In this document: positions 1 to 64,000 of the stretch, piece after piece
Layout of the letters: each line of letters begins with the position of its first letter
Position numbering within the stretch: the stretch's first letter is position 1
Origin: Ephemerocybe angulata
Taxonomy: Eukaryota; Basidiomycota; Agaricomycetes; Agaricales; Psathyrellaceae
Direction: 5' to 3'
Length of the DNA: 64,000 nucleotides
NCBI GenBank assembly: GCA_013368325.1
Contig: JAACJK010000004.1
Span: forward strand, 248,001 to 312,000
Translations under genes and position numbers: made by a program
The notes under the pieces: generated by a model
What the model saw: only the letters and a program-made list of their open reading frames with translations
The model's database searches: none
What the model was told of the DNA's origin: nothing

Positions 1-959
1 CAGTCCCATCCACCCCACTCAAAAGAGAATCCAAACACTCACTATTCTCCTTAATCCCCTTTGCAACCCCATCCAACTTCCTCTTCGCACTCCCCAGCCG
101 CCCACTCGTCCTATCCACACCCCCATCCAGCTCCTCCAACAACCCCTCATGCACCTCCAACTCATCCCCAATCTGCACACTAATATGGTGCTGCCGGTTA
201 ATCGAATGCGACAGCTCGTCCAGCCGCTGGTCCTGCTCCTCCATCATAAACCTCTGCGTCTGGAGCAACACCCCCGCATCCTCTTCCGGCGGCGACGGGA
301 CACTAGATGACGACGCCGCCGCCGCCGGGTCATCTCTGTACGGTGCAAAGACCCCGTCGGACTCGCGCCGGGTGTGGGTCGGCGCCGGGGAGGAGGTGGT
401 GTTGTTGAGGAAGCGCGCTGCGGCAGCCTGGTCCTGCCGCCCCGTCCGCGAGGCGCTGAGGCCCAGCGAGGGCATAGGGAGGGGAGACGAGGCGCGTGGG
501 GTCACCGTCGAACTTGAGGCGCCTGTCGCGGCCGTTGCGTACGACGAGGCGGAGATGGAAGATGGCGACGGCGAGAGCGTAAACGCCCGGTCCGGCGTTT
601 CCTCAATACTACCAGCACTTATTTCAGAACATTGCGGCCTGTGGATGTGCGGCTACTACGCACCTTGGAATGTCGCTGGCTTCGTCCCCGAGCATGCCCC
701 GCATCCGCTCGTACTGGTTCCTCAGCAGCCCTGCCGCCTCCCCACCGCTGCCCTTCTCTTCCATCTCCTTGATCCCGGCGCGCAGCTGTGCGAGGTTCTT
801 CTTGATTTGTGCGAGGTGCAGCGAGTTTGCCGATGTATTTGGGCTGCTCTCGAGCGGGTTCCCCGGCTGGTTGAACGACGGCAGCGTTTGCATCCGCTGC
901 CTCTCGAGGAGCAGCGAGAGGGTTTTCGTGGATATTGACGTGAGTTTTGCGAGGGACAT
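1..959 (-). CDS. SYN8: Qc-SNARE, syntaxin-8/Syn8 type (C-terminus cut off by window edge)
   Basis: A SNARE protein for fusion at endosomal or vacuolar membranes. Two exons are visible: 959-664 and 608 down to the window edge, with a 55-bp intron (663-609). The splice joins ...ASDIP to SIEETPDRAF in phase. The N-terminal part holds TKTLSLLLERQR, the usual N-terminal helix start of Syn8-like proteins, then a helical stretch (AQIKKNLAQLRAGIKEMEEK). A Ser/Pro/Ala-rich linker follows. The second exon ends in a Qc-SNARE motif beginning MMEEQDQRLDELSHSI and running through IGDELEVHEGLLEELD; its central-layer Gln and heptad spacing look normal. The C-terminal membrane anchor lies beyond position 1. 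I chose ATG 959; the reading frame is open for a few codons upstream but has no other ATG. Confidence in the SNARE call is high; assignment to Syn8 rather than another Qc-SNARE is by resemblance. Confidence 0.85.
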
Positions 960-1187
960 GGTATCGTGCACCGAGGCTGGCGTAGGGGTCGTAGTCGATG
1001 GGTGAGGAGGAGCTAGGAGGAGGTTGGAAGGAGACCTGGATGACGCCCATCACAGCGACCGCAGTGCCACTTCCCACGCCTCAAATAGGGGCGATGTAAT
1101 CCCAGCGCTAAACAACTTGAGACGGCTCTTTAGCATGCCTTCAAGCAACGTCTACAATATAATAGTATACAGGAATATCTACAGAAG

Positions 1188-3116
1188 TCACCCCTCAGAG
1201 CGCTGAACACCAAGGACACCCCACAAGACTCTTCCAATAACATCTACCCCGTCGTTCCGCCAGAACCGTCTGCGCAGGCAGTCCTCCGCAGCCTCAGCGT
1301 CAATCACCCCAGCCTCATTCCTCGCCTCCACAATCGACGACACAATGGGCTCCGTAAACTCCGGATGCCCCTGCATCGTAAGGACATGTATCCTACCAAA
1401 CAGCTCTTGCCGCGTCTCCGCTGTCGACTCCGACACCTGACTAGTACTGCGCTTGAACCGCACCATAGCTTGGTTGGGCGAAAGTTCCGTCGCCGCGATG
1501 ATGTCGAACCCTGGAGGCGACCGGTCGAGCGGTACGTGGTCGCGGTGCATCGCCTGGATATTGAGCGTCTCGACGCCGAAGATGCGTTGCCCGAGGTCGG
1601 TGAGCGCGAGCGGTGTAGGCCCGATCTCCCACCGCCCGCCGTTGGGCACGCATTCCCCACCGAACGCCCTCGCGATGATTTGGTGCCCGAAACAGATGCC
1701 TGGTAATTCGTTGAGCAAGATTCTTGGATGCATCGCGGGAGAATTCAGGTAGAGATAAAATGAGGGACGCCACCACCGTCTAAATAAATAGACTGTGAGT
1801 TTAAACGCGACGACCCGAGTCGTTTTGTAAGGGCACTCGAGCGGCACCGAAAAGCGCCATGGGTGATAGAGTTCCAAGACTCTGGGCCCGAGCAGGAAGT
1901 GGACGAAGCTTCCATCGCCTCCCATTGGCCACAGAAAGGGCTCCAGTACTGTTCTGCCGATGCAGGCCAGATAACAGTCCCGACCAAGGGGATTTTCCCA
2001 GTAGTTGTCACACTACGACGAGGCAGTGGGCGGGGAACATCGATGGCACTTCATCTCCAGTGTCTTGCACTGAAGGCATAAGCACCATCGAGCGACGAGA
2101 GGTCCGAAGCCTATGGGCCGTACTGGCTTCGCACTAAATCCCATTGGCTCTCTAAACCGCTCTGGGTTCCGGAACCACCGGCGCACCAGGAAGAGCTGAC
2201 ATTGACGTGCACGTCCGTTCCAACGAGCGTGGTAACGTTCATTTTGAAGACCATTGAATGGACGGACAACGCCGTGTGCTGAACGCAGCTCCCCACCTCA
2301 TCGGTCCTAGGACACCTTGGGTTGGTGCTGTCCCTCCAGTATGTCTAGCCACATGAGAAGCCCCAGATCGCAGGGCCGGTTCGAGGGACAACTCGCCTCG
2401 CTCCGTTGGGTAGCACCCACTCATCCGAATCGACGGCTGTGCCTGCCATGGTCTATTAGGCGGACATCCCGGCACGAGGCAATCAAGGTAGTGATTGGGA
2501 GGCAAATGCGGCCGAAACCTGGGCGCTGAGGAAGACCCACAAAAGGACAGGTAGACGCCTTCAATTGAATTGAACGTCCAGGCTATTCATTGTACCAGCA
2601 GGATTCGCCGCTCCCTGCCCTTGGCCGCGCTCCCAGTTACGTCGAACTGGATTGTACTCACCGATAACCTTTATATGAGACCTGTTCTCCACCAGGTCCT
2701 TTACGAAAGCGACCAGCTTGTTGACCCACTCCACGTTTTCATATGCAGATGCGGCTGTACTCTACATCGTGAGTGCCTCATGCACACCACGAAGAAGACA
2801 CCGAGCACGTACCCGAGCCAGTGAGGATGATGCCGTCGTAGTCGTCTATCTTTTCCTTTGTGGGGTATTCCTGTTTGCGAACGACATCATATGGGTCCAG
2901 TGAGAATTGCCAGATGGGCTGGGAAGAGGGATCATGATTCGGTTTCTCCACATTCGTGACTGAAGAAGGCTTGTCTCCCTGAACGGCAGCGAGAGAAGCC
3001 TGGAGGAACCTTTGGTATATGTCAATGTAGTCCCCGTTCTCGGTTAACGTTTTTCCGGTCGTTTTCCCGCATACCAGGAGGGCCAGAGAGCGATGGTTGC
3101 GATTGGGAGCTGGCAT
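1188..3116 (-). CDS. Class I glutamine amidotransferase-like protein (YLR126C type)
   Basis: Three exons: 3116-2813, 2754-2662 and 1699-1188, giving about 302 aa with all junctions in phase. The protein resembles the stand-alone GATase1 family related to the GMP-synthase amidotransferase domain. The N-terminal block has LVCGKTTGKTL and DYDGIILTGS (oxyanion-side loop). The nucleophile elbow is GICFGHQII, with Cys as presumed catalytic residue. The C-terminal GHPEF supplies the His/Glu pair. All three triad elements are present, so the enzyme is probably active; the acceptor substrate is unknown for this family. Intron 1 is an ordinary 58 bp. Intron 2 (2661-1700) is 962 bp, far longer than any other intron here except the one that carries a transposon, and splits the protein just before the catalytic elbow. 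The gene is divergent from the Ser/Pro-rich protein gene, with about 350 bp between the starts. Confidence 0.85.
1700..2661 (-). other. Unusually long intron of the amidotransferase gene, probable insertion
   Basis: The donor GTGAGT (2661) and acceptor TTACCAG (1700) are clean, and the flanking exons join in phase (KVIG to ICFGHQ), so this is an intron. It is 962 bp, against 50-65 bp for most introns in the window. It contains only short unrelated ORFs. I could not find convincing terminal inverted repeats or a target duplication, so the inserted material is unclassified. Confidence 0.6.
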
Positions 3117-3467
3117 TGATTGAGGAACAGTGAGGACAGTGACCGGACTTTAGCCGACAACGGGTCCAATCAGGCGGAGTTGGAAAGACTTGTCCCACGG
3201 GAAATTATCAGCCTGTGTGCGTGCCTGAAAGTCTCGTCTCCGTACGCCCGAAATCCACGACACATACCCGCTCGCCGTCGTCCCCTCGTGCGCATTATTT
3301 CTTTCTTTTCTGCTCATTATCGCTCATTTTGCCCAGCAGCTTCCGACGGTGCCCAGGCCCTTTCCCCGCTTCCCCGCCTCGCATCCATCACGACCAGGAA
3401 CACAAGGGCTTCCCCAAAATACAACAACGTTGTCCAGCGCACGGCCCTTTCACGCCTTTTCACGACC

Positions 3468-6400
3468 ATGCACGACCCCGTCGGTGGCGGGAACGAGCAC
3501 CCCTCGTCTGTCGAGTTCGATGCAGGCAGGGATCCAAAGGTCCTAGTGGCGACCACTGTAGCCGCCCTCGTCCTTGCCGGGACCGCGTACATGTGGAGAA
3601 GGGGCTCTGGCGTCGTGAGTCTGGCACACGCTGCTCTCGACGGGACCACGAGTCAATCCGACGCCAAGGGAAAGGACGTGGTCGCCGACACGGCGAAGCC
3701 GCGCCTTCGCCGTGATGCAACGGGGAAGGCTAAGGGCCCCCATCCAGACGCACGGGGTGCATCCTCCGCTCACGGCACCAGGCACTCAGGGGATGATGCC
3801 GACATCACCTACGACGGCGACGACGTTGATGGAGCGGTGGGTGGTGGAAAGCAGCAGGATGCATCTGGCTCGATGAGCAAGAGCGCGAGGGCTAAGGAGC
3901 GGCGGAGGCGGGGTAAGGATCCTTTGAAGGAGCTCATGAAGCCAGGCGGCGGCAAGCTGGCAAAGGTGCTCAAGGCAGCGGAGGTGTCGACCTCGTCTGG
4001 CACGACCGTAACACCCTCAACCCCATCGCATTCACGTACTTCCTCTGCCGCATACCAGCGGCGTGCTTCGATTTCTCGGCAGCCCGAAAAGAGCCCTTCG
4101 GAGGACTCTTCGAAATCTCAGCAAGCTGGATCCTCATCCTCGTCGACCGTTGCCCTCCCCGCATCGACCCCACAAGAAGTCCTTCTTGCACCTTCCTTCG
4201 ACTCGCCCTCTTTCTCGGCTTCCCGTTCCCGATCCAAGTCGCGTTCACGTTCAAGACCTCGCAATGACAATGGCCATGTTGATCACGAGCCCTCCACGTC
4301 GAAGAGCCGCCTCACCAGTAATTCCGACGTTCCTTCCACGATTTCTTCTGCATCATCCTCTACAGCTACCGAAGCCACCACTTCATCGACTTCGACCGCA
4401 CCTTCCTCTATCACCTCGTCGGCGAGTGGAGGTTCAGACGCTAATGCGACTCCCAAAGCAGAGTCTGGGCGGGGATCTTCCATGTCGTCATCTACCCTAC
4501 CTACACCGCCCTCCCCGAGCAAGAAACGTCAGAACCAGGATACCGACCCATGGGAGTGGGATGGCGTCGGTAGCGCGAGCGCTTCGGTTACGCCCGCCGG
4601 GCCCAAGCCTTCGAGCCTCCAGCTTCCCAAACCAAGAGCTACGAACACTGCAAGCTCCTCTGGGACAGAAGGGACGCCGGTCCCATACGCTTCAGTTGTT
4701 ACTGCAAAGTCGTCCAATAAGGAAGATAGTCGGAGCACGGTCGGTGCGCACACGGAGGCTAAAGAGGATTATCATTCATCATCATCCTTTGGCCGAGACG
4801 CGGAAACTGTTGAGGAGGAGGAGGAAGTCGCACCGCTTGTATTTCCATCGCTGAACAATCCGGCTCCAGATTCGTCGTCTTCGGCATCTTCCTTTTCTGT
4901 CGGACCCACTTCCACGCCTTCGTCATCACTTTCAAGGCCCCCTTCGAGGACATCCACGTCCTCTGGAACTCCTTCTTCCCCGCATATAACTGGGAAGGTG
5001 CTTGGAAGGAATTTGAATTCCTCCAATCTGGTGCCATTCAGCGTGGCACGAACAGGGACACCTCCGCTTGGCGGTGGGCCGCGACGGATTCCGACCCCGC
5101 TTGGCACTTCTGGGATGCGACCTGCGACTCCTGCAGGTGCTTCTGCAGCGTCGAGTCCTCTATTGTCTGGAAACTCCGTCCCGCTGTCACCTTCGTCCCA
5201 GTCATTCCCCCATTCATCATCCTCAAGTTTCGGAGCGGGATCATCTGTGGCCGTCAGCGCGCAGACCCAGGTCGCGAGCTTGAGAGGAGCACTGGAAGCC
5301 TCGCGACTGCGCGAACAGAAGCAGAAGGATGAGGTCGAGAGGGTGACGAAGGAGAGAGATATGCTCCAGTGGGAGAATGGTGCTTGGAGGAGAAGAGAGG
5401 CAGAGGTACGTTCATCCATCTTGCTTTCTTTTGTGTTCGCATGCTCAATACGGTTCTCTTCTAGCTCCAAGTGCAAGTTCAGCAGATGATGCATCAGATG
5501 CAGACATACGCAGCTTACTTCCAGGCTGTTAATCAAGGGCAACATCCTCCCCCCGTCGGTCCTCTCCCATTACCCACCGCATCGACGAGTAGCCAGACCA
5601 CGGCCCCAACTGTGGCCACAGAGTCGGTCGGCACAGGCGAAGAAACTAGCGAACGCGACCGCCGTGACGATACGACGCAAACAGACGCTGGCAATATCTT
5701 ATCGAGCGCCAGTCAGACTGATAGGGATAACGACACTACTCCCGGAGGCAATAGTGATGAGAAGGCTCAAGAAGCTTTAGTGGGTGGAGCTGGGGAGGGA
5801 TCGGCGGCCTCTTATGCGGAATCCTCGGTGCCTGATCAAGTTACCTCCGCTTCTTCTCTCGTGAAAGAGAAGGTGGACGCGCCATCAGAACAAGAGGCTG
5901 AGCAAGTCGACCAAATCTCCACCGCTGGAGCTGAGGGCGCCAAAGGTGTTTTGGCGCCCGTTGCTACTGCACCAGCAACACATCCCTCCCATCCGCTTCC
6001 GCCGCCTATAGCCCCCCCTGCGTATAACCCGGCGTTGGCGCACGGGACTGCGTCTGGGATGCTCTCCCCGACGATGCTACATTCGCCTATGGGCATGTTC
6101 CCCCACTACCCTCTACATGCGACACCGCCCGCTGGCTTTGGTCCACACGGACATCCAATGCCTCTACCCTCGCCCATGGCATTCCCCTTCCACCCTTCAT
6201 CACCCCTCCCCATGCTTTCCCCACACCAATCCCTCCACCACCCCTTCGCCACGCCATTTGGAAATCCCCCTGGGAGCGCCCCGCAGAGTCCAGGGGCGGT
6301 GTTGATGCCGCACCAGTCGTTCCAGCAGCAGCAGCAGCACCCTAGCGGACTGAACATGAACCCGTTCATTGTACATCCTCCGGCCTTCCACCGTCCGTCG

Positions 6401-7318
6401 ACACCCGGCGGCGGGATTGGCTCTATGATCATGAACGGGACGCACCATGCGCCTGCGCCTCACATGCACAACCCGGTAGGAATGGGCATGGGTATGGGTC
6501 TCGCGGGATCGTCGACTTTCACAGTCGCTGGGGGTGTTGCCGGGGGTAGTGGAAGTGCGTCTCCTGATTTGACTGGCTCGCCGAGCAGCGCAACGGCGTT
6601 CTTGATGCAGGAGAGGGGCCGGAGGCGGATGAGCGGTGGGAGTGGTAGTGGGCTGAGAAGTAGTGTGCGGGGCAGGCCGTCGGTGTTGCCGCTTGAAAGT
6701 GGGATATCGAGAAGGACGGGTGTGAATGGCAAGACCTCGAGTGGAAGTAGTTCGAATGGGGATGTGGAGGGCGAGGAGGAGAGGGGTGGCGTGGAGAGTC
6801 CCGGGGACTTCGATGAGGAGGAGGAGGATGGGGGTTTCAATGAGGTGTTGGCGGGTGCGATTTTGAAGAGGCCGGAGAGTATTCGGTTGGTATCGGGCCC
6901 GTCGAGGAAGTCGAGCTTTAGGAGGGATTCTGGAGAGCCGTCGCCTTTGGCTGCCTCTGGGCTTGGGCTCAGCGGTGGGGGGAGTGTGAGCTTGAACGCT
7001 ATTTGGAACGGGTTTGGGCATGGTGGCTCGGCAGTGGGTGCGAGTTCTCCCCAGGAACGCACTGATGTGCAGGAGGAAGAGGTGGTCCATGGGGACTTCG
7101 TGTTCCCATCGTTGAACGACGCCGGGCCTGTTGTGAGGGAGAAAGCGGTGAATGGGATCGCATATGGATCTCCTGCAGCGATCACGTCGTCTCCTCCTTC
7201 CGGGGCGGTGTCGGCGCCTGTTGCTGTTCTGTCTAGACCCTCTAGTTCGCTGGGCAAGGTTCCGGAAGAGGAGGGCCCGGAAGCGACCTTGGTCAAGAGC
7301 GATTCAGCCCCTCCATGA
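3468..7318 (+). CDS. Large Ser/Pro-rich protein with N-terminal membrane anchor and central coiled coil
   Basis: Two exons, 3468-5405 and 5465-7318, give 1263 aa across a 59-bp intron. I do not recognise the family. One hydrophobic segment (about residues 25-43, VLVATTVAALVLAGTAYMW) follows a short acidic N-terminus, suggesting a single-pass membrane protein or signal anchor. A long low-complexity Ser/Pro/Thr region follows, with basic clusters (KSARAKERRRRGK) and an SR-like stretch (SRSRSKSRSRSRPR). A coiled coil around residues 608-660 is spread over the splice site (EQKQKDEVERVTKERDML, then QVQQMMHQMQ). The second half is rich in Pro, Met, His and Gly, then in acidic stretches. The short motif FPSLN occurs twice, each time after an acidic segment (about residues 460 and 1191). 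The start is the first ATG before the hydrophobic segment; the frame is open further upstream to 3120 but that part looks non-coding. Confidence 0.75.
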
Positions 7319-9055
7319 TCACCAGAGTGCGACTTCATCGCTATGCGCTGTTATACGATAATGTTACATTCCCTTACCACCCTCTCTTCGGCTCTGCTTT
7401 GCCCACAACATACCCTTGCGCCCCCTCACCCCTCTAATCGACCTGTTTTAATCCACACACCCCACTATTGTCCTTGACATGCCGGCCACTTCGACGCTTC
7501 TACCTTCGCCTAGCCTCTGTTCACCCACAGGATTCCTTCCACTCACTGCATCCATCTGAGCCGTTTCACATATGTACCCGCGGATCTTCTTTTTTCTTTT
7601 CACTTCTCGATGTCGACTGCGCACACAGAGTATCATACTACTCAGTAGTAGTAACCATAGCACCTTCCTTCCTCCCTTCCTTTGTAGCCAGTTTGATAAC
7701 TGCTCCTCTTTTCTTAGTTTTCCAACTTACGACTGGTTTTCGTTCCTTTCCCGTCGACATTTAGTTGATAAGAACGTGTTGTTTCGATAATACTAGCATA
7801 CCCATTGTCTCGTCGTATTGTTTGTGTAATGTGTTACAGAATTGAACTGACTTCTCTGTCCTGCGTCCGAACCTCGAAATCGTTGTGTGTGGTTGGGATC
7901 ATCTTATCTTATCTCCCTTGCGAACCCGGCTCAGCTTGGGTCGCAAGCCGAGTCACTGATCTGGCCTTTGACCACGACCAGTTCCAACCTGGTTCCAACC
8001 GTTACAACCTCGCCACAGGCCGTAGCTGGGATTTTTCTGAGACGGGCCTCTTTTATGCTCTGCACCCTGCCTGTATCTGTCCCCAAGGTCCTTGAAGGCT
8101 CCTCTTCAGCTCCAGAAAGCTCCAAGTTAAACTCTGACGAGTCAATCCCCGACGGCGGAGATCGTCAAAGCATCCAGTCCCATGTTGCCACCGGATCTGC
8201 TCAGCTTCTTCGCTTCCCTTGTGACATCTCCGGTGAGCCCTGCTGAGATAATTTGTCGCTATGTACATACCGGCGTTTAAGGCTGACAGGAGATACCGGA
8301 GTTTGGCTGCACGGACGTGATAAGCGCCCGTGGAAGTGCCACTGCACCGACGAGAGTATGTTTGCAAGTATCGAAGTAGAAGGGACTTCAACGCGAAACT
8401 GGTCGCTCGAAAAGAGTACCTACAGCCCTGGGCGATGGGCTGCCAAATTTACGAAGTCGTCGCTTCCGCAATTCCGGCCAGCCCGACGCTGCCAAGAGGT
8501 GTGGTAACATTCTGCGCTTGCCGACCAGTTCTGCGAGGCGAACCGAGGGATCATGGGTCGATGAGAGTTATTTCGAGAGGGTGGGACTTGGCCCTCTGGC
8601 TGTCGCGGTACGCTCCGAGGCGCTGTGGGTGGCTGGATCAGTTGTGGGCAGACCCGTTCCCCTGTGAGCGTTCGGGGAGACCTTTGTTGCTTTGTTGTTG
8701 CTCCCCGCGTTGCTTGAAACCCCTGGATCTCTCGACTCAGCCCTAAAGGCTAGCATAATCTGCGGTAATTTGATCATGTCAATCTCGCCTCCGGCGAAGA
8801 ATTTGGTCAATGCGAATTTGATTTTGACAGTCCCGCCACGGCATGGCGCTTCTAACCTGCCTCGAGGTCGGCAGCCCGAGCGACTAAGCTATGTCGGGAC
8901 TCGGGCGTACACGACCCTGGATATAATCTAATTGCAGGAACGCAGAAACGCGTATAAGTACTGGACACCCAACGACTGTAATTCCCATTCTGCAGTCCCA
9001 GCCTCCCCAGCTCTTCGCAGTACTCACCTCCTCCTCCCTCACACTCCTATTCGAT
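7319..9055. other. Intergenic, no supported gene
   Basis: About 1.7 kb. The first 450 bases are pyrimidine-rich and look like 3' flank of the preceding gene. Short ORFs on both strands lack recognisable motifs. One TAAGCGCC copy lies at 8321. A TATA-like GTATAAGT near 8951 sits about 100 bases upstream of the secreted-protein start and may be its core promoter. Confidence 0.5.
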
Positions 9056-9970
9056 ATGGTTTCCTTCAAGCTCATCATCGGTGCCGCCGCCGCCCTCTTC
9101 GCAGTTGCATCTGCCACCCCTTCTGCACCTGTGCAGGGCGTTGCTGTCCCAGAGGCCCCAGTGACTCCCGCTGCTGTCCCCAACGTCCGCCGTCTCGTGG
9201 ACGCCGAGGTCGATGCCGATGTTCTCGGCCTCGTCGATGTCGACGTGGATGTCGACCTCAAGAAGCGCTGCCCGACTGGCGGCTGCACTGGTGGGCCCAC
9301 GACGATCACTGCTATCATCGCCGACGTGAACGCTGAGCTTGGCCCTATCGTCGCTGACATCGGTATGCTTTTGTTATACACATTCCATCCACTTCGCACT
9401 GACTAACGCCCATTCTTTCAGAGGCTGCTATTGCTGTCTCCGCCGGTGTTAGCGCCAAAGTCGATATCAAGGTTGTCCTCGCGCTCCTCGTCAAGATCCA
9501 GGTCCTCCTCGCCGCCGCTCTCGCCGACATCAAGGTCTGCATCAGCGTGCACGGCTTGCTCAGCCTTACTGGCGCTATCCTCTCCGCTGTTCAGCTTTGC
9601 GCGCTTGTCGGTGGCCTTGTCAACGTAAGCCCTCCTTCGCTTGTTTGGCACATAGCAAGTAGGATACTAACATGGCTTTTCCAGACTGTTCTCCAGGTCC
9701 TTGTCGTCGTCATCCGCGGCTGTGGAGGCATCCACATCGACTTCCAGGTCTGCATCAGTGCCATCATGTGAGTTGTCGCTTTTACTGGCTTGCGAGAGTC
9801 CAGGACTAACATTTCTATGCAGTGTCCTGTGCGCCGACATCCTCTCCGTCTGCATTGTCGCTCTCCCCGCCGTCAAGGTTCTCCTTGCCGTCCTCCTCAA
9901 GACCGTTTGCATCACTTTGGGTACCCTCGGCGCTCCGATCGTTGCCCTTACCCAGTGCCTTTCTCTCTAA
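9056..9970 (+). CDS. Secreted small hydrophobic/Cys-containing protein
   Basis: Four exons (9056-9362, 9422-9624, 9685-9767, 9823-9970) give 246 aa; introns are 55-60 bp and all phases agree. A signal peptide is clear (MVSFKLIIGAAAALFAVASA). A short Pro/Val-rich propeptide follows, then an alternating Val-Asp stretch (DVDVDVDLKKR) whose LKKR looks like a Kex2-type cleavage site, followed at once by CPTGGCTGG. The mature part is a series of long aliphatic helices (for example VVLALLVKIQVLLAAALADI) carrying eight further cysteines, many in a VCI or LCA context, ten in all. No catalytic motif is visible. It resembles the Val/Leu-rich small secreted proteins common in Agaricomycetes, whose function is unknown. 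Strong codon bias toward C-ending codons suggests high expression. Confidence 0.8.
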
Positions 9971-11124
9971 AAGATAGATGCCGAGTAAAATCAGCACCTA
10001 GACCATAGATAGTACTTCAGCTAACTCCTTACATGACATACTCCCATACGCGACTCTTCATGCATAATCCTTCTAATATCATGTGGTTCTTGTATCCGCT
10101 ATATCCAGCAAGTGTGCGTCTGTCCCTTTACCTTTCCTTAAGTCGACCCCTCTCCGGTCTCCACACTTTGTTTGCCTGTATCGGTCGATATTGTTCATTG
10201 TGGGCTTCGTTGACTTGTTCGCCGGTATCATCGAAGACCCCTGCCAGGGTACGGCATCTCCATTCAGCCTTCTCCAGCCGAGGGCTTTCAACTCCCTTCT
10301 TTTCAGTATCCATGGTTTGAATGAACAATAGCGAGTGCAATTTAAATGTCCCACAACAAGATACATGAGCATCTTTGTGCAGGTCCCCAGCCAAAGCAGT
10401 TTATTCAAGCTCCGTTGCTGGGGATGGGAGGACCCACACCGGAGACTCAACATCCGTGTTCAAGCTACGAGCTCCCGCCGCCGCAACAGCACGCGTATGG
10501 GTCCGAATCATCTATTGGAATGATATTGGATTAAGCTCGTGGCTCATATACACCAAACGATTCAGACGCCCTGACCGGAGGACAACCGGAGGATCACCAT
10601 TCAACACTCGGTGTTGATACTTACGGGAAATCCAGGCGCCACTCCCTGTGACGCGATCCACTCTCCATAGAAGGCGGATAAACTTCCATTCAGCATGACG
10701 AAAGCCTCCTTCTAGACACACTCTCCGCACTCAAGTGTACCCACTTCGCGGTAACCATATACTGGAGAATAAACGCGATTTTGATAGACTCACCCGCGAG
10801 ACTTCGGGATAAGCGCCCACAGATGATGGCGGCTAGCATATTTATAAGGCCTCCATTTGATGGCCTGCTCGCTTTCTAGGTTACCGTGTACGCACTCGGG
10901 GAAAAGCATGCTGAGCAACAGGGTTGGAGCGCATCTCAGTGCCTGTTGCGGCCTACAAACACGGTTTGCCGACGTCGGCGAGTCCACATGCGGGACTCGA
11001 TGGTGTGCCGCTGAGAATGCATATAATGAAGGACAAGTATCAGTAGGTACTGCACCACCTCGCCACCACCCCACTCCCCAGGTCTCTTACTGCTTTGCGT
11101 GCTGCTCGGTGCTTGTTCTCTGAT
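9971..11124. other. Intergenic, no supported gene
   Basis: About 1.15 kb between two plus-strand genes. ORFs are short and without motifs. One TAAGCGCC copy is at 10810. An AT-rich CATATTTATAAGG at about 10839 and GCATATAATG at about 11019 could be TATA-like elements of the downstream zinc-finger gene. Confidence 0.4.
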
Positions 11125-12183
11125 ATGCAGGACTTCAGTGACCTCGACGATCTGTTTGGCCCGTACTCTGCCAGCCTGCCAGTACACCCGGCTCCCCCCA
11201 GCTCGTTATACTCGTGAGTACATTCGTTGGGGACTTAGCTTAAATTTAGCTCTCTGACAGATGGTCTTATGCGCAGATCGGAGCATACGCACTCGGAATT
11301 CAGCTTTCTCTTCAACGAGGATTTCGGAACGGACCTGACGCACCCTCAGGACGACATTTTCGCTTTATCTCCCATCGTTTCCAATGTCGACGAAAGGGAA
11401 GCGGACACCGACGTCGGCTCAGTGTGCCTCGGAGGGTCAGAGGTTGCTGAATGCATCACCCAATCGGGCTATTCAGAGAAGAGAAGGGAGGCGGGCGAAA
11501 TGGCGACATGGCGAACTGGTCTACTATCACCTGGGCTGGATCTTACTACAAAGGAGTCCAACCACGACGACGATGGTCCAGAAATTGGACCCAGCCTACA
11601 GCCAGCCTTCGAACACAGATATCGCGGGACGAACTCCGAATCATTATCGGGATACGAACTCGGGCTCGGGCACTGCTACCGTGTTATTCACGAGCAGCAG
11701 TTACATGGAGACGAGTCCTCAGAGAATATGGAGGAAGACGGCGTTCCACTCTTCCCGAAGCTCCCAAATCACGAGCAAATACCACCACCCACCCGACCAC
11801 CTCTACAAGAATTGCATCAAGGGATCGGCGTCCCGGCAGCGAAACGAAAAAAAGAGGTGTCTTGCGATTCCGAGTCAGAGGACGATTATTATAAAGAGCC
11901 CCGAAAGACTAAGCGTCGACGCGCTTCTAGACCGGGTCGCTTTCGCTGTACAGAGCCCAAATGCTCAGAGACTTTCACCAGAAAGAATGATGTGAAGAGG
12001 CACGCTATAGATGTCCACAAAGGGCAGAAGGCGTATTGCCGTCCAGGGTGCGGGAAGGGGCTTTCGAGAGATGACTCCCTTGCGAGGCATCGACGTACCT
12101 GCAAGAGGCTTAAAGAAATGATGACCCAGGTAGATGAGCCGGAGGAAGAGCAGGGGGCTGCTTCCTTGGATGGAGGGAGGTGA
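11125..12183 (+). CDS. C2H2 zinc-finger protein, probable transcription factor
   Basis: Two exons, 11125-11213 and 11277-12183, give 331 aa with a 63-bp intron. The N-terminus is acidic (FSDLDDLFGPY), like an activation region. A Lys/Arg-rich patch (KTKRRRASRPGR) precedes the fingers and could be a nuclear signal. The first finger reads CTEPKC with two His (KRHAIDVH); the second is CRPGC with RHRRTC, a C2HC-like form. The C-terminus is acidic. I placed the acceptor at 11276 because it is the only nearby AG that keeps frame with the first exon; a closer AG at 11260 would shift frame. This architecture (acidic N-terminus, two C-terminal fingers) is common in fungal regulators. Target genes cannot be told from the sequence; the nearest gene downstream is the P450 on the other strand. 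Confidence 0.75.
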
Positions 12184-12556
12184 TCTGCCAGGACTAGATG
12201 CGACATAAAGAAAGAGTTCGCCGTGGCTGTAACTTCATTGTATCAACTCTAGACACCTTGCGATGCGAGAAACGAGCTCAGATATTAGCTTGAGCTGTCA
12301 CAGAACGTCATTCGAATGGCTCCAAGTTGGATTAGGGACGGTGGAACAATTTTAGCGCCCAGCGGTCATATTAGACGCCAGAAAAGTCTGTCATACCACA
12401 ACGTCATTATTCTCGTAAAACATTACAGATCATAGTAGAGATATACACACAAGGATCATAGAAGATACACTGCTATACAACAGTCATGTTACAACAGGTA
12501 GAAATCAATGCATATGGAAAGAGGAATGTGGGAAGCTCTAGAAATACATAAAACGA
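12184..12556. other. Convergent intergenic region
   Basis: About 370 bases between the 3' ends of the zinc-finger gene and the P450 gene. It is AT-rich in its right half, consistent with 3' UTRs. TTTAGCGCCC at 12351 is a one-base variant of the dispersed 8-mer. No ORF or RNA gene is apparent. Confidence 0.4.
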
Positions 12557-14663
12557 TCACATAACCAGATTCTCTCGGCCAGGCCGCGGCGTGATGTCAA
12601 CCTTGAAAGCAGACGGTTTCCTATACACGAATCTAGTCAGAACTCTGCAGAATGAATGAACGTATTGGACGATATACTCACGCGACGGTATGGTCCATCA
12701 ACTCGAGCTTGATCTGAACGGGGTTGCCCAGGACGTCCTTCTCTGAGGGCGTGATGTCGAATTGGGTGAGCACAGAGGCGGCCATTGCGAAGAAAGCGTC
12801 GTCGCTGAAGTAGCGTCCAGGGCATATCCTACGCCCAAAGCCAAACGCGGCGTATTCAGGCCCGGGAACGGACTCGTCAAACTCTCCGTCTTTGGTGAGG
12901 AAGCGCTCGGGGATGAACTCGAAGGGCTTCTCAAAGGTATTGGGGTCGTGCATCATTGCCCTATGGGAGGGTACCCATCGTCAGAATATGTAGGAGATAC
13001 TGTATTGATAGCTGGACGAACCATGAGTTGGGCAATATCATGGTGTCTTTGGGGATGAAGTAGCCATTGTATTCCTCGTCTTCGGTAACCGTATGCGGGA
13101 CACCTGGGATCGGCCACGTTAGAGAAACGCAGAGGAGAAAACGGACCACATTCAAACGCACCAAGGGGAACGACGGTATAGTATCGGTTGACCTCTTTGA
13201 CAATGGCGTGGAGGTAAGGAAGTGAATCGCGGTCGCTGACGGAGGGGATACGGTTCGGTCCCACAACACGGTCGATCTCGGCTTGGGCTTTCTTCTGCAC
13301 ATGAGGGTTGTTTGCCAGAGCAAGGATCATGACAGATGCAGAGCTGACAGTCTACGAGGACGTCAATGTGAACTCTAAACGCTTGTAAAGGGCAAGGGCA
13401 GTCGTACCGTGTCAGCACCGGCCAAGTAAGCCTGAGCACATGCATTCCGCGCAACGTCCTCAGCAGTCCACCTGTCCGAACGCTCGAGAGTGAAGTCCGG
13501 ATCCGCATCGTCACCAAGGTGGTTCATAAGGCTCGCAGCCATGCTGGGATGAACACTCTGCTTTCCCTCCGTCTAACACGCATTTTGTCAACATCTCAGC
13601 CCTCAGGCAAGAAATAAAACTACGAGAAGGCACTCACCAAATCCTTCTTGGCATCATCCCAGGGGTTGTGCAGCAGGTCCCAGCTCATGACGGCCAATTG
13701 GTTGAAACGTACGCGCCAGCCAGCTCCGGGGAACCAGGCGGGGACGTGCCTAAGGATGGGGAACGTGTTGACCAAGAATCGACCTTGAGTGCTAGCCTCC
13801 GAAAACCCCTGAACGAGCGCCTCAGCGGCCTCGATGAGGGGCCTGTTCCGGCCTATGTCGTCAAACCCGTACGCCGAGCGCATGATGATCGTTCCGAAGA
13901 ATCTGGAGGAAATGTCGTTGGTCAGTCATCTCCCCTGTGCATAGATGGTGAAGTGATATCTCGACTTACACCTGAACATGCTCGAGGAAGTCTTTGGGAT
14001 TGTCTCTAAGCTTGCGCGTGAAGATTTCGACCTCTTCGTACATGATGGGGTGGTATTGGCCGACGGCATTGTGGTTCAGGTATTGGTGGAAGGCGCGACG
14101 GTGTTGTCTCCAGTCCGCTGCGTACTTCATGAACGCGAAGCTCCAGCCAATTTCCAAACTAAGGGGTAGCCACGCGAGAGCAGAGTTAGCCGAGGCGCAA
14201 CACGAGGAGAAGAAGAGAGAAGAAGATTCAGAAGATGGAGAAACTACGCACAGTTCGACCATCGGAATCGTGGGCCTATCAGAGGTATTAACAGATCTCT
14301 TTTCCAGAAGCTCCTCAGCGTGGTCCATCCTGCTGACGACCAGCAGTTTTGTTCCGAGAACTTCCAGGTAGACCATGCCCCCTAAAATGAACGGTCACGG
14401 AATGAGTGTCAAGCGTAACAGCATAAAAAAAAACTTTTGAGAGACGTACCATATTCCTCACAGAGCTTCTGGTAGCCCTCCCATGGCTTGGTCTTTGGGA
14501 TGTTCGACATGTTGCCCATGATGGGCACACCTCGGGGACCAGGAGGAAGGGGGAGCCTCTTTGGGTTGCGGCTCCGGCGAGAAAGAACGATTCCTCGAAT
14601 CGTGAAAGCCGCTGCGAAGATGCATGCAACGGTGATGAGTGACTGCATGTTTGAGAGAGACAT
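12557..14663 (-). CDS. Cytochrome P450 monooxygenase (microsomal)
   Basis: Nine exons: 14663-14450, 14381-14252, 14158-13970, 13902-13638, 13572-13408, 13351-13162, 13103-13022, 12960-12682, 12620-12557. They sum to 525 aa with every phase consistent. An N-terminal signal anchor (SLITVACIFAAAFTIRGIVL) is followed by the Pro-rich hinge LPLPPGPRGVP. The I-helix oxygen-binding motif is AGADTT (about 317-322), the K-helix ExxR is EVNR (374-377), PERF is at 429-432, and the heme loop FGFGRRICPG has its Cys at about 458. All key residues are present, so the enzyme should be functional. It looks like the large fungal group related to O-methylsterigmatocystin oxidoreductase-like P450s that are expanded in Agaricomycetes. 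The substrate is unknown and no reductase or biosynthetic core gene is nearby. An ATG at 14696 is in frame too; 14663 gives the more typical P450 N-terminus. Confidence 0.9.
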
Positions 14664-14696
14664 GGTGAGTCGTGAGTAGTCGTATACCGCGATCAT

Positions 14697-17577
14697 GATG
14701 AGGAAAGCGGAATGGAAGGAAAGTAGAGCGTCGATGAGAGTTAAGAGCGACCCAAGAGTGGAGGGGGTGGGTCCCTTTCAGGAACCCACTTCTCAAAGTT
14801 CCTGATACTTATGCCAGATCTGCTTTCCCGTCAAGGAGCGTTTGACGTAAGTTTGGGGGCACGACAGATACCGCAGACATGGACATATCTCAGTTTGGCC
14901 ACTGATCAGAAGAGGTCATTCTGGATAAAAAAATGTGCTTCTTAATCACATTCGCCAATCTAAACAGGAACGACGGCTCACCTTGGTGTGCAGCAGCAAA
15001 TCGGTCATCTACGACTGGTCGTGGTGGCGCGTGGTAGGTCCCCAACCCCAGCGTAGCTCGGATTGTAAACCATCGTGAATTGCTCGCGACGAATTTGGAT
15101 GTCCTCATGTCGGACCCATGATCATCAGACATGGCCACGCCTTCTGAGGAACTTCCAAGTCAGGAATAGACTCGTCCATTGGAAGGTTGCAGCTGACGAT
15201 TAGATTCCGCCTTCCGAATGGTCGATCTTTGTGCCAACCCTCATCGGCCGGGAAAAATGGAAGAGGCATCCCTAGACATCCTTCAGGTCTAGATGATAAC
15301 CCTTCTCAAGTCCTTAGCCTTGAAGCTGCGGTACGGGGGGGATTATCGAGGTCTGTAAGGGCTGGAGGCCGACGTGACAGCCTGTGGACCCTTGGGGGCC
15401 GTCCGTCGGATACAGTCCAGTTCTTGAGCGAAATGAAAGCCATGCATGCCGCTGCCAAAAAATAAACCGATCTCCATCTCCTTCCGGTTCGCATGAAAAA
15501 GGGAAGCACAGAGATGCCTGAGAAGAATCACTCCGAACGAACAGGAGGCGAAATCTGGCGAAATTCGCTGGCTCGACAGGCATAAGCGCCAGTGTGGACA
15601 CACTTGGGACCACCAATGGTCGAGGTTCCTTCTTAGCAGCTCGATGCAGGACTCGTGTTATCCAAACGCAACATTGCAGCGGCCGAGATAACACAACTAT
15701 CGTTGTAGGTGCGCTGTAGGTCCAGGTTGCACGGGGAATTCCGGTCCAATGTGCAACCGGGCGGCAATCTATACCTGCTTGAGCGCTACTTTTGGCCTCC
15801 CCCAAACTCAACGCAACTCGCTAACCTGTTCAAGTGGAGTATTCCGCCTCTTTATCGCCCATGTGGGCTCAGTGTGGGGGCTCCGGGAGATGGAAGGCTT
15901 GCCAGCCGTAATCAGCTTACCTATTCTCAGAAGGATGTTTGTGTGCCCCGTTCCAGGGCCTGTCATTATGTGCCCACATCCACCTTGCACGCTTCAAGCA
16001 GGCTGGCGCACTCACCTCCCCACTATTGTATTCCGTGTCCGTATTATGCGAAGGTCATCGAATACGGAAGCCTCGTGTCGGGCCTCCAGGAGATTGGCGC
16101 CAATGATAAACCTGAGCGCGCGTGGCGCAGGGTCGTGAAGAGAAGCTGCCAGGCTAGCCGCGACAGCTGCAGCTGATACCACAGTTCTATTAGATGGAGA
16201 AATATCTGTCACTAAACACGAGAATAACGCATATATATCAGTGCTCAGCAGGTCAGGAAGACACAAGGCGAAATACCTTGGGGATAATATCGTGTCTCTT
16301 ACGGCTCGGACGTCTCCGATTACGCCCAGTAGGACTTGGCACCCTCGACGTCATGCCATATCCCAGACGAGCGCAGGTGCGTGAGGCGACAGCGATCAGG
16401 ATGGATGCATAGATATACCGACGCATAGCGCACGAGGTGGATGCAGCGCATGTGGGTGCCGTTATCCGAACAGAAGTGTCGTCGACCGATTGCAGGGCAG
16501 CGGGCTAGAGCTGCAGCCCAGGGCAGTGCCTCGCCTGAGCCGCCTCACGTCTTCCGTGACCACGCCTGATCATCTGAGGCAGCGGGCCCGCCCACCCTGA
16601 TAGTCACCATACCAGCACCCTTCCGACTCGCCCTTCTTCCCCGCAAGACCATGCAGGGTACAGCTAGAGGCCCAGACCAGCATTCAAGCTGCAACGTGTA
16701 CCTCGGCATTCCGTACCGTCCAGATATCTGGTCTAAAGAAGCTGGGTAAAAGAAAGTCGCGAAACGGCAATGATTAGTATATAGTCTCGGCCTTTGTGCT
16801 CGCTAGTTCATGGAGATAGACATACATACCATTGAGGAGAAAAGTCTCCACTATCCAACGAAAGTTCTTGAAGAACCCCATTATACACGAGGCGACTTGG
16901 AAGCCGTTAAGAGCATTTTGTCGATTGCGGTTAGATGTGACGAGGTCGAGGGTGTCGCTACCGCTCCCTTGGAGGTGCCATCCTCGTGCATTTGAATGGC
17001 CTAGTATGGCCTGTAAGTGACAAGGGTATCCCGTTAGCTGAGTCGGACCCTCTCAAATGAAGGCTAGCTCACCACATACTCCGAATAGAAGGCTATGGAG
17101 TAGCAGTCAGAACGTCCGTCCGAGTCGTCTCTGTCTTGTCATCGAGCACCAGGAAACGGGTGCCAGACTGCCAACTCAGCGCGGATGGTGGGCGTGACCA
17201 AGAAGGGTGGGCGACCAGCAGCCACCATCACCGGCGGCGTGGACCAGGAACTAGTCCGCCTTGAGTTGCGCACCCGATCACCCGGGCCGACCTTGCGGGT
17301 AGGAATGATCGAGACGGGCGTCTAAATTCAAGCTCATGGAGGCTGAAGAGAGTTGGAAGAGAATACGTGACGTTCAATTCAACCACTAAGCGTTCCTACC
17401 CATATGCTTCCTCAAAAGGGAGCACGGCTCGAAGTTCAAGCTTCCCTGGGCTACTCGAAGGAGGCGGGGTTGAGATTATAAGAATATTATGCGGAGGAAT
17501 CGAAACAGAAAGCACCATTAACACCAGCAAATATAACTACCAATAACGTAGATAGCATGTACGCACAACCACTCCCT
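14697..17577. other. Long gene-poor stretch
   Basis: About 2.9 kb with no gene I can support. The longest ORFs (15314-15811 minus, 15709-16176 plus) overlap each other on opposite strands and show no motif. TA-rich GATATATACATATC-like patches occur around 16210-16230. I see no inverted repeats or tRNA-like structure by eye. Confidence 0.45.
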
Positions 17578-19018
17578 CTATGTAGAAGCAGTCGCAGCAG
17601 GCTTGGCCCCCTTCGTCTTCACGACCTTCTCAAAATGCCTCGTCCCCGCCGGCCGCCTAATAGCCTTCGCAGCCTTAATCGCTTTCTGGAACCTCTCCAA
17701 ATCCTTCTTCAAATCCCTCTTCTTCACCCCTCCCTTGCCCACCAGATCCTCCTCCCCATTCTCCAACCTCTTCACCCTTGCCCTATCCTCCGGCATCCGT
17801 GCGAGCTGGCTCTTACTCCTCAGACGCGGGCGGCGCTGGACGTACCACTCCCACGCGTATCGGAGGAGGGCGCCGTCGGCGTCGTAGGGCGTGGGGATCT
17901 CAGAGTAGCCCGGGCGCGCGGTGGGGTGGCGCACGTAGATGGCGGAGCAGGTGGAGAAGGAGGGCTCGATGTAGGCGGGGATGAAGAGCCAGGGCGAGGC
18001 GTAGTGCGGGAGGAAGAAGGGGGTGAATTTCGGTTTCGCGACCTCCGTGACTGCTGTTTCTGAAGATACCAGTGAGGGTTCCTCCGACGCCTCTCCCTCT
18101 GAGGGGTACTCCTCCGTTTCTGCCTCTGAGGGTTCCTCTGACGCCTTTGCCTCTGAGGGTTTCTCCGACACCTTTGCGTCCGCCTCGGGCTTCTTCTTCT
18201 CCTTGGGATCTAGGTAGCGCTCGACAATGTCGTCGTGTTCACCTGGAAGGTTTTTGAAGAATCGGATAGCCTCGGGGTTCACAGTCACCATGTCGCCCGG
18301 TGCAAGTCGCGTATTCGCGTTCGTGTGCTAACGGAATGAATCTTCTTCAACCAACCATAACTTGATTGATGCACACACAACAACGAACGCACCTTTTTAC
18401 CATTCAGGAGCACATCCCCGTGGATAACGAGCCTCCTCGCCTCATACACACTATGTGTGAAGCAACACCGGAAAATGAAGACGTCAATCCTCCTCTCGAC
18501 CTCCGCCGCCATCAAACTCCCCACAGGCGCCATGCCCTTGCGCTCAATCTCATCCGCAAAGCCCTTCTCTCTCTGCTTGCGCCTCGCGAACTCCGCGAGC
18601 TCGGCCTTGTCGTCCGTGGGCGGCGCGGTGTGGCGCGCGGGACGCACGTCGGGGAGCGTCTCGGGGAGGTACCACCGCTTGAAGATCTTTTCGGGGATGA
18701 AGTCGCCGTGGTACCCTCGGAAGAGGGCTTTCGACTTCCAGCGCTGCTGAAACAGCGTCGTCTGCCCTGTTTGGCGGAAGTGGAGGTCGTCGGCTTTGGG
18801 GCCCATGGTTCGGCGCCAGAGGTTGTACAGGTTCTTCGGAGCCCAGCTCTGTTGACGTGGCCAGTATAAGGAATGCCATTTGCACGATAAAGTAAAGTAA
18901 AATAGAGGTTTGGATTGGGTTAATGAGTTGAGGAATGGGTAGAAGCGCGAGGAGCAGGACGGTCACGCACCATCCGAGGCAGGGCCCTCCGCATATTCAG
19001 CACGCCTCTGTCCCTCAT
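17578..19018 (-). CDS. NAM9: Mitochondrial small-subunit ribosomal protein uS4m (Nam9 type)
   Basis: Three exons (19018-18971, 18848-18393, 18327-17578) give 417 aa with exact phase. The N-terminus MRRALPRMSWAPKNLYNLW spans the first intron and is the usual Nam9 start. The S4 RNA-binding domain is at about 131-180 (RIDVFIFRCCFTHSVYEARR, HGDVLLNGKK), continued after intron 2 by TRLAPGDMVTVNP. It is a structural protein of the mitoribosome small subunit. Between the S4 domain and the C-terminus lies an acidic repetitive insert (SEKPSEAKASEEPSEAE and similar, about residues 205-240), visible in DNA as imperfect short direct repeats at 18060-18180. The C-terminal block (HYASPWLFIPAYIEPSF, RHPTARPGYSEIPTPY) is the fungal extension. 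Intron 1 is 122 bp, longer than usual. Confidence 0.9.
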
Positions 19019-19348
19019 TGTTGCGAGCGTCTATTCGTCTCCTGAGCCGGGCGCTTGGTATACACACGGGCGCTTGGTGTGGAGGGCGTCGGCGTCGAGC
19101 GCGGGTGGACGTGGAGGAGAGAATATGTTTCCGTCACCGGCTAACGGGGCGGACCTGAGCTCGTTGGCAGAAAATTCGTGGTCACGCGCCCGGTCGGCGG
19201 ATTGCTTTAGGAGATCATGTGATGATGTCGCGTCAGCCATTCGGGGAACTTAGATGCGAACGCGTCAAATCAGAGGTGAACATTATGCGGCAAATGGGTA
19301 TGTGGTAGAGGTCTATCGGTATTCTGTAGAATATGGGAGTGGAATCGA
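19019..19348. other. Intergenic region upstream of uS4m gene
   Basis: About 330 bases. It contains a 69-codon minus-strand ORF (19240-19031) without recognisable motif; I do not support it as a gene. The region must hold the uS4m promoter and the 3' end of the next minus-strand gene. Confidence 0.4.
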
Positions 19349-19927
19349 CTACGTGTTTCCCGCAGCAGTGATATTCGAAATCCACTGCCTCAACTTTTCG
19401 TCCGAATCAAACCCGCCCCAGATGTAGTAAACAGCCCGCTTCTGCATCCTCAGTATATGGTAGGGGAGCAAGGCGAGAGAGACGAGGAAAAGGCCTATCA
19501 GGATGGCAAAAAAAGTGCCTGCAGCAAAGGTATGTGGCGCTTTAATATTAAGGAAAGTAAGTGCAAACAACCGGTACTCACACACAACCCATCTCTCCCA
19601 AGTCTCCATGACCGTAAGCGCAAACGTGCCCTCGAACCACATCCTCCACCTCCACAGGGTATAAACGAGCCTTCCCTTGCTTTTCTCAGGGCGGCGCACG
19701 TAAGAGTGGTCAGGCCTGGGCGGCGGAAGGTCTTTGAATCGCTGGTGTGGTGGGCGTAAGCCGATAGTGGAGGCGCGCGGTTCCGACGGTGGATGGGGGG
19801 AGGTAGCGTATGTGGGGCAAGTCATGGCGGCGGCGGTGGAGATCATTGTGGTGGTGGTCATTGTGGTGGTAGATGACTTGGTCGCGTGTAGCTGACCGAG
19901 GCGTCGAAATGGATGTGGTGGGCTCAA
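19349..19927 (-). CDS. Serine palmitoyltransferase small-subunit-like protein, paralogue 1
   Basis: Two exons, 19927-19582 and 19518-19349, give 171 aa. The core LWRWRMWFEGTFALTVMETWERW matches the pattern of the small activating subunit of serine palmitoyltransferase (ssSPT/Tsc3-like: aromatic helix followed by MEPWE). A second hydrophobic helix (FFAILIGLFLVSLALLPYHI) lies after the intron, then KRAVYYIWG and a short tail. Such subunits bind the LCB1/LCB2 heterodimer in the ER and raise its activity in sphingoid-base synthesis. In this copy the conserved Pro of MEPWE is Thr (METWE). The N-terminus is Thr/Pro-rich and the start is uncertain, since several in-frame ATGs exist (19927, 19861, 19825). 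A paralogue with the intron at the same codon lies at 26629-27258. Confidence 0.65.
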   Translation of the reverse strand: MSPPHPFRRLGQLHATKSSTTTMTTTTMISTAAAMTCPTYATSPHPPSEPRASTIGLRPPHQRFKDLPPPRPDHSYVRRPEKSKGRLVYTLWRWRMWFEGTFALTVMETWERWVVCEYRLFALTFLNIKAPHTFAAGTFFAILIGLFLVSLALLPYHILRMQKRAVYYIWGGFDSDEKLRQWISNITAAGNT

Positions 19928-20918
19928 GGCGGGCGGCTGAATCCTTGAATATGGTGGTATTCCTCCTCGGCGGTGTGTACTTTTCAGAGAGGTTGTGGAA
20001 TAAGAACGAGGTGTGTCTTTGGGATCCTTGTCGCCCCTGGAGAGTTATATACGACTCTCAAATATTAAATAATCCCTCACCATATTCATTTAATATTTAT
20101 AATAACAAATACGAGACCCTCGAGCTCCAGCTGACTGCGACTGGGATTAGACACGCTCTTAGACAGAGGTTATCGGGGAAGGGTGCTCTATGTGAGCTGC
20201 TTCACCTCGGTTCACTTTTGGAGCTAAACTCGATTCGTACCGAACACGGAATGGGTAGACACTCTCGTAGACCGTTGGCCGAGTACAACGAGCACAGCCA
20301 TTACTTAGAGCAAGCATTGTACGAGTCTTCATCCCCTACCAGCGAGGCAAGTTTCGAACTGGACTGTCCCGCTGGCCCGTCTTAAGCTTCATGGTTCAAT
20401 GTCTTCAGACATCCCTCATGCGACCCACCTTTCACCTCGATTCTCACATAGCGCCCATTCTCGTGCCGAATCGAAAACGAAGACTCTGGGCCATTCGCTG
20501 AAATCTCTGCCTACGAAAGGCAAGGCCCCCTCGAACTGGAGGGTCTTGGACCCATGTCGGGGGCCAGAACACCTGGAACTCCAGAATGACCGCACATACC
20601 ACCTCAGACTCCCGGTCGATTGCATTCTCAAAAGCCTCCCGTACACGTACCACAATGACATTGGCCCCCATTCGACGGCGATAAACGAGACACGGACTCA
20701 TGGTGCGAGCCAACAGAACATCTCCCATCCTCCCGTATCGAGAAGCGGATGTTTCGCACCTCAGTCAGCAGCATCAGACATTCCTCAGGAGACACCATCT
20801 GAAATCCCTCTCGAGCGACTGCTTGACTGGAAGGGCTCTTGAAACCATCGCGATCGAGCCTGACACCTACACCTGTCTTAGACCTGCGAAAGGAGCATGA
20901 AACGGGTTACGGTATCTG
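19928..20918. other. Intergenic, no supported gene
   Basis: About 1 kb. An AT-rich segment around 20060-20120 separates the SPT-like gene from ORFs that lack motifs. No start of the calpain-type gene is found here, although the fragment begins just downstream. Confidence 0.4.
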
Positions 20919-21099
20919 GTAATCCTAACCCTATGCCGTTCGAACTTCGAATTAGCGCCCGTCTTCCGTTTGGCGCTTGAGTGGCATGTCGGGAGAATAT
21001 GTTGCATAGGCGTAGATAGAAAGGTTTAAGGTACGCACACGTCTAAAATCTAACCGGTGGCTGCCACTGGTTCTAATCTATGCTCTAATCAAGAAACCC
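20919..21099 (+). repeat. Direct repeat R1, copy 1 (~181 bp)
   Basis: This segment is about 85-88% identical by eye to 23351-23533. Shared landmarks in order: GTAATCCTAACCCTATGCCG, AGCGCCCGTCTTCC, TTTGGCGCTTGAGTGGCAT, GGGAGAATATGTTGCATAGG, GATAGAAAGGTTTAA, GTACGCA, ACGTCTAA, GCTGCCACTGG and TCTATGCTCTAATCAAGAAA. Both copies are in the same orientation. It abuts the first exon of the truncated calpain-type fragment. Confidence 0.85.
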
Positions 21100-21103
21100 G
21101 ACT

Positions 21104-22117
21104 TTGACACTAATCTATCTTTTCCCAGTCACTTTCTCCCTCTCAGGACCCACCCTTGCCGTCATTGTGCTATCCCAGATCGACACTTGCTACTTCAACG
21201 ACCTCGCAGGGAAGGCTAAGTGGTCTCTGGACTTCGTCCTCGTCAAGGCTGGCGACAAGGAGCCACTCGCTGAAGTTCCACACTCCGAGTACTACCTGAG
21301 GAGTGTCAATTTGGAGATCCCCTTGGAGGCAGGCGACTACATTGTGTACGTTCGACTGGACAGGAATAGTAAGGTCACAGACGCCGACGTACGTTCAACT
21401 TCCTCTCCATTGCTGGATGATAATGGGCTGAAATTGTATCTGATTTGACACAGTCGCACCGTTGCGCAAGCTTTCTAGAATCATAACCGCTCGATCTCAG
21501 AGCCACTCCATTGCATCGGTATATTCCCATCTTCATCACCATACTGACCGCTATCTGTATCCGCGCTCTACAGACTTTAAGAAGGAAGACCACCCTACAT
21601 ACCTCGGAACGGCCTCCAGACTCTTATCGAAAAGGACTTTGCCGAGTTCGAGAGGAAGAAAGCAGAGGACGAGAAAGTCAAGACCGGCACTAGCGAGGAG
21701 GTATCCGATGACGGAACTGTCACGACGACGACGACGACCACCGTCACAACAGAAACGAAGCAAATCGTCGTTAAATCAACTACGAAGTCCAAAGCCAAAC
21801 TCGGAGCACTCGCGGAGACAACACCAGAAGTCACTACAGTGTCGACATCGGAGTCGAATGCCGCGACTGGAACCGCGGCCCCAACTGCTGCTACAGCAGA
21901 TGGTCAAGCGTCTTCTGCGACGGCAGGGAGTGCGGTACCTGCAGTCAAGGTCGAGGATGGGAAGGTAACTGTGCCGTATGACGACATTAACAATGTTGTT
22001 GTGGGCTTGCGGGTGTACACGAATAAAGATGTGCCGGAGACTGTGGTTGGGAGGTTGAGGGACGATAAGAAGGATGCGACGACTACGACTGCGACTGCGA
22101 CTGTTACTGCGAAGTAG
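21104..22117 (+). pseudogene. 5'-truncated calpain-type C-terminal fragment
   Basis: An acceptor-like TTTTCCCAG (to ~21128) is followed by coding sequence with AVIVLSQIDTCYFNDLAGKA, KWSLDFVLVKAGDKEP and VNLEIPLEAGDYIVYVRLDR. This looks like the C-terminal beta-sandwich region of fungal calpain-like cysteine proteases. After introns near 21390 and 21520 come RKLSRIITARSQSHSIA and then FAEFERKKAEDEK, a Thr-rich run, and a C-terminal VPYDDINNVVVGLRVYTNKD. No protease domain (Cys/His/Asn) lies upstream. The first exon starts right after repeat copy 1. I read it as a detached gene fragment, not a whole gene. The last intron border (about 21575-21585) is uncertain because a stop precedes the reading frame there. 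The calpain assignment is from memory of family sequences and is moderate. Confidence 0.5.
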
Positions 22118-22689
22118 TCCTGCGACTGATATTTAATTGTTGAATCTTACGTGTACTTCTACGGTTATCTTGGACGCATTATACGAGGTGTTCTTTTGAC
22201 TCCGTTCCGTTCAAGACTCATTCGGTAGGGCTATCCATAGTATCCTCAACGCACATATCGTCTCTCTCCAAAGCGTCCGGTACTCCGACCTTCCGGGTCG
22301 GCCACGCTTGGTCTGATCGTGACGGCGGACGCTACCGTCACACTAGTCCAGGCGCCCGGCCTGCGGTGCAGCGGCCTTGAGCAAGCGCCCAAGTCCCTCC
22401 ATTTCCCTGTGACTTTTTGGCCACCCGATAGAAACTGAACCAACGTTATTGACCATGGGAGAGCGAGACGTACATAATGATACATGAGAGATTGTATAGG
22501 ATACAAATGCCAAGAAGTCGATTCGCCAATTTCACAGACGGGCCAAAACAGGGGTGCCATTGAAGTACCTTCGTTGTTAATGCCATTTCGAAAGGGGAGT
22601 CACCCGCCCCATGTCCTTGAGCACCTATTTCCCTCATTGAAAAACTTCGGATTGACAGGATGAGGGCAAACCCAAGGCAAACCCACCTA
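22118..22689. other. Intergenic, nothing recognised
   Basis: About 570 bases after the calpain-type fragment. GCAAGCGCCC at 22381 is a partial match to the dispersed 8-mer. No ORF with a motif. Confidence 0.4.
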
Positions 22690-23004
22690 CTACAGTGAAC
22701 TTGCACGGACGGAAATTCGCCATTGACTCGGAAGAGGACATATTATATAGGGTCTCCAATAGGCCTTATACTCCTGGAGTCGAGACTGATACTCCTTGAG
22801 CTCCCTTTTGGATTGTTCAGCCTTTTCGGCTTGTTTTATGTCTCTTTTTATGTCTCTGATGGCTTCTTGGACGAGAGCTGCCTCGGAGGGGGTAGGAGAG
22901 TCATTGCGCCGAATGAGATGGGCAAGACGGTCACGGCCGATTTGGTCTTCAAGTTGTTGCTTGCGCTGCATGGTGGTGGTAGTGATGAAAGCGAACTTAG
23001 ACAA
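22690..23004 (-). CDS. Short coiled-coil ORF, possibly the detached N-terminus of an F-box protein
   Basis: A 104-aa ORF. Its centre, IRRNDSPTPSEAALVQEAIR, leads into a charged coiled coil (DIKRDIKQAEKAEQSKRELK). This pattern (a 'SNxPPSxSE' phrase followed by a helix) is common just ahead of the F-box in Agaricomycete F-box proteins. No F-box follows; the ORF ends within 30 codons of the coil. It could be a small gene, an exon with unseen partners, or a relic. It lies between the two copies of the 181-bp repeat. Confidence 0.3.
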   Translation of the reverse strand: MSKFAFITTTTMQRKQQLEDQIGRDRLAHLIRRNDSPTPSEAALVQEAIRDIKRDIKQAEKAEQSKRELKEYQSRLQEYKAYWRPYIICPLPSQWRISVRASSL

Positions 23005-23350
23005 TGGCCCGATACAAAAGCTTCCAAAAGACGGAAAGGGGTTGGCCGATCGCTTGCCAAAAACGGCGCTTAGGACCCGATGATTTGGGTGTGTTGTCTC
23101 AGGCGGGCGCTTAACGTAACACGGACCTAATGCTACTGCGAAGATTTATATGATTAAGCATTGCGTATCCTTACTACACTCCCCACTATCTACGTCCCCA
23201 CGACAGTCTGTGATCGTTCCGCCAGGCTACGCCATCTTCTCCGTTCCTGAGGATTCCGACATCCTCATCCACCTCTCCTCTCCTCTCTGCGAGCCCCTGC
23301 AAGTGCAGCGAGCTAGCACGTCTGCGCTCTTGGACTTGAAACAGTACCTC

Positions 23351-23533
23351 GTAATCCTAACCCTATGCCGTTCGAACGTCACATAAGCGCCCGTCTTCCT
23401 TTGGCGCTTGAGTGGCATAACGGGAGAATATGTTGCATAGGCGTGGATAGAAAGGTTTAAAGTACGCAACGTCTAAGATTTAATTAACCAGTAGCTGCCA
23501 CTGGGTTTAATCTATGCTCTAATCAAGAAAACC
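23351..23533 (+). repeat. Direct repeat R1, copy 2 (~183 bp)
   Basis: Second copy of the segment at 20919-21099, same orientation, 2.43 kb away. It ends 8 bases before the stop codon of the minus-strand F-box gene, so it forms that gene's immediate 3' flank. It contains TAAGCGCC and GGCGCTTG in inverted arrangement about 15 bases apart. Confidence 0.85.
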
Positions 23534-23541
23534 AACTCCCT

Positions 23542-25527
23542 TCACAAGGCCTGCAGGACAGCCTTCCACACATCCCGCACCCAGCATCCATCAAGATCCC
23601 TCCCCTCCCCCTCCTCTCGTCTCCCATCCACCTCCCACTCTCCACCAGCCCTCACAAAAGGCACCATCCCAACATAACACGCCTCCAACCTCCCGACCTC
23701 ACCACCCCACTTCCCAACCACCTCCCGCATCCTCGCAACATGCCACCTCTCCCACGCAGCACCCTCGATGTGCCTCCACCCCCGCCGCGCAGCCTCAAAA
23801 TCAAACCCGCGCACCGCGCCGTCAACCTGCCCTGCGCCCAGGATTGCCTCGCACTCGGCTGGGGAGAGAAAGTCCTCGGGGTACGTGTTGGGCGGGAGCT
23901 GGCGGTTCTGGTAGTAGAACCGGGGTGTGTAGGTGGGGGCGGAGGGGTTGAAGAGCGGGTGGGCGGGCTCTGCTGGGGTCGGAGTGCTGTATGTGTCACG
24001 CGTGAAGATGAGGGTCTTCAGGCTGGCAAATTTTGAATGGTCAATGCTATTGTTGAATGGGTGGGTTGGAATGCTGCTCGAAGAGTGGGTGAAGGCGTCT
24101 AGTAGGCGTTCATGGTCGACTTCCCACTCCGATGCCCACTCAAGGCAGAATTCTTGTGTTCCTGCGCTGAGCCAAAGCACTTCGAGCGCAGGGATGGAGG
24201 CGAGGAGGGGAAGACATACGTCTGAGGGCCCATGGGAGTCGAACACGATCTTCAGAGCCCGGAGGTTCGTAAATTCGTTGGCTAGGACAGAAAGGAGCCT
24301 TTCGAGGACAGAGTTCGGGATTGGGCTGTCGAGCTCGAGGGCTGAGATGTGTGTGTGTTGGGCGAGGAGTGGTGTGAGAGGGTCTATGGTCGCTGTGGCA
24401 AGTGGGGAGGGTCTGGTAGGGAAAGAGTGGTCGAGTCGGAGAGTGCGCAGGGAGGGGAGGTGGTAGGAACCGAGGAGTTGGTAAAGAGAGGGATCGCAAT
24501 CTACGACGGAGAGGTTGGTAATTCTCTTCGAGGCGTTGTCTATGTTCATGAGGGCCAATCCCTCGTCGGTGTTCGTTATATTCAGTCCCTCGAACCACAC
24601 TTCTCTAAGCTCAGGAAGCCCAAGAGCCAACTCGATGGCCTCACGCGGGACCATCAGCAGTTCTTTCCCTCTATACCGCCACACCATTGACAGTGTCCGC
24701 AGCGTGGCCCCCGATGCGCGAAGCACCGCACATACACTCTGCACCTCTGTCCCAGTATCGTACTCATCCAGTATATCGAGGATAAGCGACTCCAACCCCC
24801 ACTGCGCCCGTATGACGGGGGTGAACCCAAAAGGACGCGTCGGCCAGGCGCCTACGTCCAGCCGAAGGTGTTTCGCAGGTGACGTCGCCAAGGCCGGGTG
24901 GAATGGCGCGTCCCAGTCCACGACGTGAAGGTTGGGGAGGACGCCGATAGCCGAGGCGCACAAGGCCACGAGGCGCGAGGCGAGATGGGGCCCGTATGAT
25001 GTTACTCCTGTCTGGTCTGTGTGAACTCTGAGGTGCCGGATGCAGGGGCCTAGTCGTCGTCGACGGCGTTGTTCGATGCTGGCGAGCATTCCATCCGTTT
25101 CGCTCGGCTGCCGCCATTCAGCCTCGAGCAGCTCTAACTTCGCGATCCCCGGGTCCTTCGCATTGCCGCCCTTCAGCTTCAAACTAAGACGCGCGAACTG
25201 GATGCTCCGTGCTAGTTGTCGGCAGTCTTCGTCGACAAGCGCGAGTGCGGAGAGGTCTTGGGGAGACAGGTGCTTCACGATCTGCGACAAGAGCTCTATG
25301 GGAAATTGGAAGAGTGGTGCGGGTGATGTTATGGGTATGCCATCGGAGACGCGGTCGAATGTGAGTGGGATAGGTTGCATTAGAACTGGAGTTGAGAAGG
25401 CCATTGTGGGGGACGTCGGCGCGCGATATGCTGGGCTTCTAGGGACGGGGCTGATGAGTGCCGACAACACACCCGATGCGCGACACGTCAGGGATGACGA
25501 GTTGGCCTGGGCTCGAGGGAAAGGCAC
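23542..25527 (-). CDS. F-box protein with leucine-rich-repeat-like C-terminus
   Basis: A single-exon gene of up to 661 aa. The F-box is near residues 70-113 (FPIELLSQIVKHLSPQDLSA, ALVDEDCRQLARSIQFARLS). The rest has irregular Leu-rich repeats (LESLILDILDEYDTG, LRTLRLDHSFP, ISALELDSPIPNSVLERLL, LRALKIVFDS, LEVLWLSAG), the usual substrate-recognition part of SCF ubiquitin-ligase adaptors. Substrates are unknown. The start could be 25527 or the ATG at 25404 (MAFSTPVLM), which gives a more compact N-terminus before the F-box. The 3' end lies against copy 2 of the 181-bp repeat. Confidence 0.85.
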   Translation of the reverse strand: MPFPRAQANSSSLTCRASGVLSALISPVPRSPAYRAPTSPTMAFSTPVLMQPIPLTFDRVSDGIPITSPAPLFQFPIELLSQIVKHLSPQDLSALALVDEDCRQLARSIQFARLSLKLKGGNAKDPGIAKLELLEAEWRQPSETDGMLASIEQRRRRRLGPCIRHLRVHTDQTGVTSYGPHLASRLVALCASAIGVLPNLHVVDWDAPFHPALATSPAKHLRLDVGAWPTRPFGFTPVIRAQWGLESLILDILDEYDTGTEVQSVCAVLRASGATLRTLSMVWRYRGKELLMVPREAIELALGLPELREVWFEGLNITNTDEGLALMNIDNASKRITNLSVVDCDPSLYQLLGSYHLPSLRTLRLDHSFPTRPSPLATATIDPLTPLLAQHTHISALELDSPIPNSVLERLLSVLANEFTNLRALKIVFDSHGPSDVCLPLLASIPALEVLWLSAGTQEFCLEWASEWEVDHERLLDAFTHSSSSIPTHPFNNSIDHSKFASLKTLIFTRDTYSTPTPAEPAHPLFNPSAPTYTPRFYYQNRQLPPNTYPEDFLSPAECEAILGAGQVDGAVRGFDFEAARRGWRHIEGAAWERWHVARMREVVGKWGGEVGRLEACYVGMVPFVRAGGEWEVDGRREEGEGRDLDGCWVRDVWKAVLQAL

Positions 25528-26628
25528 TGGGCGCGAAAAAGCTTTGGTAGAGATGGGTGTTGGAGGCAGGGAAGGGTGAGGGAGTAAAAATCGTTCGGTC
25601 TACTGAGGGTCAACCCGGCACCTGGGGATTATGAGGATCCTCGTGTACGCCGTCGTACGATGTTGGCGGCGATATGTCGTAAAACGATACCAAAGTTCCT
25701 GCATGAAACCAGTCAGCATGGTGATCGCGGCTGACATTTTTTTGGGGGTTCACTGTGGCATGCGATTCTCAGCCATCGTGCGCGAAAGATGGTGCACCAT
25801 TCCTGCGACCTCTTGCCGTCGCGTAACATGCAGCGTGTTCGGTTGGGTCGTTCACTTGGGTGATATCAGTCATACCCGATAAGAGGAAATGCGGGACGTA
25901 CAGAGCTGGTGGCGCGATAGACCGCGTTTAACCATGAGGGTCATGGAGCATTGCTGGATAGTTCTCCTTTAGGTGAGTTGCGTCCAGCATGGTGAGTTCA
26001 GGGGTCAGAAGTGAGCCCATGACGGCGTGTCTTAAGGGTAAAGTCGACGAATACTATCTGGGAAGCTACGTGGCGTTTCATGCCAGAGTAGATGAGAGTA
26101 CGGTTCTCGACCCAGTGTCGGATGCATGAAGACCGTAATTTCGGCTAAACCTAATGGCGTGAAGCAGATTGGACGATCATCGTCTTTCTTTCGTGACATT
26201 CGTTGGAGTAAAATCCTCTAGATTAATATTATGAATAAGCTGCGATACATCAGTGAACTGCTGTTACACATAGAGAGGACGAGACTCACAAGAACACACA
26301 TGTAGCCCACTCCCTAAGCTTTAAACAATTGATATCTGTTCTTTTTGGTGCGCATTCTAGAGTGTAAAGATGAGAGGGATAACAAAAAGCAGGCGGGGGT
26401 CTTTGGAAGGATGTGAATGTAGTTGGGGTATTGATTAGTAGTGGGACGGCGAGTAATGTTAAGAACCAAGAACTAGGGTATACAGAGCACTTGATGATGG
26501 TGAAAACAATCAAAGGGAAGATAAAAGGCGTAAGATATGATAAAAATGAAGCAAACCCAATTGGAGGACCATCCGCAGGACGATTGCCCGACCTTGCACT
26601 TTTTCAGCGATGCGCGCTCGTTCAAAGT
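25528..26628. other. Intergenic, no supported gene
   Basis: About 1.1 kb between two minus-strand genes. ORFs are short and lack motifs. The right third (26200-26500) is AT-rich, as expected for the 3' flank of the next gene. Confidence 0.4.
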
Positions 26629-27258
26629 TCAAAGTTCGTTGTTGAAAAGCCCCTTTGCAATGCTCGCTGCCCCTCTTGCAGCAGGTGCATTCGCCACGCT
26701 AGGCAAGAGTCCGGAAATCCACTGCCACAGCAGGCGCTCGTCCCCTTCTTGACCGATAAGATAATACGTGGCGCGGCGCTTCATGACTGTAAGGTGCTTT
26801 GGGAGGTACTTGATGATGGCAGACGTGAAGAAGAAGCTGACGACAAGGAATATCGTTACTGGTGAATGAAGACAGGGGTCAGTTGCGTGACGATGACACT
26901 CGAAAATGTAAGAAAGCCGCGAAGAACGGCGCTAGGGAGACGCAGTCGCCTTCGACAAAGAAGCCAAAACCTCGTAGACAAAGAAGGAATCTGAAAACTC
27001 ACCCAGCATAATCTTCTCCCAAGGTTCCAACATCGACAGCACAAATGTCGCCTCAAACCACATCCTCCACTTCCACACATATCTCGCCAGTGTACCGGAA
27101 GGCTTGCGCGTGAACTCATGGTTCGGTTTCGAAGGCGGCAAAGGACCTGAGGGGTTGTAGATTTCGTATGCTGCTTTTGCCGATCCTCCAGGTGCTGATG
27201 ACCCTCCCCGAGTTGTACCCCCTGTGCTGGACGACGTTGTTGATTGTGTTGAAGCCAT
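26629..27258 (-). CDS. Serine palmitoyltransferase small-subunit-like protein, paralogue 2
   Basis: Two exons, 27258-27003 and 26858-26629, give 161 aa; the intron is 144 bp. The core VWKWRMWFEATFVLSMLEPW keeps the canonical MLEPWEK of ssSPT-type subunits. After the intron come a hydrophobic helix (TIFLVVSFFFTSAIIKYLP) and KRRATYYLIGQEGDERLLWQ. The layout, intron position (one base into a codon after ...KIML/...RWVV) and C-terminal motif match paralogue 1 at 19349-19927. Expected role: activating subunit of ER serine palmitoyltransferase. It has the better consensus of the two copies. The N-terminus is Ser/Thr/Gly-rich and probably disordered. Confidence 0.75.
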
Positions 27259-27863
27259 CGTGTGATTTCGTAGGTAGTTCGTCAGAATGGTCGGCAGATT
27301 GGTATGCAGAATAGAGTTCTCCAGCGTATACGGGTTTTAAGAGTTCGAAGGCGTTGTCTTTGTCGTTGTTGAGGGCGTGAAGGACGGCGTCGTTCCGATG
27401 AGGTTCGAGGTTAAGCAGGCTGAATAATTGCCATCAAAAAACTCGGCTCTTCGTTGACCGAGCCGCAGCTCCGTTTGGCGTCGAGCAAACGCTGGTAAAA
27501 AGTCATTACACATTTGTAAGTAAAGATAAAAAGACTTTCAACAGCTCCAGCATCTCTAAACAGCGAGTAAAGTAGTCGGGGGAGCATGTTCGCATTCATC
27601 AAGGAAGCTGGCGCGACTATCATACAGGATGCTGGGACGGTTTGCCCAAAGGTTGAATGTTTAGGGGATTTGTTATTCCTGTGTAAGTCTAGTGGTACAT
27701 GTACAAAAGATAGACAAAGAGACCGTTAAATCTGCGAAGGGGAAGCCGTATATGTCCCCGCACCATAAATCGTGCAAAAGGATATGTAGTAGAGCGTGAT
27801 GAAAAGACATTAGGTCATATGTAGCAAGATAATGGGGAAGAGAGAAGGTAGGGGGAAAAGCGC
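27259..27863. other. Intergenic region
   Basis: About 600 bases. A 70-codon minus-strand ORF (27623-27411) has no recognisable motif and I do not call it a gene. The right part is the 3' flank of DUR3. Confidence 0.4.
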
Positions 27864-30249
27864 CTATGCCGCGGCATCGCCAACTTTAGGCTTCTCCAAG
27901 TTCTCCTCGACATACCGCCCGCTGCCCTTCTGGAAAATATCCCTGAAGATTCCTTTTCCAATCTGCCCAATGGCTCCCCGACTCTCGTACAGCGGATAGA
28001 TAACCACCGCGAAAGCCGAGAAGAAGGTCCAGATAATACCGACAACCACCCATCCTGTGAATCCACCCACACCATAGACATGCTGCGAGAAGAAAAGCGG
28101 TAGTGGGACAAACAAGATGAGGACCACAAATAGGGCAATCGAGGAGTACGAAGCGAACTTGAATGCCTTGGTGAGCGCGACGGGATCTAGCTCGTTCTCC
28201 TCTTCGGTGCGGTCGAAAGAGTCGGCGATAGAGGCGGCCTTCGTTTCGACGACATGGGGGGAGCCCTTCTTATCTGAGTCGCTATCGGAGTGAACCTTCT
28301 CGTCATGCGTAGGGGGAGTGGAGAGGGGCTTGTTGATGGAGCGGGTGGCGTCCCAGTCGAAATCTTCGGGCCAGATGTATGAGGCGACGGTCGCGACGAT
28401 ACCTCCAACGCCGATGGCGGCTAGGTTTCCAGCCAACATCTCGTAGTCACCGCCGGTGGTCTAAAGAAAGCTAATGAGTTCCATGTCAAGCATGCTGACT
28501 AGAGTGGACGTACCGTAACAGTGAGCGAGCCGTCGTTGAGAGTAGCAGTAGTGACGAGCCAGGCGACGAGGCCAAGCGCCAATCCTGCCAGAGCACCACC
28601 AATGCATCCCCACTTGTTCGCCTTCTTCCAGGTGATGGCAAGCGCGATAGGTACGACAGCAGATCCGAGGAGGACACCCATGAAGGTGTAGAGCCAACCC
28701 ATAGAAATGCCAATGTAGAAGAAGATGGTACCCGCAACACCGCACACAATGGCATAGATCGCAACACCAGCGTGGCCCATGCGAAGGATCTGCTCCTCAG
28801 TCGCGTTCGGGTTGATGTAGGCCTTGTAGACGTCGTAGGTCAAAATTGAGGACACAGCGATGAGTTCCGCAGAGCAGGCACCTGTTCATATAGTTCCCAT
28901 TAGCGATTTCTTAGGGCTTATCCGAAAGGCAGAAATCGATACGTACTGGTGACGGCCAAGAAGAGGAGGATAAGAATAGCGGCGGCACCGGCCTTTCCGA
29001 GCAAGGCGGCGGCAGCGGCAGAGGCGGGGAGACCAGCTGAGACATCGGCGGGTGTCAGGACCCTCATGTCGACGTCACCCTTGAGCGCGACGGCTGCAAG
29101 GCCGAGAGTTGTGGCGAAGGTGAAGGGGATGGCAAACCTAAGTGCGTAGATCAGCATTTCATTTCTTCATCACGAAAAGGAATTAGACTCACCAGGCAAG
29201 CCCACCGAGGAGGTACGCCTTGACGGTGGTACCAGGCCGACTTGCAATAGCACGCTGCCAATACGCCTGATCCTGGAACACGGTGGCGAAGTTCCCAATG
29301 ATATTGATAACACCAAAGATCAGGCCGTTCTTGCTCCTCATCGTCACGTAGGACCCATGGGCATTTCCACCAACCGGTGCGGCGGCGCTCGCAGCAGTCA
29401 ACAACTCGTGCATGCGCTTGGGGCTTCCAATCTTGTCGGAGGTGGCGTAGACAGTGAAGATGAAGGTGAGAATGATAGCGAAGAGGGCAGTGGTGTGCGT
29501 GTAGTCACACAGGAGAGTAGAACGCATGCCTCCAACAACGACGTAGATGGCGACACCGAGGGGGATAAGGAAGCAGGCAGCGATGGTGTGCATGCCTGTG
29601 AGATCGGTGACGGTAGCGGAACCACCGAGCACGAGCATGGAGCTGACGATGATGTTCGTTGCGAGACTGAACAAGGTGTGAGCGGATACTCGAGCTAGAA
29701 ATTTTGGCGATAGGTGCGTACCCAAAGAACATGAAGACCAGGTGAGCTGCCTTCCCCCACCGAGCACCGATGATCTCGAGCCAGGTGTGGGCGTACGGAG
29801 CGTTGAGCTTGAGCTTGGCCGCAAGCTGGTTGGGGGGTAAGCCATAGTAGGGGGTAGCTGTATCGTATAGGACGCTCACCATGGCGAAGAGCAAGATCTG
29901 TACTGTCGCACCAGCACCATACCACCAGGGACCGGAGATACCGAACTTGTATGCGACAGCACTACTCTGCAGGAGTGTCGCTGCCCAAGTCCATGCAGAG
30001 ACAATACCGGACGCAATAAGACCGGGCTTGATACTGCGAGAAGCGCTCGTGAACTCTTCAGAGTTCTTGGGGGAGAACCCGGTGTATCGCGATTGGATTG
30101 CGGTCAAAAAGATCATGAAGGCACTGAAAAAGAGACCAATACCTGGGACCAGTGTGAGTAGGGGAGGTCATAACAGCAAGAGTAGACGATGATAACGTAC
30201 CGACTACGACTCCATAGCCGGCACCTTGAGGAAGAAGATACTCGGGCAT
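27864..30249 (-). CDS. DUR3: Urea active transporter, solute:sodium symporter family
   Basis: Six exons (30249-30201, 30142-29722, 29666-29193, 29137-28947, 28881-28514, 28460-27864) give 699 aa, all phases consistent. The protein is a many-pass transporter of the SSS family and matches fungal Dur3 by motifs such as MPEYLLPQGAGYGVVVGIGL, RSIKPGLIASGIVSAWTWAA, GISGPWWYGAGATVQ and VFQDQAYWQRAIASRPG. Dur3 imports urea at the plasma membrane and in fungi also affects polyamine uptake; expression is normally nitrogen-regulated. The cytosolic loop late in the protein (HDEKVHSDSDSDKKGSPH) is charged. The length is usual for fungal Dur3. No other urea-metabolism gene is seen next to it. Confidence 0.92.
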
Positions 30250-31906
30250 CGCGAGCTGGAGGACTGTGGTGTCTGTCGACTGCGAGGGACGTGGACTCGA
30301 CGAAGGCCGACGAGGTGAGCACAAGAAGCCTTCACAAGAATAGCCATACCCTTTATATAAAGCCGCTTTCCATTACCGTATCGACCGACCTGTTCGTTCA
30401 GATAACAGAACCTTCACGAAAGTGGAGATAATCCCACACGTGTGGGGAGACTTTTGGCGTCGCTCGATTGACAAGGCCCATCGCTCCAAATGGAATAGGA
30501 GAAAAGATATTGAGCTTGAATATGGAGATAACAGATAGACGTTTGCCACCTTTGAGGGCTGCATAGGCACCAAGGAAGAGAGCGAGCCCAAGTGAAGCAG
30601 AGATAAGGACTCCAAGAAGCAGCGGTTATCAATGGAATTTCGATTCTTCTTTGACGGAGACGGTGAGATCTCCGAAACCGTCCCGAAGGTTCTTTATCAG
30701 AGACTTTCCGCTCTTTCTTCAGAATCCCTCAACCAGCGCTGGAAAAAGAGGTGTTTGCCTGTCGTGGTGGTCGTTGACCAAGCTCAGAGCAGTCGCGCCA
30801 GCCTGATGCCTGCCATTCCCACGTTTAAGCGCCGGGCCGCTTTACCACCCTGGGCGGCCCTCCGTTTCCCTCCCTCACTGTGTTCGCGAATATCGGCCGT
30901 TTACTGAAGTTGGTGCGTATCTTAAGATAGGTGACTGACTCGGTTGTGAATCTCAGAAAAGCTTATCTGAACCACACCCTGCAAATGGCAGGGAGGGCTT
31001 ATCCTCCTGTGTTCATTGGTTGTGAATTCCTCAGTCCCGTCGTCTGAACATCTCGACAACCTATGTAATCGTGGGCTACTACTAATTTTATTGGGAGTCC
31101 ACTAACTTGCTGCAGTCTGCCGCGGGCATTACCACTAGTATATTGGAGGCCGCAAACCACCTGTGCGGAGACGGTACCGTGCTAGAACGAGTGCTTTCGA
31201 TTTGGGGCCAAAGCGGCAGGCGTCAGGTACCGTATCGCAGTGCACTATTCTCTTCCTGTCAGTATCTACTCATGCCTAACGCCAGGCGCTCAAAGTCAGG
31301 AACGTATCCAGTCTCTCGAGTCTCAAGTTCAGTTATCGTCCTGCTTTGATTAAGCGCCACCGTCAAAATCAGTCAGTGCCGCCAAGACTGTCTATATCTG
31401 CTGGGCGCTTAGTATAGCCCTACCTGTTTGAGCCTTATCGCATCCGCACGCCCACCGTCTACAACTCCCTTTGATTGATTCCCTTCTCCCCTCTTCGATA
31501 GGTTACTTGCCAAATGCCGTTATATTCAAAGTCACTTTCAATGATCACGCGAGCGATAAGATGATATAGGAACTCGGGTCTGAGCCGAGTCGGTATAGTA
31601 CAGGGCCTTAAACGGTTAACAAAGAGGGGCCTAGGAATTTGACTATGGGGGAATGGAACGTTCTGAGAGGTGTGATGTGCACTGGCTGGCACTGGGGAAG
31701 ACTAGCAAGTCCTTGGCTGGGAGTTCTGTTGAAGATAATTGAGGTGCCGTCCTCCTTCTGGATATGTGTACCAGATTTACTCTCCTGAGACGCCAGTATA
31801 TGACAAAGAGATTGTTGTACCTGACTCAAGTCAGATAGCCACTCCGGGCTGAAGAGGACTTTTATGGATCAGCTACTACTCGAGTAGCAGCTAGACGAGC
31901 AATCCG
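30250..31906. other. Intergenic, no supported gene
   Basis: About 1.65 kb between the DUR3 start and the 3' end of the gene-family array. The first part must contain the DUR3 promoter. TAAGCGCC/GGCGCTTA copies are at 30826, 31351 and 31404. The remaining ORFs are short and motif-less. Confidence 0.45.
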
Positions 31907-33267
31907 CTACTCGCTTGGAAGCAGCGCGTTGTACTTGATCCAAATGGGTGGAGGCTTACTATCATCGGATATTCCAAACCTCAGCTTGGGATACTCCCCG
32001 TCAGGCAAGCGAGGTTGAAGCCATCCGAACGCAAGATCTCGGGCTGTCTCCTCTCCAATCTTGATCCCCTCCCATCCCTGTGAGTACTATGCATTTTGAA
32101 GGTTCAGTCAAACTGGAAGAAGTGAATGCGGAGTAATGACTGACCTGATCGTAGACTAGCCATCGAGCGGCTTCCCAGCCATCTGGACCCAAGCCATGTT
32201 CCTCGATGATCGCCATGAGTGCTTGGTACAGTTTGGCCAAGTATTCCGGCGACCAATACCACCCGTAGTCACTGGGAAACGCGATCGTCTCCATGATGGT
32301 GTTGTCTTCGTTTTTCACAGGTGTGCCATCCATCCCAACCCCTGGCGCTTCAGAGAGTAGGGCCTTCAACTTCTGAAAGGAGGACGACAACTCGGATGGG
32401 GGTGCCGTTCGAGGAGGATAGACCGGCAATGATCGGAGAGCGCATTCGAGGAGTTCGATCTTTCGCGCAGATCTCCCGCTGCTGTGGATATGCAAGTTGC
32501 ATACATGCCATAACCACTTATCACCACGGGCTCTAGCTAGGAATCTGTTCTTCAATTTGAGATGTTCATGGGTGAACACCCACACGTCGGATTTCGCACT
32601 GGCAGCTAATGCTTGTGCATCGGGGTGATATGCATCCGGTATTCTGAATCCTTTGCCATTGGGGTATCTCTCCTCGTAGCGTTCGCGGAGCTTCTTTAAA
32701 CTGCGAGGGTATCCTCCTCAGACTTATCCATTTTGTAAATGGGAGTGTGCGTACTGTGCCTCGAATCCCTTGGGCCCACCGTATTTGCGCCATGCAACAC
32801 GCTCGACTTCTATCTCCTTGTATCTATAAGCTGTTTTGAGATGTTGTCCAATGCTGGAAACTCGCCTACGGCAAGGGATTGAGCACTGAATCCCGACTGT
32901 GCGCAAAAAGCTGGAAAGCACATACCGTTCCTCCGTGGACACGAGCCCATCCAGGTCTTTCTCGGGGTTGAGCCGATACAATGGTCTTATGTCAGATTTC
33001 AGGATCTACGGTATGTCGAATGAAAAGTGCTCAAAGCCTCGTCTGGTTGTGCTTGCTCACCATCCTTGAAGGGTGTATGGTTGAAGCCCTCCATTTGGAT
33101 TCATCCATTGGAAGAGATGTATCCTCTGGCTCCGACTCCGACTCCGAATCTGACTCTGGCTCAAATTCAGGTTCGGGGGGCGGAGCCTGGGAAGTGGAGG
33201 CCTTCAAGTTGGCGAGTCTTGTCGAGCGTCTACTAGGGGCGCTGTCATTTGGGCTCGCTTTTGGCAT
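31907..33267 (-). CDS. Array family copy A: five-exon protein of unknown function
   Basis: Five exons: 33267-33061, 33005-32926, 32823-32755, 32700-32145, 32086-31907 (363 aa, in phase throughout). Family landmarks: exon 1 MPK...DESKWRAST; exon 3 EVERVAWRKYGGPKGFEA; exon 4 ARGDKWLWHVCN, LPVYPPRTAPP, FQKLKALLSEAP, YWSPEYLAKLYQALM, HGLGPDGWEAARWLVYD; exon 5 WEGIKIGEET, GWLQPRLPDGEYPKL, PPPIWIKYNALLP. I do not know the function and see no catalytic signature, signal peptide or membrane helix. This copy has an acidic Ser/Asp/Glu run in exon 1 (SDSESESEPED) and a shorter exon 3 (69 nt against 108-117 in others). It is the 3'-most member of a same-strand array reaching to about 45.1 kb. Confidence 0.75.
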
Positions 33268-33628
33268 GGTGGTTGCAACGCAAGCTGGTTGTGACTCGAA
33301 CTTGTTTTATGTGAAGAGCCTGTCGATTAAGCTCTACTACCGGTTCCGCAATTCAATGCAAAAGTGGCAATTCCCGCAACCTTCCCACGTCCTTTCGTGG
33401 GCTACAGAACGGGCGCCTATTGGGAAGCCTCATCCATCGCCTTCTATCGATTGTATCATCGTTTGGTTTGTTTCTTGGGTACATTACTGCCTCCAGGCCT
33501 GCTATCATGACGACCCTTTGGTGTAGAGAGTGCGAACCGACTGGAGCTTGCGATTATCATGATGAAAGGAGAGTCAAGCATAAGTTAGTTGTCCATTAAG
33601 AAAAAGAGGCCTGGCTGCATCGAGACTG
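33268..33628. other. Spacer between copies A and B
   Basis: About 360 bases. The missing 3' half of copy B would be expected here, but I find no trace of the conserved exon 4 or exon 5 motifs in it. Confidence 0.4.
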
Positions 33629-35360
33629 CTAATAAATTAATGGAAGTTCGTATGTCCTTGGATGCTGAAATTTCCCCCCTTTGGCCGCATGGGGTGATCT
33701 GGCATACGCTGCTTCAAGTTCTGCAAGGCTATATAAAAGATTTGGCGAACATAAAGCTGCAAAAGACAGGAAGAACGTACTATGCCTCGAAGCCCTCAGG
33801 CCCACCATAGCGCTCCCACGCAATGTGTTCCACCTCCCTCTCGTTATAGAGCATCATGGGGATGAAACGACCATTAATAAAGGTGTTGCTGCCAATTGAA
33901 ATTCAGTTAAGTGCCGGAGACGCGGTGTCAACTCGGGGGACGCACCTGGGCCTTTCCACATATCTCAATCCATCCAGCATCTCTGACTTGAGCTTATACT
34001 GCCTGAGAGCCCATGTCTTACATATCTAGAGAACAAAAGAATAAATGAGTGACAGTCATCTCTATGACGTTCAAAGTGCACCAAAATTCATCCTCCCCCC
34101 CACCTTTTATTTCCCCACCCCCTTTTGACTTTAATTCGCCTTTTTGCCTGTTCTAGCAGGTTTTGACGAGACTTTGAAAAAGGGGGGGAACTTCCGAAAA
34201 GGGGGGGAGAATCGCAACTTTCCCCCCCTTTTGAAAATTCTCCCCCCCTCTTTCGGGAATTGATCCCCCCCTTTTCGGGTGCCGGCATGTCATTTCCCCC
34301 CTTTCACTAGTGTTAAGTAGTAGGTACATACAAGATATCATAATACAGTGTACAGTGTACCTTGTATTTACTTGAGCAAATGGCCATTGGACTTCAAGCG
34401 CTCGTCACATTACAGTAATGAATGGCATGATGGACTTCTCGGGGTCAAAGCCAAGTCGCAGATGGCGCCGGGACGGCATCAGGACTCGTAATTCATGCGT
34501 TCGTCTTCAAGCTTCAAGTGTATATAGTTGTATATAGCTATATATCGAGGTTTTAAACGCTTCTTTGCACTATTATGATAGGTACACTGCCCTCAGGTCT
34601 GCCATGAATCGAGATTTCGGACGTAGGGCGGCACAACCACGCCGCACAGAGGGTTCACGGATAATTCGGCGCTTAACCATGTCTCTGTAGATAGTAAAGG
34701 TACTTGAATAAGCTCATAATCACTTAAATAGCTCATGCATGTAAAGAATATGAGTGTCCATACATGGTGAACACACCAATTGACGCTTAGGTCAAGCTAG
34801 TATGACGCCCGGCGCCATCTTGAATCGTCGACTTAGCTCGGACTCGGCGGTCCATCGTGCCATTATCATATCTAAAAAGTGACGAGTCTGAAGTAAATAT
34901 CCTGAATGAGATATAAAGCACAAGGGATTATGACCCCTCAAAAGTTGACACTGCTGAAAGGGGGGGAAAGCGCATGCCGGCAGCCGAAAAGGGGGGGATC
35001 AAATTCCGAAAGAGGGGGGGAGAATTTTCAAAAGGGGGGGAAGTTGCGATTCTCCCCCCCTTTTCGGAAGTTCCCCCCCCTTTTTCAAAGTCTCTTCAAA
35101 ACAGGTTAAAACGACCAGAAATACGAGTTAAAGTCGAAAGGGGGATGGGGAAATAAAAGGTGGGGGGAGAATGAATTATGGTGCACTTTGAACGTCATAC
35201 ATCTCAAATAGACCTATGGAGTGTTGCTCACCTTGCGGCGTGGAGGTACAGTTGATTGCCGCCAACCATCGCTGTGGGCGGCAGTTGGTTGTGGTGGCGA
35301 AGGTATGGATCGAGCTTTAGCAGGCGTTGGAGCTCTGAATTTCCGCGGAGCCCTGGGCAT
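33629..35360 (-). pseudogene. Array family copy B: 3'-truncated and interrupted by a transposon in intron 1
   Basis: Exon 1 is 35360-35232 (MPRAPRKFRAPTPAKAR...WRQST), exon 2 34025-33946 (80 nt, the same length as in A, E and F), exon 3 33888-33781 (EREVEHIAWERYGGPEGFEA) and the start of exon 4 33728-33629 (LAELEAAYARSPHAAKGGKF). A stop codon then ends the frame at 138 aa, and the conserved part of exon 4 and all of exon 5 are absent. Splice sites and phases of the four remaining exons are intact. Intron 1 is 1206 bp because it holds the fold-back element at 34063-35199. The copy may still be transcribed, but it lacks the family's main conserved domain. Confidence 0.7.
34063..35199. mobile_element. 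1.14-kb fold-back transposon with ~250-bp G-tract terminal inverted repeats
   Basis: The outer ends are perfect inverted copies beginning TATGACGTTCAAAGTGCACC (left, 34063) and ending with its complement (right, 35199). The inverted similarity extends about 250 bases on each side (34063-34313 and 34945-35199) with indels and substitutions. Each arm carries many runs of 6-8 G or C separated by short AT-rich words (GAAAAGGGGGGGAG type). The element is flanked by a 6-bp direct repeat CATCTC (34057-34062 and 35200-35205), taken as the target-site duplication. The ~630-bp centre has no transposase ORF, so it is non-autonomous (MITE-like). It sits inside intron 1 of array copy B. Confidence 0.85.
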
Positions 35361-35633
35361 GGTTCGAGGCGTAGAGCTGGTGTCAAGCTTGTGCCGCAAG
35401 TGTCCTAATTATGAGGGAAACGGAACAAGAAAGAGTGGACCTGTCTCATGTGGTCACAAGGACCATTGAGACAGACTCGGGAATGGACATGTTGCGTTGG
35501 GCAAAAGCAGGTTTCAATTCACATCATGAGACAGGGTAAAACGGAAGGACTACAAAGGAGGAAAGAGAAGCATGGACCTTTCGTGAATCCCTACGCCGTT
35601 CGCCAAATTCTGTCAGCGTCCTAGGTTCGCAAT

Positions 35634-36496
35634 TTAGACGCCTGTTGGTAAGAGCGCGTTGTAAGTTGCCCAAATGGGGGGAGGTTTGTCCTTTTCATCC
35701 AGCCCAAAGTTTAACGATATCTTCCTCTCGTTTGGCAAACGGCCTCGTAGCCAGTCAAAAGCGCCATCGTAAACGCCATCATCGTCGATGGAGAAGCCTT
35801 CCCACTTGCGATACTGTTAGAGAATTGTGGCGTTCAGCACAACAGACACATCGATCAGGTGAGAGCAAACCTGGTACAAACCTGGTCGTAGACCAACCAT
35901 CGAGCGGATCCCCACCCCTCAGGACCAGTTCCGTGAGAAATAATGATATCCATAAGTGCCTGGTAGACTTTCGCGAAGTACTCTTGAGACCAGAAACTGG
36001 CATGGTCCTCCGGATACCCTATGCTATCATCCGTACGGGCATTTTCTTCGTTATTGTGAGGGAATCCGCCCCATCCCCTCTCCGGAGCCTTGCTAAGTAC
36101 GTCCTTCAAAGCTTGAAAAGAGGGAGATGGCGTTTCTGGCGGGGAGATTCGACGAGGATACCTTGGCAACTTCGTAAGAGCTGCGTTAAGCCATCTCTCG
36201 AGGTCGCGGACCCACACTCCCTCTTTGGCGGCGACAAAGATGTGCTCGTTGCAGGCATCCCACAACCACTGATCACCATGATTACGCTCGTTGAACCTCC
36301 TCCTCAGGTCAACGAGGGCTTCATTAGATGCAAAAGTGCCCTTTCGGTAGTACGAGATGCCCACGTCACCAACGTTCGACGAGGAGGGTTCACGAGTCTG
36401 TTGTGCCTGTTGTGCAGGCTGACGAGATTTACGCGGAGTTGAAGCTTTGGATCTGTTCGCGCGTTTGCTGGCAGTGGAGGGGTTGACCTTTGGCAT
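35634..36496 (-). CDS. Array family copy C: two-exon member lacking exons 2-3
   Basis: Two exons, 36496-35882 and 35813-35634, give 264 aa. The start MPKVNPSTASKRANRSKAS is the family exon 1 type. It runs without an intron into an exon 4-type region (RNHGDQWLWDACNEHIF, LPRYPRRISPPET, FQALKDVLSKAPERG, FWSQEYFAKVYQALMDI, GPEGWGSARWLVYDQ). The last intron and exon 5 are normal (YRKWEGFSIDDDG, GAFDWLRGRLPNERK, PPPIWATYNALLP). The block with EREVE..AW..YGGP is missing, as are the WRAS motif and exon 2. The frame is fully open, so it may be a functional short form. A nearby in-frame ATG at 36541 would add 15 residues; 36496 matches the other family starts. Confidence 0.7.
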
Positions 36497-36682
36497 TGTG
36501 TGGAGAAGAGTGAAGAGTGGTTGCACGGTCTCGCTGTCCAACTGGAAGTGGTCGTGGTTGAAGAAGCGTAAATTAGGTTCGGGGGGTCCGCTATGCCCGG
36601 GTTCATCGCGGGACTACTCGTAAGGTTAAATGGCATCGTATACCTTCCCTCATCAACCCTTCGTTGAAAGTTGTAATCAGAG

Positions 36683-37588
36683 TTATGCAGTAGGAAGCAT
36701 AGCATTATACCCTTCCCAAATCGGCGGAGGGGCATTGTCACTGGGGAACATCTCGAATTCCAATTGGGGCCTTTCCCCAGGTGGTAGGCGGGATTGAAGC
36801 CAGCCGTAGGCGTTGTCAACAGCACCTGACGAAGCGATCTTTATTCCGTCCCAGTGGGCATACTGTCGACGTTGAGAACATCAACACACGGAGGTCAGCG
36901 AAAGAGACGCACTTCTTCGTATACCATCCAACGAGCTGCAGCCCACCCGTCGGAACCAACGCCATGCGCTTCGATAATATCCATAAGCGCCCTGTAGACT
37001 CTGCTGAAGTACTCCTCGGACCAGTATTCCCCTTCTTCCAGTTCCCCAGAATTTTGAAACTCGTCGAATCTCACGTTTTGGGAGTTTCTCATTGGGAGAT
37101 TCATCTCGTAACAAGCCCTTGAGGGTGCCTGTCAGAAGGTCCTTTAAGGCTTGGAATGAAGGAGAAAGTTCGGCTGGGGGTCCGAGGAGGGTAGCTTGGT
37201 AGGTCTCGGAGAGCGATTGCAAGGCAGTTTCTCGTGTTTTCATGATCTCTGATCGCGACCCGGCATACCATCCACAACCAGCTGTTACCATGCGCCATTG
37301 CTTTCAAACGTTCCTCGAGGCTGCTGGCGGTGCCAGCGAAGGGGTTAAGTTGTGGATCTCTGGCATTCTTCGGCCTGGATTCTTTGACGTGGTCCGATAG
37401 ACCAAGCTGGGAGGGAGGTATGAGAAGAGTTAACTGCTATCAAGGAGGTACGCGTACTACTTCTGGAGCCCATCGTCGAAGTTAGCTGCCAACGCCTTCT
37501 GCGGTTATTTACTTGGTGGTTTCTGGGATGATTCGGAGAGAGTCCTAGCTGCTGGTCTAGATGGAGTTGAGGGAGCTGCCTTTGGCAT
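36683..37588 (-). pseudogene. Array family copy D: frameshifted member
   Basis: It starts like other members (ATG 37588, MPKAAPSTPSRPAARTLS). The central region carries recognisable pieces in three different frames: WLWMVCRVAIRDHENTRN and LRDLPSYPPRTP in one, ELSPSFQALKDLL in the next (shift near 37175), then MNLPMRNSQNVRFDEFQ and EEYFSRVYRALMDIIEAHG in the third (shift near 37105). Exon 5 (36862-36683, 180 nt) is intact: YAHWDGIKIASSG, NAYGWLQSRLPPGER, PPPIWEGYNAMLP. Exons 2-3 are not evident. The two frame changes within conserved coding sequence point to a pseudogene, unless sequencing errors caused them. Confidence 0.65.
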
Positions 37589-37874
37589 CTTACATAGGGA
37601 GATGGGAGAGTCGGAGACGAGGACAAAAATATGTTTCGTGGCAGTGCCAGATACCCCTCCTCAAATCAATCTCGTGGCATTTCAAGATGGGCGCCTAATC
37701 TACATAATGTGACAAGATGTTGAGAATAGAACTAACGTAAACGTTGGTCAACGACTGGCAAGGATTAGACCAGCAGGTTCACATATGGTATGTATAAGAA
37801 GTAACAGATGGAAGAAAGTCGATGCAAGACGACAAGTGAGTAATGTAATACAATTAGTTGTAGCTAGGCTTGAA

Positions 37875-39225
37875 CTAGGCGGAGGTGGGGAGGAGAGCGT
37901 TATACTGTGCCCAAATCGGGGGAGGATGGTTATTAGCGATGAACACCGAGAATTCCAGCTGTGGGTTCTCTCCAGGTGGTAATCGGGATTGAAGCCAGCC
38001 GTAGGCGTTGTCCTCAGCCTCCGTCAGACTGAGATGGATCCCGTCCCACTTGCGGTACTGTTAAATTCGATTTAGAACCTTCAACGAGACTGAGGTATGT
38101 AGAGATCGCATACGTACCTCGTCATATACCATCCAACGAGCAGCTTTCCAGCCCTCGTCACCTACACCATGCGCCCCGATAATGTTTATGAGCGCCTGGT
38201 AGATTCTGGTAAGGTACCCTGTAGACCAGTATTCCCTGTAGTCCTCCGGCCATGGGATTTCGTCCCCTCTGATATTGTGGGTGTTCTTGGGCGGTATTAC
38301 GTTCCCAAGCATGTTCATATCCCCCCGTGTCGGGGCCTCTTCCATAAGAGCTTTTAAGGCTTGAAACTCGGGCGAGAGTACTGCGGGAGGAGGGGTTCGC
38401 GGAGGATAGGCGGGTAGGAGCTCAACGGCAGTGAGAATGCACCTCTCATGGGCGTTCTTGCCTGCAACACTGTCAGAGAGGGAATACAAGTCGTTACACT
38501 CTTTCCATAGCCACTCGTCACCGCGCGCCTTGTCAATCATACGAGTCCTGAGGCGCCGAAGTTCTGGTGTGTTCGCAAACCTGTCTGAAGAGCTGGACGT
38601 TGCTGGAAAGGACACGATCCCCACATATCCTCCGGGGTGGAGATTGTTATAGTACGACGAGGGGGCAAGGAATCTCGCATTTGGCCTATTCTTCTTCTGG
38701 GTTTCGTGAAGTTTCTTCAAACTAGGAGATATTAGGGGTTACAGGGGCTTGAACAAGACATGGGACGCACTACGCCTGAAACCCATCTGGACCACCGTGT
38801 TTCCTCCAAGCAGCAAGTTCAACCTCTCTCTCATCGTACAACGTCATTGGGACGTTCGTTAGTTGTCCGTAGAGAACCTTTTCAATCCTATTGCGAGAAG
38901 TTGTCAGATATGGACTCAACCAGAACAAGGGTGCAACACACAATCCTTCCCAGCAAGGCTTCAGACCCAACTTGGCGGGGTCCGCGATCCTATACTCGTC
39001 TTTGACTGCAGTTTTATTGATCTACCGGGCGTTAGTACACGGTAGCGAGGACACCGCCAGGAGTTTGCTCACCGTTGTTCCTTCTCGGATACTCGAAGCC
39101 CTCCATGTAGATTCATCGACGACAACTGGTGCGTTCTTCGGCGACTTTCGAGCTTTCTTGGGAGATTCGGAGCTCTCCCTGGCTGCACGGCGTTTAGTTG
39201 GAGTTGAGGGGGCCGACTTTGGCAT
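37875..39225 (-). CDS. Array family copy E: intact five-exon member
   Basis: Exons: 39225-39073, 39021-38942, 38887-38771, 38721-38118, 38057-37875 (378 aa). All intron phases equal those of A, F and G (0, 2, 2, 0). Landmarks: DESTWRASSIREGTT at the end of exon 1; YDEREVELAAWRKHGGPDGF in exon 3; ARGDEWLWKECNDLY, LLPAYPPRTPPPAVLSPEFQ, LKALMEEAPTRG, YWSTGYLTRIYQALINI and HGVGDEGWKAARWMVYDE in exon 4; YRKWDGIHLSLTEAEDNAYG and PPPIWAQYNALLPTS in exon 5. The N-terminal 40 residues are Lys/Ser/Pro-rich (KKARKSPKNAP), which may act as a nuclear signal; that is inference. Function unknown. Confidence 0.75.
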
Positions 39226-39626
39226 CTTGATGATGGGGGAAGGAAACAAGGGGCGTTCGAGCCTTATGGAGTCATGTGGCGGTGCTATATACCCCGGATC
39301 ACATCTCGGTTCCGGGGCTTATGAGCAAGTTGGGCGCCTAAGACTTGTAACATACCGCTAAACAGGTGGCTAGCGAACGATTACGGGAGAAGATGCAGCG
39401 CACTTTCTTGGCAGTCAATTATTTAACAGATTTTGGTAATATACTCACATGAATTCGCGCCAGTTAGAAGAAACGTGAATCAATTTCGAGAAGCTGGGAT
39501 GGGATGTCCAGAGAAGCAACAGAGAAGTTCCGTATCGAAGGCTACCTAAGGGCTAGAGAATACGTAGAGCCGTCATCGGCTTCGGAAATCGAAATGATTT
39601 TGGAGAATCCCGCAGCGACTATCGAA
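39226..39626. other. Spacer between copies E and F
   Basis: About 400 bases containing the presumed promoter of copy E and the 3' flank of copy F. No further family exon is seen. Confidence 0.4.
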
Positions 39627-40975
39627 CTAGACAACGGGGAGCATGGCATTGTACTCCTCCCAGATCGGTGGAGGAACATCCTGATCAGGGAACATCGCAT
39701 ACTCCAACCGGGGTCTTACCCCGAGCGCCAGGCGGGGCTGAAGCCAGGGATAAGCCTTGTCTTCAGCATTAGACAAATCAAGATGTATTCCATCCCACTC
39801 GGCATACTGTTGAGACCATTAAGCAGCCTAGCAATACCGATGGAGGCAGTTGGGAGGCAGAACAAACGCACCTTGTCATACACCATCCAGCGAGCCGTTG
39901 CCCATCCATCAGGACCAGTGCCATGCGCCTCGATGACATCCATGAGAGCCCTGTAGATCCGGGTCAAGTACGGCTTGGACCAGTAGAATTCCTCGTAGGA
40001 TGGCCAGGAATTCTCGTCTACTCTCAGATTTCCATAATTCCTCATTGGCAAATCGTAGTCGTCATCCTCCCTCATAGGCGCCTCTTCCAACAGGGTCTTC
40101 AAGGCTTGAAACGCTGGAGATAGGGTGGTAGGAGGTCGAGTTCGGGGAGGATAGACCGGCAAGCGTTCGAAGGCAGTCAAAATGTGCCTCTCGCGGAGGT
40201 TGTTGCTCGTGATCTTGCCCCAGATACTCCGGTTACACGCTTCCCAAAGCCAGTCGTCACCGCGCGCCTTTTCGATCATTTGCGCCTTGAGGCGTATGAG
40301 CTCTGTCGTGTTCGCATATATGTCTGTTGGACCAGCTCCTGATCCTCCGAACGACACGATTTGAACAAGAGGGGCAGGCTGAAGCGCTGAGAAGTACGAG
40401 CGAGGTGCCTCGAACGCCTTGCCCTGATTTTTCGCCTTGTGCTCTTCGTGACGTTTCTTCAAGCTGGGAAATGTTAGGGCGAATGGAGGCTTGGACCAGG
40501 AGAGGCACATACAACGCATGAAACTCATCGGGGCCGCCGTGTTGCCTCCATGCAGCAAGTTCAACATCCCGTTCGTTGTATAAAATCATGGTCACGAGTG
40601 TCAATTTTCCCTTTATAACCTTCTTGATTCTAGTCCAAGCACATCAGAATAGGGGCCAGAACTCATCGAGAAATTGGGGACACACTTCTCTCTCCTGCAG
40701 GGCTTCAACCCCACATCCTCTGGGTTTCTAATCCCATACAAGTCCTTTACCGAGCCTTTCTTGATCTAACTTGGGTAAGTAAAACCTTTGAGAGAAAATC
40801 AGAGGTACTAGTGTTTACTCACCGTCGTACTTAGGCGAATGGTCGAAGCCCTCCAAGTGGACTCGTCGACGACAGCTGGAACCTTTTGAGGTAAGATCTT
40901 TGGGGATTTCTTAGGGGTTCCAGAGTTTGCCCTCGCCGCGCGTTTGGATGGAGTAGAGGGGGCGGACTTTGGCAT
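39627..40975 (-). CDS. Array family copy F: intact five-exon member
   Basis: Exons: 40975-40823, 40765-40686, 40629-40513, 40463-39872, 39806-39627 (373 aa). It is the closest relative of copy E: exon 1 is the same 153 nt, exon 2 the same 80 nt and exon 3 the same 117 nt. Landmarks: VVDESTWRASTIRLSTT; YNERDVELAAWRQHGGPDEF; ARGDDWLWEACNRSIWG, RLPVYPPRTRPPTTLSPAFQ, LKTLLEEAPMRED, YWSKPYLTRIYRALMDVIEA, HGTGPDGWATARWMVYDK; YAEWDGIHLDLSNAEDKA, PPPIWEEYNAMLP. Exon 5 has LALGVRP in place of the usual LPxGExP, a small departure. Function unknown. Confidence 0.75.
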
Positions 40976-41245
40976 CGAGACGGCAGCGAGATGGAAGAAG
41001 GAAACAACAAGGAAACGAAGTGCAAACGAAGTCGATTCTAATTATTAAGAGCCAAACTGGACCATGTGGCGGTGCTCTGCCTTGTTAGTTACGGGACCAT
41101 GTCCGGGCGTCTATTTCAGAATGCTGCGGGGCTAAAGTCGGCATTCAATGGAGAATCAATTACACGCAGATAGGAGGCAATTGGTGATACATGTAGAGAA
41201 CCGAAATAAAGGGTGAAACCATATCAAGTTAAACCGGCAGAAAAT

Positions 41246-42563
41246 TTAGAGGACGAAGGGGAGACGGGAATTATACTCGATCCAGATGGACGGAGGCTCG
41301 CCCTTATAGAAACCCAACTTGAGCTTCTCATTGTCAGGGAGGCGGCCTTGCAACCAGGCGTAAGCGCCATCTTCGGCTGTCTCGTCTCCGACCTGGATAC
41401 CACTCCATTGAGAATACTATCAGGTATCGGAGATGAGCAAACATGTATGCAGATAAAGGATAAAACCCGAAGCATACCTTATCGTAGACCAGCCATCGAG
41501 CAGCTTCCCAGCCATTTCGTCCAATGCCGTGTGATTTGGTGATGTCGATAAGCGCCTGGTAGACCCTGGTAAAGTACTCTTCGGACCAGAAGAGCTCGGA
41601 CCCGGGATTCCCGGCTTCCCTATCAATATTCTGGCCATTAGTCACACCTTTCTCCAGCTTGGTCGGCGCTGCCTTGAGCACACGCTTCAGCGCCTCAAAG
41701 GACGGCGAGGAACCAGGAGGAGGTGCGATCCGCCTGGGGTACTCAGGCAGCTTCTCAAGCGCCATCGCAAGCCGCGCCTCTCCCGGAACGTCGTCAGGGT
41801 GATCGACGAGAACCTGGTTCTGAACTACGTTCCACAACCACTTGTCTCCCTGCCCCTTGGTCTTGAACTGCTTAGCCAGCTCAGTCACCGAGGGCAGCTG
41901 CTTGTCCCCTGCGGTGGCAGCGGTGGTGGTAGTGGCACGCGCCTTCTTAGCCGAGGCGCGTGGAGCGCGGGGTTTATAGCCTGTAGGGGCTTTGAACACT
42001 TTGCCAGGATGGTTCCGCGTGTACTTCTCGCGAAGATCATCTAGGCTGTGAAAGATGGATGTGAGAGAGGGTGACCCGAAATGCGTCATCGACGTACTAT
42101 GCCTGGAACTCATCAGGACCGCCGCCATGGCGCTTCCACGCAACACGCTCTATATCCCTCTCCTCGTATAGATACTTAGACCCGGTATATGGCTTCGAGG
42201 GAATGTCAATCCTGTATGCTACATAAGCAATTGAGGTCAGAATGGAGGACATGTGAGACACACCTTTCCTCGTCGTAGGGAATGTCCCGTAAATCTTCAA
42301 CGTTAAGGCGATACAGCTGTGTTGCGTTGGTCTGGGTTATCTAAAACGCAAAGACATGTCATGGAGGCAGATTGGACGTTTGAGATAAGGTTCCTCACCT
42401 GCTTGCCCGATCTGACCCTCGATTTTGGGCCCCCAACCTCCTCGACCCCGTCCCTGTCCTCCAAAGCCCTGCGAATCAGATTGAGGGCATTCGCCTTCCT
42501 CCTGGCAGTCCGAGAAAGCGACGAAGCGCTTTTGACAGTCGCTTTCGAAGTTGTTTTGGGCAT
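41246..42563 (-). CDS. Array family copy G: intact, most divergent five-exon member
   Basis: Exons: 42563-42399, 42340-42264, 42211-42098, 42045-41478, 41416-41246 (364 aa). Phases are as in the other copies. Exon 1 (MPKTTSKATVKSASS) lacks the DESTWRAS motif. Exon 3 has YEERDIERVAWKRHGGGPDE. Exon 4 adds a basic/Ala-rich segment (RAPRASAKKARATTTTAA) and then GQGDKWLWNVVQNQV, KLPEYPRRIAPPPGSSPSFE, YFTRVYQALIDITKSHGIG and WEAARWLVYDK. Exon 5 has YSQWSGIQVGDETAEDGAYA and PPSIWIEYNSRLP, with one of the three usual Pro changed to Ser. Function unknown. Confidence 0.72.
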
Positions 42564-43790
42564 GGGATGGAGAATGGGCAACAGTGGAAGGAACGGTTCA
42601 AGGTGAAAACTGAGACAAGAGTCGGGCATTGTACCCCACAGCCCTCCATTGTGCCGATCGTCGTCGGCAAAGACCCATTAGTTACCGGGTTTTGGTGCAC
42701 CCGCCAACAAGGCGCTCAGCGGTCAGGTTGTGCCGAACCGCCGTCCTCCTGGGGAAAGCACAGAGTTACATCGTCGCAACGTCGGGAGACACCCGTCGTC
42801 TTGAAGATCAGGAAGTAGGAGTGGAACTTTCACTACGACGTCGTGAGGGCAAGAATAAGCTCGATCTTCTCCAGAGGTGAAATCTGCGCCTTTCAGAGAG
42901 CTTGACCAGCTCAAGTATGCTCCGATTAGTGGCCACGACGCGCGGCTTCCGAGCCTTCTGGTCCAAGGCACGGCCGTCCTTTCGTCCAAGAGTATATATT
43001 GCTTCCTTGGTCGTCCGCGTCGGTGTGGAGGTTTGATGCTTCTCGCAACTCCCCAGTCAAAAAGAGCTTCACATTAGGTGCCGCTCTGGCGAGAGTTGAG
43101 ATTGCGCAACGCTGAGGGCAGAATCGATGAACTTTGCGTCCCCATCCTTCTTCTACAAAGCCAAAGTAAAGAGCTCCCAGGTCTTCCCAGGTGTCGTCCA
43201 GGACGTAGAAAAATCAAAAAAGCCAGTCATCGCCTTCGCGATATCCAGCGACCGTGAGTTGTCCTGGGAGCTGAGGAGGAGTTTCCGAGTGGATGTCACA
43301 TTGTCTCTTCCTGAGATCCTGACAGGAACTTTGGGGCCGCATTTCGCATGATGAGTTGGGCTAAGGTGAACGTGTCGACCGGGTGAAGGAAGGTGAAAGG
43401 ACTTGTGGGCGACGCGTTGCCAGCCTGGTCCGGTTGACCCGGAGTGCCGAGCGTGAGCTTGGGGCTGTGCTGCCTCCCTTACCATGAGCGCCTAAAGTTG
43501 TCCAAGCGAAGCAGAAGGACGGATCTGGGTCGGAAACCGACCAATGAATCCAAATTCTGTCCCATTTACATGAAGGCAAAACTATAGTACATCCATAACC
43601 TTGTATTGGAGTCACATGGACGAATACATTGTAATGTCCGTCCTGGGGTCTGGGGAGGCCTGGGGGGAGCTGGATATTATGTCGCTACGGCGGGGGTCAC
43701 TTCTATCATGATCACGCATACTGAGATAGATGGTCAGGAAAAGCTGCGTTGTAGCCTTGAGGGAATTCAAAAAGATGGTCACGTTTGGTG
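42564..43790. other. Spacer in the array, no supported gene
   Basis: About 1.2 kb between copy G and the fragment duplication. Overlapping open frames exist on the minus strand (around 43150-43480) but change frame often and show no motif I trust. GGCGCTCAGCGG near 42710 recurs near 57158. Confidence 0.35.
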
Positions 43791-44330
43791 GTATTCTCGA
43801 AGTCTGTTCAGGCTAAGGATAGATTTCAGCGAGAAAATCCAGATTAATGGGCAAAAGCGGACGCACTGAGCCTGGAACCCATCAGGTCCACCATATCGTC
43901 TCCAGGCTGCCCTTTCAACATCCCGCTCACTGTATGAGTGGGCTGCAACCGTCATCTGCCTTCCTCCCTTGTTAATCGGCGTCCTACATTGATTTTTAAC
44001 GCATGTGCTAGGCTGAGGATAACTGCTGAAGGAAACTCACGTCACTTTGACGAAATCGAGGCCCTCTAAATCACAGTCTCTTAAGTCATACCGTTTCTTT
44101 GCTTCACCCTTGTTGACCTGAGATACACCCTGGTGTTACATATTTGATAACCTCGGTCGATTTGCTACTCACCCTGTTTCCTGGGGGGATGATTGAAGGT
44201 CTCCATGTTGATTCGTCCGTCCTAGAAGGAGCTGGAAATCTCGTTGCTGGGTTGTAGCCTTGAGGGGATTCAAACAGCCCTCCAGAATGGCCGCGTTGGT
44301 GGTATTCTCGAAGTCTGTTCAGACTAGGGA
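43791..44330 (-). pseudogene. Array family fragment H1 (exon 1 tail to exon 4 head)
   Basis: It contains APSRTDESTWRPSIIPPGN (exon 1 tail, fused to the preceding fragment's exon 4 head), an exon 2 with KGEAKKRYDLRDCDLEGLDF, an exon 3 with YSERDVERAAWRRYGGPDGF, and the head of exon 4 (SLNRLREYHQ) ending in stop codons near 43780. There is no conserved exon 4 body or exon 5. It is the left unit of a ~511-bp tandem duplication. Confidence 0.65.
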
Positions 44331-44850
44331 TATATTTCAGCGAGAAAATCCAGATTAATGGGCAAAAGCGGACGCACTGAGCCTGGAACCCATCAGGTCC
44401 ACCATATCGCCTCCATGCCGCCCTTTCAACATCTCGCTCACTGTATGAGTGAGATCGGACCACCATCTGCCTTCCTCCCTTGTCAATCGGCGTCCTAGTA
44501 CATTGAATTTTAACGCATGTGCTAGGGCTGAGGATAACTGCTGAAGGAAACTCACGGCACTTTGACGAAATCGAGGCCCTCGAAATCACAATCTCTTAAG
44601 TCATACCGTTTCTTTGCTTCGCCCTTGTTGACCTGAGATACAGGGCCCTGGTGTTACATATTTGATATCCCTCGGTCGATTTGCTACTCACCCTGCGTCC
44701 CAGGGAAATTCTTGAAGGTCCCCATGTTGATTCGTCCGTCCTGGGGGGAGCTGAATATCTCGTAGGGAGTGCCTTTGGCATGTTTGCTTGTGGAAATGTG
44801 AATGGTTGAAAAGACGTCCGTTAATTTCTCACTGCGGATCGTACTATAAG
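43850..44850. repeat. Tandem duplication, ~511-bp offset
   Basis: The segments starting near 43831 and 44342 (GAGAAAATCCAGATTAATGG) are near-identical for most of their length. Other anchors are AGCGGACGCACTGAGCCTGG, CCACCATATCG, and TCATACCGTTTCTTTGCTTC at about 44086 and 44601. Each unit contains one family fragment (H1, H2), so the fragmentation preceded or accompanied the duplication. Confidence 0.8.
44331..44781 (-). pseudogene. Array family fragment H2 (exons 1-3 and exon 4 head)
   Basis: It begins with an intact family start (ATG 44781, MPKALPTRYSAPPRTDEST). Exon 1 ends one base out of phase relative to intact copies. Exon 2 (VNKGEAKKRYDLRDCDFEGL) and exon 3 (SERDVERAAWRRYGGPDGFQ) follow, then an exon 4 head (SLNRLREYHQRGHSGGLFES) that runs directly into the exon 1 tail of H1. 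Nothing downstream of the exon 4 head remains. Right unit of the tandem duplication. Confidence 0.65.
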
Positions 44851-45085
44851 CAGGCGGCTCGGGAAAGGGTTTTCCAAGGTACCGCCTCTGATAAAAATTC
44901 CCAAGTTTATTGATAGTGTGGGTCAGTGTAAGACCGGGAAATGTACATGGGATGGGATACTCAATTGGTTTTGGAATTGAACAACGCTTCAACGTCAACT
45001 TCACCCAAATCGAGTCAGGGCGGGCGGATCGCCGTCGGGGTCTATCGTCGTCAAATCCTAACAGTGCCAAGCTTTGTGTTGCCAT
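44782..45085 (-). pseudogene. Array family fragment I (exon 4 head only)
   Basis: An open frame reads FPGLTLTHTINKLGNFYQRR then YLGKPFPEPPAYSTI, which matches the exon 4 head pattern of the family (a 'LxxLxxxYxxxxxGKxFxxPxxY' phrase). Downstream it runs into the start of H2. No other family exons are found upstream, so this is the 5' limit of the array. Confidence 0.45.
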
Positions 45086-45383
45086 TCAGATCAAACAGAG
45101 CCGAAGACCCTCCTGTGTTCATTCTCAGAATCATTGACTCCAACGGCCGGTTGCAACTTGCCGCAACTCTCACTTGACTCTTCACTGAACGATATACAAC
45201 TCCGAAAAGGATAGACTCCTGTTACCTGACCTAGTCACCGACTTCTAGCTGATGATATTCCAGATATAATCCCTCCTCCTGGTTCCCTATTACAGCTCAG
45301 AACGACCTATACCACGGCCGATACCACCCATACCAGCCCATACCCATACGACTGGCAGTTCTCGAAGTTCAAACGAAGTCGAG

Positions 45384-46238
45384 ATGGCAGATAAGGGAAT
45401 CCACCCCGAGACTGACCTCGTCCAGTCAGCTGAACTTTCTGATAGTCACCAACGTGCCGCACATATCGATGTGAATCGCACAGCTGAGCTAGGCGACCCG
45501 ATCTGCCACAGCATGCAAGAGATTCCAGGGGCCACTGCGCAGCGGGCCTATGTTCTGCGCCATCTTAAAAGCGCCCAGAGTCCCTACTCCGACCACATAC
45601 CACACAATGATCTGGATGAATCGCGTTCTTCCAAGCCCAACGCACCACTGGAAGGTGAACTGGAAGTAGATCCAGCGTCACCGCTCTTCCACCACCTATC
45701 CCAGGGACTCGCACTCACAGTGGGCTCTGCGCTCGGCTCAACATCCCCTTCCACCTCTGAGTGCCTCGACGCGTTCCTAGTCCCCAACAAAGTGGGACTC
45801 ACAGCCGGGGCGCGCGCGTGGTCGAAGCACGCACACCGCTCGCAGCCAACTTCCCCCAGCCCCACTGCTCCTTCCGAGGGCGCTGCTGATAGTAGTCCCG
45901 ATCTCAAAGACACTAGAAATCAAGAAAAGACTGCTAGGGCGAAGAGCGACGGATGGTGGGGACGCCCGTCAGGCCCCGTTCAAGGCATCAATGAGCGGGC
46001 GCTTAAGCTGTTCTGGAAGATCGCGGAGGGCGCGACGTGGAGGAACCTGCATTGGCTGCCTCATCAAGTGCTGGTGTACGAGGTGCGGGTGGAGGATGGG
46101 TATGGGATGCGGTGGTCTCAGGATCAGAGCGCTACCAGGTTAGATGAGGAAGGGGATGATTCGGTGAGGCCGTGGATCTTTCGTGGGTTTGTGGAACCTA
46201 TGATGGAAAATGGCCATGAAGTTGGCTGGAGGCACTGA
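45384..46238 (+). CDS. Conserved hypothetical protein (WxFRGFxEPMMENGHExGWRH C-terminus)
   Basis: A single exon of 284 aa. The N-terminal 190 residues are low-complexity and probably disordered. The conserved part is the C-terminal third: GINERALKLFWKIAEGATWR, NLHWLPHQVLVYEVRVEDGY, GMRWSQDQSAT, then RPWIFRGFVEPMMENGHE and the terminal GWRH. I recall this C-terminus from many Agaricomycete hypothetical proteins, so it is probably a real conserved gene; no function is known to me. It lies just outside the array, on the opposite strand. Confidence 0.75.
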   Translation: MADKGIHPETDLVQSAELSDSHQRAAHIDVNRTAELGDPICHSMQEIPGATAQRAYVLRHLKSAQSPYSDHIPHNDLDESRSSKPNAPLEGELEVDPASPLFHHLSQGLALTVGSALGSTSPSTSECLDAFLVPNKVGLTAGARAWSKHAHRSQPTSPSPTAPSEGAADSSPDLKDTRNQEKTARAKSDGWWGRPSGPVQGINERALKLFWKIAEGATWRNLHWLPHQVLVYEVRVEDGYGMRWSQDQSATRLDEEGDDSVRPWIFRGFVEPMMENGHEVGWRH

Positions 46239-46820
46239 TGATTCTGTTCTTTTGATTCACTTAACGTTGGGAATGTTTTCGAGAATCACACAATATGGTT
46301 TGGGGGTTGAGGACTTAAAGCCTCTTTAAGTGGTTTGATTGCTGAATGCTATGGAACAATCTCTAAGGAGAATGAAATGGTGTCTAAATGTACAATGTGA
46401 AGAAGAGATGCGACCGAGAAGATGACGGAGAATGAGAACAGTGGTGTCTAAATATACAATAAGATGAAGAGATGTGAGTGAGAAGATGAAGGAACATACG
46501 GCTAGAAATACAATGTAAGTGTAAATGTGAGGAGAGAGAGAGCGAACTTGTTCGAGACGAAGGGGAGTTGGAGCTGCACCGGGTATCAAGCTAAGCTTGA
46601 GGTATAAGGTGCAACTCGACACCCCTTCGAACGAAAAGCTGCGAATGCAAAAATGCAAGAGTAGTGAAGTGTCCGATGAATTGGAGATGGATAGAACGAA
46701 GAAGAAATGTTATGGCAAGAGTCCGAGTGAGGTGTCCGATGGATTGGAAATGAAATGAACAGAACGATGTAAAAATGTTATGCGATGAGGATGAAGGGAA
46801 AGAAATAAGATGAAGGATGC
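46239..46820. other. Convergent intergenic region with two local ~64-bp repeats
   Basis: It contains two imperfect tandem pairs. GGTGTCTAAATGTACAAT (46378) recurs as GGTGTCTAAATATACAAT (46442), and GTGTCCGATGAATTGGAGAT (46668) recurs as GTGTCCGATGGATTGGAAAT (46732). Both have an offset of about 64 bases. The sequence is purine-rich and AT-rich, as expected for 3' flanks. Confidence 0.55.
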
Positions 46821-47947
46821 TCAGACCTTGTACTCGGTGAAGTACGGCAAGTTAAACCGTACTGCCTCGTTCAGTTCCTGGGTATCGGGGTAAAAGTTCA
46901 CATCCTGCAGAGACGACTGAATGTTCGCATCGATCTCAGTCCAGTAGTTCGGATTGAAGTAAGGCGCATCGCAGAAGAGGGGATAGAAGGGTTCCTGAGG
47001 GTTGACGGCCTCGGGGTAGCCGAGGTGAAGGGCAGTCACCCTGGCTTCGTCGACGATATCGGGATGCGTCACGCTCTCGTAGCCCAGGCTGGGATACTGC
47101 GCGTTCTCAAGGTAGCCGCTAACCTCGACCTCATCTCCGAACTTTTGGAGAAAGAGCGCATCCACGAAGACGGGCTCGGGGGTGTGGACGTGCAGGACGG
47201 TGGTGTCCAGTGGCGATGGCTCACGGGAAGACGGGTAAGAGGAGGAACTGCTGAGAGGGGAGGGGCAGAACTGCGACGTCCTCGTAGAGTACGAGGACGA
47301 GTCGCTGGAGTACTCGGACTCGTCGTCCGAAGGGAATGATGGAGAGGGCGAAGCAGCTGCGGAGGTGGAGGCAACGGGCTCAGAAGGCTCTTCAACCTTC
47401 TTGCCCTTGCGGGGTTCGACGTAGACGGGGGCCCTCGCTGCGCGAGGCTTGGGCTGCTCGTCGTGGACCTTCTTGCAGTGCCTGGTCACGGCAGCCGGGT
47501 CGGGGTGCCCGAAGGTGCAGTCGGCGTACTTGCAATAGACCTTTTCGAAGGTATGCTTAGTGCGCACATGCGTCTTGAGGTTGGACTTTTGGTCCGTCGA
47601 GTGGGTGCAAGGTACTCCCTTAGCTGTCAAGTACGTGCACTGGTATTTCCTAACGCGCCTGAAGAAATGGGTCAGTTTATGTTGCGAGAAAGTGAATGTG
47701 GGCCAGTGCTTACGAGGGGTCATGCTGCCTCATATGACGGGCCATATCCAGCGAGCGGTTTATCACCTTTTCGCACATGGAGCAAATCCGATCCTCAGGG
47801 ATGTCATTGTCAGCGAGAGGTGACGCGGACTAGAGGAATACAATAAACCGATGGTCAATTCACTGCTATTCATTGGGAATGGAGAAGAACAAAAATGCTT
47901 ACCAATCGGGCAGCGGAGGTTTTCTTTGAAGTGCGGTCAGCAGGCAT
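46821..47947 (-). CDS. C2H2 zinc-finger protein, probable transcription factor
   Basis: Three exons (47947-47903, 47829-47714, 47658-46821) give 332 aa, in phase. Exon 2 carries a classical finger, CSMCEKVINRSLDMARHMRQ plus His. Exon 3 starts with two more Cys/His units: CTYLTAKGVPCTHSTDQKSN with KTHVRTKH, and CKYADCTFGHPDPAAVTRHC with KKVH. A basic segment (RAPVYVEPRKGKK) follows, then a Ser-rich region and an acidic, Tyr/Phe/Pro-rich tail ending LPYFTEYKV. The layout (N-terminal fingers, long acidic tail) is the reverse of the zinc-finger gene at 11125, so the two are not simple paralogues. Targets unknown. Confidence 0.78.
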
Positions 47948-49258
47948 GACTAACAACGCCTTTGATGGATTGGTAGGGGAGAGTGTGGCGAGTCGAGCGA
48001 CTGAAGTGTAATGAAAGCGGGGGGTGCGGGACTATTCCGGGGGAGGGGATAGGCTGCGAAGGGGAGTTCGGGGGGCAGAACGCGGGATTCTGGGGGATCT
48101 GAGGGCCCTCAGACCCCCGCCTTAAGAGTGTAGAAAAAAAGTGGTGGATTGGTTCTTGGCATTGGCGCGAAATTACCCTGTATATCCCAATCCCGCCGTT
48201 CTGCCTTTCTGGGCCTTCAAAAAAGTGGGAGGCCACCAATCCATCAGGAATAATACTATGAAAGGCAAGTGTTCGGGAACCAATCGACATTTCTTTGTCC
48301 TCGAGGCTGAACAGCAACCGGCGGGGAGTTTGATGTGTCGCAAAGCCCGGAGGACGGCCCAAAATGGCAGAAAGGAACAAGAAACGCGTGGTGTTGCACT
48401 GCATCCGGGCCTCCAAAGCCCTAGGTACAGTTTCCATATACAGTATTGGACCAGGCGGATAAGTGGCGAGCGGGGAAATCCCGCTGCGCGAGGGCGCTTG
48501 TGGCTTTGCGCCACTTTTGGCGCCCACCGATTCTTGATCCGTCAATCCTTATCTGACGTAAGTGCAACTTCTCATAACGCTTAACGTATAGATGTGGCAA
48601 TTGGATTGAATAGATGGAGGTACACCCAAGCTGAAGACGTAGAGTTCGAGCCTTGTTCCAGTGGGCAGAGGCAGCCCCTTACGCTTTGTCACTCTATCGC
48701 ATCAACGTCGCAGAGGCTCCGATTTCGAGTGATGGAGACAGTCTGTAAGATCAAATGCTTTGTAGGTCCTGCTGCTGCCTATCGGTAAGCAAAGCACAAT
48801 GGCCACTATGCTACACCGGGGGAAAAGGAACAAAGCGCTGGAGCTGCGAGCCACTGGGGCGCCAACTGGCGCCAAGCGCCCTAACATTTGGTATTAATAA
48901 GAACCACGCACAGCGTATCACAATGCTTGCCGTTGAACGTCGAACGATTAGATTCGGTTTTTTATGGTAGAGATCGTGACAGAGACGGCCCTGTTGCACT
49001 ACTCAGGCTGACAGAAATTTGTATTGAGTGTTCAGGTAGGTAGGAAAGGGTGCCTGACTCGGAAATAGGATGAATTGCAAGAAATCAAACACTAAGAAAA
49101 TTAGATATGAGCTAGATACAGCGTGATGAATATTTATGAGATACTAGGCTTTGAAACGGTGTATACTTGTAGTTCAGTACCTATGAACGCATGTGGCAAG
49201 GCATCGAATACTTTGATGGAACTTGGATATGAAGCAGATAGTACATTGCGATTGCGGT
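47948..49258. other. Intergenic, no supported gene
   Basis: About 1.3 kb. Overlapping ORFs on both strands between 48000 and 48580 lack motifs. A GC-rich palindromic patch near 48858 (GGGGCGCCAACTGGCGCCAA) ends in AAGCGCCC. The right part is AT-rich 3' flank of the next gene. Confidence 0.4.
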
Positions 49259-50557
49259 CTATGAGAGAAAGTTACCCCTGTTAATGACCTCCACCATGGA
49301 CCTATCATTGAGCTTTTGCAAAATGCCGACTTTGAACATATCCGCAAATAGGTTGAATACATGCGCTGGGGGTGCGGAGGACGTAAAGCTCAGGGCTATC
49401 CCAAGCTTTTTCAGCTTTGGGAAGGCGGCTCTGTCGCTCAAGGTGTCATCCAGGTCCTTCCAGGTACTGACTTCGTTATCTGTGTGGTAGGAATGTGTCA
49501 TCAACTGAATGTAGATCGATAGCCACGGAGACCCGAGGGGGAAGTCGAGGTGTAATGAAATAGCGATACCCTCCAAGGCGTTCATACCGCTCAACCTGTC
49601 CAATTGTTGAACAAATGGCGATGGTATCGTCGCAGATGGCCTACCCATAAGACACCATAACTGGTCGGCGTGTAGGTTGATTTTGAGGATCCTCAACTTT
49701 GGAAGGCGTGCGAGGTCAAGGATTCCGGAGTGAAGGGGAACTCTCGTGGGAAGTGCGCCGTTGGTACATATTATTTCGTATGTCTCGACGCTGCGGGAGA
49801 ATTTTTCGAGGGCCGTATCCATCTTGTCGTCGTAGCCGTGGGAGAGCACTTTCAACCATACAGGCGGAGACAAGGCTACAGTCGCTGGACGGAAACATTC
49901 TAGGGCATCCCCACAATCACCAACAGACAAGGAACGAAGGGAACATTCTGCGTCTGCGAGGTGTGACACTGATGCGTTGCTGGACGGAGTGGAGGTGCTG
50001 GTTGAGAGGGCATGCTTGACGTCGTGTAGTCCAAGATTCTTGAGGCAACGGCTCTGGCCAATGAACTTGGAGGCGTCGATATCGCAGATATTCATCAATG
50101 CCAGTGTGATGAGGTCTGGCTTCGCCAACAACTCATACAATGCGCTACTCAATCGTGGAGGCAGGTCACCCCAGTGCAGCTTAGACTCCATACCCCCATC
50201 GAGAGAGATATAAAATACATTGATGAGCTCCTTTCGATTGATAACACCCAGGATGTTCGGGGACTCGAGATTGCTTGAACTGCTATTATGGTCAATTCGC
50301 ATAGTCTGGATGTGTCGGTATAGCAATGGGTTCGCTTGTAGAACCTCGCTGAGCCGAGTACAGTTTCGTCCGCCCAGTTCGAACCTGATGATCTGGAAGA
50401 GGTTGTGCCGGGTCCGGTGTGACCAGCAGCGGTTCACGAGGCTGAGGTACTTCTGTGTTTTCTGATGGTCGGAGACATAGTCGACGATTTCGTCGATCAC
50501 TTCCTGCGGCAAGGTACTGGTAACGTCTTTGGCTGGGAGAGTGGAAGTAAAAGGCAT
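49259..50557 (-). CDS. F-box-like protein with Leu-rich C-terminus
   Basis: A single exon of 432 aa. The N-terminus, TLPQEVIDEIVDYVSDHQKT followed by KYLSLVNRCWSHRTRHNLFQ, is a short F-box-like motif of the type seen in Agaricomycete LRR-like F-box proteins. The rest has weak Leu-rich units (LITLALMNICDIDASKFI, CSLRSLSVGDCGDALECF, LPKLRILKINLHADQLW, FPKLKKLGIALSF). It was probably an SCF adaptor at least ancestrally. The start is the first ATG after an upstream stop. Confidence 0.75.
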   Translation of the reverse strand: MPFTSTLPAKDVTSTLPQEVIDEIVDYVSDHQKTQKYLSLVNRCWSHRTRHNLFQIIRFELGGRNCTRLSEVLQANPLLYRHIQTMRIDHNSSSSNLESPNILGVINRKELINVFYISLDGGMESKLHWGDLPPRLSSALYELLAKPDLITLALMNICDIDASKFIGQSRCLKNLGLHDVKHALSTSTSTPSSNASVSHLADAECSLRSLSVGDCGDALECFRPATVALSPPVWLKVLSHGYDDKMDTALEKFSRSVETYEIICTNGALPTRVPLHSGILDLARLPKLRILKINLHADQLWCLMGRPSATIPSPFVQQLDRLSGMNALEGIAISLHLDFPLGSPWLSIYIQLMTHSYHTDNEVSTWKDLDDTLSDRAAFPKLKKLGIALSFTSSAPPAHVFNLFADMFKVGILQKLNDRSMVEVINRGNFLS

Positions 50558-51137
50558 TTGCTGATGCAGATATTGGTAAAGGGTATGTTCGAGCGGAAGT
50601 ATGCCGGTAGAATTGTCGACTTTATACTAGTCGGGTTCGACAAGTCCACAAAGCAATTTTGAGGCGCCATAGTTCATGTCGGAACCTTTCGCAAAGCCCT
50701 AAATGAGCACGTCGACGCTTGGTTCGACAGAATCGACGGAAACTGGATGCAATCTCGGACAATTAGAGCCCCAAATGTCGCCAAAGCACAGATAACTACC
50801 TAATATGTCAAGGTTAACAAAGCTCGCGCCACCTGTGATCAAAACAACTTTGCGCGTGAGCGTTGTGCAAGCTCTTGCTTTGCTCCCATGGGCGAAGCTC
50901 GCTCTTAGAACTGCATTGGTGCTTTGCACAATGGAGAACTGAGTTGCGCGTCGACAAAGCCATGCAGGTGTTGACACCACCGTTGCTTATTGTATTTACC
51001 CTTTGTTGAAGGCGGGTCTCACGCCACACATTCGCGACTATATAACTAGATCGACGGGACTCAAAAATTAGACCAATAGTTTCCCCCTCTCCTACGAGCA
51101 TTTCTCCTACCACCTCTACAGCATATCAAGAAGAAAG
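50558..51137. other. Divergent intergenic region
   Basis: About 580 bases between the F-box-like gene (minus) and the small plus-strand gene, so it should hold both promoters. The last ~50 bases (from ~51084) are the first unit of the 132-bp tandem duplication described separately. Confidence 0.4.
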
Positions 51138-51347
51138 ATGAGCCAAAAGAACGCCGCTGCAGCTCTCGTTCAGGCTGAATCCTCCTTCTCGAAGGATTCT
51201 GGGTCAAGCACCGCCCGGCGCTCCTACGAGTATATCTCGGGCCACCTCCACAGGCTAACGCACGGAAAGATGAGCCAAAAGGATGCTGTTGAAACCCCCG
51301 TCCAGGCTCAGACCTCCATCGAAGATTCTGGGTCAAGCATTGACCCG
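51084..51347 (+). repeat. 132-bp tandem duplication spanning a start codon
   Basis: Unit 1 begins CTCCTACGAGCATTTCTC near 51084 and unit 2 begins CTCCTACGAGTATATCTC near 51216. Both continue into AAGATGAGCCAAAA (ATG at 51138 and 51270) and end near GATTCTGGGTCAAGCA. The offset of 132 is divisible by three, so the second unit, including former 5' UTR, stays in frame inside the protein. Confidence 0.8.
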
Positions 51348-51701
51348 CCCCCGGTCACATCTCCACCCATAACACCAAGGTCCCGCCCGCAGCCTCGTCG
51401 CCGTGTAGCAGTCTATAATTTAGAAGAAAATTCTGCGGAGAGGGCACGACAAGAGGAACAAGCGAGAGAAGAAGAAGCCCAACGGCAAAAGATGAAGGAA
51501 AAGGTGGCACGTATCAAGAGTTGTGCTGCTGCTCGGGAGCAGGACTTTGGTTCGGATGATCATCTGTCTCTTGCGGAGCGCAAAGTTCGAGCCGCGTACT
51601 CGCAGGTTCTGTACGAGCACCGTCAGAAAGCGATAGAGGATAATAAGCTGCAGAAGGAGCGGGAATATGGATATTCGCGGGCTAAGATGCCGCAGGACTA
51701 G
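51138..51701 (+). CDS. Small hypothetical protein with duplicated N-terminus
   Basis: A single exon of 187 aa. I do not recognise it. Residues 1-24 (MSQKNAAAALVQAESS, then DSGSS) and 45-67 (MSQKDAVETPVQAQTS, then DSGSS) are copies made by the 132-bp DNA duplication; residues 25-44 (ARRSYEYISGHLHRLTHGK) are the translated former leader. The second ATG (51270) is the likely original start. The middle is Pro-rich; the C-terminal half is highly charged and helical (ARQEEQAREEEAQRQKMKEK), ending in EHRQKAIEDNKLQKEREYG. Lack of a known domain keeps confidence moderate. Confidence 0.55.
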   Translation: MSQKNAAAALVQAESSFSKDSGSSTARRSYEYISGHLHRLTHGKMSQKDAVETPVQAQTSIEDSGSSIDPPPVTSPPITPRSRPQPRRRVAVYNLEENSAERARQEEQAREEEAQRQKMKEKVARIKSCAAAREQDFGSDDHLSLAERKVRAAYSQVLYEHRQKAIEDNKLQKEREYGYSRAKMPQD

Positions 51702-52041
51702 CGCCCAACGTTTAGCCTCACATGTAGATATCGATTCGTACGACACAAGTGAGGCACTCGGAGATTGCAAAGGACATGGCAAGCTACTTCCAGGGGAAAT
51801 CGTCTGAAACCCAGTAGCGCTCTAGCTCACTCAGCTCCAAAGTGGCTCGTTCAACTCATCGACTTCCATATTCTGCCTTTCAATACTTTTACACTACATA
51901 ATGCATACTGATTAATGCCATCGGATTCGTACTAAAATATCATTATGAACTTGTTCCAGAACCAACAATCAACTTAGATTTGGAATCCTCTAATCAAAGC
52001 ACCCGGCGAGTAACGAGTAACTGCCGCCAAGTCAAAGCATC
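51702..52041. other. Intergenic region
   Basis: About 340 bases. A TAGCGCCC partial match to the dispersed 8-mer lies right after the stop (51699). The remainder is AT-rich. Nothing else is seen. Confidence 0.35.
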
Positions 52042-52411
52042 ATGCATAATGACCGGGAACTAAGCGACCTTTTCGACCCCGGCTTAGATCTTAGAAGTGG
52101 TATGTAGCTTTACTCACTCGATATTTTACACACCGCTCCCCCGTAATTTAAGGAAAGTCAATGCAACCACTGACCATGCTTCGCTCGCTTTCGAAAGGGT
52201 TCGAAAGCAGGCACACACCCCCATCCCAACACAGCAAACCCACTCCAGTTCATCTCCTACCACTCCCGAACCACCCGCTACCAGGCCTTCCATCATGGGA
52301 CAGGGGCGGACGAAAAGACGGCGCGCCGGCTCCACCTCCCTGAATCCGGAAGGGAAAGAAGCCCTTGCACGACAAAATAGAACGTATATTATCGTAAATC
52401 CCGTACACTAA
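52042..52411 (+). CDS. Small hypothetical protein (103 aa)
   Basis: Two exons, 52042-52099 and 52158-52411, joined in phase by a 58-bp intron of normal size. The protein starts MHNDRELSDLFDPGLDLRSV and ends with a basic segment (GQGRTKRRRAGSTSL, NPEGKEALARQNRTYI). No domain is recognised. Support comes from the clean splice sites, typical intron length and an open frame through both exons; there is no homology evidence, so it may be spurious. Confidence 0.4.
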
Positions 52412-52653
52412 ATCTCATCTATATAGTCTAAATAAATCACAGTGTCTAATCCAAGCAGAATCGTAGATAGTCTGTCGGGTGAGTGAAAAAGAGGGAGGGG
52501 AAGGAAGGGAGCGAGAGGGAGAGGGAAGGTATACAGAACGAAAGGAACGTCTAAACGTTAAGAAAATAAACCAGGGCAAAAGAAAACGATCCATCCCCGT
52601 TTTTAAAGTCTATGGTTATGCGAGAGATCCACATATTTTCCTTTCCAGAGCGC
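52412..52653. other. Convergent 3' flank
   Basis: A purine-rich stretch near 52485-52530 (GAGGGAGGGGAAGGAAGG type) and AT-rich sequence between two convergent genes. No ORF is supported. Confidence 0.35.
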
Positions 52654-54857
52654 TTACTCTCGGCTGACATCACTGTTGAAAGAAAAGGAAGAACGCGTCA
52701 ATTTAGGTGACAGGACAAAGTGGGTGATACAGAGAGACGAAACGTACCGGCCGAAGAGCTTGACCTTCAACCAATCGGTGGCAACGAGCGTGCGGTTACG
52801 GAGGGAGAAAAGAGTGCTGAGGTACGCGCTACGCCAGAACAAGTACGTGGCGACACCTCCACTGGCGATGTTGCCGTTCATGAAGGGCAGGTCAGCAATA
52901 GCCTTCTCAGATCCGATGTAACTACAAGAAATCCGATGTCAGCATCCAGAGTGAGGTTTTAAAAATGGGAATGCACGTACGCCAGGGTACCCTGGTGAGA
53001 GTAGCTGAAAGGTCTGGGCTTGACTTTGGCGATCCTGTTCTTAAGACCCTCAATCTCCTTGTCGATGTTCTGCTTCTGCTCCTCCGACTCAAAGACACCA
53101 GCCTGCTTCGCCTGCTCCAAATGGGAAAGCTGCTTCTCCATACCATCCTTCCTCGCAATCTGCGCCAAGACACGGGCAAGGTACGCGCCCTGCTGGGACG
53201 CAACCTGGGCGGTGGGCGCATAGGACGTAGCACTGCAGTCCCCAATAGCGAAGACGCTGTCCTCAGCGCCCTTCATGCGGAGATGGTCGTCGACGGCAAT
53301 TCCCCGCCTGTTAGTCTGCTCCGCGGGCAGCTTGGCCATCAAGTTCTGCGTGAGGTTGCGGCCCTTGTTTCCGGCGGCCCAGACGACGAGGCCGCAGGGC
53401 ACCTCCTGGATGCTCTTGTCGGGCATCTGGAGCACAACGCTGCGGTCCTTGACCTCCTTGACCATGGTCTTGGTGAGGATGTCGATCTTGGACTCCTTGA
53501 AGGTCGACTCGGTGTATTCGATCAGTTGTTTGCTGAACATGGGCAGGACGGAGGGGAGGGCTTCGACGAGGGTGATTTTGACCTTGCCTGCGAGTTCGGG
53601 GTACCAGGCCATCAAATCGTCCTTGAGGAAATCGTGGAGCTCGCCGCTAAATCTCAATTAGCACGGAAAGCAAGTAAAAGGAGGGCCGGAGATGTTAGTT
53701 GGCGCACCTCAGCTCGACACCGGTAGGTCCACCTCCGACGACAACCATGTGGAGAAGCCTCTCTATTTCAGCGGTATCTTGTCCAGGGAAAGCTGCAGTC
53801 TCGACGCAGTCCATGAATGCGCGCTGCATCCTCTCGGCATCGTGGAGCTCCTTCATGAATACAGCGTGCTTCTGGACACCAGGAATGTTGAAGGTCTGCA
53901 CCTCTGCGCCGACAGCGTAGACAAGGTAGTCATACCCGATGGTGGTGGTGGACGTCGTGCCCTTGATTTCAGAGTCATCTGCATACCGGTGTCATGAACT
54001 GATTGCAGTCTAGAAGGAATGCTTCGTACCGGTGAACGTCACAGTCTTCGCTGCCGGCTGTAATCAAGGTCGGCGGTTAGAGCGCTGTGGTGTGTACAGA
54101 AAATTGGGTGCTCTTACATCGACGTCAGTCGCCTCAGCTTCAATGACAGAGACGGTGCGAGCTTTGTGCCGGGTGATGTAGCGCGTGGGCTGGATAATGG
54201 AACGGGGGGCCAAAGTTCCGACGGCAACGCTGGGCAACAGCGGCGTAAACAGGAAGTAGTTCTTGGGGCTGATAACCACCTACGGAGCAGTAAATAAAGC
54301 GAGCGAGATAAGGGAATGCTGGTACGTACGACGTTGTAATCCGCAGTGTCAATCGTCTTCAGCAGACTTGTTGCTCCCCACCCACTTCCCAGAACCACGA
54401 CCGTCTTCTTCTCAGGGTCAAAGGGCAGCTGAGGGCCAGGATTGCGTTCCTTTTGGGCGAGGTAGTAGAAGGTGCCGGCTCCACCAACAACTGTGATGAG
54501 AGTCGCGCGCCCGACAAACTGCAAAAACTTCCTCCATCGCGATTGGGTGAACGAGGGCGGCGGCGGCGGGGGTGTCTAATGCGACAAAACATGAGCCTTT
54601 ACTGCGGGAAATTTTTCAAGGGGCTGTCTCATACTACGCCCGATGACGTCGCGAGGGGTGTCGCGGTGCTGGAGGTCGTCTCTACTGCATATGCCCTCCT
54701 GAGCTGCAGCTGGCGCTGGGCTTGCAAAGGACGCAGTGTCGATCTAGACTGTCCCAAAGACCGGGCTAGGACTGTGAGGTGGGAATAGAAGAGATTAGCT
54801 CTAGACCAAGAAGCACGGAGACCGCGACCGACCTCGACTTCTGGCTGACTGCATCAT
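52654..54857 (-). CDS. NDE1: External alternative (type II) NADH:ubiquinone oxidoreductase, mitochondrial
   Basis: Nine exons: 54857-54833, 54771-54638, 54575-54330, 54279-54118, 54057-54030, 53978-53708, 53646-52981, 52921-52748, 52672-52654 (574 aa, in phase). Exons 1-2 encode a basic, Ser/Arg-rich mitochondrial presequence (ARSLGQSRSTLRPLQAQRQ). A hydrophobic segment follows (about 73-93, FVGRATLITVVGGAGTFYYL). The FAD-binding Rossmann motif is VVVLGSGWGATSLLK (about 113-127), the NAD(P)H motif VVVGGGPTGVEL (about 279-290), and the second FAD motif VFAIGDCSATSY. The C-terminus DWLKVKLFGRDVSRE is the standard end of fungal NDEs. No EF-hand insert is seen, so regulation by calcium is not indicated. 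The enzyme oxidises cytosolic or matrix NADH without pumping protons; the presequence plus membrane segment suggests an inner-membrane protein. Confidence 0.92.
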
Positions 54858-55699
54858 GACGAGAGAAAGAAAGGCTCGACGACGTCGGCGACGACGACGA
54901 ACTGCCTAAAGGAAGGAAAAAGAGGGGAAATGGGCGGAGACCGACGATGGGGACGACGAGGAGGACAATGGCGAAACCAACTTTGTTTTTCAGCAATCCG
55001 CCTATCGCTCGGCTTTCCCACGCTTCGTCCGTCGATAACCGACGGCGATTCCGTCCCTTTGCACGTGGCTGCCTTGGGCGCTCCTTTCTTCCGCTCCACC
55101 ATCATCCCCTCAATCAGACGCCGTGGATATGTCCACCACAGCTGGGACTAGCTGGGATTCGGATAACTTCGTTCTAGGATGCAGTGTTCTCTCCTCGTCA
55201 AACTGCGAGCTCACCGATGCACACCGTGCTCCGGGAGCCTTACATTCAGACAGGAATTTACGGTCAACTCTGTAAGCGCGCAGGTCTATATTTCTTTTCT
55301 GACTCCGTTGTACTGGTCCAAGTTGGCCATGTTGATGAACAGCCGCTTCTTCAAGCTCTGCGTTATCTTCTTAAGAAGATACTCATTGCTCCCGGGATTC
55401 TTGCCTCAATGTTGCCAGTTTCTGCCAACGGTGCGCCGTCTTCTCCGCTCAAGGGACCAGGGTAGCCTAAGAGACTTCGCTAAACCCCTCCCATTTGCAC
55501 GGTGTAAATTTATTGATCAGCTGAACATCGAATATCTCGCTGCTCGGACTCGCTGGTCCTCAAAGCCCACATTTCGGCATTTTCGTTCACGCGGCACCGT
55601 CTTCCAAGAAAAACGAGGGTCCTAGACAATGTTCTCAGAAATATGTATATTTCACAGAACCGCCCTGTTCCCCGCTTGACCCTTCTTGCTGCCCTGCTC
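54858..55699. other. Intergenic, no supported gene
   Basis: About 840 bases upstream of the NDE gene. CGACG-rich sequence near the gene start is probably promoter/5' UTR. ORFs at 55180-55625 lack motifs. Confidence 0.4.
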
Positions 55700-56340
55700 A
55701 GCTCCAACTCGACGCACGGCGCTCTCTACCAAAGGCTCTCAGACCTTCCACCAAACGTAGACAAGGCGACTCTCCAATCTGGGACACCTACCCGTCGACA
55801 AACTCGCTCCACACGTCGAACTGGTCGTAATAGCACGTTCGTTCACGTTCAGCAGACCCCCTCCGCTTCTCCTCCTCCTAAATATGCGCCGTTCCTCAAG
55901 GATAAACCGCAAGTCTATCCCATTGACCGCTGTGTCGCTCATCAGGGTAAGGTGCGTGAGGTTTCGAAGGTCCTGGTGGTTGAAATCCCAGACCGTGATG
56001 GACTTGTAGTGGGTGATGATTTGGAGTTTTGTAAGGGATGGCATAGAAATGTCGCCGACGAATGGGGAGGCGTCCAGGAACGCAAGCTCGGTGAGGTGAG
56101 GGAAAACTGCGGTCTCGGGCTGCGAGTATTCGTGGCCGCCTTCGCTAATATACCCCAAAAGCTTGAAGCAGCCGCGCTAAAGCGAAACGCAGAGTTTAAA
56201 AATCGCCTTCCACTGGTCGTTCGTGAGCCGATTCCCGATGAACAAGTGGGTAGCAGGCCGCGACATGCTTGGATCTTCTCCCTGGCTTCGACCTTGCGTC
56301 CCAGAAGCTCCTGGCGTCCCGTGTGGGAGACAGATTGACT
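55700..56340 (-). pseudogene. Relic of an F-box/LRR gene
   Basis: A 139-codon open frame contains Leu-rich units of the kind found in F-box proteins: VFPHLTELAFLDASPFVG, MPSLTKLQIITHYKSIT, LRNLTHLTLMSDTAVNG. Upstream, similar-looking sequence (NDQWKAIFKLCVSL) is separated by a stop codon and frame changes. No F-box is found. I read it as a decayed 3' part of an F-box gene, but a multi-exon gene cannot be excluded. Confidence 0.4.
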
Positions 56341-57655
56341 GCCATTCGAGCTCCCTAATGTAGACAGAGATTCCTTCTCAACAATGTCAAGGGTAGACCC
56401 AGCTAGAGAACCTTGAATTGAGTCATTTCCATTCATAACAACGGATGCGAGCTCAGCGTACCTCGTATAGACGAAGCTTCTGTTCTTCAACTTATTGAAC
56501 GCGTTTAACCTCCGAAAAACGCGTCGTGCGGAAGGGATCACGTGGCAGTCTCCGGCTGACGGGGCGCATGCCGAGCCGGCAGGCGCTTGGTGAGAATGAT
56601 TGGGCGCTTGATCTGCCTCGAGGCATGCAACCACCACGCTGCTTCTCCTTAGCACTCAGGGTGATGTTCCCAGATGGGCTGTGAGACGCCCTGAGCCACT
56701 CAGTGGAACAGGTTACGGTGCTACAATCTCGATCTTACATGAAGCGCTGAGCACTGCCAAGAGCAGAGAGGAGCGTTCCATGGAAGCCTGCCCGACTATG
56801 CACTGCACTGGCTACGATCGGTCTGCATTAAAACATGGGCTGACATATCTCCTTAAAACAAGCGACGACGAACCAGAAGCCACTCCATCACAGCAGCCCA
56901 CACACCGACTGAATGTTGACTGAATGTTGCCAGCTATTTCGGGTCTCATGACGAAGCTGTTTGGATCCTCCGCGCTCATTCATTCGCCTTCGACAGATAA
57001 TCTGAGCCCGAAACCGAGGCTAGCTGATTAACGCCCGTGATAACGCTTCTGAACCAGGCCAGCCGCCGTGCTCTACACTGGCGTGCAATTAACGCGTCCC
57101 CACATGTTCAAGCCTGGCGTCTATGATTGAGACCATGCGGCGGCCCCAGCCATTTTAGGCGCTCAGCGGACGTCTTCCGAATTCAAAGTGGCTGGGCGCT
57201 TATATTAATCACGGGCCACCCGATTTGGAAATGGCGGAATAGGCTTGGCGCTGCCCCACTCGAATGGAAGTGGCTGGAGGTGGTGCGGGGAGGCGGAGCG
57301 GGTCATTGCAGGTCATTGGCACATTGCGCTCCAGCTGGGGTCTCTGGAGAATGCTCGGAGCTGGGCGTGTCGGGCTGGTCGGTCGCGAAAATTTGGGCTG
57401 GCCCGCCGCCGCCAGCTGGCTTTGCGGGCAGTCGAAGTAGTGTGACTAGTGCTCCTGGAGGCTGCTAGGGACTGCTAACGGGCGCTAGAGGGTGCGCAGC
57501 GGGGACGAGTAGGACGGGGTCCATGTGAATGGGAGCGGACGTGGCTAAGCCGAATTGCTGGGGAGCACGATCAGTTGCCCCAAAAGATTGGAAAAAGAGA
57601 TATATTGGCGCGGAATTATAACTCCGCAGGCCAGGACTCTTTCTTCCTCACCACG
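56341..57655. other. Intergenic region upstream of the desaturase gene
   Basis: About 1.3 kb. It contains GGGCGCTT copies at 56602 and 57194 and GGCGCTCAGCGG near 57158. An imperfect palindrome GCGGAATTATAACTCCGC lies near 57612, about 45 bases before the desaturase start. The region presumably holds the desaturase promoter; no other gene is supported. Confidence 0.4.
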
Positions 57656-59167
57656 ATGGGCCTCCCTCCCGCCGACAGCGTCGACAACATCGTCCCCGCC
57701 GACCTCAACATCCCCGACAACTATGTCCAGCACACCCTCAAGACCCAAAAGTCCAGGGGCCCCGTCACCCTCAACAACCTCTTCAGCGAGCTCAACTACC
57801 TCAACTGTGTCATCCTCCTCGTCACCCCGCTCCTTGGCTTGATTGGCGCCTTCTACACCCCCCTTCAGCTCAAGACCGCCCTCTTCGCCATCTTCTACTA
57901 CTACCTCACCGGCCTCGGCATCACCGCGGGCTACCACCGGCTCTGGGCCCACCGCAGCTACAACGCCTCGCTGCCCCTCCAGTACTTCCTCTGCTTCCTC
58001 GGAGCTGGCGCCGTCGAGGGCTCCATCAAGTGGTGGAGCCGTGGCCACCGCGCCCACCACAGGTACACCGACACCGACCTCGACCCCTACAACGCCCACA
58101 AGGGCTTCTTCTACAGCCACATGGGCTGGATGCTCATCAAGCCCAGGCGCAGGCCCGGTGTCGCTGACGTTTCCGACCTGAGCAAGAACCCCGTCATCAA
58201 GTTCCAGCACAGGTGGTACCTCCCCCTCATCCTCATCATGGGCTTCGGTGTCCCCACCGTCATCCCCTGGCTCCTGTGGGGCGACGCCAAGGGCGGCTAC
58301 GTCTACGCAGGTGTCCTCCGTCTCTGCTTTGTCCACCACGTGCGTTCTTTGTCTCTTATTCGCCTTTGACCTCGCGCTTACCCTTTCGCAGTCGACGTTC
58401 TGTGTCAACTCGCTTGCGCACTGGCTCGGCGAGAGTCCCTTTGACGACAAGCACACTCCCCGCGACCATGTCATCACCGCGCTGGCCACCATCGGCGAAG
58501 GCTACCACAACTTCCACCACCAGTTCCCCATGGACTACCGGAACGCGATCAAGTGGTACCAGTACGACCCCACCAAGTGGTTCATCTGGAGCATGCAGAA
58601 GCTGGGTCTCGCGAGCCACCTCAAGACCTTCCCCGACAACGAGGTCCGCAAGGGCCAGCTCACCATGGAGCTCAAAAAGCTGCGCCAGACCCAGGAGAAG
58701 CTCGCGTGGCCCTCGGACAGCAACGATCTGCCTGTCGTCTCGTGGGAGAGCTGTATGTTACGCCTTTTTTCTGTGTTCGCACACTCAGGGTCGCTGACAC
58801 ACTCTATTTCTTTCGTTTTATAGACCAGGAGCAGGCGAAGAAGCGGCCATTGGTCTTGATCAGCGGGTTCATCCACGACGTTGCGACGTTCATCAACGAG
58901 CACCCCGGAGGCGCGCACTTGATTGTCAAGTTCATCGGCAAGGACGCGACGACGGCGTTCTTCGGTGGTGTCTACGACCACTCGAACGCTGCGCACAACT
59001 TGTTGGCGATGAAGCGTGTGGGTGTGCTGCACGGCGGCATGCCCCACGGGCTCGACGAGAAGGGCATTCCTCCTTCGCAGCGCCTCAAGATTGCGCGTTA
59101 TACGGAGCTCTCGAGCCCGTATGCGAGCAGCGCGGCGTACTCGGATGGAGAGGGTATCCTTGGTTAA
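57656..59167 (+). CDS. OLE1: Acyl-CoA delta-9 desaturase with C-terminal cytochrome b5 domain
   Basis: Three exons (57656-58339, 58392-58752, 58824-59167) give 462 aa. The three iron-binding His boxes are all present: HRLWAH (94-99), HRAHH (131-135) and HNFHH (267-271). Two hydrophobic hairpins flank them. The C-terminal cytochrome b5 domain has the heme ligands in EHPGG (His 375) and YDHSN (His 401). The enzyme sits in the ER membrane and introduces the first double bond into stearoyl- and palmitoyl-CoA, using its own b5 domain as electron donor. Length and domain order are those of fungal Ole1. Codon use is strongly C-ending, consistent with high expression. The frame is open upstream to 57575, but ATG 57656 ([10 protein letters not shown]) fits the family start. 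Confidence 0.95.
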
Positions 59168-60424
59168 GGGAGCTTTTCGTCTGTGTTGATGATGATGCTG
59201 TTTTCGTGTTTTAGCGTACACCTTATAGTACCTTAGATTTGTCCCGGGTCCCCCATTGTTATCGTTATTCATTCACCTCCATCCTTCCATCCATCCCATC
59301 CACTGGGTATGTTACCTGTGGCGCATCTTTCATTCTCCATTCTTTGCTTTGAATCATTCTTTACGACCCGCGACGCGATATGCATGTTAGATAGCTGCAG
59401 ATTACAGATGGTGGAATCCATCTGGTGTACTACACGTTCACGTTGAGGGGACTGCGGGTGTTTGGCTGATAGTGGTACGTCGGTAGGTCTTATTCTCGCG
59501 CCTTGCGAGACGACTTCCAACTACCTAGGGGCGCGATGGAGACATGAAAAAGGCCTGCAGATGCTTTCCCATGAACCTTGCTGAGCCGTGATGCGACTTT
59601 GGCAGGCAAAGCTGGGCGCTTATGTGGGACTTGGCGGCGCTTACCGACTCATTAAAGAACATGGGTTGGCGTTGACCCCGACTGCTATTACTGATCGATG
59701 GACCGCGTGGGTCGAGTCTGTTGTGCCCTGCGTCGTGCGGTACGGCCCTCGTTGACTTTCGGAGACTGAGTCTGACTGACCGTCGGTGAATTGCACCCGT
59801 CCCTTGTAATTGTAAGTTGCCATTCCACTGTTGTTTATGTAGAGCGGCAGAGATTGGTTTCTTTGGAGACCACTGCGATCCAGTTGTTCACCGGTTGCAT
59901 AGATGAATGATGTTGCGTTCTTCTACAGGGGAATTTCCTTCGCTTGGGGTTTGTTCTCTGCCACTCTGGTAGTGATGGCGTGAGGTGTTGAGGTGAGTGG
60001 TTGGAGCCTTGGAGGTACCTCCTGGCGCCATAATTGTGCATTGGTGAAATGCACCGGGGGCGTCCTTGTCAGACCTTGTCCTCCCGGATATGTGGTCCTT
60101 GAGATCAGGCCTAGTCAAGGTCAGTACATGAGCGAGGTCGTTACACGAAGGTGGCCAGTGGACCGACCGTCATGTGTTGAAGAACTTCCGTAAGATATTT
60201 TGGGTGGAAAATGCATAAGCCTTGAACTTGTTCGGCGGGAGCGGGTTCTGGGAGGATGACAATACCTCGAGTTCACTGCGGGTGGCTGCGTGCTGCGCCA
60301 TCTGCTCATTTCAAGCATAGAGGTGCCCAGATTGGGCTGACAGGACATTGCTCCCGCCTGGTCCCACCTATGGTTACAGCAACGGAGCGGGCTGGGGCAA
60401 TTGTTGTGCAATCCCGGAATGATA
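59168..60424. other. Intergenic, no supported gene
   Basis: About 1.25 kb after the desaturase. Two GGCGCTTA copies lie within 25 bases at 59615 and 59637. ORFs are short and overlapping. The last seven bases (60418-60424, AATGATA) are the left target duplication of the adjoining element. Confidence 0.4.
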
Positions 60425-61751
60425 CTCAGTAAAAAGGCGAAGTCACGCCAGTCACACAGCGACACACACTCGACACTGATGGGGTACGCCGGAGTCGCCA
60501 AAAGTCACCGCCAGGTAAACCGTCGCCGCCCGTGCCAAAAAGTCACCTTGAAGTCACCGGGAACGTACCCTCAGGTCCATGCCAAGGGAGCGAGTCTCTT
60601 GGCAATATGCCAATGCCCAATATTCCCACTCAGTCCCCACCTTGAACCTAGATTGGTGAGGGTGCACAATCCAGCCCACCGAATGTCCAAGTTCGCGCAG
60701 ATTGTGCACTGGGTTATATCTTCCTAATGTCTTCGTGTTCTACAATGTTGGATGAAAACATAGTGTTGGGTGCCATGTCATTTTAAGATAACCCAGTTGT
60801 GCTCTAGCTTATACTATATAGCACTCAGGCTCACTCCGAGAAGGGCAAGTTCTGTCCAACCGACTTAGAAGAAATTTTGGATTGAAGTCGCCGCGGCGGC
60901 AGAAAGCATGTGTGGGAAGTGTTCGAAGCGGAGCTTCAAGTTCTTGTGACGCGACCTGGAGGCTGGATGCGCGGCGCTGGCTGAACTCAACTTCCACCTT
61001 TCCACACTATTTCCTAGACTCTCGTCGCTAGGAACCCTTCCGGAACCACTGATATCCAAGGCAGGTGAAATTCCACTAGGCTCTTGCACCTCTGTATATG
61101 GACTCATCTCATCTTCCCCAATCTTTGGAAGGTCGCTCATAGCCTGCTTCAAGAGTCAGGACATAGTCCCCAGGGTACATGGCACTATGGCCCCTTCTGT
61201 ACGTCGAGCTTCCCTCTTCCTGATACCCGTCTAACAGCTTTCTATTTGTTCAGTTTGTCGGCTGCTAGCAAACAGCGCCACGTTGCCGCGGCCCGCCCCG
61301 CCTCTATGTGAGTTTGTTCATTAAATCCATACTTCCAGTTCACTAGCACCGTTTCCTGCAAGTTTCCTGCTTCCTGCGTACCATGTAATTACGGATAGAC
61401 TGTATTAGGGTACACATCCATGTATCTAGTAGCACAGTTGTGAATAAATATCTTTCTATGCGAAACAGCCTGTGGTTTATTGAGTGGGATTTGGATGGAA
61501 GAGGGGGGGTATCCTAAGTCCCTGAGAAGTCACCCAATAGTCACCAAAGCGCGCCGCAAGCGGACCTAACCTGGCAAATGTCGGTACGACACGGTGACCA
61601 CCTTGGACCAAGCGGTGACTTTCGAATACACCGTCAAGTCACACCATCAATCTTAAAACGTCAATTTAGTCACATAGGTCCTGCGAGTGACTTTGGGTGA
61701 CTTGCTTGTCGTTTCCTCGTGCCCGTTTGGTGACTTCGCCTTTTTACTGAG
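60425..61751. mobile_element. 1.33-kb non-autonomous DNA transposon with 22-bp terminal inverted repeats
   Basis: The left end CTCAGTAAAAAGGCGAAGTC (then AC) at 60425 is the exact reverse complement of the right end, which finishes TTTTTACTGAG at 61751. A 7-bp direct repeat AATGATA flanks it (60418-60424 and 61752-61758). Beyond the 22-bp ends the arms diverge in sequence but both are crowded with GTCACC/GGTGAC and AGTCAC/GTGACT words (left 60440-60560, right 61525-61740), which look like sub-terminal transposase-binding sites. The inside holds only a 95-codon ORF (61152-60865, minus) without transposase motifs, so movement would need an enzyme supplied elsewhere. Confidence 0.85.
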
Positions 61752-61891
61752 AATGATAGCTGAGCGCTAAGAGGTCGGCCATAGGAGGAAGAAATTCAGC
61801 TTGTTTTATTCACCAAGGTTGAGCAATTAACGACACAAATAATGTTAAATGAAGTCCCTGAAAGAGTCCCGCGTCGAGCACTTTAGATGTC

Positions 61892-62530
61892 TACTCGACG
61901 GTCATGCCAATCATGTAAGTCTCCTCTGGTGTATCCTCAAACAAACCCAAATCGACCACTGTAGGCTCTATAGTGGATCGATACACATCTGGCCCGACGA
62001 CAAGTCGTTCGCCTGACGCGGAGTTTCCAGTTGGCATCATCCGTAGTCGCCAGTACGTCTCGGAAATCCAGTGGTGGTGGACGATCCACCCTGGACCACC
62101 CACGGATTCCCTCCGTGATAGCTTCGTGGAACTTCAAGTAGTATTTAGTGTCCAAATAGACCGTGGCACGGGCTAGGTCACTATCTTGGTGCAGTTTTAC
62201 TATCTGCTGCCCGTAATGGGCACCAAAGAGCCCGCGCAGATAAAAGAGTCGGATTTCGCATCGGATTTGTTTGGCAACCGTCTCGCTCGGAGATTTATCC
62301 TCCCGGACGATTCTCTTATCTGGATCTCCGAAATAAGTCCAGTCGTAAGGAACGTTGTTCCAAGCCTGCTCAGCTGGTTCTTTGAGGGGGATAGGGTTTG
62401 TGAAGGCGGTCATCATGTCCAGTGGGAAGCACATCAGGGTTTCCATGAGGAAACGATAATATTTTCTTTGAATATGTATATCGTTGTAGCCCTATACCAA
62501 CCATGTAATGTATTCCAGAATGGCAATAGC
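61892..62530 (-). pseudogene. Unrecognised coding relic with a frameshift
   Basis: A convincing coding stretch starts after an acceptor-like GGTATAG near 62495: YNDIHIQRKYYRFLMETLMC, then FPLDMMTAFTNPIPLKEP, WNNVPYDWTYFGDPDKR and YGQQIVKLHQDSDLARATVY, to YYLKFHEAITEGIRG. From about 62110 the protein-like reading continues in another frame: GWIVHHHWISETYWRLRMMP, SGERLVVGPDVYRSTIEP, ending EETYMIGMTVE and a stop at 61892. No intron fits the shift, so a single-base frameshift is likely. I do not recognise the family. The upstream exon(s) were not found. Confidence 0.4.
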
Positions 62531-62725
62531 CTTGATTACTCCATATATGGGTGGGTATACATTGGAGGTCCCAACAGGTCTGCATTACTTGGGTTTACGA
62601 CAACCGACCTCTATCAGTTTACACACGACCTGCACCCCCACCCTTGCCGCAATTCCATGACTGACAGAGATACGATCGCATTTACCTTTATTGGGCGCTT
62701 TGTCACTGTGCGAAGTACTGAGTTA

Positions 62726-63120
62726 TGTTACCACCTCGCATCGAGCCTACCCAAATTGATGTTTCCTTATCTAACTGGTCAGATTGGCAACATCCATCGC
62801 GCTTTACAACGGCAGGTGGAGTTTGTGACTTGCGCAAAGACTGGCTGCACGATGCTCTCTCGCAACCCAGGGTCACTCAGAACCTATTTTCGGTCCATTA
62901 TCTTACCGCCCGATTCATTGCTGGGTCGACAAGCATATTACCATTCCGCGTCAGTCTTGGTCGAGTTGGCCTCCTCCCGTCTGAGCGGTGAGATCCACAA
63001 GATACACCAGGCTTTACATGGGCAGCTACAGTTTGTGAAATGTGCCAAGTCTAACTATCTTCTAATTCTCGCAAGGCAAGGTAATCGAAACCTTTCTTCG
63101 GCTGATTATCTTCCCACATA
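62726..63120 (+). repeat. Diverged tandem repeat conserved at the protein level
   Basis: In the plus-strand frame, YHLASSLPKL...LTGQIGNI, then HRALQRQVEFVTCAK (about 62729-62842), aligns with YHSASVLVEL...LSGEIHKI, then HQALHGQLQFVKCAK (about 62940-63047). Many differences fall at third codon positions (TGC/TGT, GCA/GCC), suggesting descent from a duplicated coding segment. The surrounding open frame (62186-63121) overlaps the minus-strand relic and is not supported as a gene on its own. Confidence 0.5.
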
Positions 63121-63164
63121 ACATTGCTGGATCAAGCTCAAGACAGCCCACACTTGCAGAGATG

Positions 63165-64000
63165 GTCAACCCGAGGTCGGGGTGGCAGAGATGGTCAGCC
63201 AGAGTCGGGGTGGCAGAGATGGTCAACCCAAGGTCGGGGTGGCAGAGATGGTCAACCCAAGGTCGGGGTGGCAGAGATGGTCAACCCGAGGTCGGGGTGG
63301 CAGAGATGGTCAGCCCGAGTCGGGGTGGCAGAGATCGTCAGCCAGAGTCGGGGTGGCAGGGATGGTCAGCCAGAGTCGGGGTGGCAAAGATGGTCAGCCC
63401 GAGGTCGGGGTGGCAGAGATCGTCAGCCAGAGTCGGGGTGGCAGGGATGGTCAGCCAGAGTCGGGGTGGCAGGGATGGTCAGCCAGAGTCGGGGTGGCAG
63501 AGATCGTCAGCCAGAGTCGGGGTGGCAGGGATGGTCAGCCAGAGTCGGGGTGGCAAAGATGGTCAGCCCGAGGTCGGGGTGGCAGAGATCGTCAACCCGA
63601 GTCGGGGTGGCAGAGATCGTCAGCCAGAGTCGGGGTGGCAGGGATGGTCAGCCAGAGTCGGGGTGGCAAAGATGGTCAGCCCGAGGTCGGGGTGGCAGAG
63701 ATCGTCAGCCAGAGTCGGGGTGGCAGGGATGGTCAGCCAGAGTCGGGGTGGCAGGGATGGTCAGCCAGAGTCGGGGTGGCAGAGATCGTCAGCCAGAGTC
63801 GGGGTGGCAGGGATGGTCAGCCAGAGTCGGGGTGGCAAAGATGGTCAGCCCGAGGTCGGGGTGGCAGAGATCGTCAACCCGAGTCGGGGTGGCAGAGATC
63901 GTCAACCCAAGGTCGGGGTGGCAGAGATCGTCAAACAAGGTCGGGGTAGCAGACGTGGTCAGGCGGTCAGCCTGAGTCGGGGTGGCAGAGATTGCACCGC
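63165..64000. repeat. 28/29-bp minisatellite with ~282-bp higher-order period, running to window edge
   Basis: The unit is about GTCGGGGTGGCAGAGATGGT followed by CAGCCAGA (28 bp) or with one extra base before GTCGG (29 bp). About 29 units are present. Variants GGCAGAGATCG, GGCAGGGATGG and GGCAAAGATGG alternate in order. The rare GGCAAAG variant lies at about 63383, 63552, 63665 and 63833, spacings of 169, 113 and 168, so a block of about ten units (~282 bp) is itself duplicated. Long open frames across it result from the unit length and the lack of stops. Confidence 0.9.

Follow-up and report, generated by a model that had tools for sequence, protein, structure and literature searches.

A tandem gene family in Ephemerocybe angulata with a predicted XPA_C-like module and a second domain without a name

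Eight related gene units, all on the minus strand, occupy positions 31907-44781 of the window (the whole 64,000-nt stretch of Ephemerocybe angulata DNA analyzed here), and the proteins predicted from them form a two-module family. Sequence similarity marks module 1 (exon 2, exon 3, and early exon 4) as a homologue of Pfam XPA_C (PF05181), the C-terminal subdomain within the DNA-binding domain of XPA/Rad14, XPA being a repair scaffold. Module 2 (the C-domain in the lists below) consists of the rest of exon 4 together with exon 5. Both modules are present in A, E, F, and G; module 1 stands by itself in B and is doubled in H, each without module 2, and module 2 occurs without module 1 in C. A short basic N-terminal tail lies ahead of the modules; over the first 30 residues, seven proteins carry a net charge of +4 to +8. 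In the array, a known domain appears in an unusual and expanded context, beside a second domain that has no name.

A preliminary description of this DNA had reported a head-to-tail local gene family with at least four intact five-exon genes. The family is real, as the eight related units on one strand demonstrate, and the four intact genes were recovered as open models of 377, 378, 373, and 364 aa (A, E, F, and G, respectively):

31907..33267, minus strand: gene A, 377 aa, XPA_C-like module plus C-domain; exons 33267-33061, 33005-32926, 32865-32755, 32700-32145, 32086-31907
37875..39225, minus strand: gene E, 378 aa; exons 39225-39073, 39021-38942, 38887-38771, 38721-38118, 38057-37875
39627..40975, minus strand: gene F, 373 aa; exons 40975-40823, 40765-40686, 40629-40513, 40463-39872, 39806-39627
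41246..42563, minus strand: gene G, 364 aa; exons 42563-42399, 42340-42264, 42211-42098, 42045-41478, 41416-41246

All 16 introns of these genes are GT..AG introns of 49 to 65 nt. The reported intron phases (0-2-2-0 in all four genes) and exon sizes (exon 2 of 80 nt in A, B, E, and F and of 77 nt in G; exon 5 of 171 to 183 nt) were reproduced; exon 5 of gene A measures 180 nt with the acceptor that matches its paralogues and 171 nt with the next AG. The conserved words listed earlier exist but are looser than claimed, in that G lacks the DESTW motif, A reads DESKWRAS, and F and G read GGPDEF. The interval given for the array, 31907..45085, stands up to 44781; for the remainder, own-genome searches list no match past 44793. 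Six of the units also share, in register, a 125-nt DNA repeat; with the copy in D taken as the reference, the other five show 66 to 75% identity to it. The splice models of every unit are predictions from sequence and paralogy.

The remaining units had been regarded as one shortened gene (C) and five broken pieces (B, D, H1, H2, and I). One of these, D, is clearly broken; the others read as open models:

33629..35360, minus strand: gene B, 138 aa, XPA_C-like module only; exons 35360-35232, 34025-33946, 33888-33781, 33728-33629
34063..35199, no strand assigned: transposon-like inverted-repeat element within intron 1 of B
35634..36496, minus strand: gene C, 264 aa, basic tail plus C-domain, without XPA_C; exons 36496-35882, 35813-35634
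36683..37588, minus strand: D, pseudogene of the C-domain type, with family sequence over several frames and internal stops
43779..44781, minus strand: gene H, 220 aa, two tandem XPA_C-like modules, without C-domain; exons 44781-44692, 44632-44556, 44494-44378, 44323-44173, 44117-44041, 43983-43867, 43812-43779

Gene B is an open four-exon model whose exon 1 (35360-35232) sits further upstream of the piece first recognized. Its 1,206-nt intron 1 contains the inverted-repeat element (approximately 1,137 nt), and once the element is subtracted approximately 70 nt is left, near the usual intron size in the array. Related paired arms of this element were found on eight other contigs. In gene C, an open model with two exons and 264 aa, the basic N-terminal tail joins directly to the second half of exon 4. 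The stops in D were counted within its match to the family in own-genome protein searches. A single open seven-exon model, gene H, unites pieces H1, H2, and I. Its first unit comprises exons 1 to 3 and the first part of exon 4; the second takes up again with the last part of exon 1, continues through exons 2 and 3, and meets an early stop in a short exon 4. The cassette from exon 2 to early exon 4 (exon 2-4a) is duplicated in H.

A resemblance of exons 2 and 3 to XPA served as a lead only. In the Pfam search, gene H matched XPA_C over two stretches (29.3 bits; cut-off, 25; E 7.8e-7), and gene B matched it under Pfam's cut-off (17.1 bits; E 0.0052). No XPA_C match was returned for the whole proteins A, E, F, G, and C or for the modules of A, E, F, and G searched alone. 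The gathering cut-off for XPA_C was therefore passed by H only; alignment and profile link A, E, F, and G to it. When a profile of four modules was compared with 177,635 PDB sequences, Rad14 ranked at the top, weakly (E 0.052). With B and H added, the seven-module profile placed Rad14 in rows 1 to 4 of the same search (E 2.2e-4), and the next row was unrelated (E 0.99). Profile-profile comparison with XPA, represented by three sequences (own-genome XPA, yeast Rad14, and human), gave a probability of 94.2%, which became 95.9% once B and H were added. By homology, module 1 has the layout sheet-helix-hairpin, followed by a helix that bears AW..GGPxxF.

The XPA resemblance could in principle reflect convergence or chance, and the lack of an XPA_C match for the modules of A, E, F, and G alone is in keeping with this. 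We consider that explanation most improbable. The profile-profile score was 42.0, compared with a maximum of 16.7 in column shuffles, and was reached by none of 300; own-genome XPA scored 37.1 bits against the array profile, and the best of 2,000 sequence shuffles scored 8.1. In addition, H lies over the curated cut-off and the alignment is collinear across the module.

The preliminary description had recognized no named domain in the family and had listed a strong match to a known domain among the results that would refute it; this has come about in part. The N-terminal half is XPA_C, as judged by the Pfam match of H and the profile comparisons, whereas the second domain (exons 4 and 5) is without a match, so that the earlier view holds for that half. 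Searches of module 2 against Pfam and NCBIfam gave stray matches only. Residues identical in all five aligned proteins fall in GD.WLW, LP.YP.R, GW..ARW.VYD, and PP.IW..YN. For exon 4, a helical structure is predicted at modest confidence, without a significant match in PDB; the prediction for exon 5 is of low confidence.

As described in PMC9739396 and PMC6599211, the XPA DNA-binding domain combines a C4 zinc finger with a sheet-helix-hairpin motif and a helix-turn-helix; Thr140 and Thr142 contact DNA, and Trp175, located at the tip of the hairpin, stacks on junction bases. According to PMC9739396, DNA binding requires the zinc finger, although the finger makes no direct DNA contact. The array module is collinear with XPA/Rad14 over the strand, the helix, the hairpin, and the next helix. 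Unlike XPA/Rad14, which has a C4 zinc finger before XPA_C, the array proteins lack this finger. Each of the seven models contains at most three cysteines, so that no C4 site is possible, and Pfam XPA_N gave no match in the array proteins at E <= 10. The array module also differs from XPA/Rad14 in that it occurs as a repeat or joined to an unrelated domain and in the varying length of its hairpin. XPA residue positions were counted by hand on the alignment, with Lys141 placed from the Thr140 and Thr142 given in PMC9739396. By this count, the position of the human Trp175 wedge is aromatic in one of seven module rows (B only), the NPH before it is kept in none of the seven, the Thr142 position holds Thr in three of seven, and the Lys141 position holds Lys in six of seven. 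The net charge of module 1 ranges from -2 to +8, so that not every copy would have a basic DNA cleft.

Across six modules, with H represented by one of its units, pairwise identity averaged 0.65 in the helix/GGP part, 0.32 in the first strand-helix, and 0.14 in the hairpin, making the hairpin the most variable part of the array module. In XPA itself the hairpin shows no unusual variability (0.40 versus 0.42 in the helix, from only three XPA sequences). The true XPA gene of this genome is a separate gene on contig C128, with 67.8 bits in a Pfam XPA_C search of the genome and an XPA_C score of 88.8 bits once spliced; its XPA_N match (E 3.8e-4) lies under the XPA_N cut-off. The array genes are not orthologues of this single XPA gene.

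We slightly favor the reading that the array encodes small nuclear proteins that reuse the XPA junction clamp, with a conserved scaffold and a variable hairpin, and that have been tandemly expanded. A nuclear location is suggested by the NLS-like basic tails. Through its helical scaffold, module 1 would engage nucleic-acid structures, for example duplex/single-strand junctions; the hairpin, which serves XPA as the junction wedge and is now variable, would determine the target that is contacted, and module 2 may recruit a partner. Several observations were counted against this reading. The modules of A, E, F, and G have no Pfam XPA_C match of their own, and the whole-protein profile ranks beta-lactamases over Rad14 in PDB (beta-lactamase first, E 0.042; Rad14 third, E 0.26). 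The absent zinc finger, the lack of conservation of the wedge aromatic and NPH, and the range of module charges were counted likewise.

The main rival is that module 1 keeps the XPA fold but no longer binds nucleic acid, serving instead as a protein-interaction module, for example for repair partners such as TFIIH or in an unrelated complex. The same missing finger, unconserved wedge residue, and charges of -2 to +8 favor this explanation, as does the presence of an XPA-like stretch in a protein of another kind, SLC30A9 (PDB 2enk), outside canonical XPA. Own-genome XPA matches 2enk (E 6.7e-5); however, SLC30A9 is a solute carrier, and 2enk is not among the array-profile matches at E <= 1. The lysine that six of seven rows have where human XPA has Lys141 argues against a purely protein-binding role, as do the basic N-terminal tails. 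We hold this role to be rather unlikely, if still the strongest competitor of a reused junction clamp.

Selection on protein function had been proposed from the conserved words, and it is supported by the open frames and by codon comparisons. In every one of the 10 pairwise comparisons among A, C, E, F, and G, differences are most frequent at codon position 3. A comparison of dN/dS between copies had been suggested; for the closest pair, E-F, dN is 0.34 and dS is 1.38 to 1.66, giving a ratio of about 0.2 to 0.25 with dS near saturation, and the remaining pairs are at or near saturation. These data bear on the possibility that the array is decaying and functionless, with the similarity between copies reflecting common descent only. 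The pseudogene D, the early ends of B and H, and the inverted-repeat element in B are what decay would leave. Four frames of 364 to 378 codons with 16 intact introns, the excess of position 3 differences, and the E-F ratio are not, and wholesale decay seems improbable to us. The local expansion with decay that had been proposed is seen as local duplication with some decay.

The two units of gene H lie approximately 515 nt apart and share 85 to 97% DNA identity in three aligned stretches, with a dN of 0.05 to 0.06 and a dS of 0.15 to 0.21 (74 codons). They differ at 16 of 194 sites in exons 2 and 3 and at 4 of 166 sites in introns (Fisher p 0.02), a single comparison that was picked after looking at the data and that excludes the end of exon 1 (9 of 40 differing) and the start of exon 4 (6 of 41). 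Such greater similarity in introns than in exons 2 and 3 was unexpected. By-eye counting placed 7 of the 12 differences in exon 3 in one 12-nt run at the hairpin. Conversion from another array copy is a possible source of the contrast between exons and introns. The array would most likely have grown as the exon 2-4a cassette and whole genes underwent unequal crossing-over, after which single modules may have been lost in some copies.

Six own-genome searches with single array proteins gave no further credible array copy. Together with the Pfam XPA_C search, they returned the array, the XPA gene, and one chance match on contig C223 (E 1.45); the search is intron-blind and scores the best candidates only, so that distant copies may escape it. 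The confinement of these intron-rich genes to one locus, with no credible match elsewhere in the genome, speaks against capture of a mobile-element or virus gene, an origin that local multiplication and the inverted-repeat element in B might otherwise bring to mind. Viral contigs gave no confirmed match, and no transposase-type Pfam match was found at E <= 0.001 in 20 neighboring frames, chosen among the longer ones. We consider such an origin very improbable.

A more speculative version of the reused clamp is that of a fast-evolving recognition family, in which the scaffold was kept, the finger dropped, the hairpin diversified in each copy, and a new effector domain acquired, perhaps for sensing abnormal nuclear nucleic acids such as intermediates of transposition or viral replication. 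We regard this as a long shot. The sole hint toward a role in conflict or recognition, such as the preliminary description had suggested, is the hairpin's standing as the module's most variable part.

No description of a tandem fungal XPA_C family was found in one open-licence library, where the single paper listed for XPA_C expansion in fungi concerns RNA interference in Phytophthora capsici and broader listings held no title on such a family; a published account may exist elsewhere. From sequence comparison, part of a repair protein seems to have been duplicated, rearranged, and put to another use. A tandem family carrying only the C-terminal clamp of XPA, whether by itself, in two copies, or joined to a domain without a name, would show that the clamp is separable from the zinc finger and able to found a gene family, and the array copies would constitute natural variants for testing what the hairpin reads.

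The 1,206-nt first intron of gene B hosts an inverted-repeat element.

34063-35199: inverted-repeat element, about 1.1 kb

Its termini are TGACGTTC and adjoin TA, and a search of the element for stop-to-stop frames of at least 130 amino acids found none. Relatives with paired arms, 83 to 94% alike, are present on other contigs of the same genome (C189, C68, C125, C197, C69, C216, C218, and C43). Together with these relatives, the element looks like a family of non-autonomous DNA transposons.

Further features were recorded in the window.

12956-14394, minus strand: frames of a cytochrome P450 gene
63066-63998: open frame with a peptide repeat, extending to the window end

In the latter frame, the peptide AEMVNPRSGWQRWSARVGV starts repeating close to the frame start; the frame may be a DNA tandem repeat.

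The true XPA of the E. angulata genome lies at locus L007, on contig C128.

L007:1282-1890: true XPA

This gene apparently carries an intron within the start of XPA_C. Gene H of the array contains two tandem XPA_C-like units, and when these were compared (43785-44763), the coding exons were less alike than the introns, with one cluster of differences at the hairpin, the most variable part of the module. Conversion, selection, or intron constraint could account for this pattern.
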